A DNA stretch of 64,000 nucleotides, from assembly GCA_013215775.1 (NCBI GenBank), contig JABSQO010000009.1, positions 1-64,000 on the forward strand. Direction: 5' to 3'. The DNA comes from Piscirickettsiaceae bacterium. GTDB lineage: Bacteria > Pseudomonadota > Gammaproteobacteria > Nitrosococcales > Methylophagaceae. Both the position numbers and the translations under genes were made by a program. The notes beneath the pieces are model-generated. The model had not been told where the DNA came from. It made no database searches and saw only the letters and a program-made list of their open reading frames with translations. Of this stretch, positions 1-64,000 are shown one piece after another. Numbering within the stretch: the stretch's first letter is position 1; each line of letters begins with the position of its first letter.

Positions 1-1
1 C

Positions 2-268
2 CCTAGAACAGGCCACCCCGCCAACCAAGCAACTTCTGTCACGGTATTGCATACCAATGCATCACAAGCAGACGCTGCTGCTACCGCACTCTTTGTTGCA
101 GGTGAAGATTGGCCAAATATTGCCGCATTAATGGGCATTGATTATGTCATGTTAGTCCGTCCTGATGGTCAAATTGAAATGAGCCCATTAATGGTTGAAC
201 GCATCCGATTAACTAATCATTCCTCGCCAGCGATTATTAGACCAATTGAACCATCAACCACCTCATAA
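2..268 (+). CDS. apbE: FAD:protein FMN transferase, C-terminal part (ApbE family), cut by window edge
   Basis: An open frame runs in from the window edge and ends at a TAA at 266-268. The visible part begins PRTGHPANQATSVTV and continues into a segment containing QADAAATALFV. This matches the ApbE family C-terminus, where a 'DP.TG.P' motif is followed by 'aDalaTALfv'. ApbE enzymes move FMN from FAD onto a threonine of target proteins such as Na+-NQR and Rnf subunits, in the periplasm or at the membrane. An internal TTG at 47 is not the start; the reading frame is continuous upstream. The stop codon overlaps the start of the next gene by one base (TAATG), so the two are probably co-transcribed. 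Confidence 0.85.
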   Translation, partial: PRTGHPANQATSVTVLHTNASQADAAATALFVAGEDWPNIAALMGIDYVMLVRPDGQIEMSPLMVERIRLTNHSSPAIIRPIEPSTTS

Positions 269-1206
269 TGGGCAAAATAACGGCTGTTGATAGGCTCATT
301 TTTACACTGATATTTTCAGTCATTATTTACTTAACAATCCTGCTAGGTATCAGTTTTGATGCATCGTCACCACCCACTAATCAACCACGTGTCAATCTTG
401 AAATCACCTTAGTCAAACACCAAACAGAGCTCGCACCTGAAGAGGCAGATTATCTAGCGCAAGCGGATAATGAAGGGGGTGGAGTCACAGATGAAAAGTC
501 ACCCGAGCCAACTCCTGAATCACCCATACCGATTACTAAAGAGCAAGCCAGTGTACCTCCTGTTATTCCAGTCACTCCAATAGCGCCACAACCACCAGCA
601 AAACCGATACCACCAGAACCTGTGCCAGAAAAACCACCCACTAAATCTGCCAAAATTATTACTCAAGCCAAATCCGATCGAAAGGTTGAAACAACTGTAG
701 AGACCACAGATAAAATAGAAATGGTAGTGAAAGAAACCATCAAACCAAAATTATCTGCTAGTGAGCTTATCTTTCAGGCTAAAAATGAAATCATTCGTTT
801 AGAGCAAAAATTAGAAACGTCGACTAGAACATTAAGTAAACATCCTAGAAAACGTCGTATATCTGCTGCAACCAAAGAATATGCATCCGCGGCTTACCGC
901 GAAGCTTGGCGTAAAAAAGTCGAGCGAATTGGTAATCTAAATTACCCACAAGAAGCCAAACGCAAACGCATTAATGGTAGCTTGATGTTATCAGTCGATA
1001 TTAATCCAGATGGTAGCGTGCCACTTGATGGTATTGTCATTTCACGATCATCAAACTATAAGGTATTAGATGATGCCGCTATCAAAATTGTGCGGTTGGG
1101 CGCGCCTTATGCTGCTATTCCAGAAAATGTATTAAAAGGTCATGACATGATCACCATTATCCGAACTTGGCGATTTGAAACAGATCAAGGATTGCGGTCA
1201 AAGTAA
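268..1206 (+). CDS. TonB-family energy transducer
   Basis: A 312-residue protein with the TonB layout: one N-terminal transmembrane helix (about residues 9-29), a long proline/lysine-rich spacer (about 75-140, with repeated PP, KP and EP), a charged helical segment, and a C-terminal TonB-like domain (about 215-305) containing NYPQEAKRKRINGSLMLSV and ending in a TWRF motif. TonB proteins carry proton-motive energy from ExbB/ExbD to outer-membrane receptors. No exbB or exbD lies in view. The ATG overlaps the apbE stop codon. A family-level call is safe; which transport system it serves cannot be told from here. Confidence 0.85.
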   Translation: MGKITAVDRLIFTLIFSVIIYLTILLGISFDASSPPTNQPRVNLEITLVKHQTELAPEEADYLAQADNEGGGVTDEKSPEPTPESPIPITKEQASVPPVIPVTPIAPQPPAKPIPPEPVPEKPPTKSAKIITQAKSDRKVETTVETTDKIEMVVKETIKPKLSASELIFQAKNEIIRLEQKLETSTRTLSKHPRKRRISAATKEYASAAYREAWRKKVERIGNLNYPQEAKRKRINGSLMLSVDINPDGSVPLDGIVISRSSNYKVLDDAAIKIVRLGAPYAAIPENVLKGHDMITIIRTWRFETDQGLRSK

Positions 1207-1250
1207 GTTAACTAAACGATACCCTTGCTACGCTTTTCATCACTGTTAGA
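1207..1250 (-). pseudogene. possible short relic of a CYTH gene 3' end
   Basis: Just after the tonB stop, the minus strand reads GGGTATCGTTTAGTTAA. Apart from one missing T this is identical to GGGTTATCGTTTAGTTAA, which encodes GYRLVK at the end of the CYTH gene at 4842-5477. With the T restored the translation upstream is SDEKRSKGYRLV, against SDSSKAQQGYRLV in the intact gene. It may be a duplicated or leftover CYTH tail on the far side of the integron. The match is short, so chance or a decayed paralogue is possible. Confidence 0.35.
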
Positions 1251-1476
1251 CAATGACCCTGATAACCCCATTTTTACAGCCTACTTAACCTGAACTCTGG
1301 ATAAAAATAGTCAGAAAGATTTTAATTTACAGTAACTTGTCAACGATCACCTCTAGCCTATAGAGAAAATCCTGATGGTTATTTTAGCCAGTGCACTTAT
1401 TTTAGCGGATATTCATTTCAAGTTGGCTGAGGTTCCCCTTGATTCTTGACCCCTTGATTCTTACAGTGCAGTGATT
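1251..1476. other. intergenic junction at the outer end of the integron; no gene seen
   Basis: There is no convincing reading frame. It contains a tandem 13-nt direct repeat, CCCCTTGATTCTT at 1435-1447 and 1450-1462 (period 15), beside the point where the fourth cassette's attC breaks off. No R' core (GTTRRRY) in a suitable place completes the attC, so this is probably a deletion or insertion junction. Confidence 0.5.
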
Positions 1477-1486
1477 TGTTATACAT
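1477..1486 (-). repeat. truncated attC of cassette 4 (R'' core only)
   Basis: The minus strand reads ATGTATAACA. TGTATAAC is the exact reverse complement (8 nt) of GTTATACA at the start of the same cassette (2361-2368). No partner R' or hairpin follows toward 1400, so the site is broken. Confidence 0.7.
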
Positions 1487-2330
1487 TGTTGTATTCTTTT
1501 ACTTTCTGTTGAAGCTCTTTATCATCTAAATCACGTATATCATCACTTTTTGCAACATCCCATATTCTAGCTAACTCTTCTATTTCTATATCTGAATAAC
1601 TCCCTTCTTTTTGAAGTTGAGAGGGATTTATTTTTGCCAAACAACTTACAGCAAACCAATCAACTAATATAGAATTTGGATGCTTCTTAGCTGGATGCCA
1701 TTTACCCGTAAGGCCAAGATATTTATGGAATGTCCCGACTTCAAAAGAAGTTCCGTCACTCATGTTCTGTTTCCACATATCTGCAATCATCTGCTCGTCT
1801 TTAAACTCTTTCATAAGGTTCATGCCTAAAAGTGAATTCTTAGGTAAATTATCTAAGCAGAGTTTAATTTTCTTATTTGTCTCATTACTGGTTATGATTT
1901 CTGCTCTTAAAGCTATTAAAGGAAGTATTACCGCATATGCGGATAGCCCAAGAACAGTAGAGCGGTCAATTCGTTTACCATTCCATAATAAATGAGTGGG
2001 AATATTATCAACAACCTCCCATTCTGCATTTATTCTCTTTCGTGATTTATTTATAACATCACAAGCCCAAAGTATAAATTGACCATTTGTCCTACTGGCA
2101 TAGCCAATAGCATCAACTTCGTCATCAGTAGTATTGAAGTGTTCTATTATTCTTTTAGCACTGTCAATTTTAAGCTTTCGTTTTGTGTCTTTATACCCTT
2201 TAAGCTTTTTTACTCCAGACATACTATTAGAAAGTAGCCCAACAAAGCATAAAGTTTTTTTATCTGATGGCTCAAGATTTTCTGAAGGTTTTGCATCTAT
2301 AAAAACTGGTATAAACCTTTCATTATTCAT
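1479..2330 (-). CDS. integron cassette 4: unidentified 283-residue protein
   Basis: No confident family. It is a soluble-looking protein with no signal peptide. A conserved-looking N-terminus (FIPVFIDAKPSE, then TLCFVGLLSNS), a central strand with LCLDNLP, and a late ILVDWFAVSCLA leave Asp residues spaced somewhat as in RNase H-fold DUF3800 proteins; that is a weak guess by eye. The stop codon TAA (1479-1481) lies inside the R'' core of its attC, as in many cassettes. The first cassette base is near 2367, so the start is about 37 nt in. There is no clear Shine-Dalgarno before the ATG. Expression would need read-through from upstream cassettes or an internal promoter. Confidence 0.75.
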   Translation of the reverse strand: MNNERFIPVFIDAKPSENLEPSDKKTLCFVGLLSNSMSGVKKLKGYKDTKRKLKIDSAKRIIEHFNTTDDEVDAIGYASRTNGQFILWACDVINKSRKRINAEWEVVDNIPTHLLWNGKRIDRSTVLGLSAYAVILPLIALRAEIITSNETNKKIKLCLDNLPKNSLLGMNLMKEFKDEQMIADMWKQNMSDGTSFEVGTFHKYLGLTGKWHPAKKHPNSILVDWFAVSCLAKINPSQLQKEGSYSDIEIEELARIWDVAKSDDIRDLDDKELQQKVKEYNNV

Positions 2331-2361
2331 TAAATAGATAATTCCATATCTTTATTTCTGT

Positions 2362-2448
2362 GTATAACGCTTTGCTACGGGGCTGACGCGTAGCGGCAGT
2401 CCCACGAAGGGCTGGAAGCCCGAAGTAAACTTGAGCAACTTGTTATAC
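2362..2448 (-). repeat. attC site of cassette 3
   Basis: An 87-bp imperfect inverted repeat. On the minus strand it opens with R'' GTATAACAA (plus 2442-2448 region), has TTGCT pairing with AGCAA as inner boxes, a central hairpin with GCTACG/CGTAGC, and closes with R' GTTATAC (plus 2362-2368). R'' is a 9-nt perfect reverse complement of the first bases of cassette 3 (plus 2783-2791). The structure matches integron attC sites and ends of the VCR type. Confidence 0.88.
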
Positions 2449-2454
2449 ATTTTG

Positions 2455-2775
2455 TTACCAAGCTCCTACTTTACATGCTGCGACAAGTTTTGAAACCGCA
2501 ATTGGTTCTTTATTTGCAGCCAAGTGCTCATCTCTATATTTCACTTTACGAAATAAATAGATAAGGCCTTTAGAACAAGGTTCATTTCGAAAGTGTTTTT
2601 TAAAGTAAAAGTTGGTTAAATCAAGGCCATATTTTTCATGGCACTTATCAAATAATTCCCAAGCATCATCACCATCAAGCCCAAGATCACCTAACAAGGT
2701 ACTTTCACCAGAAATTTTAGATATTGGGACACCTGATTCTTCACTTATTAATTTTATGAGTTCACTTTCTATCAT
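2455..2775 (-). CDS. integron cassette 3: DUF1493 family (acyl-carrier-like) protein
   Basis: A 106-residue protein. Residues near 20-40 read STLLGDLGLDGDDAWELFDK, the hallmark of DUF1493, a family with an acyl-carrier-protein-like helical fold ('DLGLDGDDA.EL'). The serine that carries phosphopantetheine in true ACPs is not obvious; D-G-D-D stands there instead. A longer frame begins at 2799, but that would start inside the attC of cassette 2, so I chose the ATG at 2775, 15 nt inside the cassette (MIESELIKLI). DUF1493 genes occur in cassettes and islands; their function is unknown. The stop lies just before R''. Confidence 0.8.
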   Translation of the reverse strand: MIESELIKLISEESGVPISKISGESTLLGDLGLDGDDAWELFDKCHEKYGLDLTNFYFKKHFRNEPCSKGLIYLFRKVKYRDEHLAANKEPIAVSKLVAACKVGAW

Positions 2776-2784
2776 TTCTATGAT

Positions 2785-2852
2785 GTATAACGTCGCCATA
2801 ATTTTCCGCCTGAAGCGCAGCGTAAGGCGGTCAAATTGATGGCCTTGTTAGC
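2785..2852 (-). repeat. attC site of cassette 2
   Basis: A 68-bp attC. The minus strand opens AGCTAACAAGGCC (R''), contains a strong central palindrome CCGCCT...AGGCGG (plus 2807-2831), and ends with CGTTATAC (R'). R'' AGCTAAC is the exact reverse complement of GTTAGCT at the start of cassette 2 (plus 3683-3689). The TAA stop of the cassette 2 gene (2848-2850) is part of R''. Confidence 0.9.
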
Positions 2853-3660
2853 TCTTGTTGTTGCGGTCATACACTTCACCTTCGTGAACATGTCGATTTT
2901 GCTTATGGTAAATATACCGCCTTGGTCCCTGCTCAATACCAAAGCCATTATGAAAATCCCCAGACCAAAGTTCAATTTTTGATAATGGATCGGAATAATT
3001 CTCAGGGTACTTCATGAATTTGTATATCGCGACAACCGAACTTTCCGAAAGCCCTCCTGATTTTGGCTCTGGTGTAACTTTATCTATTGTTACTGAGTAG
3101 GCGGTGATTGGCGATGAAGCGCTAATGGCTGCATCATCTAGTGATAGGCCACTATCCCTCCAATTATCCACGCCGTAGAAAAACTGGGCTGGCAATGACA
3201 CTTTATCAGACAGGTTAGGATCATCTGGCTCTGTTTGTAAAACTCGATACAATTGATTTCTTAACCTTTCTTCTGCATGGCTAAATGCCTTTTTATATTG
3301 AGGCAGGTTAATTTCATTCTTTAGATCAATAGAACTATAAAGAATTCTTGCCGCCCGAATCCAAGTGACTCGATTGTTATTTAAATCTTTTAAAAGCTCA
3401 TATGTTTCATCAAATCCTTCTTTAGCGAGCATCAAGTTTATTTCGTCACTTTTTCGCTTACCTTCAGTTACCTGAGAAGCCTTGTCACGCAGGTACGTAA
3501 TAGATGCAATTAAGACACCTGAGCTTATAGCAATTGCAGGAAGAGTAGTCATCTTACTTTGCTCGATTAAACAGACTGGGATTAACCCAAATACATTGCC
3601 TATAGCTATAAGCAGCGTGGCAAGGGCGATGGTTACGAGAAGTATTACAATTTTATTCAT
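2848..3660 (-). CDS. integron cassette 2: unidentified membrane-anchored protein
   Basis: A 270-residue protein with two N-terminal transmembrane segments (about residues 4-25 and 39-58) joined by a short loop, then a charged cytoplasmic helical region (about 60-130) and a C-terminal domain of about 130 residues rich in Ser/Asp/Tyr. I do not recognise a family. It is the only gene of an 898-bp cassette (2791-3688) and starts 26 nt after the cassette boundary. No Shine-Dalgarno is apparent. Confidence 0.75.
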   Translation of the reverse strand: MNKIVILLVTIALATLLIAIGNVFGLIPVCLIEQSKMTTLPAIAISSGVLIASITYLRDKASQVTEGKRKSDEINLMLAKEGFDETYELLKDLNNNRVTWIRAARILYSSIDLKNEINLPQYKKAFSHAEERLRNQLYRVLQTEPDDPNLSDKVSLPAQFFYGVDNWRDSGLSLDDAAISASSPITAYSVTIDKVTPEPKSGGLSESSVVAIYKFMKYPENYSDPLSKIELWSGDFHNGFGIEQGPRRYIYHKQNRHVHEGEVYDRNNKS

Positions 3661-3682
3661 GATGCTTCATTTATATTTGGGA

Positions 3683-3764
3683 AGCTAACGATCTAAATAA
3701 GGGCGCGACGTTAGGAGCGTCCCAGTGAGCGGAGCAAACGAACTTGATATTTTTGTTATATGTC
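3683..3764 (-). repeat. attC site of cassette 1
   Basis: An imperfect inverted repeat of about 80 bp. The minus strand opens GACATATAACAAA (R'') and ends CGTTAGC (R', plus 3684-3689). The interior has a GACG/CGTC stem. The 10-nt R'' GACATATAAC is the perfect reverse complement of GTTATATGTC at the attI junction (plus 4383-4392), which is how the two ends of one cassette must match. Confidence 0.9.
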
Positions 3765-4370
3765 AACATGTTCAGGTAGTGCACTTACTCGTATAAGCTT
3801 TTCATCTTGCGGCTCAAGTGCTATTAGGTATGGTTCCATTCTACTCGGTTTAGAGGCTATTAATTCTTTAACAATGCTATGGTCTTCATTCACAAATTCA
3901 ATAATAGATTCGATATATATCATTGTAGCTTTATCGAATTCTTCTTCAGACCAGTTAGTTTCATACAAAAATTTCACACGCTCATTATTTTGACCAACGC
4001 AGTACAAGCTTAAGATTAGTGAATATTTCGTATATGGAGCTTTTTTCTGTGCATTTCGAGATCTGAGGGCTTCAAGCTGATATTGAGAGTTGCCACCAAA
4101 GTATTTCTTATAAAGTTTTGATAAGCCTTTTTTGATATATGGATAAGAGTCTTCAGCTGCCTTATCACCGAGTTTTTTAACAAAAGCAGTGCCAAATACA
4201 ATAGCAACAGAGCTCAACATGAGTAATAAAATTGATGCTTGTGGACCTTTTTCAGGTAAAGCATGAAAATCAACATCATCACGAAAAATTAAAAGTGAGT
4301 CTTTCAGTTGAGTAACAACATCCTCATCAATATGCTCTTCGAATGCGATATTTAAATTATCTTGGTTCAT
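3756..4370 (-). CDS. integron cassette 1: unidentified 204-residue protein with one membrane segment
   Basis: An acidic N-terminus of about 40 residues, one hydrophobic helix (about 45-65, SILLLMLSSVAIVFGTAFV), then a basic helical stretch (YIKKGLSKLYKKYF) and an acidic C-terminal region. No family is recognised. It is the first cassette after attI and the only one with a visible Shine-Dalgarno (AAGG, 8 nt before the ATG, minus strand). As the attI-proximal gene it would be the best expressed if the integron promoter still works. The TAA stop lies inside the attC R''. Confidence 0.75.
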   Translation of the reverse strand: MNQDNLNIAFEEHIDEDVVTQLKDSLLIFRDDVDFHALPEKGPQASILLLMLSSVAIVFGTAFVKKLGDKAAEDSYPYIKKGLSKLYKKYFGGNSQYQLEALRSRNAQKKAPYTKYSLILSLYCVGQNNERVKFLYETNWSEEEFDKATMIYIESIIEFVNEDHSIVKELIASKPSRMEPYLIALEPQDEKLIRVSALPEHVDI

Positions 4371-4382
4371 TTGAAAACCTTA

Positions 4383-4420
4383 GACATATAACAGTATGTT
4401 TATGAGGCCGCTGGCCTCAT
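4383..4420 (-). other. attI-like site with adjacent perfect palindrome
   Basis: On the minus strand the sequence ACTGTTATATGTC marks the attI/cassette 1 junction (crossover G^TT at plus 4392/4391). Beside it, at 4402-4420, is a perfect palindrome: ATGAGGCC, a 3-nt loop, then GGCCTCAT. On the plus strand it is followed by AGTTTTTT, so it could also act as an intrinsic terminator facing the integrase gene. The exact attI limits cannot be fixed by eye. Confidence 0.6.
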
Positions 4421-4586
4421 AGTTTTTTCGCTTGTTTTATGGGTGTCACTATACTATTGAAAAACATAGCAATTTTAACAAGCTCTATTTTTGAGGTGGA
4501 AAATAAGGCCATTGGCTTGATAAATATTGACTTCACTGCTTAATCCGTTATTTTATAAGTGGATTTTCAAGGATGAGGCTAATATC
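4421..4586 (-). promoter_or_regulatory. integrase/array intergenic region, probable place of the cassette promoter Pc
   Basis: In integrons the Pc promoter lies between intI and attI, or within intI, and reads into the array. The minus strand here has TTGTTA followed about 19 nt later by TAGTAT/TATAGT (around 4440-4475), a poor sigma-70 match. No LexA box of the CTGT-N8-ACAG type is visible. The location is inferred from the family, not from a strong motif. Confidence 0.3.
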
Positions 4587-4816
4587 ATGAGCAAATCTCC
4601 CTTTCTGCAATCCGTTGAGTCATTTATGCGTGTTCGGCAATATAGCCGCCGCACGATCACAAGTTACCTCTATTGGATTAAATATTTCATAATTTTTAAT
4701 AATAAGCAACATCCGTCAAAGCTGGGGGATGCTGATATTGAGCGATTTCAACCTATTTGACGGTGGAGAAAGGAGTGAGAAGCCCGCTGAGTAACTTGTC
4801 ACTATTTGCTGGCTAA
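4587..4816 (+). pseudogene. intI: integron integrase IntI, N-terminal relic, frameshifted and truncated
   Basis: The first 54 codons (MSKSPFLQSVESFMR... LYWIKYFI...QHPSKLGDADIERF) match the N-terminal SAM-like core-binding domain of IntI tyrosine recombinases, including the YSxRT.xxYLYWIK.FI and HP..LG..D/E motifs. The frame then stops at 4758-4760. In a second frame from 4748 the continuation YLTVEKGV can be read, as expected for the intact 'FL..LAVEK.V', ending at TAA 4814-4816. So there is a frameshift near 4748, and the whole catalytic domain (R...HxxR...Y, about 250 residues) is missing. It points away from the cassettes, which is the standard integron arrangement. Confidence 0.85.
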
Positions 4817-4841
4817 CGCCAATTCAATAGGCTTGTTTGAG

Positions 4842-5477
4842 TCAGCTATTTGAGGGCAAAATATTCCTTTTAACTAAACGATAACCCTGTTGTGCTTTAC
4901 TGCTATCACTTGGTTTTACCGCTAAATGTGAACAGACAAACGTTGCAAACTGCTTTAACTGCTCAACTGAACCGGTCATTAATTCCAGTTCAATTTCATG
5001 GATTGTATCGACCAAATTACCCGCTGACACCTGACCACGATCATAAGCCAGCTCGACTGTGGTATTTTCTGGCAAGCTTATCTGTAGTGTTTCACGCACA
5101 AAATCAGTGGTAAAAATAGGCTGTAATGTTGCCCAGAGATCGGCATTGTTAATGATGGGCGCTAATGGGGTTTGTTGTAATTTCTCTAAATCCCAATCTG
5201 CACTCTCTAGTTCATGTTCCCATTCATCCCGTTGATGAAGGCCGTCTTTCACCACACCTGATGTTTTCACCGTCTGCAAATAGCGATCATTCTTTTTGCG
5301 TAATCGTAAGCCTAGATCTTGTTTGAACAACTCGCTATCCGCGGTATCGAAATAGGTATTCATTAAATGATATGTTTCAATTTTGCCATCTGCAAATCCT
5401 GTCAGCCATGACAATGCTGACAAATCCAATTTGTCTTCACTGAGGACACGTAATTTAATCTCTTGTTCTAAACTCAT
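4842..5477 (-). CDS. CYTH domain protein, probable inorganic triphosphatase
   Basis: A 211-residue protein covering a single CYTH domain. The N-terminal EQEIKL provides the ExExK signature that binds the triphosphate with metal ions. Later charged strands (LGLRLRKKNDR, EWEHELE, HEIELEL) line the tunnel. E. coli YgiF has this domain plus a CHAD domain; the CHAD half is absent here, so this is a stand-alone CYTH protein. It lies 7 bp after uvrA on the same strand. Tripolyphosphate hydrolysis is likely, but adenylate or thiamine-triphosphate substrates cannot be excluded. Confidence 0.8.
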   Translation of the reverse strand: MSLEQEIKLRVLSEDKLDLSALSWLTGFADGKIETYHLMNTYFDTADSELFKQDLGLRLRKKNDRYLQTVKTSGVVKDGLHQRDEWEHELESADWDLEKLQQTPLAPIINNADLWATLQPIFTTDFVRETLQISLPENTTVELAYDRGQVSAGNLVDTIHEIELELMTGSVEQLKQFATFVCSHLAVKPSDSSKAQQGYRLVKRNILPSNS

Positions 5478-5484
5478 CGCAATT

Positions 5485-8307
5485 TTATTGTTTTAACAGT
5501 GCCGCTAAGTAATGACCCGTGTGTGAATTCTTATTATTAGCCACCTGTTCTGGTGTACCTGTTGCGACTACCATGCCGCCACCCGAACCGCCTTCTGGCC
5601 CCATATCGATCACCCAATCGGCGGTTTTAATCACATCTAAATTGTGTTCAATCACCACAATGGTATTACCGCGATCGCGTAAGTGGTGCAGCACTTTCAA
5701 CAATTGTTCAATATCAAAGAAATGTAGACCCGTTGTTGGCTCATCAAGCAAATATAAGGTTTTTCCCGTATCCCGTTTTGACAATTCTTTCGCTAATTTC
5801 ACCCGTTGAGCTTCACCTCCTGACAAGGTGGTCGCATTTTGTCCTAACTTAATATAAGTCAGCCCCACATCCATCAACGTCTCTAGTTTCTTGGCTACCA
5901 CTGGAATATTGGTGAAAAATTCATTCGCTTCTTCAATCGTCATATCCAAGACATCTCTGATGGTCTTACCCTTAAAACGGATATCGAGTGTTTCACGGTT
6001 ATAACGCTTACCTTTACACACATCACATGACACATAAATATCAGGCAAAAAATGCATTTCAACTTTAATGAGACCATCGCCCTGACAGGCTTCACAGCGG
6101 CCACCTTTGACATTAAAACTAAAGCGTCCGGGGGTATAACCTCGTGCACGAGATTCAGGTGTGCCAGCAAATAATTCACGAACAGGTGTGAATATTCCAG
6201 TATAAGTCGCAGGATTTGACCGTGGGGTACGACCAATAGGGCTTTGATTGATCGCCACTACTTTATCCAATTGTTCCAAACCAAGAATTTCACTATAAGG
6301 TGCAGGTTCATCCGACGCATTATTCAGTGTTTTTGATACTATTTTTAACAGTGTATCGTTGATTAGCGTTGATTTACCAGAACCAGATACGCCAGTGACA
6401 CACGTCATTAACCCGATGGGAATATCAATATCAACATGTTGCAAATTATGGCCACAGGCTCCTCTCAAACTAATACTACGACCCGCGGGATAACCTTGAC
6501 GTTTTTTAGGGATGGCTATTTGTCTTTTACCTGATAAATACTGTCCGGTTAGAGATTGCTCACAATTCATAATATCTTCTGGCGTTCCTCGTGCGATGAT
6601 TTCACCGCCATGAACACCTGCACCAGGACCAATGTCCAACACATAATCAGCAGCCCGAATGGCCTCTTCATCATGCTCAACGACAATAACCGTATTTCCC
6701 AAATCTCGCAGGCGAGTGAGTGTCTTCAACAATCGCTCATTATCACGTTGATGCAAGCCAATAGAAGGTTCATCTAAGATATACATCACTCCCACCAAAC
6801 CAGCACCGATCTGGCTCGCTAGTCGGATACGCTGAGCCTCACCGCCTGATAATGTATCGGCACTGCGTGATAGCGTTAGGTAATCCAAACCGACATTGAC
6901 TAGAAAGGTAAGGCGTTCACCAATTTCTGAGACAATTTTGCTGGCAATTTCACCACGTTTACCCGTTAATGATAAATCTTCAAAAAACTGTTTTACATCA
7001 GCAACTGGCATGCTGGTGACTTCTGACAATGTTGTTTGACCAATAAACACATGCCGTGCTGCTTGATTTAGCCGTGTGCCATGACAATCGGGGCAGGCAC
7101 GCACAGTATGGTATTTCGCTAATTCATCACGAACACTGTTTGATTCGGTTTCATGATAACGGCGTTGCATATTAGGAATAACACCTTCAAAAGTATGACT
7201 TCTAATCACACTTTTTCCTCGTTCACTCACATAACTAAAATCAATTGACGTTCGACCACTGCCGTACAACACCATTTCTCTCACGTCTTCAGGTAAATCT
7301 TCAAATGGTACTTCTAAATCAAATTGATAATGATTGGCCAGTGATTTCATCATCTGATAATAATAAGCATTGCGGCGATCCCAGCCTCTAATGGCTCCCG
7401 CAGTCAAACTCAATTCTGGATGCGACACGACACGAGCGGGATCAACAAATTGCTTAACACCAAGGCCATCACAGGTTCCACAAGCACCGGCAGGATTGTT
7501 GAAAGAGAACATTCGCGGCTCAAGTTCCGCAATCGAATAGCCACAGCTTGGACAGGAAAATCGTGATGAAAACAACGTTTCAGTATTTTCATTGTCCATT
7601 GATGCCACACGGGCAATACCATCTGAAATTTGTAATGCTGTTTCAAATGATTCCGCTAACCGTTGCTGGAGATCTTCACGCACTTTAAAGCGGTCAACGA
7701 CTGCTTCAATCGTATGTTTCTTACGTAGCTCTAATTCAGGCGGGTTATCTAACTCAATTACTTTACCGTTCACCCGTGCACGGACAAATCCCTGCGCCCG
7801 CAAATTCTCTAATATATCTTTATGCTCACCTTTACGATCTTGCACCACTGGTGCTAGCAACATCATTCGCTGACCTTCCGGCATCGCTAAAACCGTATCA
7901 ACCATTTGACTTACCGTTTGCGCAGCTAAAGGCTGATCATGTGTTGGACAGCGCGGTTCACCAGCTCTAGCAAATAATAATCGTAAATAATCATAAATCT
8001 CGGTGATCGTTCCTACCGTTGAGCGTGGATTGTGTGATGTCGATTTTTGTTCTATTGAAATTGCGGGTGACAAACCCTCAATATGATCCACATCCGGCTT
8101 TTCCATTATCGATAAAAACTGTCGTGCATAGGCCGATAAAGATTCAACATATCGCCGCTGCCCTTCGGCATAAAGAGTGTCAAATGCAAGTGAAGATTTA
8201 CCCGAACCTGACAAGCCGGTAATCACAATCAACGCGTCACGCGGCAAATCAACATCAACATTTTTTAAGTTATGGGTGCGAGCACCCCGAATACTTATAC
8301 TTTTCAT
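5485..8307 (-). CDS. uvrA: excinuclease ABC subunit A
   Basis: A 940-residue UvrA, the same length as the E. coli protein. It finds DNA damage in nucleotide excision repair and loads UvrB. The first Walker A is [12 protein letters not shown] and the second [10 protein letters not shown]; two ABC signatures LSGGEAQR are present, as are zinc-binding CxxC pairs (CPSCG..., CEACQGDG...CDVC). The open frame extends to 8400, but the extra 31 residues are hydrophobic and unlike UvrA, so I start at the ATG at 8307 ([14 protein letters not shown]). It is divergent from yajR with 61 bp between, a common gammaproteobacterial arrangement. Confidence 0.97.
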
Positions 8308-8368
8308 CAGACTTTTAACGAATTTCCATAGTAAAATGCAACAGATAACTATACTCTTACCCACCACC

Positions 8369-9754
8369 ATGACGCAAAAACAAAACACAACCTCGCCCAT
8401 GACCTCTCTAGAAAAGCGCAGTATCGCTGGGCTTTCAGGTATTTTTGCGCTCCGTATGTTGGGCTTATTTATGATTTTGCCGGTTTTTTCATTGGCTGCC
8501 GGTCAATATAGTGGTGCGACACCCATATTAATTGGTTTGGCCATCGGCGCTTATGGTCTAACACAAGCATTACTGCAAATCCCTTTTGGCATGTTGTCTG
8601 ATCACATTGGCCGCAAAAAAGTGATTACCCTTGGTTTATTATTATTTGCAGCAGGTAGTGTTGTTGCCGCTCTCGCAGATTCTATTTATATGGTGATTGC
8701 TGGCCGATTGTTACAAGGAAGTGGCGCTATCGCCGCAGCCATTATGGCTCTAACAGCCGACCTCACTCGTGATGAACATCGTACTAAAGCGATGGCAAGC
8801 ATTGGTATTAGTATTGGTTTCTCCTTTTCGGTCGCGTTGGTGGCCGGCGCAGCACTTGAAAACTGGATCGGGCTCTCCGGTATATTTTGGGCAACGGCTT
8901 TGTTATCTTTGGTTGGTATTGCTGTTCTACATCTTTGGGTACCAACACCTGCTCGTTACGTTAGTCATCGTGATCTCAAACCTGTTCCTCAACAGTTTCG
9001 TAATGTATTTCAAAATCCAGATATTATGCGAATGGTGTTCAGCATTATGATTCTGCACATGCTACTCACCACCAGCTTTTTTGCTTTACCTATCGCCTTG
9101 TTTGAACAGGCTGGGCTCGCCAAAAGCCAGCATGGTTTAGCTTATTTACCTGTTCTTATTGCTGCCTTTATTGCCATGGTGCCTTTTATTTTAATTGCCG
9201 AAAAACATCGAAAAATGAAACCTGTCTTTTTAGGTTCCATCGTCGTGCTTGGCCTTGCACAACTTGGTTGGAGTTTATTCTCCGATTCGCTTGTTGGTTT
9301 ATTGTTCTGTTTATGGTTATTTTTTACTGCCTTTAATATTTTAGAAGCCAGTTTACCTTCCCTAATGTCTAAACTTAGTCCGTTAGAAAACAAAGGTACG
9401 GCAATGGGTATTTATTCCAGTGCACAATTTATCGGTGCCTTTATCGGTGGTGTACTAGGTGGCTTGATGTATAGTCAATTTGGCTTGTCAGGCGTATTTA
9501 TCACTGGAACACTATTAACTATCGTGTGGGTCATCGTCATTTTACCTATGCAACCACCCAAACATTATTCTAGCCGCATTATTCATCTGAATGACTTATC
9601 AGAATCAAATGTCAGCGATATCACCAAACAAATTAATACCATTACTGGTGTGGTTGAAACCATTGTCGTTATTGAAGAACAAGTCGCTTATGTAAAGTTT
9701 GATCCTGATCACATTGACACATTAGCACTAGATGCATTTTGCCAGCAGTCATAG
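8369..9754 (+). CDS. yajR: MFS transporter YajR-like with C-terminal YAM/HMA-like domain
   Basis: A 461-residue major facilitator protein: 12 hydrophobic segments over about residues 20-395, with the loop 2-3 motif [11 protein letters not shown] (family motif A, G..sDr.Grk). The last 60 residues form a small alpha/beta domain ([20 protein letters not shown]), as in E. coli YajR, where a cytoplasmic YAM domain of ferredoxin-like fold follows the transporter. The substrate is unknown. I chose the ATG at 8369; the frame upstream overlaps uvrA. It lies between uvrA and ssb, a conserved location for this gene. Confidence 0.85.
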
Positions 9755-9806
9755 AACAGTCGTAGAATACTAATCTTAAAAATTCCAAGCTAAGGAGCAT
9801 ACCCAA

Positions 9807-10289
9807 ATGTCAGTCAATAAAGTCATACTCGTAGGAAGACTCGGCGCAGAACCAGAAAGCCGTGCATTTCCTGATGGTGGCTCCATCTGCAACCTTCGTT
9901 TAGCAACATCCGAAAGCTGGAAAGATAGACAAACTGGTGAACGTAAAGAACGCACTGAATGGCATCGTGTGGTATTACGCAACCGCTTGGGTGAAATTGC
10001 TCAACAATATTTGCACAAAGGCTCACAAGTTTATATTGAAGGTCGTATTCAAACTCGTAAATGGCAAGATCAAAATGGCCAAGATCGTTATTCAACTGAA
10101 ATTGTCGGTAATGAAATGACTATGCTCGATAGTAAAGGTGCTGGTGGTGGTGGAACCGCTGCTTATGATCAATCGGCTCCTGCACCTCAAGCAGCGGCAG
10201 CGCCACAACCCGCGTCACCTTCTGCTGGCCCTGATTATGGCTCCCCTAAAGGCGGTACAGATTATCTGGATGATGATATTCCGTTTTAG
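9807..10289 (+). CDS. ssb: single-stranded DNA-binding protein
   Basis: 160 residues: an N-terminal OB fold (about 1-110, starting [16 protein letters not shown], with the ssDNA-contact region [13 protein letters not shown]), a Gly/Ala/Pro/Gln-rich linker, and the acidic tail DYLDDDIPF that recruits replication and repair partners. A Shine-Dalgarno AAGGAG lies about 8 nt upstream. It follows yajR and is close to uvrA, as in many relatives. A good terminator follows. Confidence 0.97.
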
Positions 10290-10325
10290 AGGGTACTTGA
10301 GACCAACATTGTAAAATATATCGTT

Positions 10326-10355
10326 AAGGCCCATTAAATATGGGCCTTTTTATTA
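10326..10355 (+). terminator. intrinsic terminator after ssb
   Basis: Stem AAGGCCCAT/ATGGGCCTT with a 5-nt loop, followed by TTTATT, 37 bp after the ssb stop. It may also serve the convergent gene ending at 10357. Confidence 0.85.
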
Positions 10356-10356
10356 T

Positions 10357-10944
10357 CTAATTAATAATCTGAAAGCTTTCCACGTAAATCACCTCACAAG
10401 CATGGGCGCCAATATCATTCCGCGTTAAGGAACTCTGCCAATACCAGCCATCATCGGCATCAGCACGAATAAGATAGCCACTCAATTCAACAATTTGTCC
10501 TTGTTTCGCTTGATCGATCAAATCTTCCACTAAATCATTTGCGGGGATCAGATGCATATTGGCACTCTGGGTTTCAATCGCTTGCCTTGGAATAGGAAAT
10601 TCTTCAACATGCCAGCGATACCATCGCCCTGATTGAGAGATATCAATTTTATCCAATACCGCCTCATCTGACATATGTTGCCATCCGAATGCAAAATCAA
10701 CGGGAGATAAATCACTTTCACGCCCTAAGGAATAATCTTCTCTCGCTAACACTTTGCCTTTAAGCTGGAACTCAGCCAAAGGAGTGATTCGATAATCTTT
10801 AAATTGAAAACTATTCGCTTGTTTTAGATCATATTGAGTCGGAGGTTCGGTGACTTTTACGCCTGGACCCAATACGACGGAACCACCACTAGATAATTTC
10901 CACAGTGCTGCGGCAATAAAAGCTATCCAGAACCACTTTTTCAT
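10357..10944 (-). CDS. unidentified protein with N-terminal membrane anchor
   Basis: A 195-residue protein with an N-terminal hydrophobic segment (about 3-20, FWIAFIAAALWKL) and otherwise a soluble, Trp-rich domain that would sit in the periplasm (WYRWHVEEFPIPRQA, DDGWYWQSSLTRND). A typical signal-peptidase site is not clear, so it may stay anchored. Its ATG overlaps the stop of the AmpG-like transporter (ATGA), which implies one transcript with xthA and the transporter. I do not recognise a named family; a role in the cell envelope is only suggested by its neighbour. Confidence 0.7.
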   Translation of the reverse strand: MKKWFWIAFIAAALWKLSSGGSVVLGPGVKVTEPPTQYDLKQANSFQFKDYRITPLAEFQLKGKVLAREDYSLGRESDLSPVDFAFGWQHMSDEAVLDKIDISQSGRWYRWHVEEFPIPRQAIETQSANMHLIPANDLVEDLIDQAKQGQIVELSGYLIRADADDGWYWQSSLTRNDIGAHACEVIYVESFQIIN

Positions 10945-12503
10945 TTTATGGTCACCGCATTTAACCTGAATCGTTTTCCTGCCAAGACAATAAGTAACAA
11001 TACCGGCACGCCCATCAATGCGGTAACTAAAAAGAACTGTTGATAACCGAACACTTCAACCATAGTGCCGGAATAGCCACCTAGAATTTTGGGTAGTAAA
11101 GTCATCAGCGAGCTAAATAAGGCATATTGCACTGCAGTAAACGAAATATTCGTTAGACTCGATAAGAAAGCAATAAATGCGGCACTGGCCAAACCTGCTG
11201 ATAAATTATCAGCTGAAATAACGATATATAACATCACCATGTCATGACCTGCTTGCGCCAATACCATGAATAATAAATTGGTCAACGCTGATAATACGGC
11301 TCCCAGAAATAAAATTCGTATTACGCCAAATCGAACAGCTAACAGGCCGCCTAAGAAGCCCCCTACAATCGTCATTAACAAACCAAAGCTTTTAACCACA
11401 CTGGCAATTTCAGGTTTAGTGAAGCCTAGATCCTGATAAAACACATTGGCAATAACGCCGAGTACAATATCTGAAATACGATACAAGCCAATCAATGCCA
11501 ATAATAACCACGCTAATGACCAACCATAACGCTGAAAAAAATCTTTCACTGGTGCAATATACGTTTGCTCAACCATTTGTTGTTGAACAATGCCGGATAA
11601 GGTGACAGTCTTGGCAATAACGCCTGCTATCGTTAGCGCTAAGCCCATGCGACATAGTTCAACAATAAACCCCGCTAAATGCTTATTTGCAACCAGCGTT
11701 GTTAAACTCGATTTAGCGGTTTGAGCCAATTCAGCACTGTAATAGAAACTCGCTATAAAACCAGCCACTGCCAGCACAAATAAGACGACAAATCCGACAT
11801 AATGATGCCTGTCATGTGCCAACTCATCACTCTTCTGATTGCTAGGTTCAGGAACTAGTAAGGTCGTTACGATACCAATCAGGATCAAACCCGCCATAGC
11901 AATATAAGTCGTCTTCCATGCTAGATAGCTGTAATTGTCCATTGTCGAACCAAAATAACTGGCTAAAAATAATGCTCCCGCTCCTGCCAGCAACATGCCA
12001 ATTCGATAACCGGCGATATAAGTCGATGACATGAGTGTCTGTAATTTACTTTCCGCCGATTCAATTCTGTACGCATCAATAACGATATCTTGTGTTGCCG
12101 ATGAAAATCCTAATAACACTGCTGCAAAGGCCATCGCTGTTAGCGTATTCGTTGCTGGGTCGATCATCGCCATCATTACAATTGCCGATATAATCATCAG
12201 CTGTGACAACAACATCCATGCCCGCCGCCGACCCAACCATCTCGTCAAAATAGGCAGTGGTAATTTATCAACCAAGGGCGCCCATACGAACTTAAATGAA
12301 TAACCCAATGCTGCCCAACTGAAATAAGTCACCGCAGCTCGTTCAATACCGGCTTCACGTAACCATAAACTTAGTGATGAAAAAATAAGTAATAATGGCA
12401 AACCTGCTGATATGCCAAGAAACAACATCGTCACCACTCGTGGATGCTTAAATGTACTTATTGTTTGTCGCCAACTTTGAGTAGGCTGCATTATTTCACT
12501 CAT
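10941..12503 (-). CDS. AmpG-like muropeptide MFS permease
   Basis: A 520-residue polytopic protein with about 14 membrane segments. The N-terminus (FLGISAGLPLLLIFSSLSLWLREAGI..A.V.YFSW) and the cytoplasmic motif WAPLVDKLPLP...LGRRRAWML match AmpG, the inner-membrane importer of GlcNAc-anhydro-MurNAc peptides in cell-wall recycling. It has a large central insertion with two extra helices, as in the longer AmpG homologues. It overlaps xthA upstream (ATGA) and the unknown anchored gene downstream. Family certain; exact substrate inferred. Confidence 0.85.
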   Translation of the reverse strand: MSEIMQPTQSWRQTISTFKHPRVVTMLFLGISAGLPLLLIFSSLSLWLREAGIERAAVTYFSWAALGYSFKFVWAPLVDKLPLPILTRWLGRRRAWMLLSQLMIISAIVMMAMIDPATNTLTAMAFAAVLLGFSSATQDIVIDAYRIESAESKLQTLMSSTYIAGYRIGMLLAGAGALFLASYFGSTMDNYSYLAWKTTYIAMAGLILIGIVTTLLVPEPSNQKSDELAHDRHHYVGFVVLFVLAVAGFIASFYYSAELAQTAKSSLTTLVANKHLAGFIVELCRMGLALTIAGVIAKTVTLSGIVQQQMVEQTYIAPVKDFFQRYGWSLAWLLLALIGLYRISDIVLGVIANVFYQDLGFTKPEIASVVKSFGLLMTIVGGFLGGLLAVRFGVIRILFLGAVLSALTNLLFMVLAQAGHDMVMLYIVISADNLSAGLASAAFIAFLSSLTNISFTAVQYALFSSLMTLLPKILGGYSGTMVEVFGYQQFFLVTALMGVPVLLLIVLAGKRFRLNAVTIK

Positions 12504-13282
12504 ATTGAAGGCATTTTATAGTCATAATCAATAATCAATGGGGCATGATCTGAGAAACTTTCGCCTCGATATATTTCTGTCGACACTACCTTGCCTTTAA
12601 GGTTTGGTGACAACACATGATAATCAATTCGCCAACCGACATTATTCGCTCGTGCCTGACCTCGATTGGACCACCAAGTGTATTGATGTTCTTCTTGTTC
12701 CAATTCACGAAAAGCATCTACAAAACCGACCTTATCAAACAAGCCATCTAACCAAGCACGCTCTTCTGGTAAAAAACCTGAGTTTTTTTGATTACCTTTC
12801 CAGTTACGAATATCTTCATTTTTATGAGCAATATTCCAGTCGCCGCAGACAATATAATCACGACCTGATGCTTTCATTTCCTCCAGTTTAATCATCATAT
12901 GATCCATACAACGGTATTTAAGTAACTGACGCTCTTCTTTGGATGAACCTGAAGGCATGTATAGGGAGATAACACTTAACTTACCAAATTTCGCCTCAAT
13001 ATAACGACCTTCAGAATCAAACTCATCATTACCCATACCGATAATAATGTCGTCAGGTTTTTGGCGACAATACAATGCAACACCGCTATATCCTTTCTTT
13101 TCCGCATCATGATAAAAGCAGTGATAGTCTTGTGGATGATAAAGTGCATCGCCCAATTGATCGATTTGCGCCTTAGTTTCTTGAATGCACACCACATCAG
13201 CTTGTTGGCTGGCGATCCACTCAAAAAATCCTTTGCGACCAGCGGCTCTAATTCCGTTGACATTGGCAGTGATAATTCTCAT
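12500..13282 (-). CDS. xthA: exodeoxyribonuclease III
   Basis: 260 residues of the exonuclease III/AP endonuclease fold. Visible motifs: NVNGIRAAGRKGF, the metal-binding Glu in IQETKA, GDWNIAH, and the catalytic SDHAPLI near the end. It cleaves abasic sites and trims 3' ends in base-excision repair. The frame opens at 13294, but the ATG at 13282 (MRIITANV) matches the family start. It is first of three overlapping genes with the AmpG-like permease. Confidence 0.93.
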   Translation of the reverse strand: MRIITANVNGIRAAGRKGFFEWIASQQADVVCIQETKAQIDQLGDALYHPQDYHCFYHDAEKKGYSGVALYCRQKPDDIIIGMGNDEFDSEGRYIEAKFGKLSVISLYMPSGSSKEERQLLKYRCMDHMMIKLEEMKASGRDYIVCGDWNIAHKNEDIRNWKGNQKNSGFLPEERAWLDGLFDKVGFVDAFRELEQEEHQYTWWSNRGQARANNVGWRIDYHVLSPNLKGKVVSTEIYRGESFSDHAPLIIDYDYKMPSI

Positions 13283-13319
13283 AATTTCATCCAAAATAAA
13301 TTTTTCAACATCATACCAT

Positions 13320-13464
13320 TTGAGATCTTTGCACGAGTCGCCTTTTCCGCCATGTCTGCGTTAAAAATAATCTCAAAATGCTCATTTACAATTAGTAAAC
13401 TGCGCTTTTTCAACAATTTTTGCCTTGTCCTGACGAAAATAGACTTATCGTGGAAAAGTCTCAA
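13320..13464. repeat. 145-bp imperfect inverted-repeat element
   Basis: The ends are long inverted repeats: TTGAGATCTTTGCACGA at the left and TCGTGGAAAAGTCTCAA at the right (14 of 17 positions pair). Inside are further symmetric pieces such as TTTACAATTAGTAAA. It has no coding capacity and sits in the 300-bp gap between xthA and rpsT. It resembles the dispersed palindromic intergenic elements or small MITEs of gammaproteobacteria, but no second copy is present in the window, so repetition is unproven. Confidence 0.6.
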
Positions 13465-13589
13465 TTTAGCAAATAGGGAACTCACAAGATGTAAAAGGTA
13501 GATTAGTGAGATATTACTTTACAAATAAACTGAAAATCAGGATAATGCTCTGTTCTTTACATACATAGCTGGTTTTTAGGAGAAACACT

Positions 13590-13850
13590 TTGGCAAACTC
13601 AGCACAAGCAAAAAAGCGCGCACGTCAGGCAGAAGATAGCCGCCAACTTAACGCTAGTCAACGTTCTGCAATGCGTACAAGCATTAAGAAATTACAAGCA
13701 GCCATCGATGCTGGTGACAAAGAGCAAGCAACTGCTGCTTACCAAGCTGCCGTTCCTCAACTCGATAAAATGGCTCGCAAAGGTATTATTCATAAAAATG
13801 CCGCTGCTCGTAGCAAAAGTCGTTTGAACAACGCTGTTCGCGCACTATAA
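13590..13850 (+). CDS. rpsT: 30S ribosomal protein S20
   Basis: 86 residues starting [13 protein letters not shown], the classic S20 N-terminus, very rich in Ala, Lys and Arg. The start codon is TTG (13590), preceded by AGGAGA 6 nt upstream; S20 is also UUG-initiated in E. coli, where the weak codon takes part in autoregulation. S20 binds 16S rRNA early in 30S assembly. It is a single-gene transcript with its own terminator. Confidence 0.97.
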
Positions 13851-13873
13851 TTTAAGCGAGTTAATTGCTTAAA

Positions 13874-13903
13874 CAAAAAAACCGGCTTTCGCCGGTTTTT
13901 TTA
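13874..13903 (+). terminator. intrinsic terminator after rpsT
   Basis: Stem ACCGGC/GCCGGT with loop TTTC, preceded by A-tract and followed by seven Ts. Works for rpsT and probably also for convergent proB. Confidence 0.92.
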
Positions 13904-13934
13904 TGTCTCATATTTAGCCATCAATGGTCTGCCG

Positions 13935-15059
13935 TTAAAGAACCACCAAATTATCACGATGTATTAATTCTGGCGCATCCAAATAACCCAGTCGCGATTC
14001 AATTTCACTACTTGCTCTTCCCTTAATTTTATTGGCTTCATCGGCATTATAATTGACCAAACCACGCGCTATTTCATTACCGGCCATATCAGTACAAACC
14101 ACCAATTCACCACGGGTAAAATCACCTTCAACCTGTGTTACGCCAACAGGTAAAATGCTTCGCCCTTGCTGACGAATCACGTGTACCGCACCATCATCTA
14201 AGGTAATTTTTCCTTTAGGATTATGGCCAAGCAACCATTGTTGGCGCGCTGTCATTGGTTCATTATCAGGCCACAATAATGTACCAACCGCAATACCTGC
14301 TGCCAAATGACGTAAATTATCAGCCTCTTTACCTGACATGATGACAGTGGCAGCACCTGACCGAGCGGCACGCCGGGCGGCAAGCAACTTGGTCGCCATC
14401 CCGCCTCGACCTAAATCTCCAACACCTTCCCCCGCCATCGCATCTAGTGCTGGATTACTTGCCGCTGAAGCCGCAATCATCTTGGCACCTGGATTCAATC
14501 TTGGATCAGAATCAAAAAGGCCATCCTGATCGGTCAAGATAACCAATACATCAGCTTCAACCAAATTGGCCGTCATCGCGGCTAAGGTATCATTATCACC
14601 AAAACGAATTTCTTCTGTGGCAATCGTGTCGTTTTCATTGACGACGGGTAATACATTTAACTCTAATAGGCTATGTAGGGCACTCCGTGCATTAAGATAG
14701 CGACCACGATCAGACAAATCTGAGTGTGTCAGTAGAATTTGTGCCGTATGAATATCATGTTTTTTGCACTCTGAGGCATAAGCTTGAATTAAACCCATCT
14801 GACCTACGCTCGCCGCTGCTTGTAATTGATGTAATGCATGTGGCCGCTCTTTCCAGCCCAATTGCTGCATACCTGCTGCAACTGAACCTGAGGTCACTAA
14901 TACAATTTCTTTACCTTGTGAACGTAAGTATGCGATTTCACCCGTTAGCCAACGGATTCGGTCCAGATCTAAACCTTCACCCACGCGCGTCAGTAACGCG
15001 CTGCCGATTTTAATGACCCAACGTTTAGTATTAACAAGTTGTTGGTGTGGGTTTTTCAC
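13935..15059 (-). CDS. proB: glutamate 5-kinase
   Basis: 374 residues: an amino-acid kinase domain (about 1-260) with KIGSALLT, the substrate loop around VVNENDTI and GDNDTLAA, and GTGG-like GRGGMATK, followed by a C-terminal PUA domain (about 280-370, GQ-rich, GVTQVEGDFTRGELV). It makes glutamyl-5-phosphate, the first step of proline synthesis. It lies 3 bp downstream of obgE in the rplU-rpmA-obgE-proB order found across gammaproteobacteria. Confidence 0.96.
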   Translation of the reverse strand: MKNPHQQLVNTKRWVIKIGSALLTRVGEGLDLDRIRWLTGEIAYLRSQGKEIVLVTSGSVAAGMQQLGWKERPHALHQLQAAASVGQMGLIQAYASECKKHDIHTAQILLTHSDLSDRGRYLNARSALHSLLELNVLPVVNENDTIATEEIRFGDNDTLAAMTANLVEADVLVILTDQDGLFDSDPRLNPGAKMIAASAASNPALDAMAGEGVGDLGRGGMATKLLAARRAARSGAATVIMSGKEADNLRHLAAGIAVGTLLWPDNEPMTARQQWLLGHNPKGKITLDDGAVHVIRQQGRSILPVGVTQVEGDFTRGELVVCTDMAGNEIARGLVNYNADEANKIKGRASSEIESRLGYLDAPELIHRDNLVVL

Positions 15060-15062
15060 ACT

Positions 15063-16124
<1,062 letters not shown>

Positions 16125-16169
16125 TTAACCAGTTATCTGAACAGTCATCATAAATTAATGGCCAGAAAC

Positions 16170-16200
16170 AAAAAAGCCCCGCATCAGCAGGGCTTTTTAA
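16170..16200 (-). terminator. intrinsic terminator after rpmA
   Basis: Stem AAAAAGCCC/GGGCTTTTT flanked by A and T tracts on both strands, 37-65 bp past the rpmA stop. It probably limits ribosomal-protein transcription into obgE. Confidence 0.85.
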
Positions 16201-16234
16201 TTGTTTGCCCCAACGTGAGGGCCAACACTATACT

Positions 16235-16492
16235 TTAGCCAGTGATAACACTAATAAAAGTACGATTTTTAGGGCCTTTCACTTGGAAAAGAACCTTGCC
16301 ATCTGCTTTTGCAAATAATGTGTGGTCTTTACCAACACCGACGTTAGCACCTGCATGAACACGTGTACCACGTTGACGGATAAGAATATTGCCGCCCACT
16401 ACTGATTCACCACCATAGCGTTTTACACCAAGGCGTTTCGATTCCGAATCACGTCCGTTTCTAGTACTACCACCCGCTTTCTTATGAGCCAT
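16235..16492 (-). CDS. rpmA: 50S ribosomal protein L27
   Basis: 85 residues beginning [22 protein letters not shown], the invariant L27 N-terminus whose flexible tail reaches the peptidyl-transferase centre, and containing the family motif [10 protein letters not shown]. It follows rplU by 67 bp in the usual order. Confidence 0.98.
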
Positions 16493-16559
16493 CTCTAAAT
16501 TCCTCTAACTATTTATTCACACAGATTTTGCAGACACAAAAATCTGTCAGTAATCTTAC

Positions 16560-16871
16560 TTAGGCTTTGATGCCTGTGATTTCAATTTCAGTGTAAGACT
16601 GACGGTGACCCATCTGCTTACGGTGATGTTTACGACGACGGAACTTGATAATTTTCACTTTATCGCCTCGACCGTTAGCAGCAACTATTGCTGTTACTTT
16701 CGCGCCTTTTAAGTAAGGTGCGCCGATTTTAACGTCTTCACCTTCGCCTACTAATAGCACTTGATCTAGTTCAATTTTATCACCAACTTCAGCTGATAAT
16801 TTTTCTACACGGAGCTTTTCGCCCTCTTTAACTCGGTATTGCTTACCACCAGTCGCGATAATAGCGTACAT
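16560..16871 (-). CDS. rplU: 50S ribosomal protein L21
   Basis: 103 residues, [17 protein letters not shown] at the N-terminus and [16 protein letters not shown] near the C-terminus, both diagnostic for L21. The ATG at 16871 has a good GGAGA Shine-Dalgarno; the longer frame from 16916 adds non-family residues. Divergent from ispB, a conserved arrangement. Confidence 0.98.
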
Positions 16872-17038
16872 CGCTGTCTCCAAAAAATAATTTAGATTAT
16901 TGGGATACCCCAACAAAGAACCGGCAATTTTAGCCCCTTTCTAGAAAGAGATCAAATCCCATTTCAAATATTTGCGATTCGTCTCATCTCATGAGAAAGT
17001 ACGCATCTTCAAACATATTATAGGCAGGATTAAACCCC

Positions 17039-18007
17039 TTGGATATTCAATCCATTTATTCACTGATCGAAGATGATATGGCAGCGGTTGATTCCATGAT
17101 TCAATCGCGGTTGCAGTCCGATGTCGTTTTAATCAATCAATTAGGCCACTACATTATCAATAGTGGCGGCAAGCGTTTACGCCCCGCATTAGCTATTTTA
17201 TGTGCTCGTGCCTGTGGTTACCAAGGCGGACAACACATTAATCTCGCCACTATTATCGAATTTATTCACACCGCAACATTATTACATGATGATGTTGTTG
17301 ATGGTTCTGAACTTCGGCGTGGCCAAGAAACAGCTAATTCGCTATGGGGTAATGAGGCGAGTGTTTTAGTCGGTGATTTTCTATACACCCGTTCCTTTGA
17401 AATGATGGTAGAAATGGAATCAATGCCATTAATGAAAATCCTATCTCATACCACTAATGTGATTGCGGAAGGCGAGGTTCTACAATTACTGAATTGTAAT
17501 GATGCGGATGTTTCGGAAGCCAACTATCTGGAAGTTATCCATCATAAAACAGCGAAATTATTTGAAGCTGCTGGAAAGCTCGGTGCCGTGATTAGCCAAA
17601 GTGGCTCACAGGTTGAACAAGCCATGGCGGACTATGCCATGCATCTTGGTAGCGCTTTTCAATTAGTTGATGATTTATTGGATTACAGTGAATCTAGTGA
17701 TGCCATTGGTAAAAATATTGGCGACGATCTTGCTGAAGGAAAAGCAACTTTGCCACTCATTTATGCTATGCGTCAGGGTAATGCGCAACAAACCCACGTT
17801 ATTCGTGAAGCTATCGAACAAGGTCAACGTGATAAAATTGATGACATTATCACTATTATTGAACAAACCGGCGCTATTGATTACACCTCCCGAGCAGCCC
17901 AGCAAGAAGTAGAACAAGCCAAGATGGCATTATCTATTATTGACGATTCGCAATACAAACAAGCCCTACTAGGCTTGGCGGATTTCGCTATCAATCGTAC
18001 TTACTAA
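17039..18007 (+). CDS. ispB: polyprenyl diphosphate synthase (octaprenyl type)
   Basis: 322 residues of the trans-isoprenyl synthase fold. The first Asp-rich motif is DDVVDGSELRRG, the second DDLLDYSESSDAIGKNIGDDLAEGK; GGKRLRPAL precedes them. It elongates farnesyl diphosphate to the ubiquinone side chain. The start appears to be TTG at 17039, giving an N-terminus that lines up with IspB. Divergent from rplU, as in E. coli. Here it is followed by a ferredoxin-like gene and squalene genes, all within short distances. Confidence 0.9.
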   Translation: MDIQSIYSLIEDDMAAVDSMIQSRLQSDVVLINQLGHYIINSGGKRLRPALAILCARACGYQGGQHINLATIIEFIHTATLLHDDVVDGSELRRGQETANSLWGNEASVLVGDFLYTRSFEMMVEMESMPLMKILSHTTNVIAEGEVLQLLNCNDADVSEANYLEVIHHKTAKLFEAAGKLGAVISQSGSQVEQAMADYAMHLGSAFQLVDDLLDYSESSDAIGKNIGDDLAEGKATLPLIYAMRQGNAQQTHVIREAIEQGQRDKIDDIITIIEQTGAIDYTSRAAQQEVEQAKMALSIIDDSQYKQALLGLADFAINRTY

Positions 18008-18033
18008 CCCCAGACTTATATTCAATAAACAAC

Positions 18034-18336
18034 ATGACTGAAATCTATCGCTACCACTTATTTTTCTGCACTAATGAACGTGATGATGATAGAGATTATT
18101 GTCAGCAACACGGGGCCAAATCATTACGCGAATATGCTAAACAACGTGTCAAACAACTCAAGTTAACAAAAGTACGGGTGAATAATGCCGGCTGTTTAAA
18201 CCGTTGTACTTTGGGACCCATATTGGTGATCTATCCTGAAGGGGTTTGGTATCAGTATCAGAATGAAGCAGATATCGATGAAATCATCGAATCCCATCTC
18301 CAAAATGGAAAAATCGTAAAAAGGCTACAACGATGA
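18034..18336 (+). CDS. thioredoxin-like [2Fe-2S] ferredoxin
   Basis: A 100-residue protein with the thin ferredoxin pattern: CTNERDDDRDYC near the N-terminus and GCLNRCTLGP in the middle, giving four cysteines for a [2Fe-2S] cluster on a thioredoxin-like fold. Similar to cyanobacterial-type shethna ferredoxins and the NuoE C-terminal domain. The partner is unknown. Its stop overlaps the start of hpnD by 4 bp, so a redox role linked to squalene or isoprenoid synthesis is possible but inferred only from position. Confidence 0.82.
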   Translation: MTEIYRYHLFFCTNERDDDRDYCQQHGAKSLREYAKQRVKQLKLTKVRVNNAGCLNRCTLGPILVIYPEGVWYQYQNEADIDEIIESHLQNGKIVKRLQR

Positions 18337-19178
18337 CGCCGGATGAGTATTGCAAAGATAAGGCATCCAAAAGCGGTTCTAGCTTCTATTACAGTTTCCT
18401 GTTTCTACCTGAAAAACAACGACAAGCGATCATCGCGCTCTATGCCTTTTGTCGAGAAGTTGATGATACTGTTGATGAAATAAGTGATGTTGATATCGCT
18501 CGCAGTAAACTGGAATGGTGGCGCCAAGAAGTCCAGCAAACATTTAAAGGCAAAGCGAGCCATCCTGTTGGTAAAGCCTTATATATAGCCTTACAGAATT
18601 TCGATTTGCATGAAGAGTATTTCATGGAAATTATTGATGGTATGGCCATGGACTTAGACCAGTTCTCATATTCAGAATTTAAACATCTCGCGCTATATTG
18701 CCACCGTGCAGCTAGCGTAGTTGGCTTACTCTCTGCCGAAATTTTTGGTTACCAAGATCGTAAAACACTAAAATATGCTGAAAATCTTGGCATGGCTTTG
18801 CAGTTGACCAACATTATTCGTGATGTCCGTGAAGATGCTGAACGTGGACGCATCTATTTACCACAGGATGAATTACAAAAATTCAATGTGAATTCTGATG
18901 ATTTACTTAATCTCAAATCTAGCCCTGAGCTCATTGAATTACTAAGATTTCAGGCAACTCGGGCAAATGACTTCTATCAGAAAGCTTTTCAATCACTACC
19001 TGATTGTGATCGGTACACTCAACGTACCGGATTGATCATGTCCGCTATCTACCAAGCAACATTAAAAGAAATCGAACGTGATGGTTTTCAGGTAATGCAA
19101 CATCGCGTCTCACTAACACCTGTTAGAAAATTATGGATTGCATGGCGAACAGCGCGTCGCCAAAAACATTTTAAATGA
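18333..19178 (+). CDS. hpnD: presqualene diphosphate synthase, squalene/phytoene synthase family
   Basis: 281 residues of the squalene/phytoene synthase family. Both Mg-binding Asp motifs are visible: REVDDTVDE near residue 45 and NIIRDVREDAERGRIYLP near 165. HpnD joins two farnesyl diphosphates into presqualene diphosphate. The next gene encodes HpnE, which favours the HpnD assignment over phytoene synthase. HpnC, which normally completes the C-D-E route, is not in the window. Four-base overlaps with both neighbours indicate translational coupling. Confidence 0.85.
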   Translation: MTPDEYCKDKASKSGSSFYYSFLFLPEKQRQAIIALYAFCREVDDTVDEISDVDIARSKLEWWRQEVQQTFKGKASHPVGKALYIALQNFDLHEEYFMEIIDGMAMDLDQFSYSEFKHLALYCHRAASVVGLLSAEIFGYQDRKTLKYAENLGMALQLTNIIRDVREDAERGRIYLPQDELQKFNVNSDDLLNLKSSPELIELLRFQATRANDFYQKAFQSLPDCDRYTQRTGLIMSAIYQATLKEIERDGFQVMQHRVSLTPVRKLWIAWRTARRQKHFK

Positions 19179-20464
19179 CTGAGACAACCTTGATCATAGG
19201 GGGTGGCTGGAGTGGACTAGCTGCAGCTATTACCCTTATTCAGCAAGGACACAAAGTACATTTAATTGAATCCGCTAAACAATTAGGTGGTCGTGCTCGC
19301 AATGTGGGGTGGCAAGGTCAAACTATTGATAATGGCCAACACCTAATGATCGGTGCATATGACCATATGTTGGCGATAATGCGCTCGATAGGTATCAATC
19401 CAACTGAGGCTTTTCATCGCCAGTCTATCGATATCACTATTTATGATACTGATTACCCGCCATTAAATTTATCCGCCAAGGGCAAGCTTCCATGGCCATT
19501 GTCTTTAGCATGGAATCTTATTCGCAGTGCCGGATTTTCTGGGTTATTACAGGTCTCCCGACTACAAGCCAATATTCCTAAAGTATTATCGGGGAATGAT
19601 ATAACAGTCAGTGATTGGCTCCTAAAAACAAGGCAGTCTGATCGCCTTATTAAACAATTATGGGAGCCATTATGCTTGGCGACACTCAATACGCCCATCG
19701 ATCATGCTTCTGCTCACACTCTTGCAAAAGTATTACAAGATAGCCTTGGCCAACATAAATCTGCTGCAGATTTACTGATACCTCAACAAGCTCTTGGCGA
19801 TCTATTTCCTAATGTTGCCGCCGAATATATTAAACGGCATGGCGGTCAAATCAGCTTGCAAACTCGAGTCCAAGGACTCATTGTTCAGCAAGGGAAAGTG
19901 ACCGGCATTAACATTCAAGATGGCAAAATCATTACTGCAGATTCCATCATCATTGCCACTAACCCCTCACAAAGCGCTAAGCTTCTAAAATCGCATATTA
20001 CGATTGATAAACCTATTGAATATCCAATTTGTACCGTCTACTTACAATACCCAATAGATATAAGATTACCTGCTCCTATGCTAGGAATGTCTGGAACAGT
20101 CAGTCAGTGGTTATTTGACCGTAGTGAACAATCTCCAGGCTTAATAGCTGTGGTCATTAGTGCCCCAGGAAAACATGAAAAACTCTCCAGCAATGAGTTA
20201 ATCCAACAGGTCTGCAAAGAAATACGCCAAGTGCTACCTGATCTTCCTGCTACGGTTGAAAAAGGGTTTGTGATCCGTGAAAAACGCGCGACCTTTGCCT
20301 GCACTGTCAATATAGAAAATCAACGGCCGAAATGTGAGACAACGATTAAAGGATTATGGTTAGCGGGAGATTTTGTTGCCAATTCATACCCCTCCACATT
20401 AGAGGGGGCCATCCGAAATGGAAAGAATGCAGCTCAGCAACTATTATCAACTAAAAACAGTTAG
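19175..20464 (+). CDS. hpnE: hydroxysqualene dehydroxylase HpnE (FAD-dependent amine-oxidase fold)
   Basis: 429 residues. The N-terminal dinucleotide-binding loop reads IIGGGWSGLAAA, with the acidic residue closing the fold at LIESAKQLGGRAR; the C-terminal FAD motif is GLWLAGDFVANSYPSTLEGAI. The phrase TIDNGQHLMIGAY is typical of HpnE rather than CrtI desaturases. HpnE reduces hydroxysqualene to squalene. No squalene-hopene cyclase is nearby, so the end product (hopanoid or C30 carotenoid) is not settled here. Confidence 0.85.
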   Translation: MTETTLIIGGGWSGLAAAITLIQQGHKVHLIESAKQLGGRARNVGWQGQTIDNGQHLMIGAYDHMLAIMRSIGINPTEAFHRQSIDITIYDTDYPPLNLSAKGKLPWPLSLAWNLIRSAGFSGLLQVSRLQANIPKVLSGNDITVSDWLLKTRQSDRLIKQLWEPLCLATLNTPIDHASAHTLAKVLQDSLGQHKSAADLLIPQQALGDLFPNVAAEYIKRHGGQISLQTRVQGLIVQQGKVTGINIQDGKIITADSIIIATNPSQSAKLLKSHITIDKPIEYPICTVYLQYPIDIRLPAPMLGMSGTVSQWLFDRSEQSPGLIAVVISAPGKHEKLSSNELIQQVCKEIRQVLPDLPATVEKGFVIREKRATFACTVNIENQRPKCETTIKGLWLAGDFVANSYPSTLEGAIRNGKNAAQQLLSTKNS

Positions 20465-20487
20465 TTAACATCACTTTACTAACTGTT
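20456..20487 (+). other. perfect 10-bp hairpin over the hpnE stop
   Basis: AACAGTTAGT and ACTAACTGTT form a perfect stem with a 12-nt loop; the hpnE TAG is within the left arm. No T-run follows, so it is more likely an mRNA-stability element or weak terminator than a full terminator. Confidence 0.45.
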
Positions 20488-20530
20488 ATACTGTGCTCCA
20501 TTCAAATTAGCTAACCCTCAAAGGAACATT

Positions 20531-20806
20531 ATGTTTGCACAAATAAAATTACTTTTTATCGCACTTTTCCTTAGTGCATTTCTTACCGCTTGCGGCACCA
20601 AAACAAGTGAAGCAGAAATCGAAATGAATATGTCAGAACAAGATGTTATCGAAATGATGGGAGAGCCGAGCTTAAGCCAATCTCACACAATTGATGACTT
20701 AACTGCAACACATATCGAATGGATGGATAAAGACGGCATGCTTAGTGTGCAATTTATTAATGGTGAAGCCAAATTTAACCACTTTATACCAACCCCTGAC
20801 GAATAA
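20531..20806 (+). CDS. small lipoprotein, SmpA/OmlA-like
   Basis: 91 residues with a lipoprotein signal: hydrophobic stretch (about 5-19) ending in the lipobox LTAC at Cys-21. The mature part contains MSEQDVIEMMGEPSLSQ...IEWMDKDGMLSVQFINGEA. A 'm..ev..llG.P' helix followed by beta strands is the pattern of the small BamE/SmpA-like fold. It would be an envelope lipoprotein of unknown role. AAGGA Shine-Dalgarno. One base separates it from the SDR gene. Confidence 0.7.
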   Translation: MFAQIKLLFIALFLSAFLTACGTKTSEAEIEMNMSEQDVIEMMGEPSLSQSHTIDDLTATHIEWMDKDGMLSVQFINGEAKFNHFIPTPDE

Positions 20807-20807
20807 A

Positions 20808-21539
20808 ATGGACTATAGTCCAGCGTCAGACCTGCTTAATCAGCACGTCATACTAATTACGGGTGCGGGTAATGGTATTGGTGCTGCGGTGGCTAAAGCT
20901 TATGCTCGCCACGGTGCCACCGTTATTTTGCTTGATAAAAATGTACCTGCGCTAACAAAAACCTATGATGATATTATTGCCAAAGATGGTTCAACACCAG
21001 CAATTTATCCACTTGATCTAAAAGGTGCCAGTATCCCTGACTACGACACATTAGTGAGTAGTATTGAGGAAAACTTTGGGCGTTTAGATGGTGTGGTTCA
21101 CTGTGCCGCGAGCTTAGGACAATTAGCTCCCGTTGAGCATCAAGATCCTAAAACATGGTTAGAAACTCTTCATATAAATCTCACCGCACCCTATTTATTA
21201 ACACGCTCGTGTTTGCCTCTAATCCAAAGAAGTGATTCGGCATCGATTATCTTTACAACAGACGAGCATAAGGACAAGGCTTATTGGTCTAGTTATGGCC
21301 TAAGCAAAGCGGGCATTGAAGCGTTAAGTAAGCAACTGGCAGATGAACTTGAATCTGAAGGTCGAGTTCGTGTCAACTGCATTGATCCGGGTTCGGTAAA
21401 AACATCGCTACATACTCTCGCTTTTCCTGGCATCGATCCCACAAACTTAGTTAATCCTAACGATATTGTTAATAACTACCTTTATTTAATGGGAAAAGAT
21501 AGTCACAACATCAATGGCGAACTTCTCCACGCGCAATAA
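20808..21539 (+). CDS. short-chain dehydrogenase/reductase, YciK-like
   Basis: 243 residues of a classical SDR: TGAGNGIGAAVA (cofactor loop), an Asn-containing strand before HINLTAPYLLTRS, and the catalytic YGLSKAG (Tyr-x-x-x-Lys). The sequence HVILITGAGNGIGAAVAKAYARHGATVILLDKN resembles E. coli YciK most. The Asp-Lys (LLDKN) after strand two suggests NAD(H) rather than NADP(H). The frame opens at 20745, but the ATG at 20808 fits the family. Substrate unknown. Confidence 0.8.
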   Translation: MDYSPASDLLNQHVILITGAGNGIGAAVAKAYARHGATVILLDKNVPALTKTYDDIIAKDGSTPAIYPLDLKGASIPDYDTLVSSIEENFGRLDGVVHCAASLGQLAPVEHQDPKTWLETLHINLTAPYLLTRSCLPLIQRSDSASIIFTTDEHKDKAYWSSYGLSKAGIEALSKQLADELESEGRVRVNCIDPGSVKTSLHTLAFPGIDPTNLVNPNDIVNNYLYLMGKDSHNINGELLHAQ

Positions 21540-21653
21540 ACGACTGTCAAACTACTGTCGCAAGCCAATAACCTATTGATATACTTATGCAATATTATTC
21601 TGGCATAGTTCTGGCTAGTATCTTAGTCATCGGAATACTAGGAAGAACTTGAT

Positions 21654-22586
21654 ATGGCAAAGCGGCTACAACCTGAAACAGCAAAATTATCACTGGTCGG
21701 TAAAAACGCTTTAGATATAGCGCACTACGACAACAGCAGCATTGAAGCTGTTGCCTTGAATTTACCCGCTATTTTACAAACTACGTTAGAACTAGAAGAA
21801 GTTGTTAATTTATTTCATGCTGAAATCAGTAAAGTCATCGATTACGATAGCCTCCATTATCAGCATGAAGGCTTACACTGTGATATTAGTACTGGTAGCC
21901 ATAGCCATCATTCATGTAACTATCGTTTAGAAATGAATAAAATGTGGTTAGGTGAAATTACCTTAACACGCCGTAATCGATTTAATGATGATGACACTAA
22001 AGGTATTGAAGACTTATTATGTAAACTTATTTATCCTCTTCGTAATTGTTTATTGTTCCGTCAGGCACAATCTGCTGCATTACAAGATAAATTAACAGGC
22101 TTAAATAACCGAGGCGCCTTTGACACCAGCCTAAAACGAGAAATCGACTTAGCTCATCGTCAACATATTCCGATGTCATTATTGGTGCTTGATATTGATT
22201 GCTTCAAATCCGTAAACGATACCTATGGACATAGTAGTGGTGATTTGGCACTGCAGGCAGTGGCCAAGGCCATTACTGAAACGATGCGTCGCAGTGATAT
22301 TGCCTTCCGTTTTGGTGGTGAAGAATTCACTCTTCTTTTAAGCAATACTGACAGTGAAGCAGCTCGATTAGTAGCCGAGCGTATTCGCGTCGCTATTTCA
22401 CAACTTACTTGTAATGATGGTAAGCGTACTTTTGGCTTTACTGTTAGCGTAGGTGTCGCACAGTTAGCGCAAGGTGAAAATGGTTCTGCACTCTTTGATC
22501 GTACTGACCAAGCTTTATATCAAGCTAAAAAGTCAGGTCGTAATCAAACCATTTGTGCTGAAACTACTGTCAGTCAAGATCATTAG
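21654..22586 (+). CDS. diguanylate cyclase with N-terminal GAF-like sensor
   Basis: 310 residues. Residues about 25-140 form a soluble sensor region that looks GAF-like (ILQTTLELEEVVNLFHAEISKVIDYD). The GGDEF domain (about 145-305) has DKLTGLNNRGAFD, the active-site GGEEF, and an RRSD five residues before it, which is a typical RxxD inhibitory site for c-di-GMP feedback. So it should be an active, product-inhibited cyclase making c-di-GMP. No membrane segments. It stands alone between the SDR and rluB (convergent). Confidence 0.88.
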   Translation: MAKRLQPETAKLSLVGKNALDIAHYDNSSIEAVALNLPAILQTTLELEEVVNLFHAEISKVIDYDSLHYQHEGLHCDISTGSHSHHSCNYRLEMNKMWLGEITLTRRNRFNDDDTKGIEDLLCKLIYPLRNCLLFRQAQSAALQDKLTGLNNRGAFDTSLKREIDLAHRQHIPMSLLVLDIDCFKSVNDTYGHSSGDLALQAVAKAITETMRRSDIAFRFGGEEFTLLLSNTDSEAARLVAERIRVAISQLTCNDGKRTFGFTVSVGVAQLAQGENGSALFDRTDQALYQAKKSGRNQTICAETTVSQDH

Positions 22587-22618
22587 ATAACAATCTTATC
22601 TCTTGCGGCTTAATTAAA

Positions 22619-23494
22619 TCATCGTCCGCGAATTCTAGGTGCGCGCCTCGATTTAACATTATCACTGTTTGTTTTTTTGCGTGGCTTATTGCTGACGTCC
22701 TTCAAAGATCGTAATTTTTTCTCACGCTGCGCGCGACCTAATTTAGGTACTGTTGGAGCCGTTAATTCTACTGCATCATACAATGTTTCTAAGTCGCTTC
22801 CTTCCAGCATCATCCACCGACCCATTCTGAGTTGCTTTGGAATAATCACTGTTCCATAGCGTACTCTCATCAATCGGCTAACTTGCACACCCTGACTTTC
22901 CCAAAGCCGACGAATTTCTCGGTTACGGCCTTCTTGAATTACAACATGGTACCAGTGGTTAGCACCCTCACCACCCGCATCCTGAATATCGGTAAAATGA
23001 GCCTTGCCGTCATCTAATTCAACACCATCACGCAGGTTCTGCATCATTTCCGATGTCACATCACCCAATACTCGCACCGCATATTCACGATCCATTTCAT
23101 TTGATGGATGCATTAATTTATTCGCCAATTCACCATCGGTCGTTAAAATGATCAAACCACTGGTATTGATATCTAATCGACCAACGCTCACCCAACGACC
23201 TTCTTCTGGTGCCGGTAATGATTGGAAAATGGTACGTCGACCTTCTGGATCATTGCGAGTACAAACTTCACCTACAGGCTTGTTATAAAGCAATACTTGT
23301 TGTGGCTGTTGCCATAAACGTTTGGGTGATAGTGCTTTATTCTCAAGACGTATGCTATCGCCTTGTTCAATCTGATCACCTAATTTAGCCACATCACCAT
23401 TCACAGTGACTTTGCCTTCTTTGATTAGGCTTTCAAGCTGACGGCGAGATCCATATCCCGCTCGCGCTAATACTTTCTGAATTCTTTCTGCCAT
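22619..23494 (-). CDS. rluB: 23S rRNA pseudouridine(2605) synthase
   Basis: 291 residues: an N-terminal S4 domain (about 1-60, RIQKVLARAGYGSRRQLESLI), then the RsuA-family catalytic domain with GRLDINTSGLIILTTDGELAN holding the catalytic Asp, and RNREIRRLWES. A basic low-complexity tail (KKLRSLKDVSNKPRKK..., about 250-291) is common in RluB. It modifies the large-subunit rRNA. Confidence 0.92.
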   Translation of the reverse strand: MAERIQKVLARAGYGSRRQLESLIKEGKVTVNGDVAKLGDQIEQGDSIRLENKALSPKRLWQQPQQVLLYNKPVGEVCTRNDPEGRRTIFQSLPAPEEGRWVSVGRLDINTSGLIILTTDGELANKLMHPSNEMDREYAVRVLGDVTSEMMQNLRDGVELDDGKAHFTDIQDAGGEGANHWYHVVIQEGRNREIRRLWESQGVQVSRLMRVRYGTVIIPKQLRMGRWMMLEGSDLETLYDAVELTAPTVPKLGRAQREKKLRSLKDVSNKPRKKTNSDNVKSRRAPRIRGR

Positions 23495-23538
23495 TACTTC
23501 GTGTCTCCCGACATGGTTAATTAATAATTATTTTCGTA

Positions 23539-24759
23539 TTACAGTTTATAGCTTAAACCCATTGCTGACCTGACTTCTTCTAAGGTCTCACGGGCGACCT
23601 CGCGCGCTGCTTCATTACCATCTTCAATAATCCGACGAACATCTTCAGGATGCTGACTTAGCTCCTCAGCCCGCTCACGAATGGGCTTTAATTCTGCAGA
23701 TATTGCATCAATTAATGGCCCTTTACAATCCAAACAACCAATTCCCGCGGTACGACAACCTTCTTGTACCCATGCTTTTTGATCTTCCGTCGCATATATT
23801 TCATGTAACTGCCAAACAGGGCATTTATCGGGATCCCCAGGGTCAGTTCTACGCACTCGCTGAGGATCTGTTGGCATTTTTTTTATCTTTTCAGCCAACG
23901 TATCATCCGGCTCACGCAAGGCAATCGTATTCCCATAAGATTTAGACATTTTCTGACCATCTAAACCAGGCATTTTTGCTGCCGTCGTTAATAAAGCTTG
24001 TGGTTCTGGCAAGATCACTTTGCCACCGCCTTCGAGATAACCAAACAAACGTTCTGTATCCCCTAAAGCTAGATTTTGCTGGCTCTTTAACAATGCTCTA
24101 GCCGTTTCTAAGGCTTCCGCATCTCCTCGTTCTGTATAAGCTCTACGTAGGTTTGAATACAGTTTAGCGTTCTTCTTACCCATTTTTTTAATGGCCGCTT
24201 CAGCTTTTGCTTCAAAGTCTTTTTCACGACCATAAATATGATTAAAACGACGAGCCACTTCACGTGTTAATTCAACGTGAACAACTTGATCTTCACCAAC
24301 AGGTACTTGTCCTGCACGATAAATTAAAATATCAGCACTTTGTAATAGTGGGTAACCCAAAAAACCATATGTTGATAAATCTTTTTCCTTCAATTTTTCT
24401 TGTTGGTCTTTATAAGTAGGGACCCGCTCTAACCATGACATTGGCGTTATCATTGATAATAACAGGTGCAACTCAGCATGTTCTGGTACTTGTGATTGCA
24501 AAAATAAAGACACCGCTGAAGGTTCAATACCCGCGGCCATCCAATCAATAACCATTTCCCAAACACTATCTTCAATAATGCCGCTTTCATCATAATGTGT
24601 CGTCAACGCATGCCAATCTGCCACAAAAAAGAAACAATCAAACTCATGCTGAAGGGTGATCCAGTTTTTTAATACGCCATGGTAATGCCCCAGATGAAGC
24701 TTCCCTGTTGGACGCATTCCTGAAACGATTCGACGGGATTGTAATGCTACCGTATCCAA
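23539..24759 (-). CDS. trpS: tryptophanyl-tRNA synthetase
   Basis: 406 residues of class I synthetase: SGMRPTGKLHLGHYHG (HIGH-type) at the N-terminus and GQKMSKSYGN (KMSKS). About 70 residues longer than E. coli TrpS, because of an insert around residues 185-260 (RRAYTERGDAEALETARALLKSQQ), as in the Pseudomonas long form. No ATG suits: the start is a TTG at 24759 with AGGAGA 5 nt upstream. The frame upstream of it overlaps the M50 gene and has no family similarity. Confidence 0.93.
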   Translation of the reverse strand: MDTVALQSRRIVSGMRPTGKLHLGHYHGVLKNWITLQHEFDCFFFVADWHALTTHYDESGIIEDSVWEMVIDWMAAGIEPSAVSLFLQSQVPEHAELHLLLSMITPMSWLERVPTYKDQQEKLKEKDLSTYGFLGYPLLQSADILIYRAGQVPVGEDQVVHVELTREVARRFNHIYGREKDFEAKAEAAIKKMGKKNAKLYSNLRRAYTERGDAEALETARALLKSQQNLALGDTERLFGYLEGGGKVILPEPQALLTTAAKMPGLDGQKMSKSYGNTIALREPDDTLAEKIKKMPTDPQRVRRTDPGDPDKCPVWQLHEIYATEDQKAWVQEGCRTAGIGCLDCKGPLIDAISAELKPIRERAEELSQHPEDVRRIIEDGNEAAREVARETLEEVRSAMGLSYKL

Positions 24760-24796
24760 TGTGTTCTCCTGATTGTTATCAACAACAATCGTTATT

Positions 24797-27042
<2,246 letters not shown>

Positions 27043-27043
27043 A

Positions 27044-27418
27044 TTATAATTGCCGTCCTATCACTAATCCAAGCCACGTTGCGCCAAGACAAAGCGCAAC
27101 ACTTAAAAAGACATTCAATGCCGCTCGACTCAATTCACCTGACTCCAATAAGAGCAATGTTTCGATCGAAAAAGTAGAAAAAGTAGTAAATGCACCCAGA
27201 AAGCCAATAATAATGACTGGACGCCATTCTGCCGACAGTACACTACGTTCTACAATTAAGATGAAAAACAGCCCTATCAATAACGAACCCAGTACATTTA
27301 CAGCCAAGGTTCCATAAGGAAATTCTCGTCCAAATACACGATAAATATTCGAAGACATACCAAAACGCAATACAGCTCCAATCGCACCGCCACCTGCAAT
27401 CGCTAATAATTGTTGCAC
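27044..27418 (-). CDS. crcB: fluoride ion channel CrcB/Fluc
   Basis: 124 residues with four membrane helices. GGAIGAVLRFG at the N-terminus and the conserved GFLGAFTTFSTFS in helix 3 (Phe-box and Na+ site) identify Fluc, which works as a dual-topology dimer exporting fluoride. A single crcB gene implies antiparallel homodimer. DUF190 follows in the same operon. No fluoride riboswitch was found upstream. Confidence 0.93.
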   Translation of the reverse strand: MQQLLAIAGGGAIGAVLRFGMSSNIYRVFGREFPYGTLAVNVLGSLLIGLFFILIVERSVLSAEWRPVIIIGFLGAFTTFSTFSIETLLLLESGELSRAALNVFLSVALCLGATWLGLVIGRQL

Positions 27419-27870
27419 TGTTCTATCTCTATCAGTTCAAAAGGCATAGTTTACCTTACTTATCCATGTCAATTATTACAGAACAAAAAGGTGAACCTCT
27501 GCCACCTTTTAAATTCATCATTATAATATCTATCACTATTCGTTCAACTTGGATTCTAATTTGCCGCGGGTAGAGCGGGAAACCATTTATTCCAAGGGAA
27601 TAGCCCTAATTATACTTGCATAGCTAGCACTACCAAAACCGTCAAAACTTACGTGGTTCAAAATCGGAGGCCTTTTCTTCTTAATCTAAATACCATCGAA
27701 TAGACCCCGTGGCAGTCATACGTAAATCTGTATCAATATTGATTTTTCGCACGCCATATTACTAACATTAAATGCCAGAATGGCAAATTATGTTCTGCCG
27801 CATAATCTTAAGAGCAGTCTCATCGAAACAAGGGCCATCACGCCACTTATCTCATAAAATACCGTTGACT
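27419..27870. other. 452-bp intergenic region between crcB and pyk
   Basis: No reading frame or RNA gene is convincing. At 27486-27510 there is a hairpin AAAAGGTG/CACCTTTT with a 9-nt loop that could terminate transcription either way. Otherwise nothing recognisable; presumably it carries the crcB promoter and the pyk 3' UTR. Confidence 0.5.
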
Positions 27871-29340
27871 TTATTTACGATTTTTTCTTATTTTTTTCGG
27901 CTCTACCATATCGCCGACACGTATTAGCTTAAGTGCGCTGGTACTGCCTTGTTCTTCAAGATCACCTTTAGTGATAATTACTATATCGCCATGATGCACA
28001 ACACCTCGGCGTAGCAACTCATCTATAGCTTCTTTATTAAGTGCCGCATGATCCGCATGATCTACCGTGAAACTCACGGGATAAACACCACGATATAAAG
28101 TCACCCTTCGCCGCGTTTCTACATGAGAGCTCAATGCAAATATAGGAATCCCTGAACTAATACGTGACATCCATAATGGTGTTGATCCCGTCTCTGTTAA
28201 TGCAGCAATTGCCTTCACATTCAAATGATTTGCCATATACATGGCACCCATCGCGATTGCTTCATCCATCCGTTCAAACTGGGTATCAAGCCGATGACCT
28301 GATACTCGAATTTCACGTTGTTGCTCAGCTTTCAAACAGATGCGATCCATTGCTTCAATCACTTTGACTGGATTAGCGCCTACTGCAGTTTCAGCTGACA
28401 ACATCACCGCATCAGTGCCATCTAATACTGAATTCGCGACATCAAATACTTCTGCTCGAGTTGGAATCGCGTTGGTAATCATTGATTCCATCATTTGAGT
28501 AGCTGTAATAACAACTCTATTCAATATACGAGCGCGCTGGATAATATGCTTTTGTATTGGTGGCAAAGCTGCATCGCCGACCTCAACACCCAAATCACCA
28601 CGTGCTACCATTACAGCATCTGATGCTTCTATAATCTCATCTAGTACATCTAACGCTTCAGCACGCTCTATTTTGGCAATGATTCCACCGTGACCACCTG
28701 CATCACGCAATAATTTACGGGCATAGTGAATATCTTCTGCTGATCGCGGAAATGACACAGCAATATAATCTGCTTGCATCTCAGCAGCGGTAATAATATC
28801 TTTCTTATCCTTCTCCGTAAGTGCCTCAGCTGATAGGCCACCACCTTCTCGGTTAATGCCTTTATTATTAGATAATTCACCACCAATAACCACTTTACAC
28901 ACAATGCGCTGATCGTCGACATGATCAACCCATAAGATAATGCGGCCATCATCCAATAATAAGGTATCGCCACGCTGAACATCCTGTGGCAGTTGTTTGT
29001 AATCTACTCCAACCTGTTCACTATCGCCAGCATTGGAGTCAAGGTTTGCATCCAGAACAAACTGAGCATCTTTTTCTAAAACAACTTTATCATTTTTAAA
29101 ACGTGCAACACGGATCTTAGGGCCTTGTAAATCAGCTAACACCCCAACTTGTCGGCCATAAGCACGAGCCCGGTTACGAACTATTTCAGCCAGTTCAACA
29201 TGTTCTTGTGGATCACCATGCGAGAAATTTAAACGAACGACATCTACCCCTGCCTCAATTATTCCGTCAATCATTTCAGGCGTATTTGTTGCTGGCCCTA
29301 GTGTTGCAACAATTTTAGTTCTTCTTCTCGGTGTTCCCAA
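27871..29340 (-). CDS. pyk: pyruvate kinase
   Basis: 489 residues: TKIVATLGPAT at the start, the K+/Mg2+ region RLNFSHG, active-site IIAKIERAEAL, MVARGDLGVE and ATQMMESMI, and a C-terminal allosteric domain. It converts PEP and ADP to pyruvate and ATP. It is last in the tkt-gap-pgk-pyk block; the aldolase (fba) that often follows is not here. Confidence 0.97.
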   Translation of the reverse strand: MGTPRRRTKIVATLGPATNTPEMIDGIIEAGVDVVRLNFSHGDPQEHVELAEIVRNRARAYGRQVGVLADLQGPKIRVARFKNDKVVLEKDAQFVLDANLDSNAGDSEQVGVDYKQLPQDVQRGDTLLLDDGRIILWVDHVDDQRIVCKVVIGGELSNNKGINREGGGLSAEALTEKDKKDIITAAEMQADYIAVSFPRSAEDIHYARKLLRDAGGHGGIIAKIERAEALDVLDEIIEASDAVMVARGDLGVEVGDAALPPIQKHIIQRARILNRVVITATQMMESMITNAIPTRAEVFDVANSVLDGTDAVMLSAETAVGANPVKVIEAMDRICLKAEQQREIRVSGHRLDTQFERMDEAIAMGAMYMANHLNVKAIAALTETGSTPLWMSRISSGIPIFALSSHVETRRRVTLYRGVYPVSFTVDHADHAALNKEAIDELLRRGVVHHGDIVIITKGDLEEQGSTSALKLIRVGDMVEPKKIRKNRK

Positions 29341-29396
29341 TGAGTCATCCTTTAAATAATAAAGTCGTGTCTAATCGCACTATGAATGTTTTTTGA

Positions 29397-30575
29397 TTAT
29401 GCCCGTGATTCTAACATGGCTACTGCAGGTAGTTTTTTACCTTCCAAAAATTCTAGGAAAGCACCGCCACCTGTTGAGATGTATGAAATATCATCACTAA
29501 TATTATACTTGGACACGGCAGCCAATGTATCTCCACCACCCGCAATTGAAAATGCCTTTGATTCTGCAATCGCCATCGCAATTTCTTTCGTGCCTTCACC
29601 AAACTGGTTAAATTCAAATACACCCACGGGGCCATTCCACACTATAGTGCCTGCATTTTTCAATATTTCTGCTAATTCATGAGTTGACTTGGGGCCGATA
29701 TCAAAAATCATATCATCATCTTCCACTGCTGATGCCATTTTAAGTGTTGCCTCAGCTGATTCTGAGAACTCTTTACCACAGACCACATCAGTAGGTACGG
29801 GAATATCACTACCTCGTGCTTGTGCCTCAGCAGAGAGTTTTTTACAGATATCAATTAAATCAGGTTCATAGAGTGACTTGCCCACATTATGTCCTGCTGC
29901 TGCAATAAAAGTATTGGCAATGCCACCACCAACAATCAGTTGATCAACAATTTTTGATAACGATTCTAATACGGTTAACTTAGTTGACACTTTTGACCCA
30001 CCGACAATCGCTACCATTGGCCGAGCGGGGTTATCCAATGCCTTTCCAAGAGCTTCTAACTCTCCGGCTAAAAGAGGGCCAGCACAGGCTATAGATGCAT
30101 ACTTCGCAACACCATGTGTTGATGCGTGAGCACGATGAGCGGTACCGAAGGCATCCATCACATAAATATCACATAATGCCGCCATTCTCTTAGACAAGGC
30201 ATCATCATCATCCTTTTCACCAATATTAAAGCGTACATTTTCACATAACACTACTTCACCATTTTCTACGGGAATAAAGTCAGGCTCAAGCCAATTTTGC
30301 TCTAAACGAACAGATTGCCCTAATAGGGCTGATAAATAATTAGCAACCGGTGCCAAAGAATATTTATGTTCATATTCACCTTCTGTTGGACGGCCAAGAT
30401 GCGACATGATCATCACTTGTGCCCCAGCATCTATCGCCATTTTAATGGTCGGCAATGAAGCACGGATACGCGTACCATCGGCCACAACTCCAGCCTTTAA
30501 TGGCACATTTAAATCTTGACGAATTAATACTCGTTTACCCGCTAAATCTAAGTCAATCATCTTAATTAAAGACAT
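29397..30575 (-). CDS. pgk: phosphoglycerate kinase
   Basis: 392 residues: [19 protein letters not shown], the hinge and nucleotide-binding VGGSKVSTK and GGGDTLAA, all diagnostic. It interconverts 1,3-bisphosphoglycerate and 3-phosphoglycerate. Separated from gap by a terminator, so it may have its own promoter or depend on read-through. Confidence 0.97.
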
Positions 30576-30629
30576 GTTTATTCCTCTATGATTTTTCTTA
30601 TTTATTTCATTTTTATACTAGTGAGAAAC

Positions 30630-30662
30630 AAAAAAGGCCTCCGGATAAAGGAAGCCTTTTTT
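30630..30662 (-). terminator. intrinsic terminator between gap and pgk
   Basis: AAAAAAGGC pairs with GCCTTTTTT; the stem continues imperfectly, loop about 15 nt. On the minus strand a T-tract follows. Lies 24-56 bp past the gap stop. Confidence 0.75.
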
Positions 30663-30685
30663 GATTATCTACATTTGATTTGCAA

Positions 30686-32009
<1,324 letters not shown>

Positions 32010-33995
32010 TTATAATACTTCTTTTACAGTTTTAACAACATTTTCAACTGTGAAGCCGAAGTGTTCCATCAATACACCACCTGGTGCAGATTCACCAAAG
32101 GTATCAATACCGACAGTGCCGCCTTCTAGACCAACATATTTACGCCAGAAGTCAGTTACGCCCGCTTCAACAGAAACACGTTTCACACCTGGTGTTAACA
32201 CGCTATCTTTATACGCTTGGTCTTGACGATCAAACACGTTAGTAGATGGCATAGAAACAACCCGTGCGTTGATTCCATCAGCAGCTAAGGCTTCTTGTGC
32301 TTTAGCAGCCAAATCGACTTCAGAACCGGTTGCGATAAGGATAACGTCAGCATCACCCTTAGCTTCAACTAATACATATGCACCTTTGCGCATTGCATCA
32401 AAATCAGCAGCATCATGTTTGCGACCAGGAATACCTTGACGACTTAAGACTAACGCTGAAGGACCGTCTTTACGTTCAACAGCACATGTCCATGCAACGG
32501 CAACCTCGACTGAATCAGCAGGACGCCATACATCCATATTAGGAATGTAACGCATTGCTGCTGTATTTTCGATAGGTTGATGCGTTGGACCATCTTCACC
32601 TTGACCAATAGAGTCATGGGTAAGAACAGCAATCGTACGAATTCCCATCAATGCAGCCATGCGGAAAGCACTTTTTGCATAGTCAGAGAACATGTGGAAT
32701 GTGCCACCGAATGGGATTAAACCACCATGTAATGTCATACCATTCATGATTGCGAACATACCAAACTCACGTACACCATAAGAGATGTAGTTACCAGGCT
32801 CTTTACCACTTACGTGTTTGAAGCTTGGGCAACTTGTTAAGTTAGAGCCAGTTAAATCAGCAGAACCACCTAAGAATTCAGGCAAGATAGGTGCTAACGC
32901 TGTAATTGCTTTTTGTGATGCTTGACGTGAGGCTAAGCTTGCAGCCGCTTCATTTGTTTCCGCAATCATTGCATCTGTAGCTTCTTTCCAGTTTGCTGGT
33001 AAATCACCCGCCATACGACGTGTAAATTCAGCTGCTAACTCTGGATATTCTGCAGTATAAGCTTCAAATTTGGCATTCCAAGCCGCTTCTTTCTCTGCAC
33101 CAGAAGCTTTAGCATCCCAACCTTCATAAACATCAGCAGGGATTTCAAATGGTGCTGAATCCCAGTTTAATTCTTTACGGGTTAATGCTACTTCTTCTTC
33201 ACCTAATGCAGCACCATGACAATCATGACTACCGCTCTTATTAGGAGAACCAAAACCAATCACTGTTTTACAGCAGATCATTGATGGTTTGTCTTTCACT
33301 GCTTTAGCAGCAGTAATCGCTGCATTAATGGCATCAGGATCATGACCATCAACTGATTGAACATGCCAGCCGTACGCTTCAAAACGTTTAACCGTGTCGT
33401 CTGTATACCAGCCATCAATGTGACCATCGATAGAAATATTGTTGTCATCCCAGAATGCGATCAAGTTGCCTAGACCCCATGTACCGGCCAGTGCACATGC
33501 TTCATGAGAAACACCTTCCATCAAACAACCATCACCTAAGAATACATAAGTATTATGGTTAACGATGTCATGGCCTGGTTTGTTGAATTGATCAGCCATT
33601 AATTTTTCAGCCATTGCAAAACCAACACCGTTAGTAATACCTTGGCCTAAAGGACCTGTTGTTGTTTCAATACCCGGCGCATAGCCGTATTCAGGATGAC
33701 CCGCACATTGCGAATGAAGCTGACGGAACGATGACAATGAAGACATTGGCAAGTCATAACCAGATAAGTGCAGCAATGAATAGATCAACATAGAACCATG
33801 ACCATTAGACAAAACGAAACGATCGCGATCAGCCCATTGTGGATTAGTTGGGTTATGTTGCATGTGGTCATTCCACAATACCTCGGCAATATCCGCCATA
33901 CCCATCGGTGCACCCGGGTGACCAGAGCTTGCCTTTTGTACTGCATCCATACTTAGAGCACGGATAGCATTTGCTAAATGTCTGCGTGTAGCCAT
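32010..33995 (-). CDS. tkt: transketolase
   Basis: 661 residues: N-terminal thiamine-diphosphate site ([30 protein letters not shown]), middle Pyr domain with the catalytic Glu in YGVREFGM and [16 protein letters not shown]-terminal domain. It shuttles two-carbon units in the pentose-phosphate or ribulose-monophosphate rearrangements. It heads the tkt-gap-pgk-pyk series common in gammaproteobacterial autotrophs and methylotrophs. A clear AGGAGA lies before the ATG. Confidence 0.97.
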
Positions 33996-34024
33996 TTACA
34001 TTCTCCTGTTAAATAAAATTAAAA

Positions 34025-34084
34025 GAGCACTTTGCAAAACACAAGGACGAAACGATCCTCGTCATCACGTTATGCAAAGTACTC
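34025..34084 (-). terminator. long hairpin with T-rich tail after the thioredoxin-like gene
   Basis: GAGTACTTTGCA and TGCAAAGTGCTC pair over 12 bp with one mismatch, enclosing a second small stem GACGA/TCGTC. On the minus strand it is followed by TTTTAATTTTATTT. It begins 2 nt past the stop of the upstream gene. It may be a terminator or a structured tkt leader. Confidence 0.6.
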
Positions 34085-34085
34085 A

Positions 34086-34643
34086 TTACACTGCTCGCCA
34101 TTTGATCGAGCAACCCATACTTGGGATTTGTTTTTTTGGACCATGACCTGTTCTAGCAACTTGCTTCATTGCTTCAAATAAATCTCGTCGTGCATCCGTT
34201 GCAGCAGCTTCTTTTCTACTTGCATCCAAGCGGCCGCGATACTGCAATTTAAGATCTTTGTTATAACCAAAGAAATCAGGGGTACATACTGCACCATAGG
34301 TTTGGGCAGTTTGTTGTGTTTCATCAAATAAATAAGGAAAGGAAAAGTCATTTTCTTTTGCAACAACTTGCATATTGTCGAAAGAATCTTCTTGGTAGTC
34401 AGCAACATCATTAGACATAATCGCGACAGTGTTAATACCCAATTGTTTTAGTTCATTAGTATCGCGAACAAGTCGATCTAAAATAGCTTTCACATAAGGA
34501 CAATGATTGCAGATAAACATGACTAACAAGCCATTTTCACCTAGACATTCATCAAGCGTCCAAACATTACCATCCGTACCAAGCAAAGAAAAATCTATTG
34601 CCGGCAAGTCAAAATCACATACTGGTGTTTCTAAACTAACCAT
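34086..34643 (-). CDS. thioredoxin-family (AhpC/TSA-like) protein
   Basis: 185 residues of thioredoxin fold. The redox motif is CNHCPYVKA (CxxC, about 43-46) after LVMFICNHCPYV; VCTPDFFGY later is the cis-Pro region, and the end ...PSMGCSIKW is the usual terminus of this subfamily ('thioredoxin family, CNHCPY type'). No signal peptide, so cytoplasmic; probably a peroxide or disulfide reductase, substrate unknown. Confidence 0.82.
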   Translation of the reverse strand: MVSLETPVCDFDLPAIDFSLLGTDGNVWTLDECLGENGLLVMFICNHCPYVKAILDRLVRDTNELKQLGINTVAIMSNDVADYQEDSFDNMQVVAKENDFSFPYLFDETQQTAQTYGAVCTPDFFGYNKDLKLQYRGRLDASRKEAAATDARRDLFEAMKQVARTGHGPKKQIPSMGCSIKWRAV

Positions 34644-34765
34644 GGGTTTCCTATCGACATTATCGGCAATTCCCCAACAAATTAATTGAGAAAAGCACTC
34701 TTTCCGGAACTAGTTCGAAGCCTCTAATATTAGCATAAATGCACGTATAAAGCCATACAAAGCAC

Positions 34766-35584
<819 letters not shown>

Positions 35585-35628
35585 TTACTCAATTCTTCAG
35601 ATAAGCTACGTTACATTCAAATTGTAAT

Positions 35629-36738
35629 CTATTCAAAAAAGTCTTTTACTGCATCCAACCACGAACTCGTTTTGGGACTATGTTTACTACGATTACCAAG
35701 CATTGTCTCATCAAACTGCTGCAGTAACTCTTTTTGTTTTTTAGACAATTTAACAGGAGTTTCAATGACCACTCTGCACATCAAATCGCCTACGCCTCCG
35801 CCACGAACAGATACCACACCTTTACTACGTAAACGGAATTGCTGGCCGGTTTGCGTACCTTCTGGAATTTTCAAATTTGCCTTGCCTGACAGAGTTGGCA
35901 CTTCCAAATCACCGCCTAGCGATGCTGTAACAAAATTAATTGGCATCTCACAATATAAATTGTTGCCATCACGAGTAAATACATCGTGGCGCTGTACCTG
36001 CACCTCAACATACAAATCGCCAGGCCCTGCACCACCAGCCCCGGCTTCCCCTTCACCTGAAAGACGAACACGATCTCCAGTATCTACGCCTGCAGGGATT
36101 TTAACGGATAGGGTTTTATGTTCTTGAACATGACCTTCACCATGGCAATCACCGCAAGGTTCCTTAATCATTTTGCCAGTGCCACCGCAATGTGGGCAGG
36201 GCTGTTGCACAGCAAAAAAGCCCTGCTGAATACGAACCTGCCCATGGCCGCCACATGTTGTACAGATAACGGGTTCAGTGCCTTTTTTAGCCCCTGTCCC
36301 ATCACAGGTGTTACATTCCACTCGCACTGGGATTCGTATCTTTTGTGTCGTCCCCGCGATGGCTTCCTCAAGTGTCAAATCTAAGTGATAGCGTAAATCG
36401 GCGCCACGATAACTTTGCCGACCACCACCTGCCGCGCCAAAAATATCATTAAAAACATCGCCAAAAACATCACTGAATCCGCCAGCTCCTCCTCGATGAC
36501 CACCCGAAGATTGATCAACACCCGCATGACCAAACTGATCGTAAGCAGCACGTTTTCGAGCATCAGACAATATTTCGTAGGCTTCTTTTGCCTCCTTAAA
36601 ATGTTCTTCTGCATCCGCATTATCAGGATTACGATCGGGATGATATTTCATCGCCATACGACGATAGGCTTTTTTAACTTCTGCCTCTGTCGACGTACGT
36701 GACACACCCAATGTTTCATAATAATCTTGTTTGGCCAT
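35629..36738 (-). CDS. dnaJ: chaperone DnaJ (Hsp40)
   Basis: 369 residues: J domain (about 1-70) with YHPDRNP (HPD), Gly-rich region, four CxxCxGxG zinc repeats ([32 protein letters not shown]), and C-terminal client-binding domains. It stimulates DnaK ATPase. It is preceded by a terminator-like hairpin. Confidence 0.98.
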
Positions 36739-36765
36739 TGTTTATCTTTTCCAATATTCCAATAC

Positions 36766-36797
36766 AACAAAACAGGCGAAGGAAATCCTACGCCTGT
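36766..36797 (-). terminator. terminator-like hairpin between dnaK and dnaJ
   Basis: Stem ACAGGCG/CGCCTGT with a 12-nt loop, then TTTTGTTG on the minus strand. It may lower dnaJ expression relative to dnaK. Confidence 0.7.
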
Positions 36798-36848
36798 CTG
36801 TTAAGGGGTCTTAGCTTTCAAGAACCCTGACAATAATCTTTTTAGCGA

Positions 36849-38762
36849 TTATTTTTTATCGTCATTAACTTCTTCAAACTCAGCATCCACAACATCATCT
36901 TTTTCTTCAGATGTTGCTTCTTCTGTTGTTCCACCCGCTTCTGCATTTTCAGCATAAGCTTGTTCTGCTAATTTTGCTGAGGCTTCGGTTAGTGCTGTTG
37001 TTTTGGCTTCGATATCATCTTTATCTTCACCTTTAAGTGCTTCTTCTAATTCAGCGACTGCCGCTTCGATTTTCACTTTTTCATCAGCATCTAACTTATC
37101 ACCTAATTCTTCAATTGATTTCTTAGTTGAATGAACTAGACCATCACCCGCATTACGCGCACCAACTAACTCGTGGAACTTACGATCCTCATCAGCATGC
37201 GCTTCTGCATCTTTCACCATTTGTTCTACTTCTTCATCAGACAAACCACTTGATGCTTTAATGACGATAGATTGTTCTTTACCGGTCACTTTATCTTTAG
37301 CCGATACATTCAAAATACCGTTAGCATCAATATCAAATGCCACTTCAATTTGTGGCTGTCCACGTGGTGCAGGTGGAATGTCTGATAAATCAAAGCGACC
37401 CAATGATTTATTACCGGACGCTACTTCACGTTCACCTTGCAAAACATGGATTGTCACCGCAGGTTGATTGTCATCCGCAGTTGAAAATGTTTGGTTAGCT
37501 TTAGTTGGGATGGTGGTGTTTTTCTCAACCAACTTGGTCATTACGCCACCCATCGTTTCAATACCTAAACTTAGCGGTGTCACGTCAAGAAGTAATACGT
37601 CATTCACCTCACCCGACAATACTGCCGCTTGAATCGCTGCACCGGAAGCAACTGCTTCATCTGGATTTACATCTTTACGAGGCTCTTTACCAAATAACTT
37701 TTCTACTGCCGCCTGAACCATTGGCATACGTGTTTGACCACCCACCAAGATGACATCATCAATCTCATCCATAGATAAGCCTGAATCTTTAATCGCTTGT
37801 TTACATGGTGCAAGACTACGTTCAACTAAGTCTTCAACTAATGATTCCAATTTAGCGCGTGTTAAACGGACTTCCATATGTTTAGGACCCGATGCATCAG
37901 CGGTCACATACGGTAGGTTAATGTCTGTTTGTTCGCTTGAAGATAATTCAATTTTTGCTTTCTCAGCTGCATCTTTTAGACGTTGTAACGCTAAAGGATC
38001 TTTTGACAAATCGATGCCTTGGTCTTTTTTGAATGCATCAACCAAAAACTCAATAATGCGTTGGTCAAAATCTTCACCACCTAAGAATGTGTCACCATTT
38101 GTTGATAATACTTCAAACTGATGTTCGCCTTCGATATCAGCAATTTCAATTACTGATATGTCAAATGTACCGCCACCCAAGTCATAAACAACGATTGTAG
38201 AATCACCACGTTTTTTATCCATACCATAAGCAAGTGCTGCTGCGGTTGGCTCGTTGATAATACGTTTAACTTCTAGACCCGCAATTTTACCGGCATCTTT
38301 AGTTGCTTGACGTTGTGAGTCATTGAAATAAGCAGGAACAGTCACCACGGCTTCCGTGACTTCTTCACCTAAAAAATCTTCTGCTGTTTTTTTCATTTTC
38401 ATTAAAACGCGTGCAGAAATTTCAGGTGGTGCCATTTTTTTCGTATTTGCTTCGACCCATGCATCACCATTATCTGCTTCAGCGATAGTGTAAGGAACCA
38501 TGTCTATATCGCGCTGCACAACCTTATCTTTAAATTTACGACCAATTAAACGTTTGATTGCAAATAAAGTGTTTTTAGGATTAGTAACCGCTTGGCGTTT
38601 AGCTGACTGGCCCACTAATACTTCATCATCTTTAGTAAATGCGACGATTGATGGTGTCGTACGATCACCTTCACTGTTTTCAATAATACGAGCTTTACCA
38701 TCTTCTAATACGGCAACACAGGAATTTGTTGTTCCTAAGTCAATACCAATAATTTTAGCCAT
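36849..38762 (-). CDS. dnaK: chaperone DnaK (Hsp70)
   Basis: 637 residues: [14 protein letters not shown], the phosphate-binding [21 protein letters not shown], the substrate domain, and an acidic Glu/Asp-rich C-terminal tail ending in [10 protein letters not shown]. Hsp70 chaperone. It has its own sigma-32 promoter in addition to the one ahead of grpE. Confidence 0.99.
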
Positions 38763-38814
38763 TTTTTTCTCCGTCTATCTTAAATTTTGCCAGTTACACC
38801 AGCTGTTGATTACT

Positions 38815-38842
38815 AAGTGGGGGGCGAAAATAATATTTCAAG
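38815..38842 (-). promoter_or_regulatory. sigma-32 heat-shock promoter for dnaK
   Basis: On the minus strand CTTGAAA (38836-38842), a 13-nt spacer, then CCCCACTT (38815-38822). It matches the RpoH consensus CTTGAAA-N13-15-CCCCATNT. Confidence 0.82.
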
Positions 38843-38874
38843 CCCTGAATGCCACTTTATTGATTTTTATATGA

Positions 38875-39402
38875 TTATTGTGAAACCATCACCATTGCAG
38901 GACGCAACAATCGACCATTAAATTGGAAGCCTTTTTGAGCCACAGTTAATACTTTATTGGACTCAATACCTTCGACGGGCTGCATTGCCATAGCTTGATG
39001 CAATTCAGGATCAAAGGTATCACCTTCGGCTGGGTCAACCTGCTCTAAACCAAACTTAGCAATAGAAGACAAAAACATCTTCATCGTCATGTCCAAACCA
39101 TCTCGTACCGCTTCAAGTGATGCATCTTCCCCATTTGCAGCATTCAAACCCAATTCCATACTGTCGTATATTGGTAATAATTCAGCTACAAATTTATCTA
39201 AAGCATGTTTATGGGCATTTTCTAAATCACGCGCTTGACGTCGGCGCATGTTTTCCATGTCGGCACGAGCACGAAGTAATTCATTCCAGTGCTCATCAGC
39301 CTTATTACGAGCATCTTCCAGCAGAGCTGCTGGATCTTCATTAATTTCTACTTCAGCTTCAAGGTTTTCATCTTCAGTATTTTCGATTTCTTCGTTACTC
39401 AT
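38875..39402 (-). CDS. grpE: nucleotide exchange factor GrpE
   Basis: 175 residues: an acidic N-terminal tail, a long coiled coil (about 40-90, RADMENMRRRQARDLENAHK) and the C-terminal beta domain (VEGIESNKVLTVAQKGFQFNGRLLRPAMVMVSQ). It releases ADP from DnaK. The frame runs to 39435, but the ATG at 39402 (MSNEEIENTED) is the better start, since the longer form would place the start next to the promoter -10. Confidence 0.95.
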   Translation of the reverse strand: MSNEEIENTEDENLEAEVEINEDPAALLEDARNKADEHWNELLRARADMENMRRRQARDLENAHKHALDKFVAELLPIYDSMELGLNAANGEDASLEAVRDGLDMTMKMFLSSIAKFGLEQVDPAEGDTFDPELHQAMAMQPVEGIESNKVLTVAQKGFQFNGRLLRPAMVMVSQ

Positions 39403-39436
39403 ATCCAAGATCCGGTTTGTAAATTCACAAACCATT

Positions 39437-39464
39437 ATTTGGGGTCGAAAAAATCTATTTCAAG
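39437..39464 (-). promoter_or_regulatory. sigma-32 heat-shock promoter for grpE
   Basis: The minus strand has CTTGAAA (39458-39464), a 13-nt spacer and CCCCAAAT (39437-39444), very close to the RpoH consensus. It lies 35 nt upstream of the chosen grpE start. Confidence 0.85.
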
Positions 39465-39492
39465 CTAAATTTAGAATTTTGTGTAATATTTC

Positions 39493-40230
39493 TCAGTCCG
39501 AAGGTCTTAGCCACACACATTTACCATCACTGGCTTTATCCACTCGTTGCAATTTCGCCACATGTGCTGCCAACTCGTCATCGCTAGCTTTAATCACCCG
39601 CAATGGACCTCGATTTTGCTGCCTGCTCTTCGAAAATTCATGAGCATTTTCATGGCTTCCCGCAGATTCTTCTGCTGCCAATAGTAGACTAACTTGACCG
39701 CCAGTCATTGCTAAATAAACGTCTGCTAAGATCTCAGAATCTAATAACGCCCCATGTAATTCACGATTGGAATTATCGACCTCATAACGCCGACATAAAG
39801 CATCAAGATTATTTTTTTGTCCAGGATGTTTATCTCGTGCTAGCTTGAGGGTGTCTAACACGGTACTAACATCCTTAATACGGCGCGTTTCTGTTGTTAT
39901 TTTTGCCAATTCATGGTCTAAGAAACCAACATCAAATGCTGCGTTATGAATAATCAATTCAGCACCGTCAATAAAGCGCATAAAATCATCGGCTATATCA
40001 ACAAATTTCGGCTTGTCGAGTAGAGACTCATTACTAATGCCATGTACTTCCATCGCCCCAGCATCAATTTTACGTTCCGGATTAATATATTGATGAAAGG
40101 TCTCGCCCGTCAGTCGACGATTCACTAATTCGACACAACCAATTTCAATAATACGATGGTCATCCGCCGTACTCAATCCTGTGGTTTCAGTATCTAGCAC
40201 TACCTGACGTTTTGCTTGCTGCTGTGCCAT
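39493..40230 (-). CDS. dnaQ: DNA polymerase III epsilon subunit
   Basis: 245 residues: the proofreading exonuclease with Exo I VLDTETTGL, Exo II HNAAFDVGFLDHE and Exo III HGALLDSEILADVY (DEDDh). The C-terminal extension that binds the alpha subunit follows. A TTG at 40242 would add four residues; the ATG at 40230 is preferred. Adjacent to rnhA on the same strand (E. coli has them divergent). Confidence 0.94.
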   Translation of the reverse strand: MAQQQAKRQVVLDTETTGLSTADDHRIIEIGCVELVNRRLTGETFHQYINPERKIDAGAMEVHGISNESLLDKPKFVDIADDFMRFIDGAELIIHNAAFDVGFLDHELAKITTETRRIKDVSTVLDTLKLARDKHPGQKNNLDALCRRYEVDNSNRELHGALLDSEILADVYLAMTGGQVSLLLAAEESAGSHENAHEFSKSRQQNRGPLRVIKASDDELAAHVAKLQRVDKASDGKCVWLRPSD

Positions 40231-40246
40231 TATTTGTTCCAAATAA

Positions 40247-40684
40247 TCATTGTGCTATTTTTTCCCGAGCTGCAACGGCCAATTCATCTGCTCGTTCATT
40301 TTCCAGATGACCTTGATGACCTCGCACCCACTCCCACTTTAATGTATGCAACTCTGCCGCTTTCTCCATACGCTGCCATAAATCAACGTTTTTTACTGGC
40401 TTTTTAGCCGCGGTTTTCCAATTACGCTTTTTCCAGCCTGGCAACCACTCTTGCATGCCTTTCATTACATATTGTGAATCAGTGGTAATTTTCACTTCAC
40501 AAGGACGCGTTAACGCTTCTAACCCCATAATAACAGCCATCATTTCCATTCGATTGTTGGTTGAGTCTTTTTCACCACCGGATAGCTCTTTTTCTACACC
40601 TTTAGAACGTATAATGGTTCCCCACCCACCTGGGCCTGGATTGCCACTACAGGCTCCGTCAGTAAACATCTCTACTTCACTCAT
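40247..40684 (-). CDS. rnhA: ribonuclease HI
   Basis: 145 residues: catalytic acids in [25 protein letters not shown] and ITTDSQYV, plus [18 protein letters not shown]. It removes RNA from RNA:DNA hybrids. Its start overlaps the yafS-like gene by 8 bp, so the order is yafS-rnhA-dnaQ on one transcript. Confidence 0.97.
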
Positions 40685-41411
40685 TTATCTTTTCTCTCGT
40701 TACCGGTTTTTTAACAAGTGACCGGGAGGGGAATAATTGTTTTGCCTGCCATCGTTTTGCAATGGGTGTTAAAGGGGCAGTTCGTTTTGTTGCTATGACA
40801 ATAGTGCATCCTGAAAACAGTGGCCATAATCGCTTTCCCCACCGCTCCATCGGCATCAATTTACTTAACCAGTTCTCTGAATGCAATGGCGGTCGAAACA
40901 TCAATTTTTCGACTGCCACTATTTCAAAATTTAATAATGCTAACCAATCTTTTATTCTGATCTGGCTAAAGTATTGTCCATGCCAAGGAGGCTCATCCTG
41001 CCATGACAATAATCGTCTTAAACCCCAGAGACTCCACGGATTAAAACTACACAATACTAATGTGCCATCCGCCACTAAAACACGCTCCACCTCTCGCAAT
41101 ACTTGATGTGGGTCAGATGAAAACTCTAAGGTATGGCTCAATAACACTGTATCCAAACTGTGGCTTTTAAATGGCAAGGATTTGGTCTCTCCCTCAACAT
41201 CCGCACTCCGTGCCATTATCTTCTGTTGAGCCGAATGAACCACTACCGGCAATTGCTTTTGAGTTACGCCTAATTGCAATTGACAATAACCATGAAAATA
41301 ACTGCTTAGTGTTTGTAAAATTGCTTTTTCTTGCGTTAAAACACATTGACCAAGCGGGCTCTGCCACCAGTCGGACATCATTTTTTCTTTATCCGATTTA
41401 TAATCAACCAT
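40677..41411 (-). CDS. class I SAM-dependent methyltransferase, YafS-like
   Basis: 244 residues with a methyltransferase type 11-like core: [47 protein letters not shown]. The first SAM-binding motif is degenerate (no clear GxGxG). Its position between gloB (divergent) and rnhA matches E. coli yafS. Substrate unknown. The N-terminus could begin at the Met ten codons in (MMSDWWQSP). Confidence 0.75.
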
Positions 41412-41440
41412 ATCAATTCTGCACTATACTCTGAGGAATG

Positions 41441-42211
41441 ATGTTAAATATCCATCCTATCTCTGCTTTTAACGATAATTATATCTGGTTAATCGAACAG
41501 CCGGAGTCGCGTCGTATTTTAATTGTTGACCCCGGTGATGCAATACCTGTTATCCAAGCGATTGAACGACAACGATTCATTCCCATCGCACTGCTTATTA
41601 CCCATCATCATCATGATCATATTGACGGCATCGATCAATTAGTTGAACGCTATAATATCCCTGTTTATGGCCCCGAAACAACAACCATCCCCAGTATCAC
41701 ACACCCTCTGACAACAAGCGATACCCTCATTGTTGACTCTGATTTTCCTGCAATCACTATTTTGGATATTTCTGGTCACACTGCTCTTCATATCGCTTAT
41801 TTATTCGATAATTGTCTATTTTGTGGTGACACTTTGTTTGGTGCTGGTTGCGGACGATTACTCGGTGGTACCGCGACACAGCTGTTCCAATCACTACAAC
41901 AAATCACCTCCTTACCAACACAGACTAAAATTTATTGTGCCCATGAATATACTGAGGCTAACCTGCGATTTGCGGCAATAGTTGAACCTAATAATCTTGA
42001 TATTCAACAACGCATTACTGATACCTCAATAATCCGCCAACAAGACAAACCAAGTTTGCCTTCCACATTAGCCCTAGAACTGGCGACCAACCCTTTCCTA
42101 CGCTGTGAACAAACAACCGTTATTCAAGCCGTGGAACAATTTTCAGGAAAACAGCTCGCCACACCTATCGAGGTATTTACCGAACTCAGATTATGGAAAG
42201 ATCAATTCTAA
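41441..42211 (+). CDS. gloB: hydroxyacylglutathione hydrolase (glyoxalase II)
   Basis: 256 residues, metallo-beta-lactamase fold: THHHHDHIDG metal motif, GDTLFGAGCGRL, and YCAHEYTEANLRFA. It hydrolyses S-D-lactoylglutathione; also relevant to glutathione-linked formaldehyde or methylglyoxal detoxification. Two ATGs lie side by side (41438, 41441); the second gives the better spacing to GAGGA. Confidence 0.93.
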   Translation: MLNIHPISAFNDNYIWLIEQPESRRILIVDPGDAIPVIQAIERQRFIPIALLITHHHHDHIDGIDQLVERYNIPVYGPETTTIPSITHPLTTSDTLIVDSDFPAITILDISGHTALHIAYLFDNCLFCGDTLFGAGCGRLLGGTATQLFQSLQQITSLPTQTKIYCAHEYTEANLRFAAIVEPNNLDIQQRITDTSIIRQQDKPSLPSTLALELATNPFLRCEQTTVIQAVEQFSGKQLATPIEVFTELRLWKDQF

Positions 42212-42252
42212 TAACTGTCAATACGGGCTTTCATATATTTAGTTAACGCATC

Positions 42253-43047
42253 TTATTTATCCGTATGTATATCCATTTGTGGATACGGAATAGAAATGCC
42301 TTTTTTATCAAACGTTAATTTAATTTGTTCAATTAACTCGGAACGTACAGCCCCGTAATCGCCACGATTCACCCATGGGCGAACCCTAAAGTTGACACTA
42401 CTCTCTGCCAATTCAGCAACGGCAACGGCTGGCGCAGGGTCTTCTAAAACAAGTTCATGTTTGGCCAGAATATCTTCCATGATTTTTTTAGCTTCCAACA
42501 TATCATCGTCATATCCGATGCCAAACACCATATCAATACGACGCGTCTCTTTGGCTGAATAATTGGTGATTGCGCCAGAATAAATTTGACCATTAGGGAT
42601 GATAATCTCACGATTATCACTTGTTTTCATATTGGTGCTAAAAATACTAATGTGTTCAACAACACCGACAACTCCACCAGCCTCAATAAAATCACCTAAT
42701 TTGAATGGACGGAACACAATCAACATGACACCCGCCGCAAAATTTTGTAATGAGCCTTGAAGCGCTAAACCAATTGCTAAACCAGCAGCACCCAATAAAG
42801 CAATCAGTGACGTAGTATTAATACCTAACTGATCTAGTGCCGCAATAAATACAAACAATAACAACACAGCATTGGCAATCGAACTGGCAAAATTAACCAA
42901 TATCGGATCAAGATCAGATCGAACCATCAACTTACGAATTATTTTTACTATCCATTTCACAACCATGCGACCCACAATGACAATCACGATTGCGAATGTA
43001 ATATTAATTAACCATTGCATTACTTCATTTCCTGATCCAACATCCAT
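42253..43047 (-). CDS. mscS: small-conductance mechanosensitive channel MscS
   Basis: 264 residues: three N-terminal membrane helices, with TM3 containing ALLGAAGLAIGLALQGSLQNFAAGVMLI, the pore-lining Gly/Ala pattern of MscS; then the beta domain (FKLGDFIEAGGVVGVVEHISIFST) and the C-terminal cage. Releases osmolytes on hypo-osmotic shock. Three bp after pyrD. Confidence 0.93.
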   Translation of the reverse strand: MDVGSGNEVMQWLINITFAIVIVIVGRMVVKWIVKIIRKLMVRSDLDPILVNFASSIANAVLLLFVFIAALDQLGINTTSLIALLGAAGLAIGLALQGSLQNFAAGVMLIVFRPFKLGDFIEAGGVVGVVEHISIFSTNMKTSDNREIIIPNGQIYSGAITNYSAKETRRIDMVFGIGYDDDMLEAKKIMEDILAKHELVLEDPAPAVAVAELAESSVNFRVRPWVNRGDYGAVRSELIEQIKLTFDKKGISIPYPQMDIHTDK

Positions 43048-43050
43048 TTT

Positions 43051-44073
43051 TTACGTCCTCTTTTCTATTGTTTGAACAATTTCACTGACCAATTTCGGTC
43101 CCTGATAAATTAATCCACTATAAATCTGAACTAAACTTGCACCGGCATCTAATTTCTTCATGGCATCAGCGCCTGACATAATCCCACCTGCCGCTATGAT
43201 CGGCAAGTATTCAGGCAATTCTTTCCGAAACTGGCGCACAATCTCTGTTGATTTTTCAAATACTGGTCGGCCACTTAAACCTCCCGCTTCATCACCATAT
43301 TGCAGATCTTCTACTCCCTCACGAGACATAGTCGTGTTTGTTGTTATCACTGCGTCTATCTCAAACCGCGTAAAAGATCGAGCCAATTCCACAACTTCTT
43401 CAGCTGTTAAGTCAGGCGCCACTTTTACTGCCATCGGTACATACCGTTGGTATTGTTGTTGTAATTTAACTTGCTCTGCCTTCAATGCCGCCAATAATTC
43501 ATTTAATGACTCACCAAATTGCAGCGTTCTTAAACCCGGCGTATTGGGCGATGAAATATTAATCGTGACATAATCAGCGTGAGGATATACTTTTCGTAAA
43601 CCAATCAAATAATCCTCTACGGCCTGTTCGACGGGTGTATCAAAATTTTTGCCAATATTAATACCGATAATGGTATCCGTCTGGGCGATTTTCACCTGTT
43701 CAATTAAATGTTCAACCCCTAAATTATTAAATCCCATCCGATTAATGATCGCTTGCGCTTCTGGCAATCTGAATAATCGAGGTTTTGGGTTTCCCTCTTG
43801 TGGTCGTGGCGTCACTGTACCTATTTCAATAAAACCAAATCCAATGCCTGCTAACGCTTCAATATAATCGCCGTTCTTATCTAAACCAGCAGCTAAACCC
43901 ACAGCATTTGGAAACTTTAAACCCATTACGGTGACAGAACTTGCTTTAGCTTTTGGATACAACAAAGATAATAATCCTGTCATTTCAAGGATGTTCAAGC
44001 TTTTCAAACCCAAATAATGTGCTTTTTCTGCATCGAGTTTGAACATAAGGGAGCGCATCAATTGATAAAACAT
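43051..44073 (-). CDS. pyrD: dihydroorotate dehydrogenase (quinone), class 2
   Basis: 340 residues: N-terminal amphipathic membrane helices ([19 protein letters not shown]), FMN-barrel motifs [16 protein letters not shown], the catalytic-Ser region [10 protein letters not shown] and ITTNTT, and [19 protein letters not shown]. It oxidises dihydroorotate using quinone at the inner membrane. It overlaps the DUF2797 stop by one base. Confidence 0.97.
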
Positions 44074-44909
44074 TATAAGGTCACCATTGTGATGTCATAG
44101 CCAGTAAATTTGCGAATGTTGAGCACGCCTGTATCAAGAATTAAATATTGCCCCTTTATTCCTTGTAAAACACCTTCTATTTTCGGTGTTTTATCAAAAT
44201 TAAGTGATGTTACTTTTTCTGGATATTGTTGCACAGGATAATTAATATTCACTATCGATTCATCAGACAAAGGCATGATAGCCTGTTCGCCAAAACGTGC
44301 TTGCAAGACTTTCAACTCCTCGCTGCAGTCCACCATTAATTGATCACGGACTGATGACAAATCCACAGTTTCAGCCGATCCTTTTAGCATCTTGCGCCAA
44401 TCTGTTCTATCTGATACATGAGCCTTAAACATCACCTCAACTAAACCTGATTGATAACGTGTTTTGACTCTAAAAATAGGGAGTGCCTGAGTCGCGCCTT
44501 GATCAATCCAGCGAGTTGGCACCTGATTTCCACGGGTGATACCTACTTTGACCCCTGAACTATTAGCTAGATACACAATATGGTCCTGCATACAAAATGC
44601 TTCCCCCCATTCGGGCTCACGGCAGGTGCCGGCAGCATAGTGACAAGTTTCTGGCTTCATTATGCACAAATCACATCGAGCTAATGATTGAGAACAAGGG
44701 TAACAATAACCACCACTCCAGCTTTTTTTCGTTCTCCGACCACAGGCTTGGCAATGAATCTCGCCAGATGAACGAAGGTGTATTAATTGTCCAATCAATG
44801 GATTCATGGCGACTCTATTATCACTCAACACCATGTCATAGTTAGCCACTGATTGTTCTGCCGATAATGATACTGCCATTTTTGACAATAGTCCTTGCAC
44901 TTCAGCCAC
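44073..44909 (-). CDS. DUF2797 family zinc-ribbon protein
   Basis: 278 residues. Cys pairs CQACGRR...CYPC and [13 protein letters not shown]...C form likely zinc-binding sites, followed by the DUF2797 signature [30 protein letters not shown]. The GIY-YIG-like GVKVGITR core hints at a nuclease-like fold, but function is unknown. The frame opens at 45209; that extension overlaps the divergent gene. I chose GTG at 44909, which has GAGGTGA just upstream. Confidence 0.82.
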
Positions 44910-45078
44910 GTACTCACCTCTATATTGCTCAATTGAGACATATATTAACGTAAAGTTGCACCTGAAAGGACCGATATAATTTGATATCTTTTGTCCATAG
45001 TGTTTTTTGCTAAGAAATGTGGTAAAACAAATCAACAATCTATAACTATTCATAATCTTGTGACAAGGAATCACTACT

Positions 45079-46719
45079 ATGAAAACATCGGATTTATTTG
45101 TTAAAGCGTTAGAAAATGAGGGTGTTGAATACATCTTCGGTATCCCCGGCGAAGAAAACCTCGATTTTCTCAATTCCATGCAAGGTTCATCAATTAAGCT
45201 TATTCTCACTCGTCACGAACAAGGTGCAGGTTTCATGGCTGCAACTTATGGTCGATTAACCGGTAAGCCTGGTGTGTGTCTAGCAACGCTTGGTCCCGGT
45301 GCCACAAACTTTGTTACCCCTGCGGCTTATGCTCAGTTAGGCGGTATGCCAATGATGATGATCACCGGTCAAAAGCCGATAAAAGAAAGCAAACAAGGTC
45401 AATTCCAAATTATCGATATCGTCACTATGATGCGACCTATTACCAAGTTTACTAAGCAAGTTGTACATGGCAACAATATTTCATCGACCGTTCGTGAAGC
45501 ATTTCGTATTGCGGTAGAAGAACGTCCAGGCGCCGTTCATATTGAATTACCTGAAGATATTGCTGCTGAAGAAGCGGAAGATCATGTTTATGCCATTGAA
45601 AGAATTCGTCGTCCAGATGCAGATAACAACGCTATCGATAATGCAATAAAAATGATTAAAAATGCCAAAATGCCATTATTGCTTATCGGTGCAGGTGCAA
45701 ATAGAAAGCGTTCAAGTCAGGCTCTAACCCAATTTGTCGAAAAAACGGGTATCCCTTTCTTCAATACTCAAATGGGTAAGGGTGTTATTGATGAGCGACA
45801 TGATGCTTACCTAGGTACTGCTGCTTTATCTGATCATGATTATCTACACTGCGCGATTGATCGTGCTGATTTAATTATTAATGTAGGTCACGATGTTATT
45901 GAAAAACCACCTTTCTTTATGGCCGAAGGCGGATCTAAGGTTATTCACGTTAACTTCTCGCCGGCACAAATTGATGCTGTTTATTTTCCACAATTAAATG
46001 TCGTAGGGGACATTGCAACCACCATTCATCGACTTGAACAAGCTCTTACGCCTCAAGATCATTGGGATTTTTCATATTATTATCGGGTGAAAGAAGAGGT
46101 GAACACTCGCCTTTCCAAATACAGTGAAGATGATCGCTTCCCTGTTTTACCTCAAAGCGCTGTCAGCGTTATTCGAGAAGAATTAAATGAAGACGGTATT
46201 CTTACCTTAGATAATGGTGTCTACAAGGTCTGGTTCGCGCGCAATTATCCCTGTTATCAGAATAACTCACTATTGCTCGACAATGCTTTAGCAACAATGG
46301 GGGCTGGACTTCCTTCTGCCATGTTAGCCAAACTCATTAACCCTGATCGTAAAGTCATTTCTGTCTGTGGTGACGGTGGCTTTATGATGAACTCCCAAGA
46401 GATGGAAACGGCTGTTAGGTTAGGGCTTGATATGGTAGTAATTATTTTAAATGATAACGCCTATGGCATGATCAAATGGAAGCAAGAAGGTATGGGGTTT
46501 AATAACTTTGGCCTAGACTACAATAATCCTGATTTTGTAAAATATGCCGAAAGTTACGGTGCAACTGGCCATCGACCAACTAGCCATGCTGACTTCCAAA
46601 GCATTTTGCGAAAAGCGCTTGATTCTAAAGGTGTCCATTTAATTGAGTTGGCCGTGGATTATTCACTTAACCATTCAATTTTAAATGAAGGCTTAAAAGA
46701 AAAGATCTGCATTATTTAA
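45079..46719 (+). CDS. acetolactate synthase-like thiamine-diphosphate enzyme
   Basis: 546 residues, three-domain ThDP fold: FGIPGEENLDFL, the catalytic Glu in TRHEQGAGFMA, and the C-terminal GDGGFMMNSQEMETAVRLGLDMVVIILNDNAYGM. It resembles AlsS/IlvB large subunits, but no small regulatory subunit (ilvH) is present, and the next gene is an aldehyde dehydrogenase. So it is probably not the biosynthetic enzyme; a 2-oxoacid decarboxylase/carboligase of unknown substrate is more likely. Its stop is immediately followed by the AGGAG of the next gene. Confidence 0.8.
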   Translation: MKTSDLFVKALENEGVEYIFGIPGEENLDFLNSMQGSSIKLILTRHEQGAGFMAATYGRLTGKPGVCLATLGPGATNFVTPAAYAQLGGMPMMMITGQKPIKESKQGQFQIIDIVTMMRPITKFTKQVVHGNNISSTVREAFRIAVEERPGAVHIELPEDIAAEEAEDHVYAIERIRRPDADNNAIDNAIKMIKNAKMPLLLIGAGANRKRSSQALTQFVEKTGIPFFNTQMGKGVIDERHDAYLGTAALSDHDYLHCAIDRADLIINVGHDVIEKPPFFMAEGGSKVIHVNFSPAQIDAVYFPQLNVVGDIATTIHRLEQALTPQDHWDFSYYYRVKEEVNTRLSKYSEDDRFPVLPQSAVSVIREELNEDGILTLDNGVYKVWFARNYPCYQNNSLLLDNALATMGAGLPSAMLAKLINPDRKVISVCGDGGFMMNSQEMETAVRLGLDMVVIILNDNAYGMIKWKQEGMGFNNFGLDYNNPDFVKYAESYGATGHRPTSHADFQSILRKALDSKGVHLIELAVDYSLNHSILNEGLKEKICII

Positions 46720-46732
46720 GGAGTAAATGATC

Positions 46733-48184
46733 ATGGCTGATATCCAACATATCCCTTTACAAATTGCAGGTGTCACAAAAGCCAGCGAACACTATGTAGA
46801 CATTCTTTCTCCTTTTGATGATCAGATCATCGCCACGGTAGCAACAGCTGATGCTGAAGATGTCAATAAAGCATTAGAAACAGCAAGTGCCTTATTTGCT
46901 GATCGTAATGGCTGGTTATCTGTCGAAAAGCGGCTGAGTATTTTAGAACGAGCCATAGCGATCATGACTGACCGTGCCGAAGAATTAGCCATAGGATCGG
47001 CGCATGAAGGTGGCAAGCCGTTGATGGATTCAAAGGTTGAAATGGCGCGCTGCATAGATAGTATTCGTATTTGTGTTGATGCCTTACGGAATGATACCTG
47101 CAAGCCTGTTCCAATGGGCCTTAACCCAGCTTCACAGCATCGCTTCACCATCATGAATAAAGAACCCATTGGTGTGGTCGTTGCTGTTAGCGCTTTTAAT
47201 CATCCGCTGAATTTGATTTCTCATCAAGTTGGACCTGCTATTGCAGCCGGCTGCCCCGTGGTTGTAAAACCAGCAGAAAACACACCATTATCCTGCTTTC
47301 GTTTAGTGGGCATCTTCCATGAAGCAGGCTTGCCGGCAGAGTGGTGTCAGGTAATTTTGCCACAAAATCATCAGTTCGCAGAAGCATTAGTAACGGACCC
47401 TCGAGTCGCTTTTTTTAGTTTTATTGGTAGTGCCAAAGTAGGTTGGTATTTACGTTCAAAACTATCCGCTGGTACTCGCTGTGCCTTGGAACATGGTGGG
47501 GTTGCACCCGTTATCATGGCTGAAGATGCTAATCTTAATGTCGCCATCCCAGCCCTGACAAAAGGTGGTTTTTATCATGCTGGTCAAGTATGTGTATCGG
47601 TGCAGCGTATTTTTGTCCACGATACCATCGCTCAAGAGGTAGCCGATAAACTCGCCGCTGCAGCGAAAAAATTAGTGGTCGGCGACCCCTTGTCAGATCA
47701 AACTGAAGTCGGGCCATTAATCCGAGCTACTGAAGTTGTACGAATTAGCTCGTGGGTTCAACAAGCTGTAGATGGTGGCGCAGAACTATTATGCGGTGGG
47801 CACTCACTACCTAATAATTGTTATAGTCCAACAGTCCTGTTCAATCCGCCATCCGATTGCAACATGTCTACATTAGAAGTTTTTGGCCCTGTTGTTTGTG
47901 TATATTCATTTAGCGATTTGGATCACGCAATAGACGTTGCTAATTCACTTGATGTGGCTTTTCAAGCCTCGGTCTACAGTGACAATATCGACACTGCAAT
48001 GTATATCTCTGATCGCTTGGCAGCATCAGCAGTTATGATTAATGAGCACACTGCTTTTCGTGTAGATTGGATGCCTTTTGCTGGCTTACGTCATTCAGGA
48101 TTAGGTACTGGCGGCATTCCATACACCTTGGAAGATATGCAAGTTGAAAAAATGATTGTCATTACCTCAAGGGGAATTCGCTAA
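46733..48184 (+). CDS. NAD(P)-dependent aldehyde dehydrogenase
   Basis: 483 residues of the ALDH superfamily: VSAFNHPLNLISHQVGPAIAAGCPVVVKPAENTPLSC, catalytic Glu in ALEHGGVAPV, catalytic Cys in GQVCVSVQRIF, and VFGPVV. Closest by feel to the glyceraldehyde/lactaldehyde/succinate-semialdehyde branch. The ATG at 46733 has better spacing (9 nt) to AGGAG than the ATG at 46727. Co-transcribed with the upstream ThDP enzyme, whose aldehyde product it may oxidise (inference). Confidence 0.85.
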   Translation: MADIQHIPLQIAGVTKASEHYVDILSPFDDQIIATVATADAEDVNKALETASALFADRNGWLSVEKRLSILERAIAIMTDRAEELAIGSAHEGGKPLMDSKVEMARCIDSIRICVDALRNDTCKPVPMGLNPASQHRFTIMNKEPIGVVVAVSAFNHPLNLISHQVGPAIAAGCPVVVKPAENTPLSCFRLVGIFHEAGLPAEWCQVILPQNHQFAEALVTDPRVAFFSFIGSAKVGWYLRSKLSAGTRCALEHGGVAPVIMAEDANLNVAIPALTKGGFYHAGQVCVSVQRIFVHDTIAQEVADKLAAAAKKLVVGDPLSDQTEVGPLIRATEVVRISSWVQQAVDGGAELLCGGHSLPNNCYSPTVLFNPPSDCNMSTLEVFGPVVCVYSFSDLDHAIDVANSLDVAFQASVYSDNIDTAMYISDRLAASAVMINEHTAFRVDWMPFAGLRHSGLGTGGIPYTLEDMQVEKMIVITSRGIR

Positions 48185-48269
48185 ACGGTCAGATCTAAAT
48201 CCTGTAAAGCATCGTGGCTGAATCATCCGATAATGAACAAAATTGTTCTTGCATGATACGTAGCTTATA

Positions 48270-49934
48270 ATGCAATCCATGTTAAATACTAACCCTCTAA
48301 AAACGGCAACGTTAGTTGTCGTATTCGCCATGCTATCAGCATGCAATAGTCCATTTACCACCGTAAAAGAGTCACCATCAGAACCAGCACCCGCGGTAGT
48401 TGCCGAAGAACAAACGCAGACTGAACCGGCATCAACGTGGCAACAAGCATACGGTGCACCACAGGAAACCGAACTTAACACGCTTCCTGATACACCTATT
48501 GCAACCATTAATCCTGAAAACATTACTCAACAACCCATTACCGATCTATGGCAACGTATTCGGAACGGCTATGCTATTCCACAACAAAGCATGCATTCAG
48601 ATACTAAAAAACAACTCGCCTGGTTTGTTAAACATCCTGAATATATCGACCGAGTTGTCGAACGTGCCAGGCCCTATTTACATCATATTGTGAACGAACT
48701 AGAGCAACGTAATATGCCGTTGGAAATTGCTCTATTGCCTATTGTTGAAAGCGGCTATCAGCCTTTTGCCTATTCAAAAGGTCGGGCAGCAGGATTATGG
48801 CAATTTATTCCCGGAACGGGCAAAGTCTATGGCCTAGAACAAACCTGGTGGTATGACGGCCGCCGAGATGTGATTGCATCTACCCGTGCTGCGATGGATT
48901 ATTTACAAAAACTACATAATGATTTTGGTGATTGGCAATTAGCATTAGCCGCATATAACTGTGGTGAAGGTGCCGTAGCTAGGGCTATTAGGCGTAATCA
49001 AAAAGCAGGAAAGGCAACTGATTTCTGGTCTTTAGATTTGCCAAGAGAAACCTCCGCATATGTCCCTAAATTAATGGCCGTTGCACAATTAATTGCATCG
49101 CCAGAACAATACGATATTACCTTGAGTCCCATCGACAACTCACCGTTCTTGACTATCGTAGATGTTGGCTCACAAATTGACTTAGCACTAGCAGCAAAAT
49201 TAGCGGGAATAAGTAGCGATGAGATATATCAACTCAACCCCGGATTTAATCAATGGGCTACGACACCCGAGGGGCCACATCAACTCGTTATCCCGATAGC
49301 AAAGGCTGAACTATTTCAGCAAGGCTTAAATGATTTACCTCAAAGTGAGCGCGTACAATGGACTCGTCATAAGATTAAATCGGGTGAATCACTAAGCGTC
49401 ATCGCAAGGCGTTACAAAACAACTGTAGCAGTAATAAAAGAAGCGAATAAACTCGGTAGTAACAATATTCGAGCCGGTCGACACCTACTTATCCCTAATG
49501 CAGCTGGTAAGCAAAGTGATTACCGATTAAGTTCTAACCAACGATTAGCAACGAAACAAAATACACCTCGCCAAGGCAATAAAAAAATACATACTGTTCA
49601 AGCTGGGGACACATGGTGGGATATCGCGAATGCCTACAATATTGGCGTTAATAAACTCACAGGCTGGAACAGCAAGGCACCAGGAGACGTTCTACATCCC
49701 GGACAAAAATTAGTGGTCTGGACAAAAGAAAATTCTGCTGGCTCAAATAAAACCATACGATCTGTTAACTACACTATTAGGAGTGGCGACTCACTGTGGA
49801 AAATATCCCAAAAGTTTAATGTCAGTGTGGCTCAAGTTCGTGAATGGAATGGCCTTAGTGAACGCACGTTATTAAAGCCCGGCCAAAATCTCACACTATA
49901 TGTTGATGTAACCCAACAACATGGCAGTATCTAG
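48270..49934 (+). CDS. mltD: membrane-bound lytic murein transglycosylase D, three LysM repeats
   Basis: 554 residues. Lipoprotein signal with lipobox LSAC (Cys about 25). The transglycosylase domain (about 130-255) has [25 protein letters not shown] with the catalytic Glu, and [13 protein letters not shown]. Three LysM domains follow (about 365-412, 440-487, 503-549), each with the 'G(D/E)(S/T)L..IA..Y' pattern. Cleaves peptidoglycan at the outer membrane's inner face. E. coli MltD has two LysM domains, so three is slightly longer. Confidence 0.93.
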
Positions 49935-49936
49935 CA

Positions 49937-50401
49937 TTGTTGCATATCGCCTTATTTGAACCCGAGATCCCACCTAATACAGGCAATATTATCCGATTAT
50001 GTGCTAATGCCGGAGCTCAATTACATTTGATTGAACCGCTAGGGTTTGCATTGGAGGATAAACGCCTTCGCCGTGCAGGCTTGGATTATCATGAATTTTC
50101 AGAGATCCAAATTCATCCTGACTTCGAAAGCTTTAAATCATGGGCTGATAAGCGTCGAATATTTGCTTGTACAACTAAAGCAAAACAACACCATAACCAA
50201 GCGCAATACCAGAATGAAGATGTGTTGCTATTTGGTCCCGAATCCCGTGGTTTGCCAGCGGATATCCTTGATAATCTCGGTGCAACACAACAAATTCGTA
50301 TTCCTATGACAGCAGATAGTCGTAGCCTAAATCTATCTAATGCCACCGCTATTATTTTGTATGAAGCCTGGCGACAACTCGATTACCGTGATGCAGTCTA
50401 A
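49937..50401 (+). CDS. trmL: tRNA (cytidine(34)-2'-O)-methyltransferase
   Basis: 154 residues, SPOUT knot: [34 protein letters not shown] at the start, FGPESRGLP, and [19 protein letters not shown] at the end. It methylates the wobble ribose of tRNA-Leu. The start is a TTG (49937 or 49940), two bases after the mltD stop. Confidence 0.93.
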
Positions 50402-50488
50402 ACTTTATTGATCGTCATTACCTACTGCATAGCGGTTGATAGCGTATGATGACCCTTTATTGAATCCTCTGTATTTACCACGCATGAT

Positions 50489-52069
50489 ATGAGTTTTTCA
50501 CTACCTGAAAATATGGCTGAACTGAATCTTGGTATTCCATCCGACCAAGATAGTATTAGCAGTGTTGAACTCAATCCCAATTTGCTACGTCATTGGATTA
50601 AAGAATTGCCGAGTAATGACCTCGATGAATTTATCCAACTTTATAGTAATGCACTTAAGCGATTTAATCTTAATCAGCTGGACATTCAACAACGTCTAAT
50701 ATTGCTTGATTTATACCGAGAACCTCTCAATAAATTATTATTCCAGTTCTCGTTAGAGCAACTACTTAAACAAATTCCCGAGTTGGCAAACCGCAATAAA
50801 ATTATCGATGCCCTAGCAAAATTAATGTCTGATATAGCCATTGGATACAAGATTGCTGTTGTGGATTCTGGTGAAAAAAATAGTAATCTAAAAAATAACC
50901 CCATCGCCCAGTTTGCCATTAATCGTGCATGCCAACAGCTCAATTACATGGTGTTACATGCTTACAAATTCCATCTGGAAGTTCCTGCACGAGTATTTCA
51001 CGAACTCCATCAGCTTTATCAGCTTACAATGGCTGCCGACGTTGAACATACTATTCCCTTAATCGATCAAAATTTACAGACAGTATCTTCTTTTAAACAC
51101 CTCTACAGTCAGATAATGTTGGTCAGCATTAGCAATCCATATGGGCTCACAGGTAGTAGTGTTTTAACTGCATATCAAATTATGGGCCGGTTAGCAGACG
51201 TGACAGAAATCTCACCACTACCCTTAAATGCTAAAGCCACTGCTGGACATTTTTATATTAACTGCCTCAGTGATCACCTCCCTACACCTTCTGTACTTCC
51301 AGTTCTTGAGAATCAAACTCAACCACCCGCGTTAGTTCTCAACACCAAACCCGTACTTGTCATTGTAGATTCAATATTTCAACAGCCTAAAAATGTCCAA
51401 GACCCAACCCAAGAAAGCGAAAAAGACTTATTAAAAGCCTTAATTCCATATCTCAACACCTCATATGAGCGTAAACAACCTCGTATAGAAGTGACCGGGA
51501 ACAAACAAGCTTATATTGCTATCGGATTAACCGCAGTCCATCAATGTTTAAGTCAAGTCCGTTCCCTGCCCGACGAAACAATTGATAATCTCAACAAACC
51601 GTGGAATATTCTGAATAAAAACAGCTCTGGTTATCTGCTTTACCGACAAGATGTTATTGACCATCAACAGATGGCAATAGGTGATTTTATTGGTGTTTTT
51701 GAACCCAACTCTAAAGGCAAATCATTAGCGAGAATTGCTTTTATACGTTGGATGAAAACAGATCATAATGGCAAAACAAAAATGGGACTATCACTCATTG
51801 AAGGCAATCCTGTTTCTGTTCATTACGCTATCGATACTGATGATAGTTTTCAGCCCGCATTGTTATTGCCTGAAATAAACCGCATCAAACAAGCTGCTTC
51901 ACTACTCACAACCACTGATGTTTTTTCTCCAAATCGCAACTTAACAATACGACCGAAGAAAAAATTATTTCAGTTCCGTATGACCATTTCCAGCCTGCTC
52001 AGTAGCGGCAACAATTATGAACACTTTTCCTTAAGTGACAACACACCAGATACATTTTCCACTGAATAA
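50489..52069 (+). CDS. unidentified 526-residue protein, possible PilZ-like C-terminus
   Basis: An all-helical N-terminal half (about 20-250) with no signal peptide or membrane segment, then a mixed region and a C-terminal beta-rich part (about 380-450: GDFIGVFEPNSKGKSLARIAFIRWMK... KTKMGLSLIEG). The strand order and the WMK...GKTKMGLSLI phrase recall PilZ-type barrels, but the diagnostic RxxxR and (D/N)xSxxG motifs are not evident. I do not assign a function. It is followed by the SAH riboswitch region. Confidence 0.7.
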   Translation: MSFSLPENMAELNLGIPSDQDSISSVELNPNLLRHWIKELPSNDLDEFIQLYSNALKRFNLNQLDIQQRLILLDLYREPLNKLLFQFSLEQLLKQIPELANRNKIIDALAKLMSDIAIGYKIAVVDSGEKNSNLKNNPIAQFAINRACQQLNYMVLHAYKFHLEVPARVFHELHQLYQLTMAADVEHTIPLIDQNLQTVSSFKHLYSQIMLVSISNPYGLTGSSVLTAYQIMGRLADVTEISPLPLNAKATAGHFYINCLSDHLPTPSVLPVLENQTQPPALVLNTKPVLVIVDSIFQQPKNVQDPTQESEKDLLKALIPYLNTSYERKQPRIEVTGNKQAYIAIGLTAVHQCLSQVRSLPDETIDNLNKPWNILNKNSSGYLLYRQDVIDHQQMAIGDFIGVFEPNSKGKSLARIAFIRWMKTDHNGKTKMGLSLIEGNPVSVHYAIDTDDSFQPALLLPEINRIKQAASLLTTTDVFSPNRNLTIRPKKKLFQFRMTISSLLSSGNNYEHFSLSDNTPDTFSTE

Positions 52070-52139
52070 ATATTACTCACCCACTTCGTCCGACTGACTC
52101 TGTTGAGTTATTTCCTTATTTACACTAGAATACTCTCCT

Positions 52140-52207
52140 GAATAAGGAACGCTGCACCGGAGACATCCCTCTGCTAGGCTTATTCTATTTTCACTTTAAC
52201 TGCGTTC
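52140..52207 (+). ncRNA. S-adenosylhomocysteine (SAH) riboswitch
   Basis: P1 is a perfect 7-bp stem GAATAAG (52140-52146) / CTTATTC (52179-52185). The conserved core AACGCTGCAC and TAGGCTTATTC matches the SAH riboswitch consensus GAGCGCUGCA...CAGGCUC. The pseudoknot is perfect: GAACGC (52147-52152) pairs with GCGTTC (52202-52207). SAH riboswitches turn on SAH-recycling genes when SAH builds up. Here it controls metK-ahcY-metF. Confidence 0.88.
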
Positions 52208-52312
52208 ATTATTGGTTAGGTATTTAATAATAATGAGCGTTGCATCTATGTTTTCATCAACCACCTTCGATCAGCTTCACACCTTCCCTTTTTACAATAA
52301 GGTAAGTTGCTT

Positions 52313-53473
52313 ATGAGTAATCGTTTCGTTTTTACTTCCGAGTCAGTTTCTGAAGGCCACCCAGATAAAGTTGCAGATCAAATCTCCGATGCGGTTCTTG
52401 ATGAAATATTACGTCAAGACCCTAATGCTCGTGTTGCTTGCGAAACACTGATTAAAACAGGTGCCGCTATTGTGGCAGGTGAAATCACCACCTCTGCTTG
52501 GGTTGATTTAGAAGAGGTGGTGCGCAAAACCATTATCGATATTGGTTATAACAGTTCTGAAGTGGGTTTTGATGGTGAAACGTGTGCTGTGATGTCATTA
52601 ATTGGCAAACAATCATCAGATATAGCTATGGGCGTTGACCGTTCAATACCAGAAGATCAAGGTGCCGGCGATCAAGGTTTAATGTTTGGTTACGCCAGTA
52701 ATGAAACTGATGTCCTCATGCCAGCCCCCATCACTTATGCACATCGATTGGTCAAACGACAAGCTCAAGTCCGTAAAAGTGGCACATTGCCATGGCTTCG
52801 CCCCGATGCAAAAAGTCAGATCACTTTTATTTACGAAGATGGCAAACCCATCGGTATTGATGCTGTCGTATTATCAACTCAACATAATCCCGAAGTATCG
52901 TTAAAAGACCTTCAAGAAGCAGTGATGGAACTCATTATTTTGCCAACATTACCTTCTGAATGGCTAACAAACGATACTTCATTCCATATTAACCCAACTG
53001 GCCAGTTTATTATTGGCGGCCCAGTAGGTGATGCGGGATTGACTGGTCGTAAAATTATCGTCGATACTTATGGTGGCATGGCTCGCCATGGTGGTGGTGC
53101 TTTCTCTGGTAAAGACCCATCAAAAGTTGACCGCTCAGCGGCTTATGCTGGCCGCTATGTTGCCAAAAATATTGTCGCCGCGGGCCTAGCTGATCGTTGT
53201 GAGATTCAAATATCTTATGCCATTGGCGTCGCAGAACCCACCTCTATCAGTGTCGAAACATTTGGCACCGGCAAAATTCCTGAAAATAAACTCGAAATTT
53301 TGGTACGCGAACATTTTGACCTGCGACCTGTTGGTCTGATTAAAATGCTCGACTTGATTCGACCAATCTATCGAGCCACTGCCGCCTATGGTCACTTTGG
53401 CCGAGAAGAACCAGAATTTACATGGGAACGCACCGATTTAGCCGATACATTACGTGATGCCGCAGGCATCTAA
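52313..53473 (+). CDS. metK: methionine adenosyltransferase
   Basis: 386 residues: [59 protein letters not shown], all diagnostic. It makes S-adenosylmethionine. The ATG at 52313 is preferred over an upstream TTG. It is first after the SAH riboswitch, with ahcY and metF behind. Confidence 0.98.
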
Positions 53474-53503
53474 CATAGAATACTTTAAGGATAATTGTTC
53501 CAC

Positions 53504-54814
53504 ATGACATCACCCATTGAAAACCTAACGCCTGATTACAAAATTGCTGATATTAGCCTAGCCGAATGGGGCGCAAAAGAGATCAAAATTGCTGAATCAG
53601 AAATGCCCGGCTTGATGGCTCTTCGTGAAGAATATGCCGGCCAAAATCCACTAGCAGGCGCACGTATTGCTGGTTGTTTACACATGACCATCCAAACAGC
53701 TGTATTAATCGAAACTTTGATTGATTTAGGTGCTGAAGTCCGTTGGTCATCCTGCAATATCTTCTCAACTCAAGATCAAGCTGCTGCTGCTATCGCAGCT
53801 CAAGGCATTCCGGTATTTGCTTGGAAAGGTGAAACTAATGAAGAAGCCATTTGGTGTATTGAGCAAACTATCTTTGGCCCGGATAACTGGCGCCCAAATT
53901 TAATTCTGGATGATGGCGGTGATTTAACCCAAATCATGCACGATGACTATCCTGAATTATTAGCCGATGTGAAAGGCCTGTCAGAAGAAACGACGACTGG
54001 CGTTCATCGTTTATATGAAATGATGAAAGACGGTTCTTTAAAAGTACCGGCTATCAACGTAAATGACTCGGTCACCAAATCCAAGTTTGATAATTTATAC
54101 GGTTGCCGTGAATCATTATTGGATGGCATCAAACGTGCCACTGATGTGATGATTGCGGGTAAAATTTGTGTCGTTTTAGGCTACGGTGATGTAGGTAAAG
54201 GTTGTGCTCAAGCGTTTAAAGGTATGGGTGCAACAGTTATGGTCACTGAAATTGACCCAATCTGTGCACTACAAGCGGCAATGGAAGGCTACCGAGTCGT
54301 CAACATGGATGATGCTGCCAGCTATGGTGATATCTTCGTCACGACTACAGGCAATATTGATGTCATTAATCACGACCACATGTTGGCAATGAAGAATGAA
54401 TCTATTGTCTGTAATATTGGTCACTTTGATTCAGAAATTGCCGTTGCATCACTGCAACAATACCAATGGATTAATATCAAACCGCAGGTCGACCATATTG
54501 TTTTCCCTGATGGCAAACGTATCATCTTGTTAGCTGAGGGCCGCTTAGTAAACTTAGGATGTGCAACAGGTCATCCTAGTTTCGTGATGTCAGCATCTTT
54601 CACCAACCAAGTAATGGCCCAAATTGAATTATGGGAGAACAGCGATACTTACAAAAATGAAGTCTATGTTTTACCTAAGTCACTTGATGAGAAGGTGGCG
54701 CGACTCCATTTGGCTAAGATTGGTGTTAATTTAACCGAGTTAACCACTGAACAAGCTGAGTATCTAAACCTCAATAAAAATGGCCCTTATAAGCCTGATC
54801 ATTATCGCTATTAA
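53504..54814 (+). CDS. ahcY: adenosylhomocysteinase (S-adenosylhomocysteine hydrolase)
   Basis: 436 residues: [20 protein letters not shown], the substrate-binding region with [15 protein letters not shown], the NAD-binding [15 protein letters not shown], and the C-terminal [10 protein letters not shown]. It hydrolyses SAH to adenosine and homocysteine. This organism therefore uses the AhcY route. The ATG at 53504 has AAGGA upstream. Confidence 0.98.
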
Positions 54815-54831
54815 TATTTTGAACGTAAATC

Positions 54832-55683
54832 ATGACAAATAAACTGACCCTAAGCTGCGAGTTTTTCCCGCCTAAAACGGAAAAAGGAATTGCCAATCTT
54901 CGAAATGTTCGGCAACAACTTGCTCCATTGAAATCTGAATTTTATTCGGTTACCTTTGGGGCCGGTGGCTCAACGCAAGATAACACTTTTGATGCGATTA
55001 TCGACATTCAAAATGATAGCGCAGCGACAGGCATTGATGCCGCACCACATTTATCCTGCATCGGCTCTTCTGTTGACAGCATTCGCACACTTATCAATGA
55101 CTATAAGTCGCACGGAATTGACCGTCTAGTTGCGTTAAGAGGTGACTTGCCTTCTGGCATGCGCGATCCTGGTGATTTTCGTTATGCCAATGAATTAATT
55201 GATTTTATTCGTAAAGAGTCCGGTGATCACTACACTATTGAAGTAGCCGCATACCCTGAAGTTCATCCACAAGCCATCTCTGCTGAAGCTGACCTAGAAA
55301 ACTTCAAACGTAAAGTCGATTCTGGTGCTGACAGCGCGTTGACACAGTATTTTTATAATATTGATTCCTACCGTTATTTCATCGATCGCTGCCAAGCTAA
55401 AGGTATTGATATCCCTATTATTCCAGGCATCATGCCGATCAATAATATTGTGCAATTAGCCCGCTTTTCCGATGGTTGTGGTGCAGAAATTCCTCGTTGG
55501 TTACGTAAACGGCTTGATGACTTTGGCGATGACATGGAATCATTACAAGCGTTTACCTTAGATTTTTTGACTGATTTCACTCAGAAACTGATTGACGCAG
55601 ACGCGCCTGGATTGCATTTCTACACAATGAACAGAACCGATCCAACGCTGACTATCTGCCAGCGACTAGGCTTAATTAGTTAG
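54832..55683 (+). CDS. metF: 5,10-methylenetetrahydrofolate reductase
   Basis: 283 residues: CEFFPPKTEKGIANLRNV at the N-terminus, VTFGAGGSTQ, ALRGDLPSG and the flavin-site QYFYNIDSY. It supplies methyl-THF for remaking methionine from homocysteine, completing the metK-ahcY-metF set; metH/metE are not in the window. Confidence 0.97.
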   Translation: MTNKLTLSCEFFPPKTEKGIANLRNVRQQLAPLKSEFYSVTFGAGGSTQDNTFDAIIDIQNDSAATGIDAAPHLSCIGSSVDSIRTLINDYKSHGIDRLVALRGDLPSGMRDPGDFRYANELIDFIRKESGDHYTIEVAAYPEVHPQAISAEADLENFKRKVDSGADSALTQYFYNIDSYRYFIDRCQAKGIDIPIIPGIMPINNIVQLARFSDGCGAEIPRWLRKRLDDFGDDMESLQAFTLDFLTDFTQKLIDADAPGLHFYTMNRTDPTLTICQRLGLIS

Positions 55684-55692
55684 CAATACCCA

Positions 55693-56385
55693 ATGAGCTA
55701 TTTTGCTGACTCTATAGCTGCAGCATTTCAGCTTATTACCTCCTTTGATAAAGAAATTTATCAAATTGTTGTTACTTCTGTTTCGATATCACTGATTGCA
55801 GCGCTGATTGCCGGCTTGTTTGCTATTCCTGCTGGAATTGCGTTTGCTCTCAATCATTTTTCTGGCAAACGATTTATTCAACATATACTCAATACCTTGA
55901 TGGCGATGCCTACCGTGGTCATTGGCTTATTGTTATATGGTTTATTGAGTCGCTTAGGTCCTCTTGGCCAATTCAATTTATTGTATACGCCCACTGCTAT
56001 TATTCTCGCTGAAGCTATTTTGATCTTTCCTATCATGATGAATCTCACGATCGTTGCCGTGACATCAGCCGATTCACGCCTAGTACCGACATTAATCAGC
56101 CTCGGAGCCAAACCTATTACCCTCTCAATACATGTTGCTCGACAAACTCGCTTTGCTATTCTCGCAGCGATTATTACGGGGTTTGGTCGTGCGATTGGCG
56201 AAGTTGGTGCAGCAATGATGTTAGGTGGCAATATAGAAGGTTTCACCCGAACGATGACGACTGCTATTGCACTCGAAACCAGTAAAGGAGAATTTGAAAT
56301 TGGTTTAGCGCTAGGTCTATTACTGTTATTAATCGCCTTTATCGTCAACTTTTTACTGTCATGGCTTCAACGAGGTCGAACATGA
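55693..56385 (+). CDS. tupB: tungstate-type ABC transporter permease
   Basis: 230 residues, five to six membrane helices. The cytoplasmic coupling loop is LISLGAKPITLSIHVARQTRFAILAAIITGFGRAIGEVGAAMMLGGNI (EAA-type), and the N-terminal region resembles TupB/WtpB permeases for tungstate or molybdate. It overlaps tupC by 4 bp. Starts 9 bp after metF. Confidence 0.82.
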   Translation: MSYFADSIAAAFQLITSFDKEIYQIVVTSVSISLIAALIAGLFAIPAGIAFALNHFSGKRFIQHILNTLMAMPTVVIGLLLYGLLSRLGPLGQFNLLYTPTAIILAEAILIFPIMMNLTIVAVTSADSRLVPTLISLGAKPITLSIHVARQTRFAILAAIITGFGRAIGEVGAAMMLGGNIEGFTRTMTTAIALETSKGEFEIGLALGLLLLLIAFIVNFLLSWLQRGRT

Positions 56386-57371
56386 CTGCCGCCTACCAAC
56401 TCACCGATATTAAAGTTTACCGCGATCAATCTTGCATACTAGACATCCCTGCTCTCTCTTTACCTCAAAACAACTGCATCGCGTTATTGGGTGACAATGG
56501 TGCTGGAAAATCAACATTACTTGATTTACTGGCTTTTACAACAGCTCCTAATAAAGGTGAAATTATCTTTGCTGGCCACGCTATTCAACCACCCTTATCG
56601 GCAGCGCAACGGCGAACGATTGGTTATGTATCACAGCATCCTTACCTATTAGCGGGCACAGTCATCGACAATCTTAAGCTTGCACTAAGATTACAAGACA
56701 TTGATTCCCAACAACACTCATTTCTAATTCACCAAGCACTAGAACTAGTTGATCTTCACCATATTGCCACACAGCCAGCTCATACGCTCTCAGGCGGTGA
56801 ATTAAAACGCGCGGCCATTGCTCGTGCGACTGTATATCAGCCCGATATTTTATTGCTTGATGAGCCATTTTCACATCTGGATCAAAGTCACCGCCAACAA
56901 CTTGAAGATATTATTGAACAACTTGCCCAACAGCAGAATAAAACCATTATTTTCTCTACTCATGATCGCTTGCAAGGCTTATCACTTGCCGATTCCAGTA
57001 TTAATCTTGTCAATGGTAAGACAACAGAAAGTCCTTTATTGAACCTGTTCAGTGGCCAGTTAAACTATCCTGTTTTTGATACTGGACATCTTCATATCCA
57101 TACCACCAGCACGCTAATCAATGCCCATCACATCGCCATTGATCCCCGCGAGATAATTATCTCTAGGCAAGCCTTGAAATCCAGTATGCGTAATCAATTT
57201 TCAGGGCGATTAACGTTGATTGCTGAAGAATCAAATGCTATTCGACTCACCATTGACTGTGAAGAGCAATTTCACGCACTGATTAGTTCCGACTCTTTGG
57301 CAGAGCTTAACCTATCGTTAGGCGACACTATTTGGCTCAGTTTTAAATCCACAGCTGTGAGTGTGTTTTAA
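56382..57371 (+). CDS. tupC: tungstate-type ABC transporter ATP-binding protein
   Basis: 329 residues: Walker A GDNGAGKSTLLDLL, signature LSGGELKRAAIARA, Walker B ILLLDEPF, H-loop STHDR, then a C-terminal TOBE/Mop-like domain (about 245-329) as in oxyanion importers. The ATG at 56382 overlaps tupB. No substrate-binding protein (TupA) lies nearby, so the importer is incomplete here or the binding protein is elsewhere. Confidence 0.82.
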   Translation: MTAAYQLTDIKVYRDQSCILDIPALSLPQNNCIALLGDNGAGKSTLLDLLAFTTAPNKGEIIFAGHAIQPPLSAAQRRTIGYVSQHPYLLAGTVIDNLKLALRLQDIDSQQHSFLIHQALELVDLHHIATQPAHTLSGGELKRAAIARATVYQPDILLLDEPFSHLDQSHRQQLEDIIEQLAQQQNKTIIFSTHDRLQGLSLADSSINLVNGKTTESPLLNLFSGQLNYPVFDTGHLHIHTTSTLINAHHIAIDPREIIISRQALKSSMRNQFSGRLTLIAEESNAIRLTIDCEEQFHALISSDSLAELNLSLGDTIWLSFKSTAVSVF

Positions 57372-57499
57372 GCCATTTTTCACCCTGTAACGTCGTGTGA
57401 AAAATCACTTTATTGACTGTTTTTTTGAAAGTCATACCCACTGGCATAATATTTGCGTTAAGATAGAGACATGTCCGTTAAATCATATCGAAAACATCT

Positions 57500-58957
57500 G
57501 TGAGACCATCATTACAGCTACGTATAGGCCAAAGCCTATCGATGACGCCTCAGCTACAACAAGCCATCCGTTTATTGCAGCTTTCATCGCTCGAACTCCA
57601 AACCGAAATTCAAGAAGTGTTAGAAACCAACCCGCTTCTAGAAGTCGAAGAAAATGTTGAATTTGATAACAGCGCTTCTGCTAACGAAGATTCTGATGAT
57701 GGACTAGAAAGTACTAGCCAAGAAATCACCCAACTCGAACATGCTGACATTCCAGAAGAGCTCCCAACCGACAGCCAATGGGAAGATACTTTTGATAGCT
57801 CGCCTACGATTACGCATTCACAGCCCGTGGGTACTGCAGGAATAGAACGTGATAATGAGGATGAAAGCAGTGGCAGTCTCCAAGAGCACTTGCTGTGGCA
57901 AATGCGACTCACTCCTTTCTCAGATCTTGAACAAGCTATCGCCACGATCATTATTGATGCCATTGAAGATGATGGTTATCTAACAAGTTCACTTGAAGAT
58001 ATCCAGCAAAGTCTAGGTGAAGAATCCCCTGCTGAACTTGATGAAATTGAAGCAGTACTGCATCGTCTACAACACTTTGACCCTATTGGTGTAGCTGCGC
58101 GCGATCTACGCGAATGCCTACTAATCCAACTCAACTTACTTGATCAAAATACCGATGATATAGAATTACTCACTAAGTTGATCGATCAGCATCTCGACAC
58201 CTTAGCAAAACGTGATTACGCCCAAATTAAACGTTCACTAAAGATAAGTGATGATCAATTAACCGAACTGGTTAAGCTTATTCAACTGTTAAACCCTCGA
58301 CCAGGCAGTCAAGTTCAAGTTGAAAAAACGGAATACATTGTTCCTGATGTTTATGTACAAAAATTTCAAGGTCAATGGCGATTATCGCTCAATCCCGATA
58401 ATGCACCGCGCTTACAGATCGCTGATCATTATGCTCAATTAATAAAAAGAGCAGATAACAGTTCAGAAAATACCTACTTAAAAAATAACCTCCAAGAAGC
58501 GCGATGGTTCCTAAAAAGCTTACAAAGTCGCAATGAGACCTTGATAAAAGTATCTGAGGCTATTGTTGAGCGACAAAGAGGCTTTCTTGAACATGGCGAT
58601 GAAGCTATGCGCCCACTCGTTTTGCATGATATTGCTGAAGAAGTAGGCATGCATGAATCGACCATTTCCCGCGTGACAACCCGAAAATATTTACACACAC
58701 CTCGCGGTATCTATGAATTGAAATACTTCTTTTCTAGCCATGTCAGTACTGATAGCGGTGGCGAATGTTCAGCGACTGCAATTCGCGCTATTATTAAGAA
58801 ACTAGTTGCGGCTGAAAATCCAAGAAAACCTCTCAGCGATAGTAAAATTGCTGATATTCTTGGAGAACAGGGTATCAATGTGGCACGGCGCACCATTGCA
58901 AAATATCGCGACACATTAACAATTTCGCCATCGAATGAACGTAAGCGGCTGGTCTAA
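57500..58957 (+). CDS. rpoN: RNA polymerase sigma-54 factor
   Basis: 485 residues: N-terminal Gln/Leu-rich activator-interacting region (RPSLQLRIGQSLSMTPQLQQAIRLLQLS), acidic region II, core-binding domain and the C-terminal RpoN box ARRTIAKYR. GTG start (57500). Preceded by tupC rather than lptB as is usual. Hpf follows 34 bp later. Confidence 0.97.
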   Translation: MRPSLQLRIGQSLSMTPQLQQAIRLLQLSSLELQTEIQEVLETNPLLEVEENVEFDNSASANEDSDDGLESTSQEITQLEHADIPEELPTDSQWEDTFDSSPTITHSQPVGTAGIERDNEDESSGSLQEHLLWQMRLTPFSDLEQAIATIIIDAIEDDGYLTSSLEDIQQSLGEESPAELDEIEAVLHRLQHFDPIGVAARDLRECLLIQLNLLDQNTDDIELLTKLIDQHLDTLAKRDYAQIKRSLKISDDQLTELVKLIQLLNPRPGSQVQVEKTEYIVPDVYVQKFQGQWRLSLNPDNAPRLQIADHYAQLIKRADNSSENTYLKNNLQEARWFLKSLQSRNETLIKVSEAIVERQRGFLEHGDEAMRPLVLHDIAEEVGMHESTISRVTTRKYLHTPRGIYELKYFFSSHVSTDSGGECSATAIRAIIKKLVAAENPRKPLSDSKIADILGEQGINVARRTIAKYRDTLTISPSNERKRLV

Positions 58958-58991
58958 GCCAGTCTTTTTTAACCAACAGGAGTTAAGCCTT

Positions 58992-59318
58992 ATGCAATTA
59001 AACTTAAGCGGACAACATATTGAAATCACTGACAGTCTTCGTGACCACGTTAATACTAAATTTGAAAAACTAACTCGTCACTTTGATCATATGACCAATG
59101 TTCATGTCATTCTAACTGTTGAAAAACAACGCCAAAAAGCAGAAGCAACTGTACATGTAAGCGGCGCTGATCTGTTCGCATCCGATGAAAATGAAAATAT
59201 GTACACTGCCATTGAGCATTTAGTCTCTAAACTTGATCGTCAGATCATCAAACATAAAGATAAAATCAAAAACCACCATCAAGCTGATGGTGCTGATATG
59301 AAACATAACGCAGGTTAA
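58992..59318 (+). CDS. hpf: ribosome hibernation promoting factor (short form)
   Basis: 108 residues, MQLNLSGQHIEITDSLRDHVNTKFEKL at the start; the single S30AE/HPF domain. It dimerises 70S ribosomes in stationary phase. AGGAG 8 nt before the ATG; the longer frame from 58935 overlaps rpoN. Confidence 0.95.
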   Translation: MQLNLSGQHIEITDSLRDHVNTKFEKLTRHFDHMTNVHVILTVEKQRQKAEATVHVSGADLFASDENENMYTAIEHLVSKLDRQIIKHKDKIKNHHQADGADMKHNAG

Positions 59319-59330
59319 GAAAATTTATCT

Positions 59331-59795
59331 ATGCTCATCGCCTCACTACTCGTCAATGCTGACAATATTCGCTGCCAGAGCAGCGCCGCATCAAGTAAAA
59401 AGCGGGCTATCGAAAACCTAAGCCATCTTTTGGTAGCCAATACTAAGGCGATAACAGCAGATAAAATCTTTCAGGTGCTACTTGAACGTGAACGCCTAGG
59501 CTCAACAGGATTAGGAAAGGGCGTGGCTATACCGCACGCCCGTATCCCTGGTATTTCACATACTATTGCCGCGATGATGACCCTCGCATCACCCATCGAT
59601 TATGAAGCAGCTGATAATCAACCTGTTGATATTATTTTTGGACTATTAGTGCCCGAAGAAGACAGCGACTATCATCTCAAACATCTCGCAAGGTTAGCCA
59701 CCATGTTTAGTGACCCTCAAATCTGTCAATCTATTCGTGAGACAACAGATACTAATAAGATGTTTGATTTATTACTGGCCATTGACGACGATTAA
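59331..59795 (+). CDS. ptsN: PTS IIA-like nitrogen regulatory protein
   Basis: 154 residues of EIIA-Ntr: the phosphorylated His in GKGVAIPHARIPG, with Leu-rich surroundings. It receives phosphate from HPr/NPr and regulates K+ transport and stress functions. Between hpf and the HPr kinase gene, as expected downstream of rpoN. Confidence 0.94.
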   Translation: MLIASLLVNADNIRCQSSAASSKKRAIENLSHLLVANTKAITADKIFQVLLERERLGSTGLGKGVAIPHARIPGISHTIAAMMTLASPIDYEAADNQPVDIIFGLLVPEEDSDYHLKHLARLATMFSDPQICQSIRETTDTNKMFDLLLAIDDD

Positions 59796-59801
59796 GTCAC
59801 T

Positions 59802-60326
59802 ATGACATTACCCCATCAATCAGAAAGTCATCACGGAGTATTAATGAATCTTTCTGGTGAAGGCGTGTTTTTTATTGGTCAAGCAGGTATTGGCAAAAGT
59901 AGTTTGGCGCTTGAACTACTTCATCAAGGTCATCAGCTTATCGCCGATGATATCGTTGAATTTTCCAGAAACAATAATTCAACGATAACAGGTAAATGTC
60001 CTACCCTATTATCAGGGCTACTTCATTGTCGTGAATTAGGTCTTATGACTGTTCAGGAACTGTTTGGTCCCAGCTCTTGGCAAGCTCAAACCAACTTAAA
60101 ATATGTGATTCATTTACAAAAAGATGTTGTCTTCACCAGCACCATTACACCTAAAAATGATACACATACCATCTGTAGTGAGTCTTTTGCTAAATTAGTG
60201 CTAGATATTAATACCCCAGCATCCCTATCTCATCGCATCATGACTTGGCTGACACTGCAAACAACAAACAATCATGCTGAAACAACATTACTGCAACGGC
60301 AAAAATCTCAAATGTTAATGTCATGA
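59802..60326 (+). CDS. hprK: HPr kinase/phosphorylase, short catalytic form
   Basis: 174 residues, the catalytic domain only: HHGVLMNLSG, Walker A GQAGIGKSSLAL, ADDIVEF, and HCRELGLMTVQELFG. The N-terminal domain of Gram-positive HprK (about 130 residues) is absent, similar to the compact alpha-proteobacterial type. It would phosphorylate the Ser of the HPr downstream (NGKSIMGL). Six bp after ptsN, overlapping the EIIA gene by 4 bp. Confidence 0.85.
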   Translation: MTLPHQSESHHGVLMNLSGEGVFFIGQAGIGKSSLALELLHQGHQLIADDIVEFSRNNNSTITGKCPTLLSGLLHCRELGLMTVQELFGPSSWQAQTNLKYVIHLQKDVVFTSTITPKNDTHTICSESFAKLVLDINTPASLSHRIMTWLTLQTTNNHAETTLLQRQKSQMLMS

Positions 60327-60727
60327 CCGTTGCTATCTTAATCGTCTCTCATAACCAAATCGGCACCGAATTAGTTAATACTGCACGGCAAATGTTGTCC
60401 TCAACGCCATTGCCAACCAAAGTAATCTCAATTGGAATTAATGATGACCCTGAGCAAATTACAACTCAACTACATGATGAAGCTGAGGGATTAGATCAAG
60501 GCAATGGCATTTTGGTGTTGACCGATATGTTTGGCTCCACACCTTGTAACGTTGCGTGTGCCGTTTCAGATCGCGAAGATATCCGTATTGTTTCCGGTCT
60601 CAATTTACCGATGTTAATTCGAGTTTTTAATTACCCCAATCTTAGCCTTGATGAACTAAAGAAAAAAGCACTTAGTGGTGGCCAAGAGGGAATCACCTGC
60701 TGTCTAGATATGAAGGCCAAGCTATGA
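60323..60727 (+). CDS. PTS EIIA component, mannose family
   Basis: 134 residues, EIIA-Man fold: active-site His in IVSHNQIGTELV and GILVLTDMFGSTPCNVAC. No IIB/IIC/IID permease genes are near, so it is regulatory or accepts phosphate from HPr for control rather than transport. Overlaps hprK and ptsH by 4 bp each. RapZ, often found between hprK and this gene, is missing here. Confidence 0.87.
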   Translation: MTVAILIVSHNQIGTELVNTARQMLSSTPLPTKVISIGINDDPEQITTQLHDEAEGLDQGNGILVLTDMFGSTPCNVACAVSDREDIRIVSGLNLPMLIRVFNYPNLSLDELKKKALSGGQEGITCCLDMKAKL

Positions 60728-60993
60728 TCGAGCAAACATTCACCATTATCAATAAACTTGGGCTGCATGCACGAGCTGCAGCAAAACTGGTCACAACTTC
60801 TTCACAATTTGAAGCTGATATCCAAGTCACTCGCGGCGAACGTACGGTGAATGGTAAAAGTATTATGGGATTAATGATGCTGGCAGCGGCTAAAGGCACT
60901 GAGATTATCGTCAGTGCAAAGGGCGATGATGCACAACAAGCTCTGCTCAGCATTGAAACGCTCATTAATGACTATTTCGAGGAAGGCGAATGA
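60724..60993 (+). CDS. ptsH: phosphocarrier protein HPr
   Basis: 89 residues: catalytic His in NKLGLHARAAAKLV and the regulatory Ser in TVNGKSIMGLMMLAA. It carries phosphate between EI and the EIIA proteins and is the likely HprK target. Tightly overlapped by its neighbours. Confidence 0.94.
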   Translation: MIEQTFTIINKLGLHARAAAKLVTTSSQFEADIQVTRGERTVNGKSIMGLMMLAAAKGTEIIVSAKGDDAQQALLSIETLINDYFEEGE

Positions 60994-62738
60994 CTCTCGA
61001 GTTACAAGGCATTGGGGTTTCGCGTGGTATCGCTATTGGCCGAGCGCATATCTTATTTCACAACAAACCAGATGTCCGTGAATACCTTATTCCCGCCTTT
61101 GAGATTGAACAAGAAGTCGACAGGCTTATCAATGCCACTGAGCAAGCTAGAGAACAGCTAAAATCAATTCGAAATCAAATTCCAGCCAATGCTCCGGCGG
61201 ATGTTGCATCCTTCATTGATACTCATTTACTCATGCTGAGTGATTCATCGCTCACCAAAGTACCCATTGAGATGATTAAAACTCGTCGCTGCAATGCTGA
61301 ATGGGCGCTGCAATTACAACGAGATGCCTTGATCAATGTCTTCAATGAAATGGATGATCCTTATTTACGTACTCGCCAAGATGATGTCGATCATGTCGTC
61401 AATCGTATTCATCGCATCTTGGCCGATGAACATGTCGTGGTCGATCATGAAATTCCAGATGGTCGGCTTAAGGGACACATAATCATTGCCGAAGATTTAA
61501 CCCCGGCCGATACCGTATTAATGCAACATCAAGAGATTGCTGCTTTTGTGACCGAGCATGGTGGTGCAACATCTCACACCACTATTTTGGCGCGTAGCTT
61601 AGGCATCCCAGCCATCGTTGGTATTGAATCAGTCCGACGTTATATTCAAGATAATGAACCACTCATTATTGATGGTACAACTGGCATGCTTATCGCGGGT
61701 GCAGATGAAACAACGATCACCGAATACCAGCAACGATTGATTGCCTTTGAACAACACATTGCCTCCCTTAGTCGCTTTAAATCACAGCCTACAAAAACTC
61801 AAGACAACAAAGAAATCACCTTGCTCGTCAATGCAGAGCTACCAGAGGATATTCAATCAATAAGCAATGCAGGTGCCGAAGGGATTGGCCTCTACCGTAC
61901 TGAATTTTTGTACATGAACCGTACTTCGCCACCCGAAGAAGAAGAACAATTAGCAGCCTATCGTGATGTAGTGGAAAGTATGAATAGTTATCCTGTAACA
62001 ATTCGAACTTTTGACTTAGGCGCTGATAAAACGGTTGATGGCGGTCGGAATATAGGACCAACGGTAACGAATCCTGCTTTAGGATTGCGAGCTATTCGTT
62101 TATGTTTAAATCAACCAAGTATGTTTCGCACGCAATTACGTGCCATTTTACGTGCTTCGGTATTTGGGAAAATTAAGATCATGTTTCCCATGATCTCCAG
62201 CTTACAAGAATTAACGCAAGCACAACGCCTGCTTGAAATGTGTAAAGAAGAACTTGATAACGAAAACTTGGAATATGACCGACATATTGAAACAGGAGTG
62301 ATGATTGAGATCCCCGCCAGCGCAATCTGTGCTGAAATGTTTGCTCAGAAAGTTGATTTTCTTTCTATCGGCACCAATGACCTAATTCAATATACTTTGG
62401 CAATCGACCGCATCGATGATCAAGTCAACTATCTTTACGATCCTTTACACCCTGCGGTTTTACGATTAATTCAAATGACTTTAGAGGCTGGTAAAAAACA
62501 TAATACGCCCGTATCCATGTGCGGTGAAATGGCTGGCGATCCTAAATTCACCAGACTTCTTCTTGCAATGGGGTTGAATAACTTCAGCATGCATCCCAAT
62601 GCTTTATTGGAAATCAAACAAATTATCAATGAAACGAACCTAAGCTATTTACCAGCCAACACATTAGATATTGTCAATATGGCTCGTCGATTTGATGCTG
62701 AAACATTATTAGAGCAAATTAACAATCCAAAACACTAA
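60990..62738 (+). CDS. ptsI: PTS enzyme I (phosphoenolpyruvate-protein phosphotransferase)
   Basis: 582 residues: phosphohistidine site in EHGGATSHTTILARS, PEP-binding C-terminal barrel (GAEGIGLYRTEFLYM, SIGTNDLIQYTLAIDR, CGEMAGDP). It takes phosphate from PEP to HPr. No GAF domain at the N-terminus, so it is EI rather than EI-Ntr. It is last in the compact ptsN-hprK-EIIA-ptsH-ptsI unit and is followed by mgtE. Confidence 0.96.
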   Translation: MTLELQGIGVSRGIAIGRAHILFHNKPDVREYLIPAFEIEQEVDRLINATEQAREQLKSIRNQIPANAPADVASFIDTHLLMLSDSSLTKVPIEMIKTRRCNAEWALQLQRDALINVFNEMDDPYLRTRQDDVDHVVNRIHRILADEHVVVDHEIPDGRLKGHIIIAEDLTPADTVLMQHQEIAAFVTEHGGATSHTTILARSLGIPAIVGIESVRRYIQDNEPLIIDGTTGMLIAGADETTITEYQQRLIAFEQHIASLSRFKSQPTKTQDNKEITLLVNAELPEDIQSISNAGAEGIGLYRTEFLYMNRTSPPEEEEQLAAYRDVVESMNSYPVTIRTFDLGADKTVDGGRNIGPTVTNPALGLRAIRLCLNQPSMFRTQLRAILRASVFGKIKIMFPMISSLQELTQAQRLLEMCKEELDNENLEYDRHIETGVMIEIPASAICAEMFAQKVDFLSIGTNDLIQYTLAIDRIDDQVNYLYDPLHPAVLRLIQMTLEAGKKHNTPVSMCGEMAGDPKFTRLLLAMGLNNFSMHPNALLEIKQIINETNLSYLPANTLDIVNMARRFDAETLLEQINNPKH

Positions 62739-62829
62739 CACAAATATTTAGGTCTATCCGCCCACCCTCAAGCAGGCTAGAATAGTGCGTACATTACACT
62801 TCCTCTGAATTTAGCTATTGGACTGGATC

Positions 62830-64000
62830 ATGACCGATACCAACCACGAACATGCCCTCAATCAGCCGTTCCAGACGCTAGATGAAGCTGTTAAAAGTGG
62901 TCGTTTTGTGCGCATGCGTCGCCTATTAGCGAGTCTTCACCCTGCTGAAACAGCACATTTACTAGAATCACTCCCACCGACAGAACGTAAAGTCTGCTGG
63001 CCAATTATTAATCCCGATTTGCGCGGTGATGTTTTATCTTTTGTCGGTGATGATGTTCGTACTGACTTAATTCAACATATGGACACCGCGGATCTGGTCA
63101 GTGCAACCGAAGATCTGGATGCGGATGATGTCGCAGATATTCTGCAAGATCTACCTAATCATGTGATGCACGAAGTATTACGCGCTATGGATAGCCAACA
63201 TCGTCGCCGAGTAGAAACGGTTCTTGCTTATAATGAAGACTCCGCTGGCGGTTTAATGAATACCGATGTGGTTACTGTTCGTGCGGATATCACCTTAGAA
63301 GTCGTACTGCGTTATCTACGAATGCTGAATGATTTTCCAAGCAATACGGATAGTTTGTATGTCGTCGATCATAACGATCATTACTTAGGTACATTACCGT
63401 TATCACAAGTGGTTAGTCGTAGTCGCTCATTAACCGTCAACGAAGTGATGTCGCATCAAATTAAGGCGATTAATGCCAATGTATCCGATAGTGATGTCGC
63501 ACTCCGATTTGAAAAACATGACTTGATCTCTGCTCCGGTCGTTGATGGTGCTAATCGCCTATTAGGCCGTATTACGATTGATGACGTAGTCGATGTTATT
63601 CGTGATGATGCCGAACATTCTATGTTAAGTATGGCTGGTCTGGGCGAAGATGAAGATACCTTTGCTCCTGTGGGGAAAAGTATCCATCGCCGCTCATTAT
63701 GGTTAGGCGTAAATTTACTCACCGCATTTCTAGCGGCATGGGTTATCGGTTTATTTGATACCACAATTGAAAAACAAGTTGCACTCGCCATATTAATGCC
63801 CATTGTTGCCAGCATGGGAGGTGTCGCCGGCAGTCAAACATTGACTCTAGTCATACGTTCGATGGCACTGGGTCAATTGAATGATAAAAATCAACGCTGG
63901 CTACTTCGCAAAGAAGTTTTAGTCGGCGCAAGTAATGGTTTCATTTGGGCTATTGCCATCGCATTGGTCACCATTTTATGGTTTAACAGTTTGGCTCTTG
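62830..64000 (+). CDS. mgtE: magnesium transporter MgtE, cut by window end
   Basis: The frame from the ATG at 62830 stays open to 64000 (about 390 residues seen). The N-terminal domain (LASLHPAETAHLLESLPPTERKV), the two CBS domains (about 135-260, with EDSAGGLMNTDVVTVRADI and SAPVVDGANRLLGRITIDD) and the start of the membrane part (AFLAAWVIGLF, ILMPIVASMGGVAGSQTLTLVIRSMALGQL) match MgtE, including the Mg2+-sensing cytoplasmic region and the conserved helix with GGVAGSQ. Only the last membrane segments are missing. Confidence 0.95.
   Translation, partial: MTDTNHEHALNQPFQTLDEAVKSGRFVRMRRLLASLHPAETAHLLESLPPTERKVCWPIINPDLRGDVLSFVGDDVRTDLIQHMDTADLVSATEDLDADDVADILQDLPNHVMHEVLRAMDSQHRRRVETVLAYNEDSAGGLMNTDVVTVRADITLEVVLRYLRMLNDFPSNTDSLYVVDHNDHYLGTLPLSQVVSRSRSLTVNEVMSHQIKAINANVSDSDVALRFEKHDLISAPVVDGANRLLGRITIDDVVDVIRDDAEHSMLSMAGLGEDEDTFAPVGKSIHRRSLWLGVNLLTAFLAAWVIGLFDTTIEKQVALAILMPIVASMGGVAGSQTLTLVIRSMALGQLNDKNQRWLLRKEVLVGASNGFIWAIAIALVTILWFNSLAL

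Follow-up and report, generated by a model that had tools for sequence, protein, structure and literature searches.

The DNA analyzed here (the window) is a stretch of 64 kb from a Methylophagaceae genome of 2.22 Mb, assembled in 48 contigs and 99.8% complete. Within it, a 3.6-kb segment lies between a tonB-like gene and a CYTH gene, which are convergent neighbors in relatives. The segment contains a plus-strand fragment of an integron integrase gene (intI), followed on the minus strand by an attI site and four genes (Table 1). The attC sites bound single genes in one orientation, heading away from intI. Taken together, these features identify the segment, almost certainly, as the remains of a decayed integron, inserted between two housekeeping genes of a marine bacterium that consumes methanol.

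Table 1. Features of the segment and its junctions, in window coordinates
Feature	Position	Strand	Basis
Left junction, second copy of CYTH gene 3′ end	1207..1236	none	Direct repeat of 4872-4897; homology to G024
Dispersed intergenic repeat of the genus, near truncated end of cassette 4	1283..1412	none	Sequence copies
attC4, left half (right half missing)	1464..1485	-	R′′, spacer and L′′-like stretch
Cassette 4 gene, 283 aa	1479..2330	-	ORF
attC3	2362..2448	-	Best R2 match in window
Cassette 3, 423 bp	2368..2790	-	G|TTA crossover points at both ends; R′′/own-start match
Cassette 3 gene, 114 aa, DUF1493	2455..2799	-	PF07377, E=2.7e-7, 31.7 bits, above cut-off
attC2	2785..2853	-	R2 match; bottom-strand fold
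Cassette 2, 898 bp	2791..3688	-	DNA copy in Methylophaga sp. NORP65
Cassette 2 gene, 270 aa, with hydrophobic segments at N terminus	2848..3660	-	ORF
attC1, AT-rich L boxes	3683..3761	-	Weakest of three R2 matches
Cassette 1, 703 bp	3689..4391	-	R′′/own-start match
Cassette 1 gene, 204 aa	3756..4370	-	ORF
attI core, CATACTG|TTA on cassette strand	4389..4400	-	Conserved in nine other integron heads of the family
attI-adjacent inverted repeat, ATGAGGCC-GCT-GGCCTCAT	4402..4420	none	Conserved pairing
intI relic, N-terminal ~54 codons, then 1-nt frameshift	4587..4770	+	TIGR02249; G019 IntI
intI relic, C-terminal ~10 codons (GVRSPLSNLS) plus ~40 bp of downstream DNA	4770..4839	+	80% to G019 intI 3′ end (L038 1068-1138)
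Right junction, where homology to the uninterrupted CYTH gene of relatives begins	4872..4897	none	Comparison with G024

The integrase relic and the insertion

A preliminary description of this DNA proposed a relic sedentary integron of four gene cassettes beside a broken integrase on the opposite strand. The broken integrase is present at 4587-4798. Positions 4587-4748 match the integron-integrase profile TIGR02249 (5e-13), with a score of 49 bits that is far under the cut-off of 265 because the fragment is short. The N-terminal piece is 89% identical to the IntI of a relative (G019), and the fragment is a true relic of IntI. It keeps the first ~54 and the last ~10 residues, and the ~750 bp between them have been deleted. 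The deletion fuses the N-terminal part to the C-terminal codons at a AAGGAGTG-like short repeat; on nucleotide alignment with the G019 gene, it lies between two short stretches that resemble each other, AGAGGGGTG and ACAAGGAGTG in G019. The missing DNA encodes the catalytic arginines and histidine of IntI and also its tyrosine, that of TEIYTHV. An intI with catalytic residues and the IntI-specific domain, as found in a functional platform, is absent from the locus, and no LexA-box-like site was found in the intI promoter region.

The tonB-like and CYTH genes are uninterrupted in all 24 relatives having both, lying within 100 bp of each other in 20 and 0.2-0.8 kb apart in the other four, and the 3.6-kb insert is absent from every one. 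The observation that had been named as speaking against an integron, the same gene order in relatives without core sites, was not encountered; relatives have no array between the adjacent tonB-like and CYTH genes. In the closest relative (G024), where the locus is also uninterrupted, homology ends at 1236 on the left and resumes at 4872 on the right with an overlap of 26 bp. These 26 bp, from the 3′ end of the CYTH gene, form a direct repeat on the two sides of the insertion, and 14 nucleotides, TTAACTAAACGATA, are identical at 1208 and 4870, the two insertion ends.

Other repeated sequences occur in the segment. The repeat at 1283-1412 has copies of 70-81% identity in the source genome (contigs C34 and C1 among them) and in relatives, and 1418-1459 beside it is another intergenic repeat dispersed in the genus; neither showed a transposase. 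AGTAACTTGTCA is found at both 1331 and 4790, which may be chance. Elsewhere in the window, an Rfam scan gave a SAH riboswitch at 52138-52214 (RF01057, 39 bits) as its sole match.

attC sites and cassettes

Relatives carry intact intI genes and arrays with the same kind of attC sites. A first attC model (R1) was built from 22 clean sites in arrays beside such genes; 77% of the cells in its structure are paired, compared with 62% after shuffling and no more than 41% when slid controls are used. R1 lacked the variable stem, found only attC2 in the window, weakly, and was replaced. The set was extended to 58 attC sites of relatives and rebuilt as a covariance model (R2) that includes no window sequences. 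Searching both strands of the 64-kb window with R2 gave 34.1 bits for attC3, 27.8 bits for attC2 and 20.5 bits for attC1, and 10.0 bits for the next best match. All three sites are on the minus strand, at the three predicted cassette boundaries. The scores given by this independent model are far above background, the comparison that the preliminary description had named as a test. Folding of the bottom strands, which it had also proposed, distinguishes attC2 (z -3.3) but not attC1, whose unconstrained fold is no better than shuffled sequence, so that free folding misses it.

The R′′ core of each cassette was said to be the reverse complement of the first bases of that same cassette. The four matches are found where predicted, with lengths of exactly 10, 7, 9 and 8 nt for cassettes 1 to 4; the sizes given for cassettes 1, 2 and 3 are also exact. 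Stop codons fall inside R′′ in three cassettes, as had been noted, namely 1, 2 and 4, and just ahead of R′′ in cassette 3. The contention that such matches exceed chance stands as well. Among 43 cassettes, nearly all from arrays of relatives and the rest from the source genome, the match of R′′ to the start of its own cassette averages 8.3 nt, compared with 4.5 nt for the starts of other cassettes drawn from the same array. The complementarity is well beyond chance, yet it is a general rule of cassettes that is not peculiar to this array, being the ordinary outcome of R′′ and R′ sharing one stem in the circular cassette (cf. PMC2727003).

Cassettes 1-3 are complete. Cassette 4 is truncated, as only R′′ (TGTATAAC), a spacer and an L′′-like stretch (TCACTGCACTG) of attC4 survive, and R2 gives no match to it in the 64-kb window. 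The proposed array of four cassettes is therefore better described as three complete cassettes with their attC sites, and a fourth with half a site.

The gene of cassette 3 encodes a DUF1493 protein that is acyl-carrier-protein-like, with LDG at the position usually occupied by the serine of DSL. No family could be assigned to the proteins of cassettes 1, 2 and 4, that of cassette 4 having no match in Pfam, NCBIfam, PADLOC or PDB. The AlphaFold models for cassettes 4 and 2 (pLDDT 37 and 42, respectively) were too poor for a structure search. None of the cassette proteins belongs to a defense family (PADLOC) or to a phage family of known function. Cassette 2 has a DNA copy of 83% identity in Methylophaga sp. 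NORP65 (G006). The similarity runs from the crossover TTA to R′′, as fits a cassette that moved as a unit; no recognizable attC is present at the copy.

We considered whether the attC sites and core matches could be chance inverted-repeat matches around ordinary genes. Although attC1 by itself is weak, nothing else in the 64 kb outscores the three sites with a model trained elsewhere, they lie on one strand and fall at cassette boundaries, and the homology in NORP65 is bounded by the cassette. This idea is refuted, and we give it virtually no credence.

attI and its inverted repeat

The attI site lies between the intI relic and cassette 1, with its crossover between 4392 and 4391. It is placed beside the 5′ end of intI, and its core and flanking hairpin are common to other integron heads. 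A simple consensus scan for the cassette promoter Pc gave only plus-strand candidates.

The inverted repeat adjoining attI is conserved. Nine aligned integron heads have ATGAGGCC-N3/4-GGCCTCAT or a compensated variant, of 8-11 bp. In this alignment of nine related sequences, a small number, 100% of the cells are paired, two pairs are changed on both sides, and 6 of 500 shuffles were as good. At the same place, four other loci of the family (L047, L030, L045 and L028) have a repeat that differs in sequence and is perfect or nearly so; these are among the loci noted for an attI-side inverted repeat, the rest being L031, L032, L035, L041, L042, L043 and L046. In other families, an inverted repeat of at least 8 bp is found in 9 of 26 intI upstream regions, compared with none of 26 coding segments of equal size and an expectation of 0.6 by shuffling. 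We suggest, tentatively, that the repeat may be a functional and undescribed part of attI, acting in recombination directionality or the control of cassette expression, and that whole intI-attI platforms may relocate repeatedly in the Methylophagaceae. The hairpin is a testable feature of attI sites.

The attI-intI unit also bears on a different origin for the locus, as a cluster of attC sites lacking an integrase (CALIN) that arose by off-target insertion of cassettes at attG-type sites beside an unrelated recombinase fragment. Scattered attC sites without intI elsewhere in the genome (below) suggest that cassettes can occur at odd sites. However, the N- and C-terminal pieces of IntI, the attI core and the attI hairpin are in canonical order and orientation here, with 85-87% DNA identity to other integron heads. 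The attI-intI unit refutes such an origin, which we regard as highly improbable.

Decay and possible movement of integron platforms

A search of the rest of the genome for a larger array or a complete intI had been proposed. The assembly contains no intact intI, nor a larger array with a complete one, and its other matches to TIGR02249 are weak; a C-terminal IntI-like piece on contig C21 that resembled a second integron is XerC beside polA. What was found instead was two more decayed heads and scattered attC sites, R2 locating further sites on contigs C2, C34, C15, C9 and C17. The second head, on C2 (L069 8680-9025), has a truncated and frameshifted intI with at least five cassettes, and is 85% identical in DNA sequence to the window across attI and the start of intI. 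Its cassette genes encode DUF6338, ZIP, AraC-type HTH, UDG, EamA and GFA proteins, and its insertion site lies between an EI24-like gene and icd, a convergent pair found side by side in eight relatives. The third head, on C17 (L073 4312-5346), comprises the first intI codons, attI, just one cassette, for a 1-Cys peroxiredoxin, and an attC site. The attC sites on C34, C15 and C9 (L070, L071 and L072) are away from any intI remnant, and are possibly off-target cassette insertions.

Of 57 genomes of the family, 20 have an intI match at 1e-40 or better, and attC sites occur in 49. The presence of attC without intact intI is thus the commonest state, with the proviso that many of these genomes are drafts, from which some intI genes may be missing. 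One genome of the same genus (G012, 99% complete) has no intI, yet its attC matches number 32 and form many scattered arrays over several contigs.

The complete integrons of the Methylophagaceae (G019, G004, G038, G050 and others) share with the window the same IntI clade and attC grammar, together with the attI core and hairpin, except that the attI of G019 lies beyond the end of its contig. They differ in having a full-length intI (with one in-frame stop in G019), in several cases a longer array, and other chromosomal positions. These intact integrons adjoin genes that differ between the relatives examined. The insertion in the window is unique to the source genome among those examined, rather than occupying a conserved "sedentary" site. 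Of the proposed relic sedentary integron, then, the relic and its chromosomal context are upheld, but the conserved locus and usual complement of more than 10 attC sites of a sedentary chromosomal integron are not found: the insertion is genome-unique, with only three complete attC sites.

Could the segment have come in a larger mobile element, an island or transposon carrying the integron? The 26-bp repeat of the CYTH 3′ end at both sides would then be the trace of integration. The uniqueness of the insertion, the different neighbors of the intact integrons of relatives, and the position of the C2 head, again between convergent genes, are all consistent with this. Yet neither a transposase nor a further integrase was found in the 3.6 kb, nor were convincing terminal inverted repeats at its ends; the C2 insertion shows no matching repeat by eye, and on the left a dispersed repeat conceals the original end. 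We consider such an arrival possible though doubtful. It concerns the origin of the segment and not its identity, and could be compatible with a dead platform.

We are nearly certain that the locus was a chromosomal integron platform, comprising intI, attI and at least four cassettes, which died after its insertion between the convergent tonB-like and CYTH genes. Its parts, their order, the deletion and the insertion are legible in the DNA itself. The past activity of the platform, the order of its decay and any mobility in trans we infer as follows. In the active phase, IntI would have recombined double-stranded attI, at 4392|4391, with attC sites that circular cassettes present as a folded bottom strand, each new cassette being added next to attI; R′′ is complementary to the first bases of its own cassette because both join into one attC stem in the circle. 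A later deletion between the short repeats would have fused intI codon ~54 to the last ~10 codons, removing the catalytic residues. The far end probably lost one half of attC4 together with any sequence outside it, and the dispersed repeat is now found there. With the capture enzyme deprived of its catalytic core, the gene cassettes would be frozen in place. The remaining cassettes probably cannot move alone, but an external IntI could still excise them. The low score of attC1 and its unconstrained fold, the failure of the simple scan to recognize a cassette promoter, and the low score of the intI fragment count against the platform; since the fragment is below the family cut-off, a strict pipeline would label the locus a CALIN.

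The locus joins an already known class of decayed integrons. Inactive intI genes are common, at about one third (PMC2426708), and intI loss is a proposed route to CALINs (PMC8618304). By the definition of IntegronFinder 2.0 (PMC9024848), at least two attC sites with no intI above the cut-off, the locus is a CALIN, with three attC sites and no functional intI; unlike a bare CALIN, its intI remnant and attI indicate an origin by intI loss in place. The closest likeness is to the sedentary chromosomal integrons of Xanthomonas, where intI truncation and CALINs occur at several loci (PMC12444791; intI pseudogenes, PMC2426708). These have the same intI-attI-cassette order, an intI destroyed by deletion and a frozen array of genes mostly of unknown function. 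The Xanthomonas integrons, however, keep one locus (ilvD), whereas each of the Methylophagaceae relatives examined has a different neighbor, and the source genome combines three decayed heads with the absence of an intact intI. The three decayed heads in one genome, and platform positions that change among relatives, are the less usual aspects here. A limited search of the open literature found no paper on the integrons of Methylophaga as such.

The locus is a clear case in which the death of an integron can be read from its anatomy, one deletion having removed the recombinase while the captured genes remained. Since one genome that lacks an intact intI contains three decayed heads as well as scattered attC sites, and the intact integrons of sister species are located elsewhere, the Methylophagaceae would be a good group in which to study the formation of CALINs and the relocation of whole integron platforms, not just of cassettes.
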